From: Gammaproteobacteria bacterium
GTDB taxonomy: Bacteria; Pseudomonadota; Gammaproteobacteria; Pseudomonadales; Halieaceae
NCBI GenBank assembly: GCA_030426545.1
Contig: JAUHYL010000008.1
Coordinates: forward strand, 1-64,000
Direction of reading: 5' to 3'
Length of the DNA: 64,000 bases
A model generated the notes under the pieces. The model ran no database searches, had not been told where the DNA came from, and saw only the letters and a program-made list of their open reading frames with translations. Below are positions 1 through 64,000 of the stretch, in pieces (the first letter of the stretch is position 1; every line of letters begins with the position of its first letter). The position numbers and the translations under genes were made by a program.

Positions 1-36
1 GGTGATCCGACCTCTGGAATCAGTTCACAAAAACAG

Positions 37-63
37 AAAAGCCCAGCTAAATTAGCTGGGCTT
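37..63 (-). terminator. Rho-independent terminator downstream of tRNA-Pro
   Basis: AAGCCCAGCTAA/TTAGCTGGGCTT hairpin followed on the minus strand by TTTTCTGTTTTTG. Confidence 0.8.
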
Positions 64-127
64 CCTGATTTGGGCCACTGGAGTGTGTTTTTACACAGTC
101 TCCTGTGGGTGGCCATTTGCTTGGATT

Positions 128-204
128 TGGTCGGGACGACAGGATTTGAACCTGTGACCACCACACCCCCAGTGTGGTGCGCTACCAGACTGCGCTACGC
201 CCCG
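128..204 (-). tRNA. tRNA-Pro (anticodon GGG)
   Basis: Reverse complement CGGGGCGTAGCGCAGTCTGGTAGCGCACCACACTGGGGGTGTGGTGGTCACAGGTTCAAATCCTGTCGTCCCGACCA; CCACA-CTGGGGG-TGTGG anticodon arm; encoded CCA. Confidence 0.95.
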
Positions 205-260
205 TAATCGCGATCGCGATGCGGGCGGGATTATACGCAATTAGTGCCTCTGAACAAAGG

Positions 261-623
261 CTATTTGGTGGGGCTGAGCACCTTGAGGACGTCTTCCAGC
301 TCCTCAATCGTTTCCTTTATCACGGCCTGCAGGTCCGCTGATAAAACGCCTTCGTCGCCATCGGTCATGCGCTGGCGGGCACCGCCGATGGTGTAGCCCT
401 GATCGTACAGCAGGCCGCGTATCTGGCGAATCGTCAATACGTCCTCACGCTGGTAGTAGCGGCGGTTACCGCGGCGTTTGACGGGTTTGAGTTGTGGAAA
501 CTCCTGTTCCCAGTAGCGCAGGACATGCGGCTTTACTGCGCACAGTTCGCTCACTTCTCCGATCGTAAAATAACGCTTTCCGGGAATGGCGGGCAGTTCA
601 TTGTTGTGGGTCGGTTCCAGCAT
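261..623 (-). CDS. MerR family transcriptional regulator
   Basis: N-terminal HTH '[40 protein letters not shown]'; typical neighbour of ihfA. Confidence 0.9.
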
Positions 624-906
624 ATTCCTCTACTCGGGCTTTCAGCTTTTGTCCAGGTCGGAAGGTCACCACGCGTCGCGCAGAAATGGGGATTTCTTCG
701 CCGGTTTTCGGGTTGCGGCCCGGACGCTGGCTCTTGTCGCGCAGGTCAAAGTTACCGAAGCCTGACAGCTTCACCTGCTCGTTGCTTTCCAGGCAGCTGC
801 GAATTTCTTCAAAGAAGAGCTCAACGATTTCCTTGGCTTCCCGCTTGTTGAGTCCCAACTCTTCGAAAAGGCGTTCAGCCATTTCAGATTTAGTCAGAGC
901 GGTCAT
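598..906 (-). CDS. ihfA: Integration host factor subunit alpha
   Basis: [36 protein letters not shown]...[27 protein letters not shown]; downstream of pheST. Confidence 0.96.
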
Positions 907-969
907 GTTCCGGTACCTGGTATGTAAAACCCAGCTTGGTGTAATTAAGACTAGCCTTTCGAATAAAAG

Positions 970-3345
970 CTAGCTCCTCAGCTCGGCATTATAATTTTTT
1001 TCCAGCAGATCAATGACTTGACCCACTGTCGGATTAACATCCTCATCACCAAGAGTGCGCGAATGATCACGGAAAGTCAAACCCAGCGCGAGGCTTTTTC
1101 TTTTAGGATCAATACCTTTGCCGGTATAGACATCAAACAGGGTTAAGTCTGACAGGTAAGCCCCTGCGACAGAACGCACCTCACCCATTATGTCCGCTAC
1201 GGCCACCTCTTTGTCCACGATGAAGGCTAAATCCCTGCGAATCTCAGGGAATTTGGACAATTCGGCGAACTCAGGCAATTCCCCGGCCAGCACCGCTGAC
1301 AGGTCTACCTCGCAGGCGTAAAGCGTTGCAGCGAAATCCAGCTGTGCTGCAACGACGGGATGCAGCGCGCCAATGTAGCCAACTGTCTGCCCCTTTCTGG
1401 TTATGCGGGCGCTCTGTCCCGGGTGCAGGCCATCACGCTGGGCGGCGTGGAACGCGAAGCCATCGAGGTCGCGCGTGAGTGTTAGCACGCTCTCCAGGTC
1501 ACCCTTGAGGTCGTAAAAATCGACACCCGTATCGTCACTGTCCCAGCTCTCGGGGCTGCGCGCACCGGTGACGATCATTGCCAGCGTTGGCGTTTGCTCA
1601 AGGCCATCCCTGGTCGGCACAAAGCGCAGTCCCGTTTCGAACAGGCGCACCCTGGGTTGCTGGCGATTGACGTTGCGCTGTGCAGCGCTGATCAGGCCCG
1701 GCAACAGGCTGGTGCGCATCACCGCCATGTCAGCAGAGATAGGGTTGGTCAGCGCCACCGGCGTCACGCCCGGGTCGAACTGCGCCTGCAACTTTGGATC
1801 AACAAAACTGTAGGTGATCGCTTCACGGTAGCCGCGCGCGGCCAGGTGTCGACGCACGCTGCGCTGTGAAAGTTGTTGCTCGTCGCGCGCAGGAATCACC
1901 AGGTCTGCATGCACGTGTGAAACCGGCAGCCGATTGTAGCCATAGACCCGTGCGAGCTCCTCCAGCAGATCAACCTCGATCGCAATGTCGAAACGCCAAC
2001 TGGGCACACTGCAGGTCCAGCCCGCATCGGTTGCGGTGACGCCCAGACCCAGCCCGCCCAGAATACGTTCAACTTCCTTCGAGTCCAGCTCGAACCCCAG
2101 CAGTTTGCGAATGCGATCTGCCCGCAACGATACGTCGGGGCGCGCTGGCATCTCGCTGGCAGCAGTCTGCTCGTTGATCGGGCCGGCTTCGCCACCGACG
2201 ATATCGATCAGCAACTGCGTCGCACGTTCCAGCGCCTTCACCTGCAGCTCGAAATCCACACCGCGCTCGAAACGGTGCGAGGCGTCAGTGTGCATGCCAA
2301 AGCCCCGCGCCTGCCCCGCAATCAGGTGCGGCGTGAAGAACGCGACTTCAAGGAACAGGTTTTTCGTTTGATCACTCACAGCACTGTGCTCGCCGCCCAT
2401 AATACCGGCCAGTGCCACGGCTTTCTCGTGATCAGCAATCACCAGGTTGTCGGTGCCCAGTTCCACCTCGCTGCCATCGAGAAGCGCCAGTTTCTCGCCC
2501 TGTTCTGCCTCGCGCACAACAATGCCGCCCACCAGCTTGTCGAAGTCGAAGGCGTGCATCGGTTGACCGAGTTCCAGCATGACGTAGTTGGTGACATCCA
2601 CCACCGCGTCTATCGAACGCAAACCACAGCGGCGCAGCTTCTCCTGCATCCACAGGGGGCTGGGTCGGCTGACATCGACGTTGCGCAAAATGCGCCCGGT
2701 GAAATGCGGGCATCGCGCGGGCGCCTTGATTTCAATGGGGAAGATCTCATCCAGTGCCGACTGCACCGGGTCGCAGGTAACTTCGGTCACGCTGCAATCG
2801 TTCAACAGCCCCACTTCCCGCGCGATTCCCCGAACGCCGAGACAATCGGCACGGTTTGGCGTAAGACCGATTTCGAGCACCTGGTCATCCAGCCCCAGGT
2901 AGTCGCGCAAGTCTGCGCCCACCGGCGCATCCTGCGCCAGCTCCATCAAGCCTTCGTTAGCCTCGGACAGACCCAACTCCTGCTCGGCGCAAAGCATGCC
3001 GTTCGACTCCACACCGCGCAGCCTGGCCTGCTTTATCTTGAAATCGCCGGGGAGCTCGCCGCCCACCGTCGCCAGTGGCGCCTTCAGACCGGCGCGTGCA
3101 TTCGGCGCGCCGCAAACGATCTGTAATGTTTCGCTGCCGCTGTTCACCTGGCAAACACGCAACTTGTCGGCATCCGGGTGAGGTTCGGCGCTAACAATTT
3201 CTCCGACGACCACACCGGTGAAGGCACCGGCCACCGGGTCGATGGACTCGATCTCCAATCCGGCCATGGTGAGTTGCTGCCCCAGTGTTTGTGTATCCAC
3301 AGCCGGGTCCACCCACTCGCGTAACCATTGTTCACTGATAATCAC
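970..3345 (-). CDS. pheT: Phenylalanine--tRNA ligase subunit beta
   Basis: 791 aa; full-length PheT features (tRNA-binding EMAP-like N-terminus, B3/B4, B5, FDX-ACB C-terminus). Confidence 0.97.
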   Translation of the reverse strand: MIISEQWLREWVDPAVDTQTLGQQLTMAGLEIESIDPVAGAFTGVVVGEIVSAEPHPDADKLRVCQVNSGSETLQIVCGAPNARAGLKAPLATVGGELPGDFKIKQARLRGVESNGMLCAEQELGLSEANEGLMELAQDAPVGADLRDYLGLDDQVLEIGLTPNRADCLGVRGIAREVGLLNDCSVTEVTCDPVQSALDEIFPIEIKAPARCPHFTGRILRNVDVSRPSPLWMQEKLRRCGLRSIDAVVDVTNYVMLELGQPMHAFDFDKLVGGIVVREAEQGEKLALLDGSEVELGTDNLVIADHEKAVALAGIMGGEHSAVSDQTKNLFLEVAFFTPHLIAGQARGFGMHTDASHRFERGVDFELQVKALERATQLLIDIVGGEAGPINEQTAASEMPARPDVSLRADRIRKLLGFELDSKEVERILGGLGLGVTATDAGWTCSVPSWRFDIAIEVDLLEELARVYGYNRLPVSHVHADLVIPARDEQQLSQRSVRRHLAARGYREAITYSFVDPKLQAQFDPGVTPVALTNPISADMAVMRTSLLPGLISAAQRNVNRQQPRVRLFETGLRFVPTRDGLEQTPTLAMIVTGARSPESWDSDDTGVDFYDLKGDLESVLTLTRDLDGFAFHAAQRDGLHPGQSARITRKGQTVGYIGALHPVVAAQLDFAATLYACEVDLSAVLAGELPEFAELSKFPEIRRDLAFIVDKEVAVADIMGEVRSVAGAYLSDLTLFDVYTGKGIDPKRKSLALGLTFRDHSRTLGDEDVNPTVGQVIDLLEKNYNAELRS

Positions 3346-3415
3346 TTGTTAACTCTCCGCACTGCTTCTGCGTTCTGCCTGCGCTCTGCGTATTGAACTG
3401 CTCACACACGCCCGA

Positions 3416-4582
<1,167 letters not shown>

Positions 4583-4650
4583 CCTCCGCTCCATAGGTTC
4601 TAGCTGCAGGTGCAATGACTCCTTCAGTAAGAACCACAGATAGCTCAGAG

Positions 4651-4763
4651 CATGCCAGAGCGTGTTGTCAGACCGTGCGCGACATGGATGTCGGGGGCGG
4701 CCATCCGTCGCCCGAGACCCCATGGACGATTTCACGGCGGGTCTGACAACACGCTCTGGTATG
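4651..4763. repeat. Hairpin repeat element B (about 24-bp inverted arms, core homologous to element A in opposite orientation)
   Basis: CATGCCAGAGCGTGTTGTCAGACC at 4651-4674 versus GGTCTGACAACACGCTCTGGTATG at 4740-4763 (one mismatch); core shares GTGCGCGACATGGATGTCG ... ATTTCACGGCG with element A. Confidence 0.9.
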
Positions 4764-4797
4764 ATCTGTGCGGCGAGTAAACTACCTCACCGAATCA

Positions 4798-4835
4798 ACA
4801 AAAAAAGAAGGGAAAGAGCCAAGCCCTTTCCCTTC
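4798..4835 (-). terminator. Rho-independent terminator after rplT
   Basis: GAAGGGAAAG (4807-4816) / CTTTCCCTTC (4826-4835) with a T-run on the minus-strand transcript. Confidence 0.85.
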
Positions 4836-4897
4836 GGTTTTACAGTGTAGCCAGCGATCTCGCGGGGTTATCACATAAGCCCCGCGACAGGGGTGGG

Positions 4898-5257
4898 CTA
4901 AGCAGCCAGGGCTGCTTTCGCTTGCTCCACGATCGCGGCAAAAGCCGGCTTGTCGTGCACGGCAAGATCCGCCAGTACGCGACGATCCAGACCGATCTCG
5001 GCTTTCTTCAGCCCATTGATCAGGCGGCTGTAGCTCAGGCCGTTAGCACGGGACTGGGCATTGATGCGCGTGATCCAGAGCGAGCGAAACTGACGCTTGC
5101 GCTGACGGCGATCCCGGTAGGCGTACTGTCCTGCCTTGGTAACTGCCTGCTTGGCAACTCTGAATACTCGGCTGCGGGCTCCGTAGTAACCCTTGGCCTG
5201 CTTCAATATCTTCTTGTGACGGCGATGGGCCACCACACCACGTTTTACGCGAGGCAT
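4898..5257 (-). CDS. rplT: 50S ribosomal protein L20
   Basis: [58 protein letters not shown]. Confidence 0.98.
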
Positions 5258-5287
5258 AAGTCTTCTCCTGTTCCTTTAAGGTGGCCG

Positions 5288-5482
5288 TTACTTGGCACGC
5301 AGCATGCGATCGATCAGAACTTCGTCATTCTTGTGAATGAGAGACGTTCCGCGCAGCTGGCGCTTTCGCTTGGTGGTCATCTTGGTGAGGATGTGACTCT
5401 TGTTCGCGCTCTTGCGCTTGTAGCCGCCGGCGGTTTTCTTGAACCGCTTGGCCGCACCAGAGTGAATTTTTGCTTTAGGCAT
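5288..5482 (-). CDS. rpmI: 50S ribosomal protein L35
   Basis: [45 protein letters not shown]; second ATG has better spacing from GGAG than the ORF-track start. Confidence 0.96.
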
Positions 5483-5541
5483 TTTCATGTACTCCGCATT
5501 TGCGAGTTAATCGATAAAGAAACTGGGGCATTCACGGGCCT

Positions 5542-6069
5542 TCAGTTCTTCTTCTTTGGTGCGATAACCATTGTGAGTTGTCGGCCTTCCATTTTCGGGA
5601 ACTGCTCGACACCCCCCAACTCGACCAGATCAGCTTCTACCCGCTTGAGTAGCTCCATGCCAATATCCTGGTGAGCCATTTCACGTCCGCGAAAGCGCAT
5701 CGTGACTTTGGCCTTATCGCCGTTTTCAAGGAAACGTACCAGGTTGCGTAGTTTTACCTGGTAATCCCCTTCCTCCGTCCCTGGACGAAACTTGATTTCT
5801 TTTACCTGTGTTCTCTTCTGCTTCTTCTTCTGAGCAGACTTTTGCTTCTTGGCTTCAAAAACGTGCTTGCCGTAATCCATGATCTTGCAGACGGCCGGAT
5901 CGGAATCACCAGCGATCAATACCAGATCCATGGTTGCCGCCTCTGCCGCTGCACGTGCCTCACTCAAAGACACAATGCCTACCTGTTCTCCCTCGGCTCC
6001 GATCAGGCGAACCGGATCCGCCGTAATCTGGTCGTTCGTAAGCGCTTTTTTGCTGCTTTCCTTCTTAAT
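5542..6069 (-). CDS. infC: Translation initiation factor IF-3 (proposed AUU start)
   Basis: IF-3 sequence; SD-like GGAG upstream of an in-frame ATT at 6069-6067; the ORF-track ATG start lies inside thrS. Confidence 0.93.
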
Positions 6070-7996
6070 GCTGACTCTCCAATGCAAGACGACCGCGACA
6101 TGCTACATCGTCGGTGAGATGCGCGATAAACGCGTCGAGATCCATGGATCCCAGATCTTCACCACGACGGGCACGCACGGCCACAGTCTGTGATTCTACT
6201 TCTTTATCCCCAACCACGAGGAGGTAGGGAACCTTCAGAATCGTGTGCTCGCGGATTTTAAAGCCGATTTTTTCGTTTCTCAAGTCCGAAATGACCCGAA
6301 AGCCCTTGTTTTTCAAGGATTCTTCCACTTTCAGGGCATATTCAGACTGCTTGTCGGTGATATTGAGCACAACGGCCTGCGTTGGCGCCAGCCACGTGGG
6401 GAAAACGCCCTCGTAATGCTCGATCAAAATACCGATAAATCGCTCGAAGGAACCGAGGATTGCGCGGTGCAACATCACCGGCACCTGCCGGCTGCCGTCC
6501 TCGGCCACGTACTGTGCATCCAGCCGCCCCGGGGTCGAGAAATCGACCTGAATAGTGCCCAGCTGCCACACCCGCCCGATGCAATCCTTGAGCGAGAACT
6601 CGATCTTCGGCCCGTAAAAGGCGCCCTCCCCCGGCAGTTCCTCCCAGGGCAGATTCTGCGCATTCAGGGCATCGGCCAGGGCCTTCTCTGCCTGATCCCA
6701 GACCTCGTCCGAGCCCACCCGCTTCTCGGGACGGGTGGACAGGCGGTAGATCACCTCGTCGAAGCCAAAATCGGCGTAGACCTCGTGCAGAAAATCGATG
6801 AAAGCGGACACTTCCGCCTGAATCTGCTCCTCGGTGCAAAAGATGTGGGCATCGTCCTGCACAAAACCGCGCACGCGCATGATGCCGTGCAGCGAGCCGG
6901 AGGGCTCATTGCGGTGGCAGGAACCGAACTCCGCCAGGCGCAGCGGCAGGTCACGGTAAGACTTCAGGCCCTGGTTGAACACCTGCACATGGCAGGGGCA
7001 GTTCATCGGCTTGACGGCGAACTCGCGCTCGTCGGCCTGGAACATGAACATGTCATCGCTGAATTTATCGGCGTGGCCAGACTTCTCCCACAGCGTCATG
7101 TCCACCAGCTGCGGCGTCCGAATCTCCTGGTAACCGTGCTGGTTCTGCACCTGGCGCATGTACTGTTCCAGTGTCTGGTAGATACTCCACCCTGCCGGGT
7201 GCCAGAACACCATGCCCGGCGCTTCTTCCTGCAGGTGAAACAGGTTCAGCTTCTTGGCGATTTTGCGATGATCGCGCTTTTCCGCTTCTTCGATGCGCCT
7301 CAGGTACTGCTTGAGTTGTTTCTTGTTCGCCCAGGCGGTGCCGTAGACACGCTGCAACATCTCGTTCTGCGAATCGCCACGCCAGTAGGCGCCGGCAACC
7401 TTGGTCAGCTTGAAGGCCTGCAGTTTGCCGGTACTGGGCACGTGGGGGCCGCGACACAGGTCTCCCCATTCCCCCTGGCGGTAGATGGAAATTTCCTCGC
7501 CCGCCGGCAGATCCTCGATGATCTGCACCTTGTAGTGCTCGCCCAGCGCACGGAAATGCTCAATGGCTTCCTCGCGGCTGACGACCTGGCGCTCCACGGG
7601 TATGTCCTGGCCGACCAGCTCGGCCATGCGCTGCTCGATCTTTTCCAGGTCCTCGGGCGTGAAGCGGTGCTCGGTGGCGAAGTCATAGTAAAAGCCGTCT
7701 TCGACCACCGGGCCAATGGTGACCTGCACATCCGGGAACAGATCCTGCGTTGCCATCGCCAGCAGGTGGGCGGTGGAATGGCGAATCACCTCCAGACCGG
7801 CATCGTCACGTTCGGTGATGATGGCCAGGGACGCGTCGCTGTCCAGGACGTAGGAAGTATCCACCTCGTGGCCGTCCACAACGCCGGCCAGCGCGGCTTT
7901 GGCAAGACCGGGGCCGATGTCAGCCGCCACTTCGTGGACTGAGACGGGTTTATCAAATGAACGTTCGCTGCCGTCAGGCAGAGTAATAACAGGCAT
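6065..7996 (-). CDS. thrS: Threonine--tRNA ligase
   Basis: 643 aa, TGS domain plus catalytic core '[57 protein letters not shown]'. Confidence 0.98.
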
Positions 7997-8301
7997 GGGC
8001 CTTCCTCTTACAGTGGTGGCCCCTACTAAAGGCCACGTGAAAGTTTCAGCGCATCGATTGAAGACGTATTAGTGATACGTGTGCGTGATGCGTGTCGCGT
8101 TACGAATGCGACAATATCGACCGGGCCAGCAAACCCCGGTCGAAATCGGAGGGGCATAGTGCCTCAAGCGAAGGGCGTTGTGAACTGGAAATTGTGGCGA
8201 AAACGTCGGTGAAGCCGCTGAGACAACCGGTCAGAGACGCCGGGCCGGACTTTGAGGCGCCGGTTTGGCGCAGTGCTCTCGCCGTGCAGAAAGCTGTTCC
8301 C

Positions 8302-8445
8302 TCAACCGCGGCTGTCGCGCGCGATCTGCGTTGGGGGATCATCCACCACGGGTTTCTCATCGATGCCGATACTACCGGCGCTCAATTCGTTGCTCATTAT
8401 CACGGCAACCACGAAAAACATCGCCAGGCTCATTTTGGTACGCAT
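8302..8445 (-). CDS. Small putative secreted/membrane peptide (47 aa)
   Basis: MRTKMSLAMFFVVAVIMSNELSAGSIGIDEKPVVDDPPTQIARDSRG; signal-peptide-like N-terminus; GGGGGAG ribosome-binding site upstream of the ATG at 8445. Confidence 0.5.
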   Translation of the reverse strand: MRTKMSLAMFFVVAVIMSNELSAGSIGIDEKPVVDDPPTQIARDSRG

Positions 8446-8690
8446 AGCACTACTCCCCCGAATCCCTGCCAGTCGCCGACCCGATGGTGAGGGAAGGCGA
8501 ATCGTGGCGTTCAGGTACAGGCGGAGCAATCTCTGTGCCACAGAGTCCTATCTTGTTGTTTTAAATGGCTTTTAAGCCAAAACGTGGTTTCGTACCGAGG
8601 AGTTTGCCGGGGAGATGTAAAGAAATCCAACACGCGCGGGGCAAGGTTCAGCGCCCAATTTTCCGCGGGATTGATACGCCGACGGCAGTG

Positions 8691-9911
8691 CTAACGGCCT
8701 GTGGAAGCGCGTCGCTTGCGTCTGGTCTTCGTCGCGCGAGGCGCCGGTTTCGAGCGCTGTGCCAGCCAATCCGCACTCTGCGCCCACACCGCCGTGGTGG
8801 CCTTGCCGCCAATAATCACCCCCATATGGCCGCCGGGGGCAACCCGAAAGTCCTTATCGCGCGACGCGATGATGTCGACGATACCTTCGGCGACCTCCGG
8901 CGCTACCAGCTTGTCACCCTCCCCTGCAAAGCCGAGAAAGTTGCAGGTGATCTTGTCCAGTTCCGCCACCGAGTCACCGAATTCGACGCGGCCTCCTGCG
9001 AGTTGATTGCCACCGACTACCTTCACCGCCATATCGCGCAGCACGCCGCCGGGATACGACAGCATATTGTTCAGGTAATCAGACGTGGTGGAGTGTGATT
9101 CCACAAACTCGCGATCGTACAGGCGCGTCATCAGGTCAAAATACGTGGTCACGCTGCTGAGCGGGTCGGTCAACTTGAACGTCAGCGTGGTCAGCCAGGG
9201 CGGCGTCGCGAGCAACGCAGGATCGACCGTGTCCAGCAACAGGTTGGAATAGCGGCTTGCCAGCTGACCGGGGCCGCTAAGCGCATGCGCGATATTCGCC
9301 ACACCCGCGATCACACCGCTGCCGCTCTCCAGGTCGATGGGACTGGCGACGGTGACGATATTGCGTACATTGCGGTCGCGCGTCTGACCCTGGTACAGAA
9401 GGCAGAACAGGCCGCCCATACACCAGCCCATCAGGGAGACGTCCTTGCAGCCGGAGTGCGCGCGCACCTTGTTCAGCGCCTCTCCCATCATGTCACGCGA
9501 ATAATCCGCCAGGCCGAGGTGGCCGTGCTTTTTCTGCGGCTTGCCCCAGTCAATCAGGTACACCCTGAAGCCACGGGCAACCATGTACTTCACCAAACTG
9601 CGCTGCGGCAGCAGGTCAAAGGTTTCGGTGGTGACGCCCAGCGGCGGCACCAACACCAGCGGGACGGCGTGCTGTTTGCGCTGAATGGGCATCTCGGTGC
9701 CGTCGGGTAACTCGATGCTGTCTTCGTCCGGCAATTCGTAATAGCGCACCGCCATCAGGTCGCTGTCATGCACCAGTTCAAACCAGGTTCTGCCTGACTG
9801 GATCAGCGTATCGCGCTTGAACAGCCAGTCGACACTGTTGGCGGCGGAGGACGCCAGACGCTGGTTTAGCGCCAGGCCGCCGGAGAGAAGTCGCCGGGTC
9901 AGGTCATTCAT
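8691..9911 (-). CDS. PHA synthase (PhaC)-like alpha/beta hydrolase
   Basis: 'VSLMGWCMGGLFCLLY' lipase-box-like motif with Cys, 'VYLIDWGKPQKKHGHLGLADY', C-terminal 'GGHMGVIIGGKA'. Confidence 0.8.
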   Translation of the reverse strand: MNDLTRRLLSGGLALNQRLASSAANSVDWLFKRDTLIQSGRTWFELVHDSDLMAVRYYELPDEDSIELPDGTEMPIQRKQHAVPLVLVPPLGVTTETFDLLPQRSLVKYMVARGFRVYLIDWGKPQKKHGHLGLADYSRDMMGEALNKVRAHSGCKDVSLMGWCMGGLFCLLYQGQTRDRNVRNIVTVASPIDLESGSGVIAGVANIAHALSGPGQLASRYSNLLLDTVDPALLATPPWLTTLTFKLTDPLSSVTTYFDLMTRLYDREFVESHSTTSDYLNNMLSYPGGVLRDMAVKVVGGNQLAGGRVEFGDSVAELDKITCNFLGFAGEGDKLVAPEVAEGIVDIIASRDKDFRVAPGGHMGVIIGGKATTAVWAQSADWLAQRSKPAPRATKTRRKRRASTGR

Positions 9912-11308
9912 GCTGAACGTCTCCGCTTGCCGAGTAACTGCTCCAGGTCATCCACCGCCAGACCGGTATAAACCGCCAGGCGCTGCAGGTGCGGCAGCGT
10001 ATCGCGGGCGCCGGTAAAGCCGATGTTCAGGCTACCCGCGTAGTTGACACAATCGATACTCAGTGCGTTGTACTGGAATAGCGGGTTCATGGGGTAAATC
10101 GCTTCCAGGCGCGCGCCAGCGCAGTAGCGCGCAGTTTTTGAGCCCGGCGTATTGGAGACCGAGAGATTGAACAGCGGCGGCACAAAGCGGCCCACCAGCG
10201 GCACCTGGCTTGCGTAAACAGGCGCGGAGCGCATCATGATATACGGAACCGCCGCCGCATCCGGCAGTGATTCCCTGTCCTGGCGCACCTGCTGCATGGC
10301 TAGTTTTACCGCCTGCAGGCGCTCCAGCGGATCTCCGATGTGCGTACCCAAAGCCACGCGCAAACCCGCTATCGCATTGCCCGGCAGGAGTTCGCTGCGC
10401 TCCTGCAGTGAGACTGGCAGTGCTGCAATCAGCGATTCGTCGGGCAACGCGTTGTACTCTTTGAAAAATCGCCGCAGCGAGCTGCCACAAAGGTAGGCCA
10501 GCAGGGTATTCACCGTGCAGTCCGCGCGTTCGGCCAGCGAAGAAATGCGGCGCAGGGAAAACTGCTGCGTGGCGAATCGCCGCTGGGAATTGATGCGCCG
10601 GTTCAGCGTAGACCGCGGTGTGCCGCGTGGCAGCAGAAAGCTGCCCTGGCCGTCGCGGCGCAGGTAATCGTGCAGCGCTCCGCGGGTGGCCTGCCCCAGT
10701 GACGACAGGGTTTCCATCGAATCGCCCAGGCTACCGCCCAGCGACTGCAGACTGCCCACCACATCAAAACTGCGCTCATCGCCCTCACTGAGCTCCAACG
10801 CGTGGCTCCAGAAGGGCACTACCTTGCGCGCGCTGGCGGTCGCGGCGAGCGAGTCCAGCAACAGCGGTACCGCGTTTACATTATCGATCAGCGCATGGTG
10901 AATTTTGAGGTAGAACGCGAACCGGCCGCGCTCCAGCCCCTCAATCAGGTGAAACTCCCATAGCGGACGATTGCGATCCAGCGGTTCACTGTGCAGGCGC
11001 GAAACCACCACACCGAGCTCGCGCTCCCCTCCCGGTTTGGGCAGGGCCGTGTGTCGCACGTGGTAATCGAGGTCGAACCCGCGCTCTTCCTGCAGGCGTG
11101 CAGCCAGCGTGCGCGCGCCGGCGTCTGCGAGACGCTGGTTCCAGGGTGGTGCGGGATCCTTGTGCGCACGCAGCGACACGATAAGGTCCTGCAGGTAACT
11201 TTTCGGCGCGTTCGCAGGCTTACTGAAAATCGCCAGTGTGCCGACGTGCATGGGCGTATCGCGCGATTCCAGCAACAGCCAGACGGCATCCAGTGGGTTT
11301 AATCGCAT
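9908..11308 (-). CDS. Wax ester synthase/diacylglycerol acyltransferase (WS/DGAT) family
   Basis: N-terminal 'MRLNPLDAVWLLLESRDTPMHVGTLAIF', catalytic HHxxxD motif 'KIHHALIDN', C-terminal 'SNTPGSKTARYCAGARLEAIYPMNPLFQ'. Confidence 0.93.
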   Translation of the reverse strand: MRLNPLDAVWLLLESRDTPMHVGTLAIFSKPANAPKSYLQDLIVSLRAHKDPAPPWNQRLADAGARTLAARLQEERGFDLDYHVRHTALPKPGGERELGVVVSRLHSEPLDRNRPLWEFHLIEGLERGRFAFYLKIHHALIDNVNAVPLLLDSLAATASARKVVPFWSHALELSEGDERSFDVVGSLQSLGGSLGDSMETLSSLGQATRGALHDYLRRDGQGSFLLPRGTPRSTLNRRINSQRRFATQQFSLRRISSLAERADCTVNTLLAYLCGSSLRRFFKEYNALPDESLIAALPVSLQERSELLPGNAIAGLRVALGTHIGDPLERLQAVKLAMQQVRQDRESLPDAAAVPYIMMRSAPVYASQVPLVGRFVPPLFNLSVSNTPGSKTARYCAGARLEAIYPMNPLFQYNALSIDCVNYAGSLNIGFTGARDTLPHLQRLAVYTGLAVDDLEQLLGKRRRSA

Positions 11309-11383
11309 GGGGTTCGGCCAGTGGCGCCTCTGGAGGTTTGAAAAACAACGGTTTCGCCCGCGATTATAGCAGGCGCGCCGACG

Positions 11384-11998
11384 CTATGCCGGTTCGGCGC
11401 GCACCACGTAGCGCAGCGGGCCATTCGGCCGCAATGCGTCGAAGGGATAGCAGGTAACCAGCAGCAATGCTTCCTGCTGGCCCTGTGTTTGGGCAGACCA
11501 CCCCTGCTTGCGACTGTTCACCACGTCCGTTGCTACAACGCGATAATCGCGCCAGCTGCTGTCGGGAAGCTGGAGGCGCAATGGGCTGCCCACCTCGAGA
11601 TCGCGCAGAAAACTGAAGTGAGTGTCACGGTGCCCGCCGATCACGGCCAGCCCGGCAGTGCCAAGGGGCGCTGATTGCAGCGCGTGGCCGGGTGCAAACG
11701 CCAGCGCATTGCCCGAGTCACTGGCAAGAATTGGGAGATCGATGGCCAGGGTCGGCGCCTGCAACCGGCCCACCGGCCAGGTATCTGCCCAGGGCCAGGG
11801 CCTGGCACCCGGTCGCGTCTCTGCCAGTGTGCGCTGCCATGCCTCCTTGATCAGGATGGGCGCCAGCGCCGCTTTGGCTTCGATCACCGCAACACCGGCA
11901 CCGTGGTAGAGCGCCAGCGCCAGACAGACCAGCGCGACGACATCGCGCCAGCCCGTCAGACGCCACTCACGCGCGCCCAGCAACATGATCCACCTCAC
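11384..11998 (-). CDS. Class GN sortase
   Basis: Single N-terminal TM; 'VIGGHRDTHFSFLRDL' (His) and 'LLLVTCYPFDALRPNGPLRYVVRA' (Cys, Arg). GTG start at 11998 or ATG at 11986. Confidence 0.93.
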   Translation of the reverse strand: MRWIMLLGAREWRLTGWRDVVALVCLALALYHGAGVAVIEAKAALAPILIKEAWQRTLAETRPGARPWPWADTWPVGRLQAPTLAIDLPILASDSGNALAFAPGHALQSAPLGTAGLAVIGGHRDTHFSFLRDLEVGSPLRLQLPDSSWRDYRVVATDVVNSRKQGWSAQTQGQQEALLLVTCYPFDALRPNGPLRYVVRAEPA

Positions 11999-14186
11999 CC
12001 TGGCGAATCACGCGGGTAAACACCGCGATAAACAGCGCCAACAGTGCGAGCCAGGCCTTCGCCGGTGCCGTGGTAGCGGTGCGCGGGTAAGCAAAGTGCT
12101 GCGGACTCTGGCCCTGGGGGCGTGTATTGGGTAACGGCGCTGCGTGCAGAGGGGAACCCTCGGGACGACTGATCCGCTCTTCGACAGCCACAAAACTGGT
12201 ATACGGGCTCATCAACTGGTGCGCGAGCGCCAGCGGCAGAACCTCGGCACGAACAGTTGCTTCCGGATCACCACGCAACACCCTGTCCAGTAACCCATCA
12301 ATTTTGCGCCGCGCCCAGAGGCTGCCCACACCGGCATGCGCACCACCGTCGGGCTGGCCCTGAATTGACAGCGCGCGTTGCCAGGGCTGCCCGCCGATGT
12401 CGGCGCTGACCGTAACCTCTCCCGCAGGCACCTGCGGCCCAAACTTCACAGCTATCGACAGCGGCTGTCCGAGGTAAAGATCAGGCAGGTGCTCCGGCCA
12501 GGCCTCAACCGGCTGCGGCCAGCTTATCGCCAGATCTACTGCAGCCGGCCTGGAGAGCTGCTGGAACAGCGCCGCCATCTTGCTGCCAACCTCGTTGAGA
12601 TCTCCAATATGCGTATGACTGCCGCGGCCGAATTCCGCCGCTTTGCGCATAAACCAGCTATTCGGTGCAGAACCGATGCCGACCGTGAACAGTCGGCTGT
12701 CACCCAGCCCTGCGGCAATCTCGCCAAACAGCGCATCTTCATTGCCCACGGCGCCGTCAGTGATAAACACGATCTGGCGCAGCAGCGGCGTATTCGGATG
12801 CCCGCCCATCGACTCAGCGGCCGGCACCGGTGCGGGCGCACCACCGGACAGGGCGGCACGCAGCGCCGACATCATCTCGGTGCCACCGGACGCCTGTAAC
12901 TGGCGCACAAACTCCTGCGCTTGTGCCACGTGGTGCCGCGTCGCCGGCATGGCCGTGCGGAACAGGGCCCGGTGCCGATTATTGAATTCAATGAGGTTAA
13001 AGCGGTCACCCGGCCGCAGTTGTCGCAGCGCCAGCGACAGGCTGGCACGCGCCTGCTCGATAGAGACACCGCCCATTGAGCCGGAGGTGTCCACGACAAA
13101 GATCAGCTCGCGCGCAATCGGCGCCACCTTGTCGGTCCGCGCCGGTGGCACAACCATCAGCAGGCCGTAGTAGTCCTCGCCGACTTTCTCTGTAAACAGC
13201 GCCGCCTGTGGCGCGGACTGTGCGACGGGCTCCCATTCCAGTACGAAATCCCTATCCATCTCACTGACCTTGTTCAACAGCTTCACGTCATAGACCCCGG
13301 CGCTGCGTGACAGGGCGATGTCGTGATACGGCGAGTTGACGATGGCCAGCGGCATCCCCATATCCAACCTCGCACTGATGGTGATCGCATTCAGCGGCGC
13401 GCTATCGCTCCCCGGATCCGGAAATAACAGTGGCGAAATGGCGCCCGCATCAGTCACCTGGTCGGTGGCCTGGGCCCAGCCGAGGTAGGGGTCCATCGAC
13501 AGGGAAGGCAACGCTTCCCCTACCCCGGCGGACACAGGTGTTCCCGGCATGTAGCGCGGCGTTATCGTCATCGGAAACCGCAGGGAAAAAACGCCGGCGC
13601 TATACGCCACCGGCTCGACATACTCGAGCATGACCGTGATTTCCTCGCCGGGGCCGATATTGGCCACTCGGTTAGTGAACAGGTTGGGGCGCTGCTGCTC
13701 CACCAGACTGGCTTTCTTGCCGGCCTTTTTGGCTGCCCGGTAAATCTTCTTCGCTTCCTGTTTCTCGCGCACTCGCCCGACAATGCGACGCTCTCCTATC
13801 CGCATTTCCATCGCACGTACAGCCGCTTCGGAAGGCAGCGGGAACGCGTACACGCCCTCCCGGTACTCGCTGCTGTCGTTGCGAAACGTTTGCTGCAGGC
13901 GCACGGTCGCAACCAGGCCCGTGATATCGAAATGCACTTCACTGTGCTGTAAAACGGCGCGCTGAAAAACTCCGCCTGATGACTCAAACAAGAGGTGGCC
14001 GCCCTCTACCTCGTTCAGGCTCACCGCATCGACAGCAGAGCGCGCGGGTGAGGCCGCCAACAGCAGCAGTAGCATTTGCAGCAAAACGAGCACCGGCAGA
14101 CAGCGCAGGGCCAGCCACAGTGGCAGGCCGCCGTAGGCACATACCTCCGGCTTGATGCGTTGATGGATACGTTCGGTGGTCAGCAT
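11967..14186 (-). CDS. VIT + VWA domain sortase target protein (marine proteobacterial sortase target type)
   Basis: VIT region 'LQQTFRNDSSEYREGVYAFPLP', VWA MIDAS 'FVVDTSGSMGG', C-terminal YPRTAT + TM + basic tail; start reassigned to ATG 14186 (MLTTERIHQ) with AAGGAG upstream. Confidence 0.9.
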   Translation of the reverse strand: MLTTERIHQRIKPEVCAYGGLPLWLALRCLPVLVLLQMLLLLLAASPARSAVDAVSLNEVEGGHLLFESSGGVFQRAVLQHSEVHFDITGLVATVRLQQTFRNDSSEYREGVYAFPLPSEAAVRAMEMRIGERRIVGRVREKQEAKKIYRAAKKAGKKASLVEQQRPNLFTNRVANIGPGEEITVMLEYVEPVAYSAGVFSLRFPMTITPRYMPGTPVSAGVGEALPSLSMDPYLGWAQATDQVTDAGAISPLLFPDPGSDSAPLNAITISARLDMGMPLAIVNSPYHDIALSRSAGVYDVKLLNKVSEMDRDFVLEWEPVAQSAPQAALFTEKVGEDYYGLLMVVPPARTDKVAPIARELIFVVDTSGSMGGVSIEQARASLSLALRQLRPGDRFNLIEFNNRHRALFRTAMPATRHHVAQAQEFVRQLQASGGTEMMSALRAALSGGAPAPVPAAESMGGHPNTPLLRQIVFITDGAVGNEDALFGEIAAGLGDSRLFTVGIGSAPNSWFMRKAAEFGRGSHTHIGDLNEVGSKMAALFQQLSRPAAVDLAISWPQPVEAWPEHLPDLYLGQPLSIAVKFGPQVPAGEVTVSADIGGQPWQRALSIQGQPDGGAHAGVGSLWARRKIDGLLDRVLRGDPEATVRAEVLPLALAHQLMSPYTSFVAVEERISRPEGSPLHAAPLPNTRPQGQSPQHFAYPRTATTAPAKAWLALLALFIAVFTRVIRQGEVDHVAGRA

Positions 14187-14245
14187 GGTCCCTCTCCTTC
14201 TCTGCGGCAGCGTCTTGGCCGTGACAGCGTCATTAAACGCGCGGC

Positions 14246-14303
14246 TTGTGGCAGCAAGAGACCCGGTTTGTGGCCAGGTGCGGACGAATTGTGACGAATT
14301 GTG
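14246..14303. promoter_or_regulatory. Candidate response-regulator operator: four phased TTGTG half-sites
   Basis: TTGTG at 14246, 14268, 14289, 14299 (spacings 22, 21, 10); includes perfect tandem ACGAATTGTG x2 at 14284-14303; lies in the divergent intergenic region. Confidence 0.5.
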
Positions 14304-14371
14304 GCGCGTGCTTGAGGCGGCGGCGCTTATTTGAAAGGATGCGCGGTACGCACTAAGAAGAACCAACGACC

Positions 14372-15070
14372 ATGCCGCAGCACATTGCCATTGTGGAAGA
14401 TGAAAAAGCGCTGGCAGAAAACTATCGCGATGCACTGCAACGCCAACGCTACAGCGTAGCGATCTATCACGACCGCCGCAGTGCGCAGCTTGCCATTGAG
14501 CAGCGCCTGCCGGATCTGGCGATCATCGATATCGGCCTGGGAGATGAGCCCGAAGCGGGTTTTGACTTGTGCCGCGATCTGCGCGGGCGCTGGCCCGAGT
14601 TGCCCATTGTCTTCCTGACTGCCCGTGAATCGGAGCTGGACGTGGTCAGCGGGCTGCGACTGGGGGCGGATGACTACTTCACCAAGGACATCAGTCTCAC
14701 CGAAATGCTGGCCCGTATTGCCGCACTGCTGCGACGCGTGGAGGCAATGCGCGCACCCGAACGCGAAGAGCACATCCTGCAGACGGCCGCATTGTGCATC
14801 AACCAGGAACGCCTGACGGCGAGCTGGCGTGATGACCACCTGGCATTGACCGTGATCGAATTTCGCATTGTGCAGTGCCTGGTGAAACGGCCAGGACAGG
14901 TGAAATCCAGGCAGCAACTGATGGACGCCGCGGGCGTGGTGCAGGACGACCACACCATTACCTCCCATATCAAACGCATTCGTCGCAAGTTTGAAGAGAT
15001 CGACCCTGCCTTTGACGCGATCAAGACTGTCTACGGCCTGGGCTATCGCTGGGCACCAGAAATGACATGA
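14372..15070 (+). CDS. pdsR: OmpR/PhoB-type response regulator, dedicated sortase system type
   Basis: Receiver 'IAIVEDEKALAENY ... LAIIDIGLG ... LTARESELDVVSGLRLGADDYFTKD' plus winged helix; divergent from the sortase target gene. Confidence 0.88.
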   Translation: MPQHIAIVEDEKALAENYRDALQRQRYSVAIYHDRRSAQLAIEQRLPDLAIIDIGLGDEPEAGFDLCRDLRGRWPELPIVFLTARESELDVVSGLRLGADDYFTKDISLTEMLARIAALLRRVEAMRAPEREEHILQTAALCINQERLTASWRDDHLALTVIEFRIVQCLVKRPGQVKSRQQLMDAAGVVQDDHTITSHIKRIRRKFEEIDPAFDAIKTVYGLGYRWAPEMT

Positions 15071-15092
15071 TCTGTTTGCCGGACAATCCATC

Positions 15093-17294
15093 ATGACACT
15101 GCGTCGCCAGCTCTTGCTGGTCAGCTTGCTGCTCCTGTCGCTGCCCTGGGCCGGCTGCCAGTTCATTCGCGAGATGGAAGGCGCGCTGCGCCACGGACAG
15201 ACCCAATCGTTGCAGGCCACCGCCGATGCCGTGGCCGCGGTGATCGCCGCCGACGAATCCAGCCTGTATCCCCAACCGGAACGTCGCCTTACCCTGGACG
15301 ACGAGCAGCGCGACCTGTACGCCTTCCCGGCGCAGGGCCCGGTGATTGTCGACGGCTACGGTGATGGCTGGACAGATGTGCCCGCCGCGAGCTTTGGTCG
15401 AGCGGGAGACGACGCCTCCATGAGCGTCGATGTCAGGGTTCAAAGCAGCGGAAAGTCGGTGTTTCTGCTGTTCGACGTGACCGACAACAAGGTGGTGTAC
15501 CACAATCCCGGCCTGTCGCAGGAGCCCAACGGCGATCGACTGATCCTGCGCCTGTGGGCCAACGGCAGACGGCAGGACTACGTCATAGCCACCGCCGCGC
15601 CGGGGTCCGTGCGCGCGCGCTTTGACGGCCGGCGACCCAGGGGCCTGGATCCAGGGCGAATCACCGGCTACTGGCAGGACAGCATGGACGGCTACAGCCT
15701 GGAACTGGAACTGCCGCTGGCCTATACCGGCGGCAGACTGGGGTTCTTCTTTATCGATGAGGACAGTACAGCACCTCGGGGGAATCGCTCCGTGGGCAAC
15801 ACAACACGCATCGCTGCCCAAGCGCCGCCCTGGCTAATTTATCGCCCCGCCAGGCTGCAATCTTTGCTCAGTGCTTTTACCGGCGGGCGGACAGATATTC
15901 AGGTCGTGGACAACCATCACTGGGTGCTGGGGGAACTGCGCGGCAAGCAGCGCAGTGACGAGGCCCAGGCACAGACCTTCTGGCTGTTGCGCTCACTCTA
16001 TCGCAGCATCCTGACCTCCGGAGACCTTACCCCGCCGCCCAGCCCGACAAAGGCGGGGAAGCTCGCAGGCACAGAGATAGACGCGGCGCTGGCGGGCAGC
16101 GTCAGCGCAGAACGCTATCGCGATACCGGTTCCTCTTCGCGCACGCTGTTATCGGCAGCGGCCCCCGTGCGCGATCAACGCGGCGTGCTGGGCGCGGTGG
16201 TTGTGCGGCAAAGCGGCGAAACCTATCTCAGCCTCACCGATCAGGCCTTCAGCCGCCTGCTCGGCTACAGCCTCGCCGCACTGGCCGTTGCCGCGATCGG
16301 ATTGTTCGGCTACGCCACGGTGCTGTCGTTGCGCATTCGCGCACTCTCGCATGCGGCGGCTAGCGCCATTGCCGACGATGGGCGCGTGAGCGGCACGTTC
16401 ACGCCCAGCGGCGCTCGCGACGAGATTGGCGATTTGTCACGCCAGTACAACGAATTACTGGCTCGCCTGAAGGAATACAATGACTACCTGCATACGCTGA
16501 GCCGCAAACTGGCGCACGAGTTGCGCACGCCCATTGCCGTGATACAAAGCTCGTTGGATAACCTCGAACAGGGAGACCCGCCAGGCGCCCTGCAGCAGAC
16601 CGCTACAGAGCGCCACGAAAGCGAGGCTGCGCGCGCAACTTACCTGGCCCGGGCGCGGGAAGGACTTGGGCGCCTGCAACACATTCTCACTGCAATGAGC
16701 GAGGCCACGCGGCTGGAGGAAAGCGTCAACAGACAGCAGAAAACCCTGTTCGACCTGGTGCCCCTGTTGCGCCAACTACACGCGGCCTACGGCGAACTGT
16801 ACCAGCAACATGCGCTAAACCTGTCAATACAGGTGCCCGCAGCCAGCATTATGGGCGTACCTGAACTACTGGTGCAGGCGCTGGACAAACTGCTCGACAA
16901 CGCCACCTCCTTTGCACCGCCAGGCAGCAGGATAGAGCTGCGCCTGGAGCAGGAAATATCGAACTGGCGACTGCAGGTGTACAACGAGGGCCCCGCCCTG
17001 CCCCCCGGCAGCGCAGAAAAGATTTTTGAGCCGATGATTTCGGAGCGTCGCGGCAGCGATACCGTGCACCTGGGGCTTGGTTTGCACATCGTGAAGCTCA
17101 TTGTCGACTTTCACGGCGGCAGCGTGAGCGCCGAGAATGTCTGCTACGTGGACGGGGAAATCCTTTCGGGTGGTGCCGTCACAGACGCACCGGATCGCAC
17201 ATCCCAGGAAAACGCCAACTCCACCGGCGTCAGCATCACGATAACGCTGCCGGCGGCGACGCAGGCACTCAGCCCAGAAACGCCTGCTGCTTGA
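15093..17294 (+). CDS. pdsS: Sensor histidine kinase, dedicated sortase system type
   Basis: Two TM segments, HAMP-like, '[23 protein letters not shown]' H-box, HATPase '[16 protein letters not shown]' and '[18 protein letters not shown]'. Confidence 0.9.
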
Positions 17295-19287
17295 TTTGCA
17301 CCAGTTGGTCGCGCAGTGCCGCGGCCTCCTCGAATTCCAGGTTCTTGGCGTGTTCGTGCATCTTCGCCTCCAGCTGTTTCAACTTGCGCGCCAGTGCAGC
17401 GGGCGACAACTTGGCCACCTCTTCGGCGTAACTCAGGCGGGACTCCGCCACCTTCCTTGCCTTGCTCTTGCCGCGCGTGGGCATGCGACGCGCCCCTTCC
17501 ATAATGTCCTGTACGCTTTTCTCGACACCTTTCGGGGTGATGCCATGGGCCTTGTTGAAAGCCACCTGCTTGTTGCGACGTCGCTCCGTCTCGGCCATGG
17601 CGCGTTCCATCGAGCCGGTGATCTTGTCACCGTAAAGGATCGCGCGCCCGTTCAGATTGCGCGCCGCACGCCCGACTGTCTGGATGATGGAACGCTCTGA
17701 GCGCAAGAAGCCCTCCTTGTCCGCGTCGAGAATGGCAACCAGGGACACCTCGGGCATATCGAGCCCCTCGCGCAACAGGTTGATACCCACCAGCACATCG
17801 AACTCGCCCAGGCGCAGGTCGCGAATAATCTCCACCCGCTCTACCGTTTCAATATCCGAGTGCAGATAGCGCACCCGCACGCCGTTCTCACCCAGGTACT
17901 CAGTGAGGTCCTCCGCCATGCGTTTGGTCAACGTGGTGACCAGCACACGCTCGCCGCGCGCCACGGTGAGGTGGATCTCGCCCAGCAGGTCATCGACCTG
18001 GGCGCTGGCGGGTCGCACTTCGATTTCGGGGTCAACCAGACCGGTGGGGCGTACCACCTGTTCTACTACGGCGCCGGCATGCTCATCTTCATAGGGCCCG
18101 GGCGTGGCGGAGACAAAAATCACCTGGGGCACCAGTTGCTCCCACTCCTCGAAACGCAGCGGCCGATTATCCAGCGCCGAGGGCAGGCGGAAGCCGTATT
18201 CCACCAGTGTCTCCTTGCGCGAGCGATCACCGCGAAACATGGCGCCGATCTGCGGAATACTGGCGTGGGATTCGTCCACGATTACCAGCGCGTTTGACGG
18301 CAGGTATTCAAACAGCGTGGGCGGCGGCTCGCCCGGCGCGCGACCGGAGAGGTAGCGCGAGTAGTTCTCGATGCCCGTGCAGTAGCCGAGTTCCCGGATC
18401 ATTTCCACGTCATAGCGTGTGCGCTGCTCGATGCGCTGGGCCTCGATCAGCTTGTTGTTCTCCTTTAGCTGTTTGACGCGGGTTTGCAGTTCATCCTCGA
18501 TATGTTCAATGGCCCCCAACATGACATCGCGCGAGGTAACGTAGTGGCTCTTGGGGAAAATCGTGACCCGTGGCACCTTGCTCTCCACCGCGCCCGTGAG
18601 CGGGTCAAACCAGTAAATATTGTCGATCTCTTCGTCAAACAGCTCGATGCGCACCGCCTCGCGCTCTGAATCCGCGGGGAAGATATCGATAACATCGCCC
18701 CGCACACGGTAGGTACCCCGGCCGAAATCAACATCATTGCGGGTGTACTGCAGCTCCGCCAGTTGGCGCAGAATCCCGCGCTGGTCAATAATTTCTCCGC
18801 GCGACAGGTGCATCACCATCTTGAAGTAGGACTGCGGATCGCCAAGGCCATAGATAGCCGACACCGTGGCCACCACCAGGCAATCCTCCCGCTCCATCAG
18901 CGCCTTGGTCGCCGACAGGCGCATCTGCTCGATATGGTCGTTAATCGAAGCGTCCTTCTCAATGAAAGTGTCTGACGATGGCACATACGCCTCGGGCTGG
19001 TAGTAGTCGTAATAGGAGACGAAGTACTCCACGGCGTTATTCGGGAAAAACTCGCGAAACTCACCGTAAAGCTGTGCGGCGAGGGTTTTGTTGTGTGCCA
19101 TGACAATCGTGGGGCGCTGAAGCTGCTCTACCACGTGCGCCATGGTGAAGGTTTTGCCGGAACCGGTGACCCCGAGCAGGGTCTGCGCCGCCAGCCCCGC
19201 CTGCACGCCCTCCACCAGGCTGCTAATGGCCCTGGGCTGATCGCCAGCGGGCTGGAATGTGGACTCGACTTTGAAGGGTTTGGACAC
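17269..19287 (-). CDS. uvrB: Excinuclease ABC subunit B
   Basis: 672 aa; Walker A '[14 protein letters not shown]', '[12 protein letters not shown]', C-terminal UVR motif. Confidence 0.98.
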
Positions 19288-19442
19288 GGTTTGGACGATT
19301 GCCGCTCAGGGAAAATAGCCGTTCATTATCATCCACATAGCAGCGAATTGCAGCCCACCGCAGATGGACGCCAGATGGTCGAATTACCGGTTGACCGTAA
19401 GGCAGGCGATCATTAACATACCGGCCCTCTGGTTAACGCCAT

Positions 19443-19518
19443 TCCGCCTTAGCTCAGTTGGTAGAGCAAATGACTGTTAATCATTGGGTCGCTGGTTCGA
19501 GCCCAGCAGGCGGAGCCA
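19443..19518 (+). tRNA. tRNA-Asn (anticodon GTT)
   Basis: TCCGCCTTAGCTCAGTTGGTAGAGCAAATGACTGTTAATCATTGGGTCGCTGGTTCGAGCCCAGCAGGCGGAGCCA; AATGA-CTGTTAA-TCATT arm. Confidence 0.97.
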
Positions 19519-19526
19519 TTTTCACG

Positions 19527-19556
19527 AAAGGCCTACAGCGATGTAGGCCTTTTTTG
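19527..19556 (+). terminator. Rho-independent terminator after tRNA-Asn
   Basis: AAAGGCCTACA-GCGA-TGTAGGCCTTTTTTT. Confidence 0.9.
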
Positions 19557-19784
19557 GTTGAAATACAGTCGTATTTTGACCGTGGTGGAAACCCCTTTTC
19601 CCCGCTCGGGGCATATTGGGCCCGTCGATTCAATAGCCCCAATCAGAATCAGTCTGTGCCGAACGTGCACAACGGATGAAGAAACTCTGCCGCCACTTGG
19701 AAAGCGGTCAGTCAGCTATCGGCGGTGCAGCGCAAGTTAGCCCTCTAGCAGCAGCACGATTTTCTACATATAGGTTCTGCGCGA

Positions 19785-20636
19785 TCAATTCTGTTCTGGC
19801 GGTGGCCCGTTGAACGTGATCAGCCCGTGTGCGGTTTGCCCGATGATCACGCCGCCCTCGATGACATAGCTGTTTACGCCGTCCTCAATTTCAACCCACC
19901 CCGCGTCGAGCGAATAAAGAACCCGGGCGGTGTCGCGGAAAATACTTTCCTGAATGACAAACGGGTTCACGCCGCTGAACAGCGCGTTGAGGCTCTGTGC
20001 TGCCGTGATGATGTCGGAATGACCGACGAGGATACCCTGGTCATCCAGTACGAAGGCATTGGGTTTGTAGTGGCAGGCCACGTCCTCCCAGTCCTCTCTT
20101 CCTATCGCGTCGCGAAGTTCGAAGAGGACTTCGCTGTTGGTCCGCTGCGCGTAATCAGCGGGGCAGGTTAAATCGGGATTGAGCGGATACAGATCATCAA
20201 CATCCAGTACACCATCATTATCATCGTCTTCATCGAGATGATCTTCTATGCCGTCGCCATCCGTGTCCGTGCCAACAAAGTCGAAGAGTGGCATGGCATA
20301 GTTAATGTGATCACCGGTGATGAACTCCATCACTCCATTGAACACGCCGAGCCCCAGGTTGGAAACAATGCAGGTGGGGCTGGTTGAGTCTCCGCAGACG
20401 AAACCGGGCCCGGCCGCCCACTGCTTGAAGACATAGCCGTCTCGCGGAACGGCCGTGAAAGTTTCATCCAAGTTGTCTGATGTGACAGCAAACTCGCAGA
20501 CGTTTTCTGAAGCGCAATTGCGCGTATCAGAAGCGGATTGGACATCACCGCCCGAAGTGACGATGACAGCCAATTTGCAGCCAGCCAGTAACAACATAAG
20601 GCAGACCATCGCTAACCGTTGAATTGAAGTACGCAT
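19785..20636 (-). CDS. Putative lipoprotein with bacterial-repeat-like, TSP3-type calcium-binding and NTF2-like regions
   Basis: MRTSIQRLAMVCLMLLLAGC lipobox; 'DTDGDGIEDHLDEDDDNDGVLDVDDLYPLNPDL'; C-terminal 'ELRDAIGREDWEDVACHYKPNAFVLDDQG...'. Confidence 0.75.
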   Translation of the reverse strand: MRTSIQRLAMVCLMLLLAGCKLAVIVTSGGDVQSASDTRNCASENVCEFAVTSDNLDETFTAVPRDGYVFKQWAAGPGFVCGDSTSPTCIVSNLGLGVFNGVMEFITGDHINYAMPLFDFVGTDTDGDGIEDHLDEDDDNDGVLDVDDLYPLNPDLTCPADYAQRTNSEVLFELRDAIGREDWEDVACHYKPNAFVLDDQGILVGHSDIITAAQSLNALFSGVNPFVIQESIFRDTARVLYSLDAGWVEIEDGVNSYVIEGGVIIGQTAHGLITFNGPPPEQN

Positions 20637-20988
20637 GTGTAACCCAGTTAAATTATTCAGTTTCCTGCAAATTAAAGCTAAACGCGCCACGCTCAAAATT
20701 CGATAACGCTATAAGCAATTTTCCCGAGAGCTTGTTAAGCATATAAGCAATCAGGCCGGCACGAAAACTTAACCTTCAACTGGACAAGCCACCCTCAGGG
20801 ATTTCGGCACAGGGAGTCCTGGTTCCGGTGGCGACCCTGTCTACTTGTTTGCGTTCATTTTTCAGCCAGGCGTCACACGTTTCAACCAGTGCCGCCCTTC
20901 CATTGTAGCGGCGTCGCCCTATCGGTGCGGGGTACCAAAGACATTGATTCAGTTGCGACGCCTGACACTGGATTCGCGACGCGGTCGA

Positions 20989-21095
20989 TGTCAGTATTTT
21001 TTACGAATGGACGGGTTTCAGTCGATAGGCTTTTCGACGCAGGGCGATAAGCCTAGAGATTTCAGATCACTAGCGGCACTGGAGCGATTCTTGCA
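20989..21095 (+). promoter_or_regulatory. Candidate sigma-54 (-24/-12) promoter with upstream element
   Basis: TGG-AGCGATTC-TTGCA at 21080-21095 (GG-N10-GC spacing) and TGTCAGTATTTTTTACGA at 20989-21006. Confidence 0.45.
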
Positions 21096-21265
21096 TGGTC
21101 AAGCCTTGATGCTTGCACGCCCTTTGTTGAAGCCGCGCAATACTGATAACGCTCGCTCTGGCTTATGCAAAATGCCCGATTAAAACCACCGCTTGCACGG
21201 CGGGCGAGCGTCTCTTGACCAGATTCGGCCTAACCAACAACGTTCGAATGAGAGGCTCCAGACGC

Positions 21266-22366
21266 ATGAAACTCTACTCCGGCTTCACACAAGCTATCGT
21301 TTTGGGCGCTACCGCACTTTGCAGTGGCCTCGCGCACGCTGACCTGATCGACCCCACGAGCTTCTCCGCCAACCTCGCCGTGGGAGAAAGCATCACCATC
21401 AGTAAAACGGTCATCGTCGAGGCAGATCCTTCGTTTCCTTCGCCGGGCGAAGCCATGGTAGACCTGATGTTCATGTTCGACGTATCAGGAAGCATGGGCG
21501 GTGAAATACGCGATGCCCAGTTGGTTGCAACGCAGGCCCTGGACGAATTGGCTATCCAATATGACTTGATGACAGGCATGGGGTGGTATTCTGATCCGCA
21601 GTTCAATGGTGTGCACGCAGACCTGAACAGCACCAACACGCAGGCAAGTTCCGGGCTGGCTGATTTGTGGGATGCAGGCTCCTGTACCGTGGCAGGGATA
21701 AACATCGGCTGTGGCGGGGACAAACCCGAAGTGGGTTTCGATGCCATCGCCGACGCCGCCAACAACGCCAGTTGGCGGGACGGCTCGGAGCGTTTCATCT
21801 TTGCGCTGGGGGATGCGGGTTATAAGTCAGCCGGCGAAAACAACGCCAGCACTGCAGCGGCACTGGCAGCCAATGACATTACCTTGCTGGGTTTGACCTA
21901 CGACCCCGATTTTTCAGTTTCCGTACAGAATCTCATTGATGCCAGTGGTATTGAGGGCCGTGTTGCAACCCAGGGCCTGCGTATGGCGGAATTGATCGCT
22001 GAAAAGGCCGTAGGCCGATACAACCGCGTCACCATTGACGACCTGTTGGGCGGTTTGCCGGGCGTGGAAGTCAGCGTAGTGTGTACGGAAGCTGATCCGG
22101 GCTTCGACGGTGAGGGCCGGTGCGCAGGCGATACAGCAAGAGGCGCGTTCGACCGCACCGTAGATCGCAGCTTTATCTTCGACGTTACGTTCACCGCGTT
22201 GAAAACCGGCGTGTACGAGTTCGACACCTTCGGTTTGGTGAATGGCAAGACGGTGGCATCCGAGCGTGACCGCATCTCGGTGGGCAACGTTCCGTCACCC
22301 GGAACGTTTTTACTACTGGGCCTTGGCCTGGTCGCGCTGGTCACACGGCGCACACGCCAGGTCTAG
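21266..22366 (+). CDS. VWA domain protein with PEP-CTERM-like sorting signal
   Basis: Signal peptide; 'MFMFDVSGSMGGEIRDAQ' MIDAS; C-terminal 'VPSPGTFLLLGLGLVALVTRRTRQV'; start set at MKLYSGF. Confidence 0.85.
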   Translation: MKLYSGFTQAIVLGATALCSGLAHADLIDPTSFSANLAVGESITISKTVIVEADPSFPSPGEAMVDLMFMFDVSGSMGGEIRDAQLVATQALDELAIQYDLMTGMGWYSDPQFNGVHADLNSTNTQASSGLADLWDAGSCTVAGINIGCGGDKPEVGFDAIADAANNASWRDGSERFIFALGDAGYKSAGENNASTAAALAANDITLLGLTYDPDFSVSVQNLIDASGIEGRVATQGLRMAELIAEKAVGRYNRVTIDDLLGGLPGVEVSVVCTEADPGFDGEGRCAGDTARGAFDRTVDRSFIFDVTFTALKTGVYEFDTFGLVNGKTVASERDRISVGNVPSPGTFLLLGLGLVALVTRRTRQV

Positions 22367-22376
22367 GCGATGTTGA

Positions 22377-23162
22377 TCACAATTGCGGCGCAGTCGGGTT
22401 TACCTTGCCGGCGCTGCTCCCGCCATCAGCGATAAACTCCGCTCCAGTGCTGTAACTGGCCTGGTCGCTGGCCAGGAAGCAGATCATGTTAGCGATTTCT
22501 GCGGGCATACCCACGCGCGGCAGCGCGGCGTCTTGATAAAAACTGCTGGCTTCCTCAACACTGATCAGGTCTGAGGCGTGCATTGTTGTATAGACACCGC
22601 CAGGATGAACACTGTTGACTCGAATTCCGTAGCGCCCCATTTCAATCGCCGCCGCCTTGGTCATACCACGCACTGCCCACTTCGTCGCAGAATAGGCGAC
22701 CAGACTGTTCATAGAGAGCAAGCCGTCGATGGATGAGACGTTGATAATGGATCCGCCGCCCGAATCCTTCATCGCGGGGAAGACACTTTGCATGCCCAGC
22801 AGCACCCCTAGCTGGTTGACCCGGACACATTGCATGAACTGCTCCTCGGTCGTGTCAACCACCGTGGCCTGGATCAGAGTGGCCGCATTGTTCACCAGCA
22901 CGGCTACCGGGCCGAGAGACTCGGCCAAATCTACAATGGCATCCCAGTCATTCTGGCGCGTAACGTCCTGCGGCTGAAAATGCACACGTTCACCGAGTTC
23001 ATCAGCCAGCGCCTGTCCCGCATCGACCAGCAGATCACCAATAACGACAACTGCGCCACTGCCGTGCAAGGCGCGCACCGTTGCCTCTCCAATCCCGCGG
23101 GCACCGCCGGTGACAATGGCCACCACGCCCCGCAGGCTGTCGTAGGTTGCCGACTGGATCAT
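22377..23162 (-). CDS. SDR family oxidoreductase
   Basis: 'VAIVTGGARGIGEATVRAL', 'VLVNNAA', 'YSATKWAVRGMTK'. Confidence 0.92.
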   Translation of the reverse strand: MIQSATYDSLRGVVAIVTGGARGIGEATVRALHGSGAVVVIGDLLVDAGQALADELGERVHFQPQDVTRQNDWDAIVDLAESLGPVAVLVNNAATLIQATVVDTTEEQFMQCVRVNQLGVLLGMQSVFPAMKDSGGGSIINVSSIDGLLSMNSLVAYSATKWAVRGMTKAAAIEMGRYGIRVNSVHPGGVYTTMHASDLISVEEASSFYQDAALPRVGMPAEIANMICFLASDQASYSTGAEFIADGGSSAGKVNPTAPQL

Positions 23163-23230
23163 AGCTGTTCCCCTGAACTGACGTAGAAGAGAATCATCGT
23201 GAAACTCCCGTAACCGGTGCAGGCATGCAC

Positions 23231-24100
23231 CTACTGAAAGTGCGGAAAAATGTCAGCGGCAAACTGCCTGATCCCGTCGACTTTCTGTTCCAGCGTCGGG
23301 TTGTCGCCGTGGTAGAACAGCCATGGCATGGTCAGCAGATGCGTGACTCCGCCCGCGGCGAGGCGCCGATACCCGTCCACTTCCCAGGCATCGGATGCGG
23401 ATGCCATCACGGAGAAATCCTGCTCGCCTCTGCCGTACTCCTGCCTATAGCCATTGATCGCTGCAACGGTATCAATAATCTCATCGCTGCTTTGCAGGTC
23501 CGACAACCAGCCGTCGCCCAGGCGCGCGGCGCGCCGATGGGCGGCACTGGATATCCCGCCTACCCAAATGGGGATATGAGCCCGTGGCGCAGGGTTCATC
23601 TCCAGGCGATCAAACTGGTAGAAATCGCCCTGAAAATCTACCATCTCACCGGTCCACAAGCGTCTTAGTATCTCGATCATCTCGTTGCAGCGCTTACCGC
23701 GGTTGTGGAAGTCCTGCTCCATCAGCGCATACTCGTCTTTGCTCCAACCGACACCAATGGTCAATGTCACGCGATCTCCAGACATGGCGGCCGCAGTAGC
23801 GACCGCTTTGGCCACCAGGAAGGGGTTGCGGATTGGCAATACAAACACGTTATTGGTGAAGTGGATACGCTTGGTGACTGCCGCGCACGCACCGATTGCC
23901 ACCCACGGATCCGGCCAGTCTGTGAAGGCCTCCCAACGGCGCTGCCCGTTTTCGGTATACGGGTAAGGGTTGCTGATCGTTTCCGGATGGACGATGTGAT
24001 CCGAGAAGGAAATCGCATGCCAGCCCGACTCATCAGCCGCACGTGCCAGCGGAATCAGTTCGTCTACTTGGTTGAACGCCATGGGAATCACAAATTTCAC
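23231..24100 (-). CDS. LLM class flavin/F420-dependent oxidoreductase
   Basis: 'MKFVIPMAFNQVDELIPLARAADESGWHAISFSDHIVHPE', 'RVTLTIGVGWSKDEYALMEQDFHNRGKRCNEMIEILRRLWTGE'. Confidence 0.9.
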   Translation of the reverse strand: MKFVIPMAFNQVDELIPLARAADESGWHAISFSDHIVHPETISNPYPYTENGQRRWEAFTDWPDPWVAIGACAAVTKRIHFTNNVFVLPIRNPFLVAKAVATAAAMSGDRVTLTIGVGWSKDEYALMEQDFHNRGKRCNEMIEILRRLWTGEMVDFQGDFYQFDRLEMNPAPRAHIPIWVGGISSAAHRRAARLGDGWLSDLQSSDEIIDTVAAINGYRQEYGRGEQDFSVMASASDAWEVDGYRRLAAGGVTHLLTMPWLFYHGDNPTLEQKVDGIRQFAADIFPHFQ

Positions 24101-24214
24101 TACTCACCCTCCGATGTATCCGCTACAAAACCAGGCTCGCAACCAACAGCATGCGGGCCGTTATACACAGCCAAATGGCAGAACAAGAAAACCTATGGCG
24201 TTCATCCTACGAGA

Positions 24215-24238
24215 TTTGCTACGGATAACCGTAGCAAA
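24215..24238. promoter_or_regulatory. 24-bp perfect inverted repeat upstream of the LLM oxidoreductase gene
   Basis: TTTGCTACGG-ATAA-CCGTAGCAAA. Confidence 0.5.
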
Positions 24239-24306
24239 AAACCGGGTGATTCATACCCTCGGTGTTCACGCTGGCAGAGTACCAGCGCCCCCTCACCCGA
24301 CCGAAT

Positions 24307-26673
24307 CTAGAAGAAGTGGTACCGCAGGGAAGCCCCGTAGCGACGCCCGGGAACGTGGTCGAGCAAGCTCATCATCCCTGGGCTGCTCAGTGTGACGTTG
24401 GTGAAAAAAATGTCATCTTCGTTCTCGATATTCTCCACGAAGAGTTCAACCTGGTAGTGGCCCGACGCGCTAGTCCATTGTGTGCGGAAATCGGAGAGCG
24501 TATGTGATTTCACTTCGTCTATACCAAGATTCTGCGGACGTGCATAGAAACTGTCGCGGTAGGTCGAGCGCAGTGTGAACAGCAACTCACCGCTATCCTG
24601 CAGGGCAATTGTGTACTGACCAGTGAAACTTGCCGACCACTCGGGAGCATCTGGTAGATCATTGCCTGACAGATCCTGCGGCTTCTCCTGTGAACAACCG
24701 GGGTCCGCGTCTGTCGAGGGCGCGTAGGGATCCTGCGCACAGAAGTCCTCAAACTCACTGGAAAGATAGCCCAGGGACGCCGTCAACATAAGATTGTCCA
24801 ACGGCAGGTAGCGCAGATCGGCTTCGACACCAAAAATTGAAGCGTCGGCAGCATTTTCAACCAGGGGCAGTGCATCCAACAACTGCGTGATCTGTAGATC
24901 CGTGTAATCGTAGTAGAAGGCTGCGGCATTGAATTGCAGTGTGTTCTCCAGCCAGCGAGACTTCAGACCAACCTCGTATGCATCCAGTAATTCGGGCTCC
25001 ACCTTGCCCACATCACCACTGGCGATCTGTTGCAGCTTGCCGGCCTTGTATCCCCTGGAATATTTCGCATAAACCATGGCAGCGTCACTCAGTTCCCAGC
25101 GGGCACCAAATTCACCCGTGGTTTCGGAGAAGGATTCGTCTCCCTCGAACGCACCGGCGCCGATGTCCAGTGCCAGTGGGAATGACGCGCCGGGGGAACC
25201 AATGGGAAATGCCGTGGTGGTATTGAGCACTTGTTCGCCGGAAAAGGCCGTCTCATCCCAGTTCTGACGCACACCACCGAAAAGAACTATCCCCGTCGCA
25301 CCTTCAAAAAACCGCCCCAGATCCGCTTCGAGGTTGAGATACACGGCACTGGCTTTATTATCTGTGCTTTGTGGTGATGTGCCTGTCAATGATATCGCCA
25401 GGCCACTGTCCAGCGCGGTCCCTTCCAGCGCAACCTCAACGTCCATGTCGAATTCTGAATAGAACGCTCCAAAAATCCATTGCACCGCCTGATCACCAGC
25501 CGAACTGAACCGAAGTTCCGCCGTCGCCTGCTCCCGCGAGAACGCATTGAACGTATCGAGCAGCGGCAATTCGGTGCCATCAGAATCGACAAGAATATCG
25601 TTTTCGCTATCGCTGTATCCCGCTATCAGAAATACTTCGGTATCCCCCAGGCCGGCAAAATTCTCGAGACGCCAGGTCAAGTCTCCATCGATTCTGTTAA
25701 GTTCAGCGCCGCCCTGATCCAGAAATTCCGACCTCGTAACAGAGACATTGCGGCCTATAATATTCGAGTTGACCTCACGTACGTCATCGTTGGATATCGC
25801 ACTGCCGCCAAGAGATTCCAGTAGCCCGCTCTGACGGATTTCAATGGGGACAGAGTTAACCTGCGCATTCTTGTTGTCTTTGGAATAGATGTAGCGCAAA
25901 CCCGTTGACACATCGTCGGTCAGGTCCGAGGTCAGATACAGACGGTACCACTCCCGCTCGCGGGCATTGGGGTCATTGTCGTCTGACGCAGACAAATTGT
26001 CGTAGGTTGCGGCTCGGTCGTCGTAAGCAAATGCCGCCCGCGCAAGCAACTTTCTGCCAGCTATCGGTGCATTAACAAAGCCTCGCAGTAGCTGTCCATC
26101 GTCTCCGTCTTCCACTTGATACCATTGGTAATCCAGGGAACCGCCCCATTCTTCTTCCGGCTTCTGCCAGCGCACATCAATGGCACCCGCGGTCGCATTA
26201 CGGCCAAATACTGTGCCCGATGGACCACGCAACACTTCGATCGAAGCGATATCGTAATAGGGAAACGTAACACCCGTTTCCGCGATAAACAGGCCGTTCT
26301 CATGTTGCGCAACGGGCTGAGGCGCATTACTGCCTTGAAACCCTGCCGCTGCAACACCCCGGATACTCAGCTTCTCCGGGGTTTTTGCAACCACATTGGG
26401 AATATTGTTTGCCACGTCAGCCACGCTTAGTATGTTCAACTCTTCGACAGTGCTTCTGGCAAGTGGCACAACGGAGGACGCGATGTCCTGTAGCGACTCC
26501 TCGCGTTTTGATACAGTAACGAGAACTTCTTCAAGCACACGCTCTTCGCCCTCGTATTGGTACCGGGCACCAGACTGCGCCTGTGCAGGCAGGTTGGTCA
26601 GCGCACCTGCGCCAATGGCAAATGCGGTGAAAAGGGACGTTCTTATTGAGGCTTTCATCATCGGTTCACCCAT
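24307..26673 (-). CDS. TonB-dependent receptor
   Basis: Signal peptide, plug 'IEVLRGPSGTVFGRNATAGAIDV', C-terminal 'RYGASLRYHFF' beta-barrel end. Confidence 0.95.
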   Translation of the reverse strand: MGEPMMKASIRTSLFTAFAIGAGALTNLPAQAQSGARYQYEGEERVLEEVLVTVSKREESLQDIASSVVPLARSTVEELNILSVADVANNIPNVVAKTPEKLSIRGVAAAGFQGSNAPQPVAQHENGLFIAETGVTFPYYDIASIEVLRGPSGTVFGRNATAGAIDVRWQKPEEEWGGSLDYQWYQVEDGDDGQLLRGFVNAPIAGRKLLARAAFAYDDRAATYDNLSASDDNDPNAREREWYRLYLTSDLTDDVSTGLRYIYSKDNKNAQVNSVPIEIRQSGLLESLGGSAISNDDVREVNSNIIGRNVSVTRSEFLDQGGAELNRIDGDLTWRLENFAGLGDTEVFLIAGYSDSENDILVDSDGTELPLLDTFNAFSREQATAELRFSSAGDQAVQWIFGAFYSEFDMDVEVALEGTALDSGLAISLTGTSPQSTDNKASAVYLNLEADLGRFFEGATGIVLFGGVRQNWDETAFSGEQVLNTTTAFPIGSPGASFPLALDIGAGAFEGDESFSETTGEFGARWELSDAAMVYAKYSRGYKAGKLQQIASGDVGKVEPELLDAYEVGLKSRWLENTLQFNAAAFYYDYTDLQITQLLDALPLVENAADASIFGVEADLRYLPLDNLMLTASLGYLSSEFEDFCAQDPYAPSTDADPGCSQEKPQDLSGNDLPDAPEWSASFTGQYTIALQDSGELLFTLRSTYRDSFYARPQNLGIDEVKSHTLSDFRTQWTSASGHYQVELFVENIENEDDIFFTNVTLSSPGMMSLLDHVPGRRYGASLRYHFF

Positions 26674-26740
26674 CTTGTTTCGCTGTTTGCATTAGGCAGG
26701 CTATGGTGTGCCCTGGAGGGCCATGTAGGTTTTTGCGCTA

Positions 26741-27520
26741 TCAGGGCATATACTCCCCGCCGTTGACATCCAGACTGGCGCCAGTCACAGCGCGCGACAG
26801 AGGTGAGGCAAAAAACAGTACAGCGCCCGCGCAATCCGCATCTTCGGGAATGTCTCCCAACGGTATGCCTGATGCCACTTCAGCCCTGAGGTCCGCAAGC
26901 TCGCAACCACGCGCCTCAGCAGCCACTGTCAGGCTACGTTCAACCGCATCACCCCACATCCAGCCCATCATCACAGAATTGACACGTACACCGTGCGGCC
27001 CCAGCTCAACGGCGAGCGACTTTGACGCCGCACTCAATGCGCCCTTGGATGCGACATACGCGCTCTGGTTGGGCAAGGGTTTACGCACCACCATGGAATT
27101 GACGTTGACAACAGAAGCGCTGGATGAGGCTTTCAAATGCGGCAATGCAGCCCGGATCAGGCGCAGTGCACCGAAAAGATTGACATCCAGTGGGGCCTGC
27201 CAGGTGGAAAAGTCGGCTTCATCGAAAGGTTCGTAAGGCCCTGGGTCGTAGGCAGAATTGATCAGCACATCGATACCGCCAAACCTGGACACTGCTTCAC
27301 TGATCAGGTGAGCGCATTGTTTATCATCGGTAACATCGGTAACGACTGCATGCAGCCGACCCCGCTCACTTTCCAACTGGTTACCCAGATCGTCCATGAA
27401 CGCCTGACGCCTGCACGCCATCACCACGTTCGCGCCCTGCGCAAGCGCAGCGCGCACCATTTCTTGACCGAGCCCCGGACCAACGCCGGAAATGACTACA
27501 ACCAGACCGTCAAGCAGCAT
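26741..27520 (-). CDS. SDR family oxidoreductase
   Basis: 'VVVISGVGPGLGQEMVRAALAQGANVVMACR', 'VLINSAYD', 'YVASKGALSAASKSLAVELGPHGVRVNSV'. Confidence 0.92.
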   Translation of the reverse strand: MLLDGLVVVISGVGPGLGQEMVRAALAQGANVVMACRRQAFMDDLGNQLESERGRLHAVVTDVTDDKQCAHLISEAVSRFGGIDVLINSAYDPGPYEPFDEADFSTWQAPLDVNLFGALRLIRAALPHLKASSSASVVNVNSMVVRKPLPNQSAYVASKGALSAASKSLAVELGPHGVRVNSVMMGWMWGDAVERSLTVAAEARGCELADLRAEVASGIPLGDIPEDADCAGAVLFFASPLSRAVTGASLDVNGGEYMP

Positions 27521-27522
27521 GG

Positions 27523-28071
27523 TCAGCCGCCCTCCCCGTCCAGTTTCATGGGCGCCATTTCCCTGGCTTCTGCTTCACGCGCCGCCAGCGTCGCCAGGTA
27601 GTCTGCACTTTGGGCGTCCCAGGCCTCCTTGGCTGCTTTCCAGGATTCCATACCCTTTTCCAGTTCGATCGGGTTAAACACGGTTTCCACATAGTGGAAC
27701 ATGCCTTCGCCACGGTACTTCAGGAGTACGAACATACGACCCTGGTGAACGCTGCCGTCACCTGGATCGGTGAATCTCGCCCACCACAGGGACCACACCC
27801 AGGCCCTATCCTCATCGATTGCGTAATCTTCCACCGGGAAACGATTGAGTCTCACCCAGGGCGTTTCACGGGTCTGGTGCATGACATCACTGACCGCGGT
27901 CAGAATACCCTCACGCTTACCACGGCGCCCCAGCACACAGCAGTAGAGGGTCGCATCGGGTGCCAGCGCCTTGCCGAACTCACTCCAATCGGTGCTGCGA
28001 GCCGCCCGGTTAAGCGCATCGTGGTAACCCCAGAATGCGTTGTCGATTTCTTCACGTGTAAACTTGCTCAT
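27523..28071 (-). CDS. NTF2/SnoaL-like family protein
   Basis: 'MSKFTREEIDNAFWGYHDALNRAARSTDWSEFGKALAPDATLYCCV' alpha+beta cone-fold pattern; paralogous to the next gene. Confidence 0.75.
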   Translation of the reverse strand: MSKFTREEIDNAFWGYHDALNRAARSTDWSEFGKALAPDATLYCCVLGRRGKREGILTAVSDVMHQTRETPWVRLNRFPVEDYAIDEDRAWVWSLWWARFTDPGDGSVHQGRMFVLLKYRGEGMFHYVETVFNPIELEKGMESWKAAKEAWDAQSADYLATLAAREAEAREMAPMKLDGEGG

Positions 28072-28075
28072 CAGG

Positions 28076-28663
28076 CTATTTCTCCGACTCGAGAGGGATT
28101 TCTGCGAACTCTCGGGCTTTAGCCGCCTGCTCTGCCCGACGCTGTGTGTCGGCTACAGCACTCTCTTTGTGCTTGTTCCACACCGGCAGCCAACGCTCCA
28201 TCATGTCGAGGAATTCCTGCGGGTTGTACACGTCCTCTTCATAGGAAAACTGGCCGTTTCCTGCGTACTTGAACAAATTGAAGCAGTTGGACTGGTGTAC
28301 CGAGCCGTCGCCGGGATCATCCATCCGGTTCCAGATCAAGGCCCACACCCAGCCGCGCTCCTCATCAATGAAATAGGCTTCAACCGGATACTGGTTACAC
28401 ATTACCCAGGGATCGGAGACTACGCCGTTATCCCGCGTTTCCTCGGCCAGCTCCTCGTTTCCGCTCAGGTGCATCACTGCGCTCATGTTGCGAACAATCG
28501 CATCACGCCCAGCCCACTCGCCGAGGTTTCGCTCGATGTACGTACAGTTTTCAGTAAACATGTTGCCCCAGATCGACCAGTCGCCGGAGCGCGCTGCCTT
28601 TAACCCTGCCTCCTGATATTTCTTGAAGGCATCATCAATCTCTTCCCTACTCCATCGCGGCAT
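28076..28663 (-). CDS. NTF2/SnoaL-like family protein
   Basis: 'MPRWSREEIDDAFKKYQEAGLKAARSGDWSIWGNMFTENCTYIERNLGEWAGRDAI'. Confidence 0.75.
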   Translation of the reverse strand: MPRWSREEIDDAFKKYQEAGLKAARSGDWSIWGNMFTENCTYIERNLGEWAGRDAIVRNMSAVMHLSGNEELAEETRDNGVVSDPWVMCNQYPVEAYFIDEERGWVWALIWNRMDDPGDGSVHQSNCFNLFKYAGNGQFSYEEDVYNPQEFLDMMERWLPVWNKHKESAVADTQRRAEQAAKAREFAEIPLESEK

Positions 28664-28694
28664 GGCATTCCTCCTTGAGGGCGGCCTGTTTATT

Positions 28695-28720
28695 ATATGA
28701 ATCTGTATTCAGGTTCATAT
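28695..28720. promoter_or_regulatory. Candidate TetR operator (26-bp imperfect palindrome)
   Basis: ATATGAATCTGTATTCAGGTTCATAT, 11 of 13 pairs complementary, between divergent NTF2-like and TetR genes. Confidence 0.6.
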
Positions 28721-28769
28721 TATAGCGTGCTAGTATTTTGTCAACACAAAGAACCGGACCCCAATCAGC

Positions 28770-29420
28770 ATGCACGCGAAACGAAAAACACAGGCCAGGA
28801 AAGACCTGTACGAACCGAAACAGAAGCGCAGCCGCGAGAAGTACGAGCGCGTTATTCGCGCAAGCTACGCGCTGGCCTCCGAGGTAGGTTTCGAGGGCCT
28901 GACGCTGGCCAAAATCGCAAAGCGGGCGGGTATTGCACCCAGCACCGTCTACACCCGATTTGAAGACAAAGAGGCACTGCTGCACGTGCTGCATACCAAA
29001 GCCACGGAACAGAGCCTGCAGGAAATTTCCACTGCCTTTGAGCGGCTGCGTCAAGAGGACATGCCTTTGAAGGACATACTGAAGGCAACGATAGAGCGCT
29101 CGCTGCAGATCACCGACGAAATCGCCGGCTTTCAAAAGGCCTGTTACCAACGCGCCCTGTCCGACCCGGTTTTCGCTAAACGCGAGGCCACCGTTCGTGA
29201 AACGCTCAAGCAGCATGTGCAAGAGTTATTCGAAGAACGCCGAAGTGAAATCGGACACAGCAACATCAACATTTGCGCCCAGTTTTTTGTAGCGATGTAC
29301 ACCAGTGTTATCACTGAGCATTTCATGACGCGGGATTTTCCCGTTGAGTCCATGAGCAATAAGCAGGTCGCGCGTGAGTTGGTGTCTGCATGCGCTGCCT
29401 ATCTCAAGCTGGAGGACTAA
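28770..29420 (+). CDS. TetR/AcrR family transcriptional regulator
   Basis: 'RVIRASYALASEVGFEGLTLAKIAKRAGIAPSTVYTRFEDKEALL' HTH. Confidence 0.93.
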   Translation: MHAKRKTQARKDLYEPKQKRSREKYERVIRASYALASEVGFEGLTLAKIAKRAGIAPSTVYTRFEDKEALLHVLHTKATEQSLQEISTAFERLRQEDMPLKDILKATIERSLQITDEIAGFQKACYQRALSDPVFAKREATVRETLKQHVQELFEERRSEIGHSNINICAQFFVAMYTSVITEHFMTRDFPVESMSNKQVARELVSACAAYLKLED

Positions 29421-29422
29421 CC

Positions 29423-29896
29423 ATGCAAGATACGATTGTCTCGCACGTGGGTATTTGCACCCAGGACATCAACCGATCTATAGCGTTCTACCGTGGCGCG
29501 CTCGGATTTACGGAGGTCAGCAAGACAGCTGTTGGCCCTGAGATTGGGCCATTGATAGAAATCGACTCGCCGCAACTTTACCTGCGTTCACACTTTCTGG
29601 AGCGTGAACATTTCAGGCTTGAGCTGATGCAGTTCGATCACCCGCCCGCGGAAGGCAATGACTCGCCAGACGCTTTCAACACGCTCGGCCTGACGCACCT
29701 GGCAATTCGTGTCGAAGACATTGAACAAACAGCCGAACTTGCCGAGAAGTTCGGAGGTCGAGTACTTTCCCATACAGAAGTCTCAGAAGAATCATTGGGC
29801 GTGAAGCTGATCTATATACTTGATCCCGACGGCGTTCGTATCGAGTTGATGAAGGTTCCCGGAGACCCCAGAGTCGCACCCGGGGAGCCGGTTTGA
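29423..29896 (+). CDS. VOC (glyoxalase/dioxygenase) family protein
   Basis: 'VSHVGICTQDINRSIAFYRGALGFTEV', 'LTHLAIRVEDIEQTAELAEKFGG', 'YILDPDGVRIELM'; start at MQDTIV. Confidence 0.92.
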   Translation: MQDTIVSHVGICTQDINRSIAFYRGALGFTEVSKTAVGPEIGPLIEIDSPQLYLRSHFLEREHFRLELMQFDHPPAEGNDSPDAFNTLGLTHLAIRVEDIEQTAELAEKFGGRVLSHTEVSEESLGVKLIYILDPDGVRIELMKVPGDPRVAPGEPV

Positions 29897-29998
29897 ACGC
29901 CGACAAGCCAGGCACCGCGAAAACCAGCCTCCAGGCGACCTGCTTTGCACGCGTTTTGTAAATAGGTATGCTCAGGCCTGCATCAAGGGCATACATCC

Positions 29999-30295
29999 GT
30001 GACGGACCAGCATCACACCAAGCGAGACGCTATTGACGGGAGACTACCGCCCGGCACTTTGCTGCACTTTACGGACCCGGAATACACGGCTCCCACTGCT
30101 GAAGATGTACGAGCCCTCAAGGAAATCAGCGGACTGACAGGGCGCGAACTGTGTGCACTGGTCGGACTTGAGGACACTCGCACCTGGCGCCGATGGTCTC
30201 AGGAAGCCAGGGCCCCGGCAGGTAAACAGATCCCCTACTCCGCGTGGCGATTGTTGCTATTCGAGCTTGGGCTAGTTGACAAGCGAAGCATCTGA
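29999..30295 (+). CDS. Small XRE-like HTH protein
   Basis: 'TAEDVRALKEISGLTGRELCALVGLEDTRTWRRWSQEARAPAGKQIPYSAWRLLLFELGLV'; GTG start. Confidence 0.65.
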   Translation: MTDQHHTKRDAIDGRLPPGTLLHFTDPEYTAPTAEDVRALKEISGLTGRELCALVGLEDTRTWRRWSQEARAPAGKQIPYSAWRLLLFELGLVDKRSI

Positions 30296-30514
30296 ACTGC
30301 ATCGGTTATACCGCCTGTTCACCTGGATTAGTGCCTGTCGATTTTCCCAGTCTCACGCCAGCCTATCATTGAAAAAAGTCCACACATTTCCCTACTCTAC
30401 CTTACTTTTTTGGTAGTGTTGCTAGCTCAAACGGGCTCACGCCCCATTCTTGATTAGGACGGAATAAGGCCAACAGCCCGGGGCCGATTCTGACCCGCTG
30501 CCGAAGAGGTATTC

Positions 30515-31282
30515 ATGTTGAATAAACGACGCTTCTCCACAGTATCAACACTTGTTGCCGCACTTTTATCGCCGCTTACCGGTCACGCAAACGACTGGCA
30601 ATTTGAACTGGAGCCCTACCTCTTCGCCAGTTTTATCGACGGCGAAGCCTCTGCAGGGCGCGTGGAAGGCGCCCCTGTCGATATGGATTTCAAGGACGAC
30701 ATTTTCGACAACCTGGATTCAGCACTCATGGTGCACATGGAGGCCCTGCATGACAGCGGTTGGGGCGTCATGCTGGACTATTCGTTTATGAAATTGAAAA
30801 ACGATATCTCACTCCCCCTGAACGCTGAACTGGATACAAAAATGCGGCAGGGTGTGCTCGAAGTCGACGGCTTCTACCGGCGCGCATGGGGCGACGCCAC
30901 GATCGACTATACAGCCGGCGTTCGCTGGTGGGATCAGGACATCGACGTTGAACTGGACACCGCGGTATTGCCAGGCGACCGCAAGATCGACATCGAAGAG
31001 GACTGGGTAGACATCGTTGTCGGCGCCCGCCTGCAACAGCCACTCAATGACAACTGGACCTTCGTCGCTCGCGGCGATATCGGCGGCTTTGGACTGGAAG
31101 CGGACTTCACATCACAGCTCACCGTTGGCCTGAAGTACCGCATGAACGAGGCCTTTGTGCTGGATATCAATTACAAGGCGATCTGGGTTGATTACGACAA
31201 CGGCGACCAGGGTGAATCTGGCTACTTTGCGTACGATACGGTTACCCAGGGGCCGGCATTGGGTTTGATTTTTCAGTTCTGA
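30515..31282 (+). CDS. Outer-membrane beta-barrel protein
   Basis: Signal peptide; alternating amphipathic strands; terminal aromatic 'ALGLIFQF'. Confidence 0.75.
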   Translation: MLNKRRFSTVSTLVAALLSPLTGHANDWQFELEPYLFASFIDGEASAGRVEGAPVDMDFKDDIFDNLDSALMVHMEALHDSGWGVMLDYSFMKLKNDISLPLNAELDTKMRQGVLEVDGFYRRAWGDATIDYTAGVRWWDQDIDVELDTAVLPGDRKIDIEEDWVDIVVGARLQQPLNDNWTFVARGDIGGFGLEADFTSQLTVGLKYRMNEAFVLDINYKAIWVDYDNGDQGESGYFAYDTVTQGPALGLIFQF

Positions 31283-31405
31283 GAGCGGACATCAGGTGTT
31301 GCTTGAGAACCCCGAAGAAATCAGATATTCACCGGGCGGCTACCAGTACCAGATGTTAGAGTGGCGTCACACTCAGCCCCCGGTCGAACCCCAGGATACC
31401 GCAGC

Positions 31406-32227
31406 ATGAACAACACCCGTAGTGATCTCAACCTGGCCCTCTTCTGCGATTTCGAAAATGTTGCGCTGGGGGTCCGTGACGCCAAATTCCCCAAGTTTGA
31501 TGTCCAGCTTGTGCTGGAACGGGTCTTGCTGCGCGGCAGCATCGTGGTCAAAAAGGCCTATTGCGACTGGGATCGTTACAAGGACTTCAAAGCAGTGATG
31601 CACGATGCCGCGTTCGAGCTGATAGAGATCCCGCACACTCGCCAAAGTGGCAAGAACTCCGCCGATATCCGCATGGTCGTCGACGCCCTGGACCTGTGTT
31701 ACACCAAAGAGCATATTGATACGTTCGTCATCATTTCCGGGGATTCTGATTTTTCCCCACTGGTCAGCAAGCTGCGCGAGAACGCCAAGGTTGTTATAGG
31801 GGTGGGCGTCAAAAATTCAACTTCGGATTTACTCACGCATAACTGTGATGAGTTTATTTACTACGATGACCTCGTCCGCAATGAATCCACGGCCAAAAAA
31901 ACCAAGCGCAAATCTTCAAAGCCCAAAACCACCAGGAAAAGTGCCAAGCCAGGCAACAGCAATACCGAAGAGGGTTCCATGGACGAGGCGATAGCGCTGA
32001 TCCTGGAGACTGCCGAGGATCTGCTGGCGGATTCGGGTGATCGGGACAAGCTCTGGGGCTCAATGGTGAAACAAACCATCAAACGCCGCAAACCCGGGTT
32101 CAACGAACGCTTCTACGGTGTCCGCTCCTTCAGCGACTTGCTGGAGGAGGCTGAAAATCGCGGACACCTCAAGCTGCAACTCGATGAGCGATCCGGGGGC
32201 TACACTATCGAACTTGCGGAGCAATAA
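31406..32227 (+). CDS. NYN (PIN-like) domain protein with C-terminal OST-HTH/LOTUS-like domain
   Basis: 'LALFCDFENVALGV', 'NSADIRMVVDALDLCY', 'TFVIISGDSDFSPLVSKLRENAKVVIGVG'; basic linker; 'LWGSMVKQTIKRRKPGFNERFYGVRSFSDLLEEAENRGHLKL'. Confidence 0.88.
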   Translation: MNNTRSDLNLALFCDFENVALGVRDAKFPKFDVQLVLERVLLRGSIVVKKAYCDWDRYKDFKAVMHDAAFELIEIPHTRQSGKNSADIRMVVDALDLCYTKEHIDTFVIISGDSDFSPLVSKLRENAKVVIGVGVKNSTSDLLTHNCDEFIYYDDLVRNESTAKKTKRKSSKPKTTRKSAKPGNSNTEEGSMDEAIALILETAEDLLADSGDRDKLWGSMVKQTIKRRKPGFNERFYGVRSFSDLLEEAENRGHLKLQLDERSGGYTIELAEQ

Positions 32228-32286
32228 CCCGCGCGGATTACGCGGAACCGCGGCAACTACCTCACCCTCTTCCCTGGGACCCACAT

Positions 32287-33336
32287 ATGGAATCCATAAG
32301 CACAGAAACCCTGAGCTGGATCGGCATCCTCTTTTGCATCAGTCAATCTGCGATGTTTTCCGGCTCAAATCTGGCCTTCTTTTCACTCAGTAGACTGCAA
32401 CTCGAGGTAGAAGTTAAGCACGGCAGCAAGGGGGCGGCACGCATCCTTGAACTGCGCAAGGATTCAAACTACCTGCTCACCACCATCCTCTGGGGCAACG
32501 TTGGCATCAACGTACTGCTCACGCTCCTCTCCGATTCGGTACTGGCGGGCGTACTGGCCTTTCTCTTCTCGACCTTTTTCATCACCATTTTCGGGGAGAT
32601 ACTGCCCCAGGCCTACTTTTCCCGGAATGCCCTGCGCATGGCAGCTCTGCTGGCACCCGTCATCCGCTTTTACCAGTTTCTGTTCTATCCGGTGGCCAAG
32701 CCTTTCGCCCGCTTGTTGGACGGCATGCTCGGCAAGGAAGGCATCGAATACTTCCGCGAGCAGGAACTGATCACCATGATCAAGGCCCATATTGAATCAG
32801 AGCATGCCGAGGTAGACGAGGTGGAAGGCCTGGGCGCGTTGAACTTTCTGACCATGGACGACATCAAGGTCATCGAGGAAGGCGAGCGGGTGGAAAGCGA
32901 TTCCATCATACGGCTGCCGACAACCGTCGATTTACCGCTGATACCCGAAGTCACCCGGGCGGCGAACGACCCGTTCTTGCAGAAGGTGAACGCCAGCGGC
33001 CATCACTGGGTGGTGCTGGCTGACCTCGATGGAGAACCGCAACTACTGCTGGACGCCGACGGCGCCCTGCGCGCGGCACTCATGAATGACGACGAACCTT
33101 TTGATGTTTACAGTTACTGTCGGCGTCCGCTGGTAATACGGGATCAGAACAAAACCATCGGTGAGGTGATCACCTATCTCAGGTCACTCCGGCAGCCCGG
33201 CCAGCCAGACGATGCAGCAATCGATTATGACGCCGTGCTGATCTGGGGCGAGGCGCCGCGTATCATCACCGGCGCGGATATACTCGGCAAACTGCTCAAG
33301 GGCATCAAGCCGCAGGAAGCGCCCTCTATGGCCTGA
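32287..33336 (+). CDS. DUF21/CNNM transmembrane domain protein (CorC/HlyC-like)
   Basis: 'SQSAMFSGSNLAFFSLSRLQLEVE', 'TFFITIFGEILPQAYFSRNALR'. Confidence 0.85.
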   Translation: MESISTETLSWIGILFCISQSAMFSGSNLAFFSLSRLQLEVEVKHGSKGAARILELRKDSNYLLTTILWGNVGINVLLTLLSDSVLAGVLAFLFSTFFITIFGEILPQAYFSRNALRMAALLAPVIRFYQFLFYPVAKPFARLLDGMLGKEGIEYFREQELITMIKAHIESEHAEVDEVEGLGALNFLTMDDIKVIEEGERVESDSIIRLPTTVDLPLIPEVTRAANDPFLQKVNASGHHWVVLADLDGEPQLLLDADGALRAALMNDDEPFDVYSYCRRPLVIRDQNKTIGEVITYLRSLRQPGQPDDAAIDYDAVLIWGEAPRIITGADILGKLLKGIKPQEAPSMA

Positions 33337-33346
33337 GTTCACCGCA

Positions 33347-34768
33347 TCAGGCCTGGCGATGGATAATTACATCCTCACCGGTTTCGGCGCGAATCACCTC
33401 CCTCGCCTGCTCAGCTTCCAGCGCTTCAGCCTGGCCGGTGCTGCCGCCGACCATCTGATTCATGACCTTGGCGGCTACCAGGTCGCCGGTGACATTCAGC
33501 GCGGTACGGCTCATATCCAGAATTCGATCCACCCCCATCAGCAGCGCAACTCCGGAAGGGGGTATGCCAACACTGGAGAGCACCATTGCCAGGATCACAA
33601 TGCCCACACCCGGTGTTGCCGGTGAACCGATGGACGCGCCAACGGCAGTCACAACCACCAGGGCAAGCCCTCCGATGCCGATATCAACGCCGTAAACCTG
33701 CGCCAGGAAGATCGTCGCTACGCCCTGGTAGAGCGCCGTGCCGTTCATGTTGATCGTCGCACCCAGCGGAATCACGAACTGCGACACCGACGGATGCACA
33801 CCCAGTTTCTCCTCACTGACCTTGATCGACAACGGCATGACCGCGGCCGAACTGGAGGTTGAAAATGCCAGCAGGATGACCTCTTTAACGGCGCCCAGAA
33901 ACGCCAGCGGCGACTCCCGCGTGAACATGAAGAGAATCGCAATGTACATGAGCAGCAGCAGGAACAGCCCGGCAATGACCGTCGCCACATAGACCAGCAT
34001 TCCCAGAAGCGCCTCGAATCCCAGCCGCGCAGTGAGCTGCACCATCAGGCCAAAGACTGCAAGCGGTGCCAACAGCATCGCCCACCGGACAATGGTCATG
34101 CAGACTTCCTGCAGTGAACCCAGCAAATCCAGCATGGGCCTGGCCTGCGTTGGCGGCATCAACACCAACGCCACACCGATCATCACTGCAAAAATCACCA
34201 CCTCCAGGGTGTTACTTTCAACCATGGAGGTCAGCGGATTGGAAGGCAGAATACTGATAAACGTCTGCGGCAAGTCGCGCATGCTGATGCCTGCCGCGCC
34301 GGTCTGCACTGCCTGACCGACTTCGGCAGTGGCGTGTAGCGCCTGGCTGTCAACGTAGTTGCCCGGCTTGATCAGCAGGGCCAATGCCAGGCCGATAACG
34401 ATGGCCACAGCGGTGGTCAGCACAAAGTAGATAACAACCCTCAGTCCAACCCGGCGCAATTGCTCATAATCCTCGGTTGCGGCGAGCCCACGCACTATCG
34501 AGGCGAAAACCAGCGGGATAACAATCATCTGGATCATGGCGAGAAACAACTGGCCAGGAAATGCCAGCCAGTTGCTGGTTACCTCTGCGGTCGCTGCACT
34601 GACCAGACCGGTTTCCGGCCCGATAATAATACCGAGCACAATGCCAGCCACCATGCCGATCATGACCTGTAACCACAATCGTCCGCGGATAAGCCCCTGT
34701 AACTGGTCGGACAGGTACTTGAGTGACCTCGGGTAGAGCCGACTCCTCGAAGGCACTTCACTCATCAT
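33347..34768 (-). CDS. Dicarboxylate/amino acid:cation symporter (DAACS family)
   Basis: 'LFLAMIQMIVIPLVFASIVRGLA', 'AFSTSSSAAVMPLSIKVSEEKLGV', 'VIPLGATINMNGTALYQG'. Confidence 0.93.
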   Translation of the reverse strand: MMSEVPSRSRLYPRSLKYLSDQLQGLIRGRLWLQVMIGMVAGIVLGIIIGPETGLVSAATAEVTSNWLAFPGQLFLAMIQMIVIPLVFASIVRGLAATEDYEQLRRVGLRVVIYFVLTTAVAIVIGLALALLIKPGNYVDSQALHATAEVGQAVQTGAAGISMRDLPQTFISILPSNPLTSMVESNTLEVVIFAVMIGVALVLMPPTQARPMLDLLGSLQEVCMTIVRWAMLLAPLAVFGLMVQLTARLGFEALLGMLVYVATVIAGLFLLLLMYIAILFMFTRESPLAFLGAVKEVILLAFSTSSSAAVMPLSIKVSEEKLGVHPSVSQFVIPLGATINMNGTALYQGVATIFLAQVYGVDIGIGGLALVVVTAVGASIGSPATPGVGIVILAMVLSSVGIPPSGVALLMGVDRILDMSRTALNVTGDLVAAKVMNQMVGGSTGQAEALEAEQAREVIRAETGEDVIIHRQA

Positions 34769-34781
34769 TCAGGTTTCCGCT

Positions 34782-35192
34782 CTACTTCTGTATGTCACGA
34801 TTAAGTAGCTTCTCCGCGCGCGTTTCAAGCTGCTTCTTATCACGCAGGAAATCAAAACCATCGTTTTTTGCGGGGTTCAACGCGGGCTTTCCGGCTGCGG
34901 GCGACTCTGCGGACTTCGACACATCGGTGGGTGACGTCTTTCCACCCGCCGTGCGCAGAACCGCCAGGAAAAGATAGGCCAGGACACCGCTAACCAGCGC
35001 CAGCCACTTGAGCACAAATGACCAGACGAGGAACTCGTCATTGCCGGACAACTCAACGTATCCCAGATACTCACCGTGCAACACATGCACCAGCACCACA
35101 AAAACGATCAAGGCCAACAGGCCCTTCCAGCGCGGGCGCAGCCAAAGCAGGGCTCCGCTGACCAGGGTGAAGCGCAGGAGCTGATTCAGCAT
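34782..35192 (-). CDS. Hypothetical membrane protein
   Basis: Two to three hydrophobic segments; start codon overlaps the stop of the upstream gene (TGATG). Confidence 0.6.
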   Translation of the reverse strand: MLNQLLRFTLVSGALLWLRPRWKGLLALIVFVVLVHVLHGEYLGYVELSGNDEFLVWSFVLKWLALVSGVLAYLFLAVLRTAGGKTSPTDVSKSAESPAAGKPALNPAKNDGFDFLRDKKQLETRAEKLLNRDIQK

Positions 35193-35452
35193 CAGCTCAA
35201 TCCGAGGGTAATCAGCAGCGCCACGACGGCAGATTGCTTGATGCTGCGCTTCACTTTGTCTTCCTCATCCTTGACGATGACTTCCAGTTCATCCTCGCTG
35301 AAATCTTCGAACTGTCGCTCAGACAGGGCAATGCGCGCCTTGGCCTGAGTAATAGCCCGCTCGCGGATTCTGGACTCGTATTTGCCCACCACGCCGTTTT
35401 TCAGTTCACCTATCTTGCCCAGCATCCACCTCTCCTTCGCGAACTCACCCAT
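35192..35452 (-). CDS. Hypothetical protein with C-terminal hydrophobic segment
   Basis: MGEFAKERWMLGKIGELKNGVVGKYESRIRERAITQAKARIALSERQFEDFSEDELEVIVKDEEDKVKRSIKQSAVVALLITLGLS. Confidence 0.6.
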   Translation of the reverse strand: MGEFAKERWMLGKIGELKNGVVGKYESRIRERAITQAKARIALSERQFEDFSEDELEVIVKDEEDKVKRSIKQSAVVALLITLGLS

Positions 35453-35773
35453 TTTGGGTGCCAGGGCCACCCTGCCGCAAGCCTCGCCTGTTGTAAACCA
35501 CTCGCTCTGACCACGCCGAAACGGCTTCAACCAGAACGTTATTTAATATTTATTAAACAATAGGTTACAAGATATTTCTCAGAATTTATCCAAGGTTGAT
35601 TCCGGGGCCGACAGCCACTCCCTAGCGCGCCAACCGCCTACCGCATTTGGGTAATCCCGCCCGCCCCCGGAGCGACCTCTGCTCACTTATCCTTGGCTAA
35701 GCGGTGGCGCCACAAGCGCAAGATAGTCACACCAGTAACCACGCAGTCACTGCCGCCGTTAAGGGGTAAAGCC

Positions 35774-35956
35774 ATGGCCGTTTATGGCGAGAAACAGCGA
35801 AGACCGTCCATCTTCATCGAGATCGGTGAAGAGGCCTACAAACAAAACACTGTCTACTGCCCGTGGCACGAAATTCTGTCCGGGCGGCCGACTGCAAAAC
35901 CCGATTCATCCTCTGTCGAGGGCATCAGACGCTTGATCATGGATCGAAAGTCCTAG
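35774..35956 (+). CDS. Small hypothetical protein (60 aa)
   Basis: MAVYGEKQRRPSIFIEIGEEAYKQNTVYCPWHEILSGRPTAKPDSSSVEGIRRLIMDRKS; no recognised family. Confidence 0.35.
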   Translation: MAVYGEKQRRPSIFIEIGEEAYKQNTVYCPWHEILSGRPTAKPDSSSVEGIRRLIMDRKS

Positions 35957-36253
35957 CCTGAGCCAAGCCGAATCGGTCTCCGTTAAATGGCCCGCCACCG
36001 GCCTTTTTTTGTGGCGACCAGCACACTTACGAGCGGACGCCACCGCAACAATCTTCCCCGAAAGTGGTCACTTTGTGGACGCTTTCGGCGACCCCCTTCT
36101 ACACTGGCATTGATCCAGAACATGGAATTCGGCTGCGGACGGATACCCCCGCTTGATATACTGGGCTGTCAGCTTTGGATCAACTCACCACGATACGCAG
36201 GCAGGCTCAACGCCAGCCAGGGCGCCGGGCTCAACGCGCTGAGACAGCTATGA

Positions 36254-36373
36254 TTGCGTACCCTGTTTGCCTGGGTTGTGTACCGGTTCGATCGGGTGAT
36301 AAATCCGCGCTTTAACCTGATCTTCCACAGCGACGAATTTTATGAGAACCAGGGCACACTGCCGGAGAATTAG
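36254..36373 (+). CDS. Candidate 39-aa small ORF (TTG start)
   Basis: LRTLFAWVVYRFDRVINPRFNLIFHSDEFYENQGTLPEN, preceded in frame by TGA; amino-acid composition looks protein-like. Confidence 0.25.
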   Translation: MRTLFAWVVYRFDRVINPRFNLIFHSDEFYENQGTLPEN

Positions 36374-36478
36374 TATGCGCACTCTAATAGAATCTGTCGT
36401 AATGACGCGAGATATGTAGGAGTTTGATACTCCCTGCAGGATAACAACGTCGGGGACCAGCCAGTGAGGGGACGGGGC

Positions 36479-38758
36479 ATGAATGACCTGGTGCTACCGC
36501 AACAGTTTCAGGCCAGAATTCGCAAAACGCAGCGCAAGCTGGGCTTTTCGCCGCGCTCCAGACGTTCAGTGCGCATCGAGGAAGCCTCGGGCATGCGCGT
36601 CAGCATTTCATCTGATCTCCCACACGCTGCCGATCACTGCGCCAGCATTTTCGAGAAGAACTACCTGCTATGGCGCGACCGGGATCGCTACGCCGCATGG
36701 GGCCAGTATAAACGCCAGCATTACACGGTTGCCGTGGGCGGCGGCAATACGCTCAAAGCCCAGTACCAGGCCATGGTCGACAAGCTACACTCGCGCGTGG
36801 ACTGGATACACCATGTGCGCTTTTTTTTCCTGGAAGACTCCTCCGGCGAAGGTAAATGGGAAAGCCCGCAGGACGGGCTCATCAACAGCTTTCTCACGCC
36901 ACTGGTACGCAAGCTTATTATTCATCGCGGTATGCGCCCGCTGGCCAGGACGCTGGAGCTCGGCGATCAGGCAGACCCGCACGAAATCCTCGAAGAGCTG
37001 ATCCGGCGGGTGGTCAACCCGATGGATATGAGCGAGGTCCGCAGCGCCCTGAGGCGCAAGAACAATCGCGAGGCCATGCGCCTGGCGAAGGAAGAAGCTG
37101 CTCGCTATGAACTGGATATTCAGCACAAGCTGGGCGGGAGTATGTCTTTTCACCATATCACCAGCGGCATCGGCAAGGATGGCGCGCTGGGAGCCCTTAC
37201 CCCCTACCTGCCGGCATTGAGCGAAACCGACCCCGGCGTAATCGCGATCAAGCGAGATAAGGGCGCCATACGCGTGGCCCTGAATCGAGGCGTTTTTACC
37301 AACGCCGAGCGGGTTTCACTTATTGTATCGGGCACCCACAAGCTACGCGCCCTTGGCCGCCTTGAGATGGAAGAAACCGCCAACTTTGAACAGACGGTGA
37401 TGGAAACGCCGCTGCGACTATTGCGGGCCACGCGCGATATTGGCGAACGCGTACAGGTATTCGCCGACGAGCAGTCGCTGCATTTCGAGGAAACGCTTTT
37501 TCAGTTCAAGGAGAAGGGTCAAACGCTGCAAAACAAGGCGGAAACCCGGGAGGGGCAGGAAAAACAGGGCACGCATATCCTGCTGATGCACGGCTTCATG
37601 GGCCTGTTCAGCTTCGCCAGCTTTCTCATTCGCCTGCCCAGCGCATGGACCGTGTCGGCATTGCACCGTGGCAGCTATGCCAAAACGCTGCCCGAAGCCG
37701 AAATATTCCCCTACTACGCGCGGGTGCTGCGCAAATGCATCCTCAAGCTCTGGAATCAGGGCCACCCGGTTCCCATCGCTGGACATTCCATTGCGGGCAT
37801 TATTATCGATCACTTGTTGCTCTCGGTGCTCGACGACTACGACGCGCCCATCAAACCCTACGCGCAGTTGAAGGAGCAGGATAAAAAACTGGTCGATGCC
37901 ATGCGCGCGTCAGGCATTATCAGCCTCGCGACCTGGGCGCCGTCTGATGCGCCACACACAGCCGCTAATATCCGTAACGTCTTGTCTCACTACTTCAAGA
38001 AGGAAGAACTGGACTACACCGGCTTCGATCGGGTTTACCGGGAGCCGGGCCGCGAACTCGAATTGGTGCCCGAGGCAAACATCTCGGACGCAGACAGCCT
38101 GGGGCGGCTGGGCCGCTTTCTCGACACGCCCATAGCCGAGCCCATCGTCAACAGCTTCAATGGCGTGTTGCGCCAGCTGCTGAACAACAAGACCGTACAG
38201 CAGCGTATGTTGAACATAAACAGCCCCTACGTGCTGCGCCTGGTGGGAAGCAGGCTGCTAAAGACCGCCTCCTTCTACGGCTTGTTCAAGGAGGTCAACG
38301 CTGCGCTGCACAACCCGGTGGAATATCAGCGCCGACATTTGAAAGCGCTGGACATGATGGTTGAGTACGACATCCCCACGCTGTGCATCATTCACGAGGA
38401 CGATTTCCTTGTCTCCGCGCGCCGACACTCGGAAGAGCATCAACACCTGGTGGCGCTGCGCCTGGAGAAAGAAGGCGTAGAGCGGGAAAGAGACCTGGCG
38501 GTGACCACCCGCATGGTCACACTGCGACGCAGCAAAGACGAGCTACCCCTGGATCCGCTTAATCCGCACTTGCTGGTGATGTCTACTTCTAACGAGGGCG
38601 TGACCATGGCGCGCCAGGTAACCGCGGCGATGACGCGCTTCGTCAACGAAAACCTCGAGAAGGCGATCGCCAGGCGGCGCATCAAAGCACTGCCCAGCGT
38701 GCGCAAGTGGCGCGCCAAATACCCGTTACCCAAAGCGCGGCGCGGTAAAAGCCAGTAA
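36479..38758 (+). CDS. Putative fusion: sugar-phosphate isomerase/6-phosphogluconolactonase-like N-terminal domain + alpha/beta hydrolase
   Basis: N-terminal 'VAVGGGNTLKAQYQAMV ... VRFFFLEDS ... FHHITSGIGKDGALGALTP ... RVSLIVSGTHKLRALGRL'; C-terminal 'HILLMHGFMG', 'PIAGHSIAGIIIDHLL', 'IPTLCIIHEDDFLVSARRH'; start at ATG after GAGGGGACGGGGC. Confidence 0.7.
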   Translation: MNDLVLPQQFQARIRKTQRKLGFSPRSRRSVRIEEASGMRVSISSDLPHAADHCASIFEKNYLLWRDRDRYAAWGQYKRQHYTVAVGGGNTLKAQYQAMVDKLHSRVDWIHHVRFFFLEDSSGEGKWESPQDGLINSFLTPLVRKLIIHRGMRPLARTLELGDQADPHEILEELIRRVVNPMDMSEVRSALRRKNNREAMRLAKEEAARYELDIQHKLGGSMSFHHITSGIGKDGALGALTPYLPALSETDPGVIAIKRDKGAIRVALNRGVFTNAERVSLIVSGTHKLRALGRLEMEETANFEQTVMETPLRLLRATRDIGERVQVFADEQSLHFEETLFQFKEKGQTLQNKAETREGQEKQGTHILLMHGFMGLFSFASFLIRLPSAWTVSALHRGSYAKTLPEAEIFPYYARVLRKCILKLWNQGHPVPIAGHSIAGIIIDHLLLSVLDDYDAPIKPYAQLKEQDKKLVDAMRASGIISLATWAPSDAPHTAANIRNVLSHYFKKEELDYTGFDRVYREPGRELELVPEANISDADSLGRLGRFLDTPIAEPIVNSFNGVLRQLLNNKTVQQRMLNINSPYVLRLVGSRLLKTASFYGLFKEVNAALHNPVEYQRRHLKALDMMVEYDIPTLCIIHEDDFLVSARRHSEEHQHLVALRLEKEGVERERDLAVTTRMVTLRRSKDELPLDPLNPHLLVMSTSNEGVTMARQVTAAMTRFVNENLEKAIARRRIKALPSVRKWRAKYPLPKARRGKSQ

Positions 38759-38888
38759 CAGCCGAATACGCGCATTCTGCCTCGCAGACATAGCCCGCAA
38801 ATCACGGCGCAGGTGCGCTGGAACTGGCCATGCGGCAGCCTGAAGGCTTATTATAACGCCACCGCACCAACCTCTGGCCCCTGACCCA

Positions 38889-40112
38889 ATGACTTTCCTC
38901 TACCGACTCAGGGCGTATATCGCCGTCATGATGCTGCGCTATCTACCGCGCAATACGCCCATCGTATATTCCGGGGCCGGGTCGTCCCTGCAGCTGGTTG
39001 AGCAGCTGGCTTTACTGGGCCTGAACAAAGTGCTGGTCGTAACCGACGAGTTTCTGCATAACTCGGGATTGCTGAAAGAGGTACTGGAGGCCCTCAACGC
39101 CCACCATATCGCGTTCGAAATCTACGACGGCGTGCTACCCGACCCGAGCTTCGACCAGGTACAAGCTGGCGAGGCGCTCTACCGATCCACAGACTGCCAG
39201 GGCGTCTTTGCCATTGGCGGCGGCTCGGTGCTCGATGCCGCCAAGCTACTGTCTATTCTGCACACCAATCCGCGCACGCTTGCACAGTTTTTGCCCGCGC
39301 AGCGCTGTAAAAATGCCGGGGTACCCCTGTTTGCCGTACCGACCACTGCCGGTACGGGTTCGGAAATCACGCCCGTGGCAGTCATCACCGACCAGGAAAC
39401 ACACCAGAAGACGGCAGTGGTCGACACCAGGATGATTCCAGGCCATATCGCCCTGGATGCGGCAATAATGCGCACCATGCCCCCGGGCGTGACGGCCGCA
39501 ACCGGCATGGACGCACTGACGCACGCGGTAGAATCCTACTTGAGTCGCGGCTCCAATGAAGCCACGGAAAGACAGGCGGAGGCCGCCACCCGGCTGATCT
39601 TCAAACACCTGCCCACCGCCTGCAAGAACGGTGACGACCTGGTCGCAAGGGACGCGATGGCAACAGCAGCATTCTACGCAGGATCAGCATTCAGCCGCAC
39701 GTCGGTGGGCTACGTACATGCTATCGCGCATCAACTCGGAGCAATTTGCGGAACGCCCCACGGCAACGCCAATGCCATGGTCCTACCCGAGGTACTGACC
39801 GCCTATGGCGATTGCGTGCACGACCGGCTGGCCCAGTTGGCGAACAGGTGTGGTTTTGCAGGTGAGGGGCGTACTGAAGCTGCTGTCGCCACTGAATTTA
39901 TCAGCGCCATTGTAGACATGCGCGCAAAACTGGAGCTGCCCATTCTGCCGCGTGGGTTGCGGGATGAACACGTCACCGGCGTGGTCAAGGAGGCCATTCG
40001 GGAAACCGGCGAGCTGTATCCGGTACCGCGCTACTTCTCCGCCCAGGAAATTGAGCGCATCGTGCGCGGCCTGCTGCCGGCTTCACAACCGAAAACGACT
40101 GAATTGAACTGA
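38889..40112 (+). CDS. Iron-containing alcohol dehydrogenase
   Basis: 'GVFAIGGGSVLDAAKLL', 'AVPTTAGTGSEITPVAVITDQETHQKTAVVD', 'GMDALTHAVESYLSRGSNEATER', 'GYVHAIAHQLGAICGTPHGNANAMVLPEVL'. Confidence 0.95.
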   Translation: MTFLYRLRAYIAVMMLRYLPRNTPIVYSGAGSSLQLVEQLALLGLNKVLVVTDEFLHNSGLLKEVLEALNAHHIAFEIYDGVLPDPSFDQVQAGEALYRSTDCQGVFAIGGGSVLDAAKLLSILHTNPRTLAQFLPAQRCKNAGVPLFAVPTTAGTGSEITPVAVITDQETHQKTAVVDTRMIPGHIALDAAIMRTMPPGVTAATGMDALTHAVESYLSRGSNEATERQAEAATRLIFKHLPTACKNGDDLVARDAMATAAFYAGSAFSRTSVGYVHAIAHQLGAICGTPHGNANAMVLPEVLTAYGDCVHDRLAQLANRCGFAGEGRTEAAVATEFISAIVDMRAKLELPILPRGLRDEHVTGVVKEAIRETGELYPVPRYFSAQEIERIVRGLLPASQPKTTELN

Positions 40113-40174
40113 CTCCGGAAACGGTTACCAAAGCACGAATCCACAAGACACTGACTAATAAGAGATGATTGAAT

Positions 40175-40591
40175 ATGGCGAATAAATTTTCCGCAGCCGA
40201 CTTTCTCATACGCTGGCTGTTTGCACTGGTGTTGGTGTTCGGGACCTACAACCCCACCGACTATTGCTACATCAGCTGGGTATCGGGTTCGGAGTTTTCG
40301 GTTACGCCACTCATGGCGCTGGTAGGGATTACTATTCTCATAGGCTGGATCATCTACCTGCGCGCCACGGCACTCTCGCTGGGTGTTCTCGGCGTGTCGC
40401 TGTTCGCCGCACTGTTCGCCTGCTTCATCTGGCTATTCGTAGACCTGGGTTGGTTGAGCCTGGAGAACACCGGCGCGATGACCTGGATCGTGTTGGTACT
40501 GCTGTCGCTGGTTCTGGCGATGGGTATGTCATGGTCACACATACGCAGGCAGATAAGCGGCCAGGTGTCTACCGACGACCTGGAAAACTGA
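40175..40591 (+). CDS. Four-TM membrane protein, DUF6524-like
   Basis: 'FLIRWLFALVLVFGTYNPTDYCYISW' followed by hydrophobic segments. Confidence 0.6.
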   Translation: MANKFSAADFLIRWLFALVLVFGTYNPTDYCYISWVSGSEFSVTPLMALVGITILIGWIIYLRATALSLGVLGVSLFAALFACFIWLFVDLGWLSLENTGAMTWIVLVLLSLVLAMGMSWSHIRRQISGQVSTDDLEN

Positions 40592-40701
40592 ACAGACGGA
40601 TCATCCTCAAGCCCGCTGGCCCTGGCACTTACTTCGGGGGGGTAAAGATACACCAGACAGCGGGCAGTCAAAGAACGGACGGCAGTGCGAGGCCGCGGGA
40701 C

Positions 40702-42723
40702 TCAGGATTTATCGGGAAACAATTCCTGCACATTGGAGTGAGTCAGTTGCGCAGCTTCCAGCGGCACCACTTTGCCACGCTTGCGCCACATATGATCGTA
40801 GCGCACCTGGTGCTGACCAAACCCGCTCACCGCTGAGCTGAATACTTCGCTGATGCCGTCACAGTCCAGCGTATCGCAGTCGTGTTTCAGATTTTTCAGC
40901 AGCCGCTCCATCTGGGTGTGCGGCAGCGACTCCTCCTCCGCACGCATGATCATGGGGTGCCCGGTGCCTTCGACGTTATCGCCCAGCAACAGTTCCTCGT
41001 GAAGTTTTTCGCCGGGGCGCAGACCGATAAACTCGATATCGATGTGATTGCCTTCGGTCTTTTCTGAATCTATCTCGTAGCCGCTGAGGTGGATCATGCG
41101 GCGGGCAAGGTCGACGATACGAACCGGCTCGCCCATATCCAGCACAAACACATCGCCTCCAGTACCCATCGCTCCCGCCTGCAATACCAGTTGCGCCGCC
41201 TCGGCAATACTCATGAAGTAGCGCGATACTTCCGGGTGTGTCACGGTTACCGGGCCGCCGCCTTCAATCTGCTGGCGGAACAAGGGCACCACGGAACCGG
41301 ATGAACCCAGTACGTTGCCGAAGCGCACCATGCAGAATCGCGTGCCGGTATCCTGCTGTGCCAGGCCCTGCAAAATCATTTCCGCGAAACGCTTGGAAGC
41401 GCCCATGATGTTCGTTGGGCGCACGGCTTTATCCGTGGAAATCAGAACAAAGGTTTCAACACCCGCATCGCGAGCCGCCTGGGCAGCGTACCAGGTGCCG
41501 AAAACGTTGTTCGCCACACCCTCGGCAATGTTGTATTCCACCATAGGCACATGTTTATAGGCCGCGGCATGATAAACCGTGTCGACATCGAAGGTGCGGT
41601 AGATATTCTCCAGCCGGTTTTTATCCTGTACGGAGCCAAGCAGGGCAACCAGGTCGAATTCCAGGTGCGCCGTACCCATAATCTCGCGCAGTTCGCGTTC
41701 AATACTGTAAAGCGCGTACTCAGAGTTATCGAGCAGCACCAGTTCTCGCGGCTGAGCGAGAATTATCTGCCGGCACAGTTCCGAGCCAATAGAGCCCCCT
41801 GCCCCGGTCACCATGACACACTTACCCGTGATGCAGCGCTCCACCAGCTCGGGTTTGGGCGGAACCGGTTCACGGCCGAGCAAGTCATCGAGATCAATAT
41901 CGCGAATCTGGTTAACGCTGGCCTCTCCGGCCAGCAGCTCGTTGATCGTCGGCACGGTTCGCACATGGACCTGCAGCCCAACCAGGGAATCGATAATTTC
42001 CCGGCGGCGTTCCGGTGAGGCGGACGGTACCGCCAGCAACACCTGGGTAATGTTGTGCCGTTCGATCAACTTCTGTAAATCTTTCGGCTGCGCCACATGC
42101 AGGCCGTTAATCACCGACCGCTGCAGGCGTGAATCGTCGTCTACAAACACAACCGGATGGTATTGCTCACCGTGCTGCAGTGCGTGCAGCAATTGCCTGC
42201 CCGACTGGCCGGCGCCATAGATAATGACGTTCTCGGACATGGAGCGAAGCTTGGCCTGGTAATAGGCTCGCACCACCAACCGCGTCCCGCCGATGCCAAG
42301 CAGACACAGCGCCCAGTAGATGAACGGTGTGGAACGCGGCACGTCGGCGCGCGTAAAGAAAAAGGCCGCGCCAAGCACCAGAGCGGAATAACTGACCGCC
42401 GTAACAATGGCCCAGATCGCCTGCTGGCCCATAAAGCGGATGACGGCCCGATACAAACCCAGACGCAGGAAGATGACGGCACTGACTACCAGTGCAAACG
42501 CACCGCAGGCGTACTCGATGGGACCAAGCTGAATGTCCAGGCTGCCCCAGCGCAGCGCAACCGCACCCCACATGGCGGCAGCGACATAGATCATATCCAG
42601 AGAAAGTAGGCAGGCCTGTTTGATGTTGCGCGGTAGTTCCACCACCTTTTCGATCAGGTCGCGCAGGATATTCTGGCTGGCCGTGATTGAGCGCGATGCA
42701 AAACTGTGCTGCTGACTGGGCAA
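40702..42723 (-). CDS. wbpM: Membrane-bound nucleotide-sugar 4,6-dehydratase (WbpM/CapD-like)
   Basis: N-terminal TM region, 'VIIYGAGQSGRQLLHAL', 'CVMVTGAGGSIGSELCRQI', 'VYHAAAYKHVPMVE', 'FVLISTDKAVRPTNIMGASKRFAE'. Confidence 0.9.
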   Translation of the reverse strand: MPSQQHSFASRSITASQNILRDLIEKVVELPRNIKQACLLSLDMIYVAAAMWGAVALRWGSLDIQLGPIEYACGAFALVVSAVIFLRLGLYRAVIRFMGQQAIWAIVTAVSYSALVLGAAFFFTRADVPRSTPFIYWALCLLGIGGTRLVVRAYYQAKLRSMSENVIIYGAGQSGRQLLHALQHGEQYHPVVFVDDDSRLQRSVINGLHVAQPKDLQKLIERHNITQVLLAVPSASPERRREIIDSLVGLQVHVRTVPTINELLAGEASVNQIRDIDLDDLLGREPVPPKPELVERCITGKCVMVTGAGGSIGSELCRQIILAQPRELVLLDNSEYALYSIERELREIMGTAHLEFDLVALLGSVQDKNRLENIYRTFDVDTVYHAAAYKHVPMVEYNIAEGVANNVFGTWYAAQAARDAGVETFVLISTDKAVRPTNIMGASKRFAEMILQGLAQQDTGTRFCMVRFGNVLGSSGSVVPLFRQQIEGGGPVTVTHPEVSRYFMSIAEAAQLVLQAGAMGTGGDVFVLDMGEPVRIVDLARRMIHLSGYEIDSEKTEGNHIDIEFIGLRPGEKLHEELLLGDNVEGTGHPMIMRAEEESLPHTQMERLLKNLKHDCDTLDCDGISEVFSSAVSGFGQHQVRYDHMWRKRGKVVPLEAAQLTHSNVQELFPDKS

Positions 42724-42794
42724 GAGACCCCCTGTTAGAGCGTTGGCACCGGAATTTGATGGAATAATTAGTCTATCCGGGAGGAATATGAATA

Positions 42795-43784
42795 CTACTT
42801 TAAGGAACGCAGATTAGCCATGCCAATGACCCACGGAAGGTAGGCCAAAATTACCAAAAAAAGTCCGTATTCCGGAGACTTACGAATCAGCCAGGCAATG
42901 GGCAATAACCACAGCAGAAAAATAGCGATGAACAGAAAATCCACCGCGCGGTGCGAGTTCCAGTGCCGGCTCAACCGTTGGTAGGCATGAGCGCGGTGCC
43001 CCTGCGAGATATCCTCCCTGCGCAACAGCCTGGCGCTCACTGTCCAGCTTGCATCGAGAATGAACAGCGCCAGCAAAACCAGCCAGCACAGGGGGTTGAG
43101 GGCATCCATGGTCCAACCTAACAGCGCCAGCACACCGATCAGGTAACCGGTAGGGATGCTCCCCGTATCGCCCATAAACAGGCGCGCGGGAGGCCAGTTG
43201 AAGCAAAGGAAGCCGACATGGGCCGCTGCCAGCAGCAGGCAGACCGCCGAGTAGAGCGCATCCGCGTCTCGCGCAAACCAGGCTGCAGTCGTGCAGGCCA
43301 GCACCGCCTGAACAGCTGCAATACCGTCAATACCATCCATAAAGTTGTACAAATTGATCAACCACAACAACGCAACGGCAGCGCAGGCTATCAACAACAC
43401 CTGCTGCCAGAGCGGCAGTGCAGTGTGGCCGTAAACCATGACGACCACGGTCAACAGGCTGACGAGGGTATAGCTGACCAAGCGAACGCGCACAGAAAGC
43501 CCGCGCAGGTCATCCACCAGGCCCAGCAGCATGAGAAAACCTGTGGCGACAGCAATCCATGCGTAGGGCGTGAGCCACGGCTCAGCACGAAACTCAAACA
43601 GGGCCAGCAGTGCGACAAGAAAGGCCAGCAACAGTGGCAGGCCGCCACCGTGTGGCGTTGCCAGTTCATGGGAACTGCGCTGATTCGGTTGATCAACGAT
43701 TTGACGTCGCCGCGCGAAGCGCAGGTAGACGGCGCAGAACAATGCGGACAGCGCTACCGTTCCCAGCGCGAGATACCCGATCAC
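42795..43784 (-). CDS. wbpL: MraY/WecA family glycosyltransferase (WbpL-like)
   Basis: 'SSHELATPHGGGLPLLLAF', 'LLGLVDDLRGLSVRVRL', 'NLYNFMDGIDGIAA', 'RLFMGDTGSIPTGYLIG'. Confidence 0.9.
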   Translation of the reverse strand: MIGYLALGTVALSALFCAVYLRFARRRQIVDQPNQRSSHELATPHGGGLPLLLAFLVALLALFEFRAEPWLTPYAWIAVATGFLMLLGLVDDLRGLSVRVRLVSYTLVSLLTVVVMVYGHTALPLWQQVLLIACAAVALLWLINLYNFMDGIDGIAAVQAVLACTTAAWFARDADALYSAVCLLLAAAHVGFLCFNWPPARLFMGDTGSIPTGYLIGVLALLGWTMDALNPLCWLVLLALFILDASWTVSARLLRREDISQGHRAHAYQRLSRHWNSHRAVDFLFIAIFLLWLLPIAWLIRKSPEYGLFLVILAYLPWVIGMANLRSLK

Positions 43785-44701
43785 GCAGGATCACTCATCA
43801 GCAAGGGTGCGCAGTCTTTCAGCGAGACGCGCGGTCGCCAGTCTGTCTGCGCGAGAACGCGCGTATTGTCGTAAAGTTCAGTGCCGAAGAGCTTGTCGAA
43901 GCTACCTTCGCCCTGCCCCAGCGCATCATAAAACGCCGTACCGGCACGCCACCCCCAGCGCGGCAGCCAACTGCGTCCCGTGGGAGCACCCGCGGCCAGT
44001 CGCAGGGCATCGTAAACTTCTCTGGTACTGTAATCCTGGGAGCAGGCGATAAGGGTCTGCGTATCGAATTCGGTGCTGCCAGCCAACGAAAGTAACAGCG
44101 CATGCAGATCCTCGAGTGCGATCATTGAGCGCTTGCCACCTGGTGGTGGCCGCGGTAATCCCAAACGAGCCCAGCGAGCCAGCAGGCGCAGGTTGCCCTT
44201 CACGCCGGGCCCATAAACCAGCGCTGGCCGCACGATAGTCAGGCACATCGATGATTGCCTGTGCTCTCTCAGCAGGGCCCTTTCGGCACGCCATTTTGAG
44301 CGACCATAGGCGTCGCCCGGCGCTACCACATCCTCTTCATTGCGCGGAGCACTGAAAGGGCTGTCACCCATCGCCTTGACACTGCTGACATAGATGAAAC
44401 GGCGCACGCCCGCGGCCGCCGCAATACGGGCCAGTGCAAGGGTGGCAGTTTCATTTAGCGCGGCGTAGTCTTGCGGGCGCGCACGTTGGTGAGCAATGCC
44501 TGCGAGATGAATTACCACATCCACATCGGCAAACAGATCGGCAGGTATTTCCCCGGTGAGATCAAGGGCACGCGTCGGCGTGCCATCCGGCAGCGGCGCT
44601 CCCCGCCAACTGAGGGGTAACACGTCGTATCCGGCTTTACGCAGCGTTGGGCTGAGACCGCGTCCGATAAAACCGCTGGCACCGGTAACAAGACATTTCA
44701 C
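43781..44701 (-). CDS. NAD-dependent epimerase/dehydratase (WbpV-like)
   Basis: 'CLVTGASGFIGRGL', 'VVIHLAGIAH', 'FIYVSSVKAMGD', 'YGRSKWRAE'. Confidence 0.88.
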   Translation of the reverse strand: MKCLVTGASGFIGRGLSPTLRKAGYDVLPLSWRGAPLPDGTPTRALDLTGEIPADLFADVDVVIHLAGIAHQRARPQDYAALNETATLALARIAAAAGVRRFIYVSSVKAMGDSPFSAPRNEEDVVAPGDAYGRSKWRAERALLREHRQSSMCLTIVRPALVYGPGVKGNLRLLARWARLGLPRPPPGGKRSMIALEDLHALLLSLAGSTEFDTQTLIACSQDYSTREVYDALRLAAGAPTGRSWLPRWGWRAGTAFYDALGQGEGSFDKLFGTELYDNTRVLAQTDWRPRVSLKDCAPLLMSDPA

Positions 44702-44724
44702 GCATCACGCTCTTGCTAAGAATG

Positions 44725-44748
44725 AAAAGGGGGCCAGAGGCCCCCTTC
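44725..44748 (-). terminator. Rho-independent terminator after comEA
   Basis: AAGGGGGCC-AGA-GGCCCCCTT with TTTTCATT on the minus-strand transcript. Confidence 0.7.
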
Positions 44749-44768
44749 ATGATACGGATGCGCAGGGC

Positions 44769-45212
44769 TTATTCCAGTGTAATAAGCTGACGATTCATAT
44801 CGAGTGTGGATTGGCCGATTCCCTTCACCTCGGTCAATTCGTCCGGCGAGGCAAACGGGCCGTACATTTCGCGATAACGCACAATTTCCCGCGCGCGGGC
44901 CTCCCCTACGCCTTTCAGCCCGGCAGCCAGCGTCGCCGCGTCAGCGGCATTGATATTGACGCTGGTGGGCTGCATCGCTGCCGCCGGCTCTGCTGCCAGC
45001 AAACTCACGCTGCCGGTGGCAAGGCCAAGACAAACAACGATCATGGCGAACAGTTTCAGCAGGTGGCCACCACCCGGTACGCCTGCCCGGCGCTCCGGGC
45101 CCGTCCAGTTGCCGCTGCCGTGTTGCTGATGTTTTGATTGAGTGCTTTCAGTAGGGCCGTCATCAAGACCGGCATGAAAATTTGAGCAGGTTGTTGCTAG
45201 TGTATTGGTCAT
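44769..45212 (-). CDS. ComEA-type helix-hairpin-helix protein (start uncertain)
   Basis: 'VNINAADAATLAAGLKGVGEARAREIVRYREMYGPFASPDELTEVKGIGQSTLD'. Confidence 0.85.
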   Translation of the reverse strand: MTNTLATTCSNFHAGLDDGPTESTQSKHQQHGSGNWTGPERRAGVPGGGHLLKLFAMIVVCLGLATGSVSLLAAEPAAAMQPTSVNINAADAATLAAGLKGVGEARAREIVRYREMYGPFASPDELTEVKGIGQSTLDMNRQLITLE

Positions 45213-45390
45213 AGTGTGATCTCCTTATCGGTTCGCTGCGTCCATGCAGGCATCCGCACCGATTGAGAGTCTAGCAACGAAGACCGGTGAAAACGCGGTC
45301 ACGCCCGTATTTGATGAAACACGCTAAACCGTGCAGAAAAACAACACTGCGATGCATTGTGCAGGCGTCACGCTTGCAGCCCAGCGAAGT

Positions 45391-46086
45391 TCAGGCAGCG
45401 CTCAACTCGCCCGCAATGCGTTCCAGCGCCGCCAGGGGATCCGCCGCCGCAGTCACCGAGCGGCCGATCACGAGGTAATGGGAGCCCGCAGCCATCGCGG
45501 CAGCCGGCGTTACCACACGCCGCTGATCACCGGCGTCATCGCCTGCCAGGCGTATACCAGGGGTCACCAGACAAAACCCAGCCCCCAACTCACGCTTCAA
45601 CAGGGTGGATTCCTGCGCCGAACAGACCACACCGTCCAAGCCACACTTTTCGGCGAGACTCGCGAGGCGCAGCACGCGTTGTTCGGGCTTCTCGCTGTAC
45701 CCCAGCTCCCGCAGATCCTCCTCCGATAGACTGGTCAGCACCGTCACGCCGATCAGCAAGGGAGGATTCGCAACCCCATCGAGCGCCTCTCGCGCCGCCT
45801 CCAGCATGCGGCGCCCACCGCTGGCGTGTACGTTAACCATCCACACACCCAGATCCGCCGCGGCTTTTACCGCGCCGGCCACCGTATTGGGGATGTCATG
45901 AAACTTGAGGTCAAGGAATACTTCAAAACCCCTGGACTGCAACTGTTCAACCAGTTGTGGGCCGCCGCGAGTGAACAACTCCTTGCCCACCTTGAGCCTG
46001 CAGAGAGCCGGCGTGAGTCTGTCCACCAGCGCAAGCGCGGCCTCGGGTGACGGAAAATCCAGGGCGACAATCACCGGGTTGCTCAT
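45391..46086 (-). CDS. pyrF: Orotidine 5'-phosphate decarboxylase
   Basis: '[20 protein letters not shown]', '[36 protein letters not shown]'. Confidence 0.97.
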
Positions 46087-46391
46087 GCAGCGCCCGCCGC
46101 AGGTTTGTCGTCGCGCAGCTTTGCAAGTTCAAGCCGGGTTTTTTCCAGCTGCCGCCGCGAGGCACCCAGCGATGCCCGCAGCCGCACCATGATCGCGGAA
46201 GACACCAACATACCGACAAGGCCGCCCAGCGCGAAGGCACCCAGTACCCATAACGCCAGGCTCTGCGGTGAAAAGGTATACACCAGCACATCCAGCGGCA
46301 CCGGCGCCTGATTTTGCAGAGCAAACAGCGTGCCGACGCCGATCATCGCCAACACGAGCAACAGGGTGATCAGCTTGCGTAAAAGTTTCAT
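46083..46391 (-). CDS. lapA: LapA-family (DUF1049) membrane protein
   Basis: '[39 protein letters not shown]' between ihfB and pyrF. Confidence 0.85.
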
Positions 46392-46601
46392 TCAATGCGC
46401 CCCTCGGTTTCCAGACAATAAATCAATCAGTGTGAGCGCAAGATCATACCGGCTGTGCTTGCCAGAACAAGTTTTTCGGCGGTGGGCTTTTCCCGCGCAG
46501 GGATCGCGGAGCCAGGTGATGAACAGAAAGGTCTGTGGCGGAGGAACTAGCGGAGGTCAGACAGGTTGGAGGCGTGTATCCAGAGGCACAGTGCTGGGAT
46601 T

Positions 46602-46898
46602 TTACAATCCCATCTGCAGGCCCAGGTTGACGCGCTCGCGCAGTTCCTTGCCGGGCTTGAAATGCGGGACGTACTTGCCGCTCAACTCCACGGCATCGCC
46701 GGTCTTCGGATTGCGACCGCGTCGCGGTTCGCGAAAATGCAGGGAAAAGCTGCCAAAGCCGCGAATCTCGATACGCTCGCCATTCGCCAACGCCTGCGAC
46801 ATGTGCTCCAGAATCATTTTCACTGCCAGCTCGACGTCCTTCGCGGACAACTGCGCCTGCTTGGCGGCAATGGATTCGATCAGTTCGCTCTTGGTCAT
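46602..46898 (-). CDS. ihfB: Integration host factor subunit beta
   Basis: '[70 protein letters not shown]'. Confidence 0.97.
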
Positions 46899-47100
46899 GC
46901 AGCCTCCTCTGCCGAGGTCTTGTTATCTCTACACTTAAAGTAGGACTATTTTGGACTCTGGGCGGGGATAGCGCAAGTCCTTATTTTATATAGAAAAGTT
47001 CACTAAAAGGCGTGGGGGCCAGCGCCGTCATCGCGCCTGTGCGCCGCGCTCACGCCACGGCGGGGCATTATCCGGCCCCGTCTTGCGGCGGCCGGAATCA

Positions 47101-47127
47101 AAAAAGGCCCGCTGACGCGGACCTTTT
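47101..47127 (-). terminator. Rho-independent terminator after rpsA
   Basis: AAAAGGTCCGC-GTCA-GCGGGCCTTTTTT (minus strand), followed by TGATT. Confidence 0.8.
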
Positions 47128-47135
47128 CACGGTGC

Positions 47136-47157
47136 GGAAGCAGGCACGCCTGCTTCC
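47136..47157 (-). other. 10-bp perfect hairpin between the rpsA stop codon and its terminator
   Basis: GGAAGCAGGC-AC-GCCTGCTTCC. Confidence 0.6.
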
Positions 47158-47169
47158 CGAAGGGACGAA

Positions 47170-48846
47170 TCAGCTATCGCCCATCTGCGCCTTGATCAGG
47201 TCGCCGATTGTGCCCGGTGAAGCGGCCTCCTGCTCCTGATCCTTGAGGGACTTCACGGCTTCCTTCTCATCGTCGTAGTCCTTGGCCTTGATAGACAGGG
47301 CCAGGCCGCGGTTCTTGCGATCCACAGAAATGATCTTCGCCTCTACGCTGTCGCCGACTTTAAAGGAATTGCGCGCGTCCTCGACACGATCGCGGGAGAT
47401 ATCTGAAGCTTTCAGCACACCTTCCACTTCATCCGCCAGCTTGATCACAACGGCCTTGGCGTCCACCTCGATGACCTCGCCGGTAACGATGGCGCCACGA
47501 TCATGCTCGGAGACGTAGTTGCCGAAAGGATCGTCTTCCAGCTGCTTGATCCCCAGAGAGATACGCTCACGCTCCGGATCGATAGACAGGATAACCGTCT
47601 CGATCTCGTCGCCCTTCTTGTAGTTGCGTACCGCTTCCTCACCAGTCTCGTTCCAGCTGATATCTGACAGGTGCACCAGGCCGTCGATGTTGCCTTCCAG
47701 GCCAATGAAGATGCCAAAGTCGGTGATCGACTTGATACTGCCGGCAATCTTGTCGCCCTTGGCGTACTGCGACGCAAACGCATCCCAGGGGTTCTGCTGG
47801 CACTGCTTGATGCCAAGCGAGATACGACGGCGCTCTTCGTCGATATCCAGCACCATCACCTCTACCTCGTCGCCGAGGTTGACGATTTTGGAAGGGTGTA
47901 CGTTCTTGTTGGTCCAGTCCATTTCGGAGACGTGTACCAGGCCCTCGACACCCTCTTCCAGCTCGGCAAAGCAGCCGTAGTCGGTAAGGTTGGTGATCTT
48001 GGCCTGAACACGGCTGCCCTCGGGGTAGCGACCGGTGATCTCCACCCAGGGATCCTCGCCCAGTTGCTTCAAGCCCAGTGACACGCGGTTGCGCTCACGG
48101 TCGAACTTGAGAATCTTGACGTCGATTTCCTGGCCCACTTCCACGATCTCGGAGGGGTGCTTGATACGTTTCCAGGCCATATCGGTAATGTGCAGCAGGC
48201 CGTCTACGCCACCGAGGTCGACGAAGGCGCCGTAGTCGGTGAGGTTCTTGACGATGCCCTTGACGGACATGCCTTCCTGCAGTGTCTCCAGCAGCGCCTC
48301 GCGCTCCTCGGAGTTGGCTGCCTCCATCACCGCACGACGTGAAACCACCACGTTGTTGCGCTTCTGGTCCAGCTTGATGACCTTGAATTCCAGTTCCTTG
48401 CCTTCCAGGTGCACGGTTTCGCGCACCGGACGCACGTCTACCAACGAGCCGGGCAGGAACGCGCGGATACCGCTGATATCCACGGTGAAGCCACCCTTGA
48501 CCTTGCCGTTGATGACACCGGTGACCACTTCTTCTGCCTCGTGGGCGGCTTCCAGATCTTTCCACGCTTCGGCACGCTTGGCCTTCTCGCGGGACAGTTT
48601 GGTCTCACCGAAACCGTCTTCCACGGTCTCCAGTGCAACCTGCACTTCGTCACCGATACTCAGCGTGCATTCGCCGCCAGCATCTGTGAACTGGTCACGA
48701 GGGATGACGCCTTCGGACTTCAGGCCCGCGTGGACGGTGACCCACTCGTTATCGATGTCGATTACCACGCCGGTCACAATGGCACCGGGCTTCATATCGA
48801 CGGTTTTCAGACTTTCTTCAAAGAGTTCAGCGAAGGATTCGCTCAT
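47170..48846 (-). CDS. rpsA: 30S ribosomal protein S1
   Basis: 558 aa with six S1 repeats. Confidence 0.98.
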
Positions 48847-49049
48847 TAGACATTACCTGTAATACCAGGGGGGTATCCCCTGCTCCGCGGCCTCCAGTCG
48901 ACCGGGGTCATTTAGTGTTTACCGCTGCTGCTTCGAGTGCTGGATCGTGCAAACAGCGCGGCTGTTGTTACTACTACTTCTGCTACTGTTACTACTTTCA
49001 CTGCCACTGTCGTGACAGGTTTACCGCGGAGAGTGTCTGTAAGGCTGGC

Positions 49050-49739
49050 CTAACCCATGCCCTCGAGACCACGCTCCTTCACCGCTGCCATGACCTGCTC
49101 GAAAACTTCCTCGATCGACAGGCTGCTGGTATCGATGATGATGGCGTCTTCAGCCGGCACCAGAGGGGCGACATCGCGCGTCGAATCGCGCTCATCACGT
49201 TCCTGGATATCCCGCAGAAGGCGCGGGAGACTAACACTTTCCCCCTTTGCAATCAACTGCTTATGGCGCCTGCGCGCCCGCTCCCCGGCGCTTGCAGTGA
49301 GGAAGAATTTGAGCGGCGCATCACTGAACACGACCGTACCCATATCGCGCCCGTCGGCCACCAGCCCGGGCGGTTGGCGCATCTGCCGTTGCCTCGCCAA
49401 AAGCGCCGTACGCACACTCGGGATTGCCGCGACGGTGGAGGCCCCGCGGCCCCCTTCCTCGGTGCGAATCGCATCGCTGACATCTTCGCCTTTGTAAGCG
49501 ACCAGGACCTCGCCGTCGGCGCTGCCGGTGAAACGAACATCCAGGTTTCGCGCGACTTCCGTCACCGCCTCGGCGTCATCCCAGGCAACGCCCTCAATGA
49601 CGCAGGCCTGCCCCGTCACCCGATAAAGCGCGCCGGAATCAAGCAGGTGCCAGCCCAGGTGATCGGACAAACGGTGCGCAATCGTGCCCTTACCCACGCC
49701 GGAGGGGCCATCAACGGTGATCACAGGCGAGGCGCTCAT
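49050..49739 (-). CDS. cmk: Cytidylate kinase
   Basis: 'VITVDGPSGVGKGTIAHRLSDHLGWHLLDSGALYR', 'VADGRDMGTVVFSDAPLKFFLTASAGERARRRHKQL'. Confidence 0.97.
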   Translation of the reverse strand: MSASPVITVDGPSGVGKGTIAHRLSDHLGWHLLDSGALYRVTGQACVIEGVAWDDAEAVTEVARNLDVRFTGSADGEVLVAYKGEDVSDAIRTEEGGRGASTVAAIPSVRTALLARQRQMRQPPGLVADGRDMGTVVFSDAPLKFFLTASAGERARRRHKQLIAKGESVSLPRLLRDIQERDERDSTRDVAPLVPAEDAIIIDTSSLSIEEVFEQVMAAVKERGLEGMG

Positions 49740-51055
49740 CCGGTGCTGCTCTCGATGTGCAGGCCCGCCTGCGCAGCCAGCTGTTCGAAACCGGGAAATG
49801 AGGTCGCGACATGGTCGCAGTCGAGCACCTCGATGGGCTGCGCCGCGCGCAGGCCGGCGATGGCGAACGCCATGGCAATACGGTGGTCGAGGAAGGTACG
49901 CACGGCGCCGCCGCCCAGGCTGCCACCCTCAACAATGATACCGTCCTCCAGCACCTGGGTGCGGATACCCAGCGTGCTCAGGCCCTCCGCCATGGCGGCT
50001 ATGCGATCACTCTCCTTGACCCGCAATTCCTGCGCACCGCGCAGCACGGTTTGTCCCTCGGCGCAGGCTGCGGCGATAAACAATGCCGGGAATTCATCGA
50101 TGGCCAGCGGGACCTGGTCTGCGGGTATCTCTATGCCCCGCAGCGGCGCGTGACGCACGCGAATATCAGCCACTGGCTCGCCGCCCACTTCACGCTCGTT
50201 TTGCAGCGTGATATCGGCACCCATGAGACGCAGGATGGTCAGTACGCCATCCCGTGTCGGGTTTATACCCACGTGCGTGAGCAGGAGATCGGAACCCGGC
50301 GCGATACTCGCACCAACGAGGAAAAAGGCCGCCGAGGAAATATCCGCCGGGACGTCGATTTCGCAGCCGCGCAGTGCACCGCCGCCCTGCAGCGAAACGG
50401 TGCTGCCCTTGCGGCGCACCGTGTAACCAAAACCGCCCAGCATGCGCTCGGTGTGATCCCGGGTCGGCGCCGGTTCAGTGACAGCGGTCTCGCCCTCCGC
50501 GTACAGCCCGGCAAGCAGCACGCAGGACTTCACCTGTGCGCTGGCCATGGGAAGTTCGTAATGAATTCCCTTTAACGCCTTGCCGCCACGAATGCGCAGG
50601 GGTGGCCGACCACCCTCGGCCGCCTCAATGTGCGCGCCCATAAGTGTCAGTGGCTCTATCACCCGTCCCATGGGACGACTGCACAGGGAGGCATCGCCGG
50701 AGAGTTCGCTGTCAAATGGCTGACCCGCGAGCAGGCCAACCAGCAGGCGCATACCGGTACCGGCATTGCCAAGATCCAGGGCAGCATCCGCTGCACGCAA
50801 ACCGTGCAAGCCAACGCCGTTTACCACTACCTCACCGCGCGCGGGACGCTCGATCTGAACACCCATAGCGCGAAACGCCTCTAGCGTGGCCAGCGCGTCT
50901 TCCCCTTCGAGAAAACCGCTGATACGCGTACGGCCTTCAGCCAGCGCACCCAGCATTATGGAGCGGTGAGAAATGGATTTATCGCCGGGTACGCGCAACT
51001 CACCCACGAGCGCCCCGCCCGGCTGTACGCTGAATTTCATGGCGTCATTGCTCAC
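49736..51055 (-). CDS. aroA: 3-phosphoshikimate 1-carboxyvinyltransferase (class II-like EPSP synthase)
   Basis: 'VPGDKSISHRSIMLGALAEG', 'LGNAGTGMRLLVGLL', 'SGDASLCSRPMGRVIEPL', 'ELRVKESDRIAAMAEGL', 'DHRIAMAFAIAGL'. Confidence 0.97.
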   Translation of the reverse strand: MSNDAMKFSVQPGGALVGELRVPGDKSISHRSIMLGALAEGRTRISGFLEGEDALATLEAFRAMGVQIERPARGEVVVNGVGLHGLRAADAALDLGNAGTGMRLLVGLLAGQPFDSELSGDASLCSRPMGRVIEPLTLMGAHIEAAEGGRPPLRIRGGKALKGIHYELPMASAQVKSCVLLAGLYAEGETAVTEPAPTRDHTERMLGGFGYTVRRKGSTVSLQGGGALRGCEIDVPADISSAAFFLVGASIAPGSDLLLTHVGINPTRDGVLTILRLMGADITLQNEREVGGEPVADIRVRHAPLRGIEIPADQVPLAIDEFPALFIAAACAEGQTVLRGAQELRVKESDRIAAMAEGLSTLGIRTQVLEDGIIVEGGSLGGGAVRTFLDHRIAMAFAIAGLRAAQPIEVLDCDHVATSFPGFEQLAAQAGLHIESSTG

Positions 51056-51134
51056 TGTCTGCGATCACTTTGTTGTCGTTGCCTGTCTGCTCGGGGTTGG
51101 ATAGTGCAGTCACCCGTAGATTGCTCGCGCATGC

Positions 51135-52028
51135 TCACTGACCCGAGCGTTCGGTCAGCTGATGTGCGAAGGCATCGCGAGCGGTTTTGGCGCGCTCAAA
51201 CATCTGCTCCATCGCCTTACCATCCCCGGCGGCGATGGCGGCACGCAACTGCCCGAGATGTCCGCCAAAATCATCCATCGCCTGCAACAATGCATCGCGA
51301 TTGGCGAGGGCGATGTCGCGCCACATAATCGGGTCCGAGGAGGCGATGCGCGTAAAATCCCTGAATCCTCCGGCCGCGCAGCGGAAAATCTCGTCGCTGT
51401 CGCCAGAGGCTGCAAGAGCATCCACCAGTGCGTAGGCCAGTACATGCGGGAGATGACTGGTGGCAGCGAGTACCCGGTCGTGCGTATCGACATCCATCTC
51501 CACAACCTCCGCCCCGGTGCTTTCCCACATGGCCCGAACCAGTTCTACGGCGTCCGCTGCATTGCTCTGCTCAGGTGTAAGAATGACGCGGTGGTCAACG
51601 AACAGGTCTTCCGTGGAGGCATCAACCCCGCTGCGCTCCGAGCCGGCAATGGGGTGCCCCAGTACAAAACGAGGTGGCAGCGCACCGCAAATTTCTACCG
51701 CACTGTCGCGGATGTTGCCTTTCACGCTGGCGACATCCGTGACCACCGGGCCGCCCTCCCCCAGCAGCGGCAAAATCGTTTGCAGGACATCAGCGGCGGT
51801 CAGCGTCGGTGTGCAGATCACCAGGATGTCTGCCTGAGCTACCGCTTCTGCGATATCCAGCGTGTAGTCATCGATAACGCCGAGCTCAACGCCGCGCTGT
51901 AGCGACGGTTCGCGATAGCCGCAACCAATGAAACGCTCGCAGAACCCGGTGCCGCGCAAGGCGCGCGCCAGCGAGCCACCGATCAGGCCCAGACCGAGAA
52001 TGACCAGCGTCTTTTGCGGCAGCGCCAC
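51135..52028 (-). CDS. tyrA: Prephenate/arogenate dehydrogenase
   Basis: 'LVILGLGLIGGSLARALRGTG', 'VVTDVASVKGNI', 'FVLGHPIAGSERSGVDAS'. Confidence 0.94.
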   Translation of the reverse strand: MALPQKTLVILGLGLIGGSLARALRGTGFCERFIGCGYREPSLQRGVELGVIDDYTLDIAEAVAQADILVICTPTLTAADVLQTILPLLGEGGPVVTDVASVKGNIRDSAVEICGALPPRFVLGHPIAGSERSGVDASTEDLFVDHRVILTPEQSNAADAVELVRAMWESTGAEVVEMDVDTHDRVLAATSHLPHVLAYALVDALAASGDSDEIFRCAAGGFRDFTRIASSDPIMWRDIALANRDALLQAMDDFGGHLGQLRAAIAAGDGKAMEQMFERAKTARDAFAHQLTERSGQ

Positions 52029-52034
52029 CGGGTT

Positions 52035-53144
52035 TTACAACACGGCCTGGGGGTAGGACCCCAGGATCTTGAGCATAATTGACTGCTCGCGCAGACCTTC
52101 AAGTATCGCGGCGACATGCGCCTGTTCGTGGTGACCTTCAAACTCGATGAAGAACACATAGGCCCATTTTTCTGTGCGCGAAGGACGTGAATCGATGCGG
52201 GTAAGGCTGACACCACCTTCCTGAAACGGCTGCAACAGGGCGAACAACGCGCCGGGGCGGTTGCGGCTGGCAACAATGATCGAGGTTTTATCGTTGCCAG
52301 ACGAGGGCACTTCCTCGCGACCAATGACCAGGAAACGTGTGCTGTTGTCGGAGAAATCCTCGATATGACTGGCCAGCTTGTCCAGGCCGTAAAGTTCTGC
52401 CGCCAGGTCACCGGCCACTGCAGCCACACCGTTTTGCTGCGATGCCGAGCGCGCGGCTTCACCGTTGCTACTGACGGCGCGCAACTCTACCTGCGGCCAG
52501 TGTTTCTCCAGCCAGCCACGGCACTGGGCCAGCGCCTGCTCATGCGCGCATATTTGCTGTACATCGCCGGCAGCAGTACCCGGCGCCACCAGCAGATGGT
52601 GGCTGATACGCATCTCCACTTCGCCGGAAATCTTGACGCTGGAATCCATGAACTTGTCGAGGGTGCGACTCACCATACCCTCGGTGGAGTTCTCGACCGG
52701 GACAACGCCGTAATTACACTCGCCCGACTCCACCTGTAAAAAAACCTCGTCGATGCTCGCCTGCGGCGCGCAGATGGCGGCATGGCCAAAGTGCTTGATT
52801 GCGGCCGCCTGCGTGAATGTACCTTCCGGACCGAGGTAGGCAACGTGTAGCGGGCGCTCCAGCGCCAGACAGGCAGACATGATTTCGCGAAAAATGTGCG
52901 CCACGGTGGTCGGCTGCAAGGGGCCGGTGTCACGCGACATGATGCGTTGCAGCACCTGCGCCTCGCGTTCCGGACGGTAGAACACCACATCCTCGACACT
53001 GCCGCCGTTGGATTGCGCCTCTGCCAGCTTTATTTCAGCCACGCGCTGCGCGCACTCCGCCCGACGATTCAGCAGTTGCTGTATCGCCTGGTCAATGGCG
53101 TCTATATCGCCTCTTACCTGATCCAGATCCCTGTCGTCGGACAT
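52035..53144 (-). CDS. pheA: Bifunctional chorismate mutase/prephenate dehydratase (P-protein)
   Basis: N-terminal chorismate mutase helix 'VRGDIDAIDQAIQQLLNRRAECAQRVAEIK', PDT 'YLGPEGTFTQAAAIKHFG', ACT 'RIDSRPSRTEKWAYVFFIEFEGH'. Confidence 0.96.
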   Translation of the reverse strand: MSDDRDLDQVRGDIDAIDQAIQQLLNRRAECAQRVAEIKLAEAQSNGGSVEDVVFYRPEREAQVLQRIMSRDTGPLQPTTVAHIFREIMSACLALERPLHVAYLGPEGTFTQAAAIKHFGHAAICAPQASIDEVFLQVESGECNYGVVPVENSTEGMVSRTLDKFMDSSVKISGEVEMRISHHLLVAPGTAAGDVQQICAHEQALAQCRGWLEKHWPQVELRAVSSNGEAARSASQQNGVAAVAGDLAAELYGLDKLASHIEDFSDNSTRFLVIGREEVPSSGNDKTSIIVASRNRPGALFALLQPFQEGGVSLTRIDSRPSRTEKWAYVFFIEFEGHHEQAHVAAILEGLREQSIMLKILGSYPQAVL

Positions 53145-53169
53145 GCTTGTTCCGCCCTTTATTTTCGCA

Positions 53170-54249
53170 TCAACCGTGGCGCTGCTCGAAATCGCGCATG
53201 AAATCGATCAGGGCGTCCACCGCGTCCTCGCCCACGGCATTGTAAATGCTGGCGCGCATACCGCCCACCGAACGGTGGCCTTTCAGGTTTAACAGCCCCG
53301 CCGCTTCTGACTCCGCCAAAAAGGTCTTATCCAATTCGGCATCCGCCAGGGTGAACGGTACGTTCATCAGCGAACGGCTCGCCGGCTCGACGGGATTGGC
53401 ATAGAAAGCACTGCCATCAATCGCGGCGTACAGTTTCTGCGCTTTGCGGCGGTTGATCTCAGCCATTGCCTGCAATCCGCCCTGCTTCTCCAGCCATTCA
53501 AACACCAGGCCCGCCAGGTACAGCGCGTACGTCGGGGGGGTGTTGTACATGGACTCATTATCTGCCGCCACCTGCCAGTTGAGCATGGCCGGGCAGAGAT
53601 CATGCGCTTTGCCCAGCAGATCACGGCGCACAATCAACAGGGCCAGACCCGCCGGGCCGATGTTCTTCTGCGCACCGGCGTAAATCGCTCCGTACGCATT
53701 CACGTCGATGGGGCGCGACAGGATAGTGGACGACATGTCGACGACCAGAGGCACATCGACCTGCGGCGTCCAGGGAAACTCCACGCCGCCGATGGTTTCG
53801 TTCGGTGTGTAGTGCAGGTAGGCCGCATCCGCGCCAAGTTGCCACTCCTCAAACGGGGGAATGGTCGAAAAGTTAGTGTCCTCCGAGCTGGCGACAACGT
53901 TCACGTCGCAGTAACGCCCGGCTTCGGCAATCGCTTTCCTGGACCACTGGCCGGTGTTGACGTAGTCAGCACTGCCCTTGCCGCCAAGCAAATTTAGCGG
54001 CACGGCGGAGAATTGCGTGCTGGCTCCGCCGTGCAGGAACACGATGGCGTAGTCATCGGAGATATCGAGCAGGCGGCGCAGCGAGGCTTCGGCAGCATCG
54101 GCCACGCCGACGACTTCCGCGCTGCGATGGCTCATCTCCATAATGGACAATCCCTTGCCATGCCAGTCGAGCATTTCATCGCGCGCCGTTTGCAATACCG
54201 CTTCAGGCAGAGCGGCCGGTCCGGCACAAAAGTTGTAACAACGGGTCAT
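53170..54249 (-). CDS. serC: Phosphoserine aminotransferase
   Basis: 'CYNFCAGPAALPEAVLQTARDEMLDWHGKGLSIMEMSHRS', 'IYAGAQKNIGPAGLALLIVRRDLLG'; start set at MTRCYNF. Confidence 0.97.
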   Translation of the reverse strand: MTRCYNFCAGPAALPEAVLQTARDEMLDWHGKGLSIMEMSHRSAEVVGVADAAEASLRRLLDISDDYAIVFLHGGASTQFSAVPLNLLGGKGSADYVNTGQWSRKAIAEAGRYCDVNVVASSEDTNFSTIPPFEEWQLGADAAYLHYTPNETIGGVEFPWTPQVDVPLVVDMSSTILSRPIDVNAYGAIYAGAQKNIGPAGLALLIVRRDLLGKAHDLCPAMLNWQVAADNESMYNTPPTYALYLAGLVFEWLEKQGGLQAMAEINRRKAQKLYAAIDGSAFYANPVEPASRSLMNVPFTLADAELDKTFLAESEAAGLLNLKGHRSVGGMRASIYNAVGEDAVDALIDFMRDFEQRHG

Positions 54250-54275
54250 ACACCTACTTCCTTCTAGAAACAAAA

Positions 54276-54293
54276 TGCCCCCGGATCGGGGGC
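54276..54293 (-). terminator. Rho-independent terminator after gyrA
   Basis: TGCCCCCGATCCGGGGGCA followed by TTTTGTTT on the minus strand. Confidence 0.75.
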
Positions 54294-54354
54294 ACGCGAT
54301 TGTACGCAATTTTCAGCCACGGGCCGACGGGAGAATTACCGAAGCGACGTTGGC

Positions 54355-56958
54355 CTAATCCTCGGTATCGGCGCCGCCCTCCGCCTCGGGTGATACACCA
54401 GCATCATCCGCAGCACCCAGATCGTCGTCTTCCGGTTCTTCGATTCGCTCCAGTCCGACCAGTGTTTCCCCGGATTTGGTACGAATGACCCGCACACCCT
54501 GCGTGTTGCGGCCCTGCACGGACACTTCCTCCGCGCGCGTACGCACCAGCGTACCCTGGTTGGAGATCAGCATCAGTTCATCACCGGGGAAGACCTGCAC
54601 AGCACCCACCATGCGACCGTTGCGGTCCGAGCACTGCATGGCAATCACGCCCTTGGTGCCACGGCCCTTGGTCGGAAAATCTGCCACTTCTGTGCGCTTG
54701 CCGTAGCCGTTTTCCGACACGGTCAAGACTTTGCCGTCATCCGCCGGAATGATCAGCGAAATCATCGCGTGACCGGCACCCAGCTTGATGCCGCGCACGC
54801 CACGTGCGGTGCGGCCCATGGCGCGCACATCGCCCTCGCGGAAACGCACGGCCTTGCCCTCGCTGGATAACAACATCACGTCACGACCGCCGTCGGTTAT
54901 CGCGGTACCCACCAGAACGTCACCTTCCTCCAGTTCCAGCGCGCGCAGCCCAACGCTGCGCTGCCGCGCAAAGTTGGTCAGTTCGGTTTTCTTTACGGTG
55001 CCATTGGCTGTTGCCATAAAGATGTAATGGCCCTCGGTGTATTCCTGCACCGGCAGTATGGAAGTGACGCGCTCGCCCTCCTCCAGCGGCAGCAGGTTGA
55101 CCATCGGGCGTCCGCGGGAATTACGCCCCGCTACCGGGATCTGGTAGACCTTGAGCCAATAGACTTTCCCCATATTGGAAAAGCACAGGATCGTATCGTG
55201 GGTGCTGGCAATCAGCAGATGTTCCACGAAATCCTCATCTTTCACTGCGGTCGCGGACTTGCCCATGCCACCACGGCGCTGCGCCTGGTAATCGGACAGG
55301 GGCTGGGTTTTCGCATAACCGCCGTGGGAGATTGTCACCACACGATCCTCTTCCGTGATGAGATCTTCTGCGGTTAGATCGTGCTGACTGGAAGTAATTT
55401 CGGTGCGACGCTCATCGCCGTATTCGTTGACAACCTCTTCCAGCTCCTCGCGAATCACCGCCTTCAGGCGCTCGGGATCGGACAGTATTTCCAGGTAATC
55501 GGCAATTTCGCGCAGCTTTTCCTCGTATTCGCTCAGCAGCTTTTCGTGCTCCAGGCCGGTGAGGCGATGCAGACGCAAATCGAGAATGGCCTGCACCTGC
55601 GCCGGCGAGAGGAAATACTCGCCATCGTGCAAGCCATACTGCGGTTCGAGCTCATCCGGACGACAGGCGTCGGCGCCGGCGCGCTCGAGCATGCCCATCA
55701 CATCGCCAGGCAGCCAGCCTCGCGCCAGCAGTTTCTCCCTCGCCTCGGCGGGGCTGGGAGATTCCTTGATCAATGCAATCACCGGATCGATATTCGCCAG
55801 CGCGATGGCCTGGCCTTCCAGAATGTGTCCCCGCTCGCGCGCCTTGCGCAGCAGGTACATGGTGCGACGCGTCACCACCTCGCGGCGGTGGCGGATAAAC
55901 GCTTCCAGAATCTCCTTCAGGTTGAGTATCTTCGGCTGACCGTCTACCAGTGCCACCATGTTGATACCGAACACCGATTGCAGCTGCGTCTGGGCATAGA
56001 GATTGTTGAGCACCACATCGCCCAATTCACCGCGACGCAGTTCGATCACCACGCGCAGGCCGTCCTTATCGGATTCGTCGCGCAGTTCGGTAATGCCCTC
56101 GATTTTCTTCTCTTTTACCAGCTCCGCTATGCGCTCGATCAGACGCGCCTTGTTCAGCTGGTAGGGCAGCTCGTGCACGATGATGGTGTCTTTGCCCTTC
56201 TTTTCATCGCTGATGACCTCCGCGCGAGCGCGCACGTAGATGCGCCCACGACCGGTGCGATACGCCTGCACGATACCCGCACGGCCATTGATGATCGCCC
56301 CCGTGGGGAAATCCGGGCCCGGGATATGCTCCATCAGTTCGTCCACGGTCAGGTCGGGATTCGCCATCAACGCCAGGCAGCCGGCGATCACCTCGCGCAG
56401 GTTGTGAGGCGGGATATTGGTCGCCATGCCCACCGCGATACCGCTGGAGCCGTTGACCAACAGGTTGGGAACCCGGGTCGGCAGCACCGCGGGAATGCGC
56501 TCGGTGCCATCGTAATTGTCGACAAAATCAACCGTCTCTTTGTCCAGATCGGCCAGCAGCGCATGGGCGATCTTCTGCATGCGAATTTCGGTGTAACGCA
56601 TGGCAGCGGCGTTATCGCCGTCGATAGAGCCGAAGTTGCCCTGACCGTCCACCAACATGTAGCGCAGGGAAAAGGGCTGTGCCATGCGCACAATGGTGTC
56701 GTACACGGCCGAATCGCCATGCGGGTGATATTTACCAATCACATCGCCGACCACGCGCGCTGACTTCTTGTAGGCCTTGTTCCAGTCGTTATTCAGTTCG
56801 TTCATGGCGAACAGCACGCGCCGGTGCACCGGCTTCAATCCGTCCCTTACATCCGGCAGCGCCCTGCCCACGATCACGCTCATGGCGTAATCGAGGTAGG
56901 ATTGCTTCATCTCGTCCTCGATGCTGACGGGAAGGATTTCCTTGGCTATGTCACCCAT
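54355..56958 (-). CDS. gyrA: DNA gyrase subunit A
   Basis: 867 aa; '[39 protein letters not shown]', GyrA box 'QRRGGMG'. Confidence 0.98.
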
Positions 56959-57385
56959 TTGGAATGGTTTCCTTGGCTTCTTGCGGGGCTTTTTTTAATC
57001 GCTTTTCCGGGCCGGCGGCGGGGCTGCTGCACCCTCCTGCGGCCTACCTCTTACACGGATAGTCGCGCCCGGAAATAAACGCGCAATTATACGGGAAACT
57101 GGGCCTCAGCTGCCATGTTTTTAGCGGCTGCCAGCGAGAGAATTGGCGCCCTGGATTTGGCCTCTGCGGCCGGATTCGCCGGCTGCTGAGACGGTGTACC
57201 GCCAACGGGTGGCAGCGCCCTGTGCCGCAGGCCGGTGCAACAGGGCGCGCAACGCGCTCCCGGGGCACGCCCGGAAACCCCGACAGGCCCACAGGCAAGC
57301 AGCAATCCACACTTTGCGGTTATACTCTCGCGCAAGCGCAATCTGCCATTTCAATCTGCCAATCAGGGAGACCCGCTCGCGACCC

Positions 57386-58717
57386 ATGAGCGATCAAGCA
57401 CTACACGCCGATACACTGATCCATCCTGACTGGATAGTCCCCGTTGTGCCGCAGGGGGTTGTGCTGGATGGCTACAGCCTTGCGATTACCGGCGACCGTA
57501 TCAGCGCACTGCTACCGCGCGCGCAAACCGGCGCTATCGAGGCTGACACCGTGCTGGAACTGCCGGGTCAGGTGTTGCTGCCGGGCCTTATCAACAGCCA
57601 CGGTCACGCCGGTATGAGCCTGTTGCGCGGCTACGCTGACGACAAACCACTGATGCCCTGGCTGGAGGAATTCATCTGGCCCGCCGAGGGTGCCCATGTC
57701 AGTGAAGCCTTCGTCGCCGATGGCACCGAACTGGCCATCGCTGAGATGATCCGCGCCGGCACAACGACTTTCAGCGACATGTATTTCTTTCCGGACATCG
57801 CCGCCAGGACGGCACAAACAGCGGGCATGCGCTGCCAGATCACCTTCCCCGTATTCGACTTTCCCACCGCGTGGGCAAAAAATGCAGACGAATACATCAG
57901 CAAAGGCCTGGCAGTACGCGACGATTTCAAACACAGCACGCTGGTGAGAGTGGTATTCGGGCCGCACGCACCGTATACGGTTTCCGCAGAAAACCTGGCC
58001 AAAGTAGCCACACTGGCCGCGGAGCTGGACGTGGAAATACATATCCACCTGCACGAAACCGCTGGCGAGGTCCTGCAGGCCGTGGAACAGAACGGCGAAC
58101 GGCCACTGGACAGCCTGCACCGGCTCGGGCTGATCGGGCCGCGCACGCAGTGCGTACATATGACTGACCTCGGTGACCAGGACATCGCACTGCTCGCCGG
58201 CGCCGGGGCACACGTGGTGCACTGCCCGCAATCGAACATGAAGCTGGCATCGGGCGTTTGCCCGGTCAGCAAGCTGATGGACAAAGGGATTAACGTGGCA
58301 TTGGGTACAGACTCCGCCGCCAGCAACAACAATCTCAACCTGTTCATCGAAATGCAGGCTGCGGCCCTGTTGGCCAAGGTAAGCAGCATGGACGCCACAC
58401 GGCTCGCCGCATCGGACGCCCTGGCCATGGCGACCATCAACGGCGCCCGCGCCATGGGCATTGCCGACCAGCTCGGCAGCCTGGAAACCGGCAAGTTGGC
58501 TGACGTCATCGCGGTTGACCTCAGCGGGCCGGAATTACAACCCGTGTATAACCCGCTTTCCCAGCTGGTTTACGCCTGCAATGGCAGCCAGGTGAGCCAC
58601 AGCTGGGTGGCCGGCCGCGCCGTCATGCAGAATCGTGAACTGACAACGATTGATATCGATGCCGTTCGCGAACGCAGCGAGAACTGGCGCAACCGCATTG
58701 AGGAGGGAAGACCATGA
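57386..58717 (+). CDS. mtaD: TRZ/ATZ family amidohydrolase (5'-methylthioadenosine/S-adenosylhomocysteine deaminase)
   Basis: '[37 protein letters not shown]', '[12 protein letters not shown]', '[15 protein letters not shown]'; start set at MSDQALH. Confidence 0.88.
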
Positions 58718-59424
58718 ACAGCCCTGCAAATGTCGACCCGGCAGAGATTGCCAAGTTCGAGGAACTCGCCTCACGCTGGTGGGATCGCAACAGCGAATTC
58801 AAGCCGCTGCACGACATCAATCCGCTGCGCGCCAACTATATCGACGAGCACTCGCCGGTTGCGGGCAAGCGGCTGATCGACATCGGTTGCGGTGGCGGCA
58901 TTCTCGCCGAGGCCATGGCGCAACGGGGCGCAACGGTAACCGGTATCGACATGGGTGAAGCGCCCCTGGCGGTTGCGCGTCTGCACCTGCTGGAATCCGG
59001 GGCCGAGGTAGACTATCGACGCTCAACTGCGGAGGAACTCGCCGCCCAGGAACCCGGACACTACGATATTGTCTGCTGCCTGGAGATGCTGGAACACGTT
59101 CCTGAACCCGGCGATGTCATTGCCGCCTGCGCCGAGCTGGCGAAACCCGGCGCCTCGCTGTATTTCTCGACCATCAATCGCAACCCCAAGTCCTACGTCT
59201 TCGCCATTGTCGGTGCCGAGCACATCCTGCGCCTGTTGCCGGTGGGTACGCACGAGTATGAAAAATTCATCAAACCGTCCGAGCTCGCTGGCTGGATCAG
59301 GGCCGCTGGGCTGGTGCTGGACGACATGACCGGGCTGACCTACAACCCGCTGACGAAACGCTACCGGCTGAACCCCAGGGACGTGGATGTGAATTACATG
59401 GTGCGCGCGGTAAAACCCGCATGA
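58714..59424 (+). CDS. ubiG: Ubiquinone biosynthesis O-methyltransferase
   Basis: '[30 protein letters not shown]', '[27 protein letters not shown]'. Confidence 0.96.
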
Positions 59425-60110
59425 GCCACGCACGCAACGCGTCCTTTCCGCGCCGGTTGCGCGCCGTGTTGTTCGACCTGGATGGCACCCTGATCGACAC
59501 CGCCGATGAATTCGTGCCGGCCGTACAGGCGCTACGCGCAGAGAACGGCCTCGCGCCGTTGGCGCCCGAGCGCATTCGCGCCTCGGTATCGAACGGCGCG
59601 CGCGCACTCGTCTGCCTGGGGCTGAATATGCAGGACGACCACCCGGATTTTGAAACCCACCGCCTGCGACTGCTGGCGCTGTACAGCGAGGTTCTCGGCA
59701 CTCTGGCGCAACCCTATCCCGGCATCGCTGAGCTGTTGCGACGGCTGGCCGCGCGCGGAATCGGCTGGGGCATCGCCACCAACAAGCCGCGCGCCTACAC
59801 CGAACCATTACTGCAACGCCTGAACATAAAACCAGCGCCCGGCAGCGTGGTGTGCCCCGACGATGTCGCCGAGCGCAAACCGCACCCGGAAAGCCTCTAC
59901 CGCAACTGTGTGGAACTCAACTGTTCGCCCGCGGAAACGATCTATATCGGCGATCACGCCCGGGATATCGAGGCGGGACGCCGCGCCGGCATGTACACCA
60001 TTGCCGCCGCTTACGGCTATATTGAGCCCGGCGACGACCCGCAGCAATGGGGCGCTGATGCACTGGTAGAGCGTAGCGAAGATCTGCTCACACACTTTCA
60101 GGAACGCTAG
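59421..60110 (+). CDS. mupP: HAD family phosphatase, probable MupP (N-acetylmuramate 6-phosphate phosphatase)
   Basis: '[17 protein letters not shown]', '[18 protein letters not shown]', '[18 protein letters not shown]'; ubiG-HAD-yciK order as in Pseudomonas. Confidence 0.82.
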
Positions 60111-60121
60111 ACAAGACACCC

Positions 60122-60880
60122 ATGGATACTCTGCTTACTCCACGCAACTACCGCCCCCGGGCGAACCTGTTGCAGGGCAAAACCCTGCTGGTGACGGGCG
60201 CCGGCGACGGCATCGGCAAGGCGGCGGCACTCTCGTATGCCGCTTACGGTGCAACGGTGCTGTTGCTGGGACGTACGGGCAGCAAACTGGAAGCAGTCTA
60301 TGACCAGATCGAGGCAGGCGGCGGTGCCAAACCCGCCATCATCGAAATGGATCTGGCCAGCGCGGGCGAGGAAAGTTACGCCAACCTCGCCGACGGTCTG
60401 GGGAACGAGTTTGAGCGCCTGGACGGCATCCTGCACAACGCCTCTATCCTGGGTGACAGAACGCCCATTCAGTCGGCCAACTATGCTACCTGGCAGGAGG
60501 TGATGCAGGTCAACGTCAATGCGCCGTTTATCCTCACTCGCGCATTGCTGCCGCTGCTGCAACTCTCGCCATCCGCGTCCATTATCTTCACCTCGTCGGG
60601 CGTGGGTCGCGTCGGCCGCGCTTACTGGGGCGCCTATGCCGTATCCAAGTTTGCTACCGAGGGATTCATGCAGGTGCTGGCAGATGAGCTGGAAAACACT
60701 TCCCACATCCGCGTCAACTCGATCAATCCCAAGGGCACCAACACCGCCATGCGCCGGCTCGCCTACCCGGCGGAGAACCCGACGGACAACCCCTCGCCCG
60801 ACGACATCATGCCGGCCTACCTGTTCCTGATGGGGGAAGACTCCGCGGGAATGACGGGCAAGGCGTTCGACGCGCGTTAA
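60122..60880 (+). CDS. yciK: YciK family SDR oxidoreductase
   Basis: 'LLQGKTLLVTGAGDGIGKAAALSYAAYGATVLLLGRT', 'GAYAVSKFATEGFMQVLADE'. Confidence 0.92.
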   Translation: MDTLLTPRNYRPRANLLQGKTLLVTGAGDGIGKAAALSYAAYGATVLLLGRTGSKLEAVYDQIEAGGGAKPAIIEMDLASAGEESYANLADGLGNEFERLDGILHNASILGDRTPIQSANYATWQEVMQVNVNAPFILTRALLPLLQLSPSASIIFTSSGVGRVGRAYWGAYAVSKFATEGFMQVLADELENTSHIRVNSINPKGTNTAMRRLAYPAENPTDNPSPDDIMPAYLFLMGEDSAGMTGKAFDAR

Positions 60881-60992
60881 GCGCGCCTGCACAGGGGCAG
60901 ATCACAGCCGTGCTCTGGCGTGACCGGGATCAGAAAGGGAAACAGGCCAGAAAGGCATCTGACCTGCCAAGAACCGTGGTCTGCGCCGGAGG

Positions 60993-61445
60993 CTAGCCGG
61001 CGAGTTCTGACGTGCAGTTCGGGCAGCGCGTCGCCTTCAGCGGTACCTCAGACAGGCAGTAGCCGCATTCCTTCGTGGTCGGCGCCTCTTCTTCCTTTTC
61101 CTCTTCAGCCTGCAGTTTGTTGATCGACCGGATGAGCAGGAAAACAGCAAAGGCAACAATCAGGAAGCTGACAACCGAGTTCAGGAACAGGCCGTAACTG
61201 ATCGTCACCGCACCTGCTTCCTGGGCCATCTCAAGCGTGGCATAAGGCCCCGCCTGGGCGCCCTCTTTCAGCGTAATAAACAGGTCACTGAAATCGACCC
61301 CGCCCATGAGCAAGCCAATCGGCGGCATAATGACATCTGCGACAAGGCTTTTGACAATGGTGCCAAACGCACCACCGATGATGATACCTACGGCCATATC
61401 AACGACGTTGCCGCGCATCGCGAACTCTTTGAAATCCTTCAGCAT
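60993..61445 (-). CDS. mscL: Large-conductance mechanosensitive channel with C-terminal zinc-ribbon-like tail
   Basis: '[56 protein letters not shown]' plus C-terminal '[19 protein letters not shown]'. Confidence 0.96.
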
Positions 61446-61589
61446 GGTGTCTCTCCTTCAGAGTTATTCTTGAACCAGCTCGACCAGCCCGGCTTATTGC
61501 ATTCTCGCCTATACGGCACGCCCATGGAAACTGCGAGGATGCTGCAAACTGTAAAAACTGCCCCGTGCCTGCAGGCGCGCGGCGCGGAA

Positions 61590-62504
61590 TTACCTGGGCC
61601 GGCGCCCGGCTTTGGCCACACCGCGCCCCGTGCGCTTGCCAAACTGCCGCTCCATCACTTCGCGCTCTTTGGCGGACACCCGCTGCAGTGACTTCGCGGG
61701 CAACCCCGCCATGCGGTAAAGCGTTTTTACATCCTTGTGATCCATCTCCACCCACTGGCCCTGCTTAACCTTGGAGGGAATAAACACATCACCGTAACGC
61801 ACTCGCTTGAGCCTCGACACTGTGAGTCCCTGCGACTCCCACAACCTGCGCACCTCGCGATTGCGGCCCTCCATCAGCACCACGTAATACCATTTATTGA
61901 TGCCATCCTGGTCGCCACCGCCATCCTGAATGTCGGTGAAGCGCGCCACGCCGTCGTCAAGCATCACGCCTTCCAACATGCGCTGCAGCATGTCCGGGGT
62001 CACATCACCCATGACGCGCACCATATACTCGCGTTCGATATTGGAAGAAGGGTGCATGAGCGCATTGGCCAGTTCGCCGTCGGTGGTAAACAGCAACAGA
62101 CCTGACGTGTTGTAATCGAGACGACCGATAGAGATCCAGCGGCCCTGCTTGAGCTTGGGCAGGCGCTGGAAAACCGTGCGACGATCCTGCGGATCGCTGC
62201 GGCTGGTGACTTCACCGGGGGGCTTGTGATACAGAATGCAGCGAACCTTGTCGGCGTCCTCGCGCTGCAGCGGCTTGCCGTCTACCGTGAGGCGGTCGTG
62301 TTCAGTCACCCTGTCGCCGAGCTTGGCGCGCCTGCCGTTGACGTTGACGCGACCCTGCTCTATCCAGCGCTCCATTTCACGCCGCGAGCCCAAACCGGTG
62401 GCGGCCAGTACCTTTTGCAGTTTGTCACCGGCAGGAGAAGACGCCTGGGAAGCCGTGTCCGGCTGATCACCCCCGGGCTTGCTCCCGCGGGATCGAGTCG
62501 CCAC
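61590..62504 (-). CDS. rluB: 23S rRNA pseudouridine(2605) synthase
   Basis: S4 domain 'LQKVLAATGLGSRREMERWIEQGRVNVNGRRA', 'SIGRLDYNTSGLLLFTTDGELANALMHPSS'. Confidence 0.94.
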   Translation of the reverse strand: MATRSRGSKPGGDQPDTASQASSPAGDKLQKVLAATGLGSRREMERWIEQGRVNVNGRRAKLGDRVTEHDRLTVDGKPLQREDADKVRCILYHKPPGEVTSRSDPQDRRTVFQRLPKLKQGRWISIGRLDYNTSGLLLFTTDGELANALMHPSSNIEREYMVRVMGDVTPDMLQRMLEGVMLDDGVARFTDIQDGGGDQDGINKWYYVVLMEGRNREVRRLWESQGLTVSRLKRVRYGDVFIPSKVKQGQWVEMDHKDVKTLYRMAGLPAKSLQRVSAKEREVMERQFGKRTGRGVAKAGRRPR

Positions 62505-62508
62505 GGGG

Positions 62509-63465
62509 TCAGCCCCGGAATTCTGGTTTTGCCGCGTCGACGTCCTGCAGCTCGTGTTCGGCGGGCGCCTCGGCAGCGTTCTCGGCCGCTACATCCACGG
62601 ACGACTCAGCCGCAGGTTCGGCGACGGCCGGTTCCTCTGCGTCGAAGTCCTCCGCCATTGCCGCGTCGTCCACGTCCACCGGCGCGCTGGCGCGGGCCTC
62701 CAGATCATCTGCAGCGGCTTCCAGGGTGATGCCCTGCTCGTCCACCGCGGGCTCGGTCGCAGGGGATGGTTCCGCTTCGTCTGGCGCCTGATCTGCCCGG
62801 CTGACGTCGCCGTCTTCAGCCTGAGCCTCGGGCACGTGATCCGTACCGCCGACAACGGTCAGCTCAGGCGCCCCCTCCTTTGGGTCATCGCCCTCACCCG
62901 CTTCAGGTTCGCTGAATCCCAGTTCGGCATTCAGGGTATCCAGGTCGCGAATCTCGGCCAGTGCCGGCAGTTGATCCAGACTTTTCAGGTTGAAGTAATC
63001 GAGGAACTGTTTGGTGGTGGCGTACATGGCGGGCCGACCGGGTACGTCGCGATGCCCCACCACGCGAATCCATTCACGTTCATGCAGTGTCTTGATGATA
63101 TTCGAGCTGACCGCCACCCCGCGAATTTCTTCAATCTCACCGCGGGTAATCGGCTGGCGGTAAGCGATTAGCGCCAGGGTTTCGAGCAATGCGCGCGAGT
63201 ACCGCTGCGGGCGCTCCTGCCACAACCGACCCACCCAGGGGCTCAGGTTTTGCCGCACCTGGAAACGATAACCGCTGGCCACCTGCAGCAGTTCGAAGCC
63301 CCTGCCCTCGCAGCGCTCGGCGATTTCCTCCAGGGCTTCACGTATGGCGCTGTTCTCGGGGCGTTCGTTTTCCTCGAACAACTCACCGAGCTGCGCCACG
63401 GTAAGGGGTTTGCCCGCGGCGAGCAGTGCGCCTTCCAGAATCTGTACTAATCCGGTTTCCGACAT
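62509..63465 (-). CDS. scpB: Segregation and condensation protein B with long acidic C-terminal tail
   Basis: 'MSETGLVQILEGALLAAGKPLTVAQLGELF', 'ALLETLALIAYRQPITRGEIEEIRGVAVSSNIIKTLHEREWI'; start set at MSETGL. Confidence 0.94.
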   Translation of the reverse strand: MSETGLVQILEGALLAAGKPLTVAQLGELFEENERPENSAIREALEEIAERCEGRGFELLQVASGYRFQVRQNLSPWVGRLWQERPQRYSRALLETLALIAYRQPITRGEIEEIRGVAVSSNIIKTLHEREWIRVVGHRDVPGRPAMYATTKQFLDYFNLKSLDQLPALAEIRDLDTLNAELGFSEPEAGEGDDPKEGAPELTVVGGTDHVPEAQAEDGDVSRADQAPDEAEPSPATEPAVDEQGITLEAAADDLEARASAPVDVDDAAMAEDFDAEEPAVAEPAAESSVDVAAENAAEAPAEHELQDVDAAKPEFRG

Positions 63466-63466
63466 A

Positions 63467-64000
63467 TCACTCCGACCTTGCCTTGACGTGGATGGGGCCA
63501 AAATTTTCCGTCTGCACAACCTCAACCAGCGATTCCTTGATCAACTCCATAATGGCGAGGAAAGTAACAACCACACCGAGGCGACCCTCGTCCGCGGTGA
63601 ATAACTGCACAAAGGGTACAAACTGTTTGCCGCCCAGGCGCTCCAGCACCTGGCTCATACGTTCCCGGGTGGAAAGTGCCTCGCGCTGGATGTGGTGGCT
63701 TTCAAACATGTCGGCGCGACGCAGTACGTCGCCCAGCGCCAGCAGCAGCTCGCGCATATCGACATCCGGTTCCGGACGCTCGCGCTCGATCTCCGGCGGC
63801 GCGGCACTGCCGACCCAGGTGTCGCGCTCCTGCCGCGGCAGCTCCTCGATCTCCTCGGCCGCTTTCTTGAAGCGCTCGTATTCCTGCAGGCGGCGGATGA
63901 GCAGCGCGCGCGGATCGTCCTCATCCTCTTCCACTTCCGTGGAGCGCGGCAGCAGCATGCGCGACTTGATCTCTGCCAGCATGGCGGCCATGAGCAGGTA
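63467..64000 (-). CDS. scpA: Segregation and condensation protein A (partial, 5' end outside the window)
   Basis: 'MAAMLAEIKSRMLLPRSTE', C-terminal 'VTFLAIMELIKESLVEVVQTENFGPIHV'; upstream of scpB. Confidence 0.92.
   Translation of the reverse strand, partial: YLLMAAMLAEIKSRMLLPRSTEVEEDEDDPRALLIRRLQEYERFKKAAEEIEELPRQERDTWVGSAAPPEIERERPEPDVDMRELLLALGDVLRRADMFESHHIQREALSTRERMSQVLERLGGKQFVPFVQLFTADEGRLGVVVTFLAIMELIKESLVEVVQTENFGPIHVKARSE

Follow-up and report, generated by a model that had tools for sequence, protein, structure and literature searches.

A Halieaceae protein family joining a degenerate 6-phosphogluconolactonase-type domain to an alpha/beta-hydrolase: a candidate ligand-regulated esterase

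A gene found in a 64,000-nucleotide stretch of Halieaceae DNA (referred to as the window) encodes a 759-residue protein in which a 6-phosphogluconolactonase (PGL)-type domain is fused to an alpha/beta-hydrolase domain, and this two-domain architecture is well supported. Such a fusion had been suggested in a preliminary description of the sequence and was borne out by profile searches, by AlphaFold2 models compared with Foldseek and by the recovery of a conserved family. All the motifs quoted in that description were located, namely GGGNTLKAQY (aa 87-96), FFFLED (aa 115-120), GIGKDGALGALTP (aa 230-242) and RVSLIVSGTHKLRAL (aa 278-292) in the N-half, and LLMHGF (aa 368-373), GHSIAG (aa 435-440) and HEDDFLVSARRH (aa 639-650) in the C-half. 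Both folds are known and their combination in one protein appears to be undescribed; no description of this architecture was found in open-access papers, an absence which is no proof of novelty. An alternative GTG start of the reading frame lies at 36464. The full-length AlphaFold2 model has a pTM of 0.49, so that the relative placement of the two domains in it is unreliable.

36479..38758, plus strand: fusion gene, 759 aa, from ATG to stop (stop codon included)
36566..37438, plus strand: PGL-type NagB/RpiA-fold domain lacking the catalytic His, about aa 30-320 (PF01182, Foldseek)
37442..38755, plus strand: alpha/beta-hydrolase domain, about aa 322-759, with a helical lid at about aa 540-630 (AlphaFold2, Foldseek)

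Relatives were obtained by a genome search combined with an alignment-based scan. At the order level, proteins with both halves were found in 9 of 392 genomes, host included, one of them being cut by a contig end. Within the family Halieaceae the fusion was present in 24 of 140 genomes and in 7 of the 28 sampled genera, one sequence consisting only of a C-terminal fragment from a short contig. The 23 named loci belong to Haliea, Halioglobus, Pseudohalioglobus, Seongchinamella, HTCC2148, a Spongiibacteraceae MAG and a few unclassified MAGs, and each of two genomes carries two copies. The N- and C-halves were joined in every complete relative found, and identity among the 24 aligned sequences goes down to 42-45%. 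The dN/dS ratio, about 0.1-0.2 in both halves, indicates purifying selection, the N-half evolving somewhat faster than the C-half. The recurrence of the gene in these genomes and named loci, together with its dN/dS values, rules out an assembly artefact. With a 24-sequence profile, no C-half was detected beyond the host among 274 genomes sampled at class level or 200 at phylum level (the samples overlap), and no fusion was found by a single-sequence scan of genome contigs and viral contigs or by tblastn of plasmids and phages. The fusion is a conserved Halieaceae family with a few relatives. A full-length copy (locus L024), adjoining a cytochrome P450 gene and an acyl-CoA ligase-type gene, was recovered from a MAG labelled Myxococcota; it branches within the fusion family and may result from horizontal transfer or from misbinning of the MAG.

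In the Pfam search the N-half matched PF01182 (Glucosamine_iso/6-phosphogluconolactonase) with E=2.9e-13 and 50.7 bits against a 27-bit cut-off, and all 24 relatives matched the same family (E<=1), so that its likeness to PGL is not due to chance. The pLDDT of the full-length model is around 90 across much of aa 50-230, and Foldseek matched the modelled N-half to PGL 3tx2 (TMt 0.76, E 1.3e-7) and to NagB structures, in line with the PGL/NagB fold initially proposed. Sequence searches of the PDB returned weak PGL matches only for this half, the best one being 1y89 (DevB/PGL). ATP-synt_DE_N and other weak Pfam matches, as well as PPR or FKBP matches in PDB profile searches, were discarded as chance or repeat-driven.

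36737..36757, plus strand: GGGNTLK loop, aa 87-93, corresponding to the SGGSTPK ligand loop of PGL, with GGGNT and K93 invariant
37184..37186, plus strand: Ala236, at the position of the PGL catalytic His (GxGxDGH) in the alignment

In a published comparison of PGLs, the active-site residues comprise GGQTP, the His of GHTAS, an Arg and a Lys, and the substrate-binding Arg and Lys are R656 and K679 in the Trichomonas protein (PMC7402283). Replacement of the catalytic His, already noticed in the window protein, extends to all 24 aligned members, in which position 236 is occupied by A, T, G, S, Q or D and never by His. The Arg of the PGL DER motif is likewise changed to S or T in all of them. GGGNT, K93, E119, R270 and K288 are invariant across the 24 members, and R265, which aligns with an Arg in the substrate region of PGL, is kept in 20 and lost in 4; the correspondence of R265 and K288 to the PGL Arg and Lys derives from a profile alignment to 1y89, not from a superposition. 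The domain has thus lost the PGL catalytic residue but retains much of the pocket. Because R265 is lost in these four members and the DER Arg is replaced, its ligand might be something other than a sugar phosphate. Overall, the N-half shares with 6-phosphogluconolactonase (PF01182/TIGR01198) the fold, the GG.T.K loop, the GxGxxG region and, by alignment, the conserved Lys, but differs from it by the two missing residues, by the attached hydrolase and by a TIGR01198 score of 36.2 bits, far under the equivalog cut-off of 124.45.

The C-half was modelled from 26 members (pLDDT 79.6, pTM 0.82) and displays the strand order of an alpha/beta-hydrolase. Foldseek returned hundreds of matches at E<0.001, those listed including esterases, lipases, monoacylglycerol lipases, dehalogenases, epoxide hydrolases and a deacetylcephalosporin C acetyltransferase; matches to viral structures were generic hydrolases only. 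The hydrolase fold predicted from the motifs was therefore recovered, although with TM scores of only about 0.4-0.6, a probable consequence of the large and dissimilar lid. No Pfam family matched this half at E<=1 and no meaningful match was obtained against PDB sequences; it is a hydrolase subfamily unmatched in Pfam.

37787..37789, plus strand: Ser437, predicted nucleophile in the GHSIAG elbow (H436, S437, A439 and G440 invariant)
38402..38404, plus strand: Asp642, predicted catalytic acid after beta7, in HEDDF (invariant)
38567..38569, plus strand: His697, which follows beta8 and is the predicted catalytic His (P696-H697 invariant)

S437, D642 and H697 follow beta5, beta7 and beta8 in the model and are invariant in the aligned members. 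The preliminary description had placed both the acid and the His in the late HEDDF-SARRH region. D642 of HEDDF is indeed the likely acid; as for the His, the model points to H697 (NPH), after the last strand, as the likely catalytic residue rather than the SARRH His (H650), which is likewise invariant. The C-half shares the fold, the nucleophile elbow, the Ser-Asp-His order and the presence of a lid with esterase E22, Acinetobacter lip1 and ABHD6, but no similarity in sequence could be detected with Pfam or the PDB; compared with known esterases and lipases, the first Gly position of its elbow is variable (G/C/F/Y) and its lid is large and different.

The genes following the fusion in the window were assigned by Pfam and synteny.

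38889..40112, plus strand: iron-containing alcohol dehydrogenase, downstream of the fusion (PF00465, E=6.4e-46)
40169..40591, plus strand: DUF6524 small membrane protein, second neighbour (PF20134, E=9.6e-51)

The iron-containing alcohol dehydrogenase (iron-ADH) gene is the next gene after the fusion in 10 loci, the window among them, and in the window it is the sole metabolic neighbour downstream, the nearest wax-ester/TAG synthase (WS/DGAT) gene being about 25 kb off. The DUF6524 gene, placed after the iron-ADH gene or straight after the fusion, is convergent with exopolysaccharide genes; its product, often encoded beside the fusion or the ADH, is a possible partner. In one clade (loci L029-L031) the fusion leads a run of BNR/YCF48-like, MMPL, DUF1302 and DUF1329 genes accompanied by WS/DGAT or acyl-CoA ligase genes, and L020, which falls outside this clade, has WS/DGAT, BNR-type, MMPL-type and DUF1302 genes within a few kb downstream of the fusion. 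The BNR-MMPL-DUF1302-DUF1329 operon headed by the fusion resembles a lipid-export operon. A comparable RND gene set, AmeABCD, is an efflux system of Castellaniella linked to monoterpene metabolism (PMC6394551), and DUF1302/DUF1329 genes were reported to be essential for Tween 20 metabolism in Pseudomonas putida (PMC10866462). In one subclade (L013, L023 and L032), a luciferase-like monooxygenase gene lies immediately upstream of the fusion. No defence or phage context was apparent.

Several other regions of the window were also annotated. At 8694-11308 (minus strand), a WS/DGAT gene is directly followed by a gene for an Abhydrolase_1 protein, with which no kinship of the fusion C-half was detected. 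Positions 22380-29893 encode SDRs, a luciferase-like monooxygenase, a TonB receptor, a TetR-like regulator and a glyoxalase-type protein, and look like a catabolic cluster; among its products are two small proteins that resemble each other in sequence (27526-28663). Positions 31361-32227 (plus strand) encode a putative RNase, a NYN-domain protein whose C-end weakly matches OST-HTH/LOTUS.

At least one WS/DGAT gene was present in 24 of 24 fusion genomes and at least 7 in the host. The median was 12 genes in fusion genomes versus 1 in family members lacking the fusion (p=2e-13; a per-genome count of 17 stands for at least 17). The association was also seen when WS/DGAT genes were counted per Mb, among genomes of 3.3 Mb or more with one or more of these genes (p=7e-8), and with genus means (p=2e-4); for the genus to which the window belongs p was 0.06. 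These p-values ignore phylogeny, and the association is confounded by phylogeny and genome size.

We tentatively favour, at somewhat under even confidence, the reading that the fusion protein is a ligand-regulated serine esterase or lipase (possibly an acyltransferase) of neutral-lipid or hydrophobic-ester metabolism, with a non-catalytic N-domain. The N-domain would be a former 6-phosphogluconolactonase-type domain which has lost the PGL reaction and binds a phosphorylated metabolite, and this metabolite would tune the C-terminal hydrolase. The C-domain would be a cytosolic enzyme of the serine esterase/lipase type, possibly an acyltransferase, acting in the turnover of wax esters/TAG or other hydrophobic esters; the alcohol and fatty acid set free might then be used by the neighbouring iron-ADH or acyl-CoA ligase. 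The computed support consists of the folds of both domains, the absence of the PGL His, the conservation of the ligand loop, the intact triad, the fusion itself, the neighbours and the number of WS/DGAT genes, from which we infer activity, substrate, ligand, regulation and cellular location. Degenerate NagB-type domains act as phosphosugar sensors in SorC regulators (PMC11229326). The N-half resembles the effector-binding domains of SorC/CggR as a degenerate domain of the NagB superfamily, sensing being known in these regulators and proposed in the fusion; in contrast to them, where the domain controls a DNA-binding domain, it is nearer to PGL and attached to an enzyme.

The main rivals to a ligand-regulated esterase are a scaffold N-domain and an acyltransferase C-domain. 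If the N-domain were a mere scaffold, serving oligomerisation or partner binding without ligand, the hydrolase would be unregulated; the loss of the PGL catalytic His and DER Arg and the somewhat faster evolution of the N-half agree with this, but a scaffold would have no need for the GGGNT-K pocket loop, K288 and R270, invariant in 24 sequences as divergent as 42-45% identity, and we regard it as rather unlikely. The invariant acidic and basic residues (E119, K93, R270, K288) could instead serve another, His-free catalysis on a phosphorylated substrate, the C-domain performing another step. Metabolic enzyme fusions are indeed common, for instance G6PD::PGL (PMC3148214), and G6PD::6PGL proteins likewise carry a PGL domain within a natural fusion, but with another partner and with the PGL catalytic residues retained (PMC7402283). 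Since the His of both PGL and the host NagB motif is gone and no neighbour gene obviously uses sugar phosphates, a bifunctional enzyme seems quite unlikely to us. It is highly improbable that the protein stands in for a missing PGL as the lactonase step of the oxidative pentose phosphate pathway: the host genome (98% complete) contains no detected PF01182 protein besides the fusion, its NagB being encoded elsewhere with a canonical GANGH motif, but G6PD was likewise undetected in it, so that the host probably has no such pathway for the PGL-like domain to serve. The missing PGL His and the low TIGR01198 score also speak against this role, as does the occurrence of family members with and without G6PD genes; G6PD being present in most other fusion-bearing genomes, the fusion does not track that pathway.

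As regards the C-domain, an enzyme resembling deacetylcephalosporin C acetyltransferase might modify a lipid or an alcohol rather than hydrolyse an ester. This acetyltransferase is among the best Foldseek matches and acyl-CoA ligase genes are neighbours at some loci, but many esterases and lipases appeared at similar E-values in the same search, and hydrolase and transferase are inseparable by fold alone; we consider a transferase unlikely. Of the two functions initially suggested for the protein, no specific support was found for a glycolipid-modifying enzyme, and a sugar-phosphate-regulated lipase/esterase is plausible, with indirect support from the kept ligand loop, the intact triad and the lipid-metabolism context.

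Returning to the ligand-regulated esterase, a worn PGL pocket joined to an intact esterase-type half in WS/DGAT-rich Halieaceae may point to an esterase under sugar-phosphate control. That a sugar phosphate gates the esterase or lipase through the pseudo-6-phosphogluconolactonase domain, coupling central-carbon status to storage-lipid turnover or export in marine Halieaceae, is a speculative extension which we consider doubtful. We know of no description of such control in bacterial wax-ester/TAG mobilisation, and how marine bacteria time the storage versus the burning of wax esters and triacylglycerols is, to our knowledge, poorly understood. For the fusion proteins, an automatic annotation '6-phosphogluconolactonase' would be a wrong label, and the analysis provides a concrete hypothesis for two families, the C-half hydrolase and its DUF6524 neighbour. 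If the proposal is true, a sugar-metabolism pocket and a serine hydrolase carried on one polypeptide would provide a direct and testable link from sugar metabolism to lipid storage.
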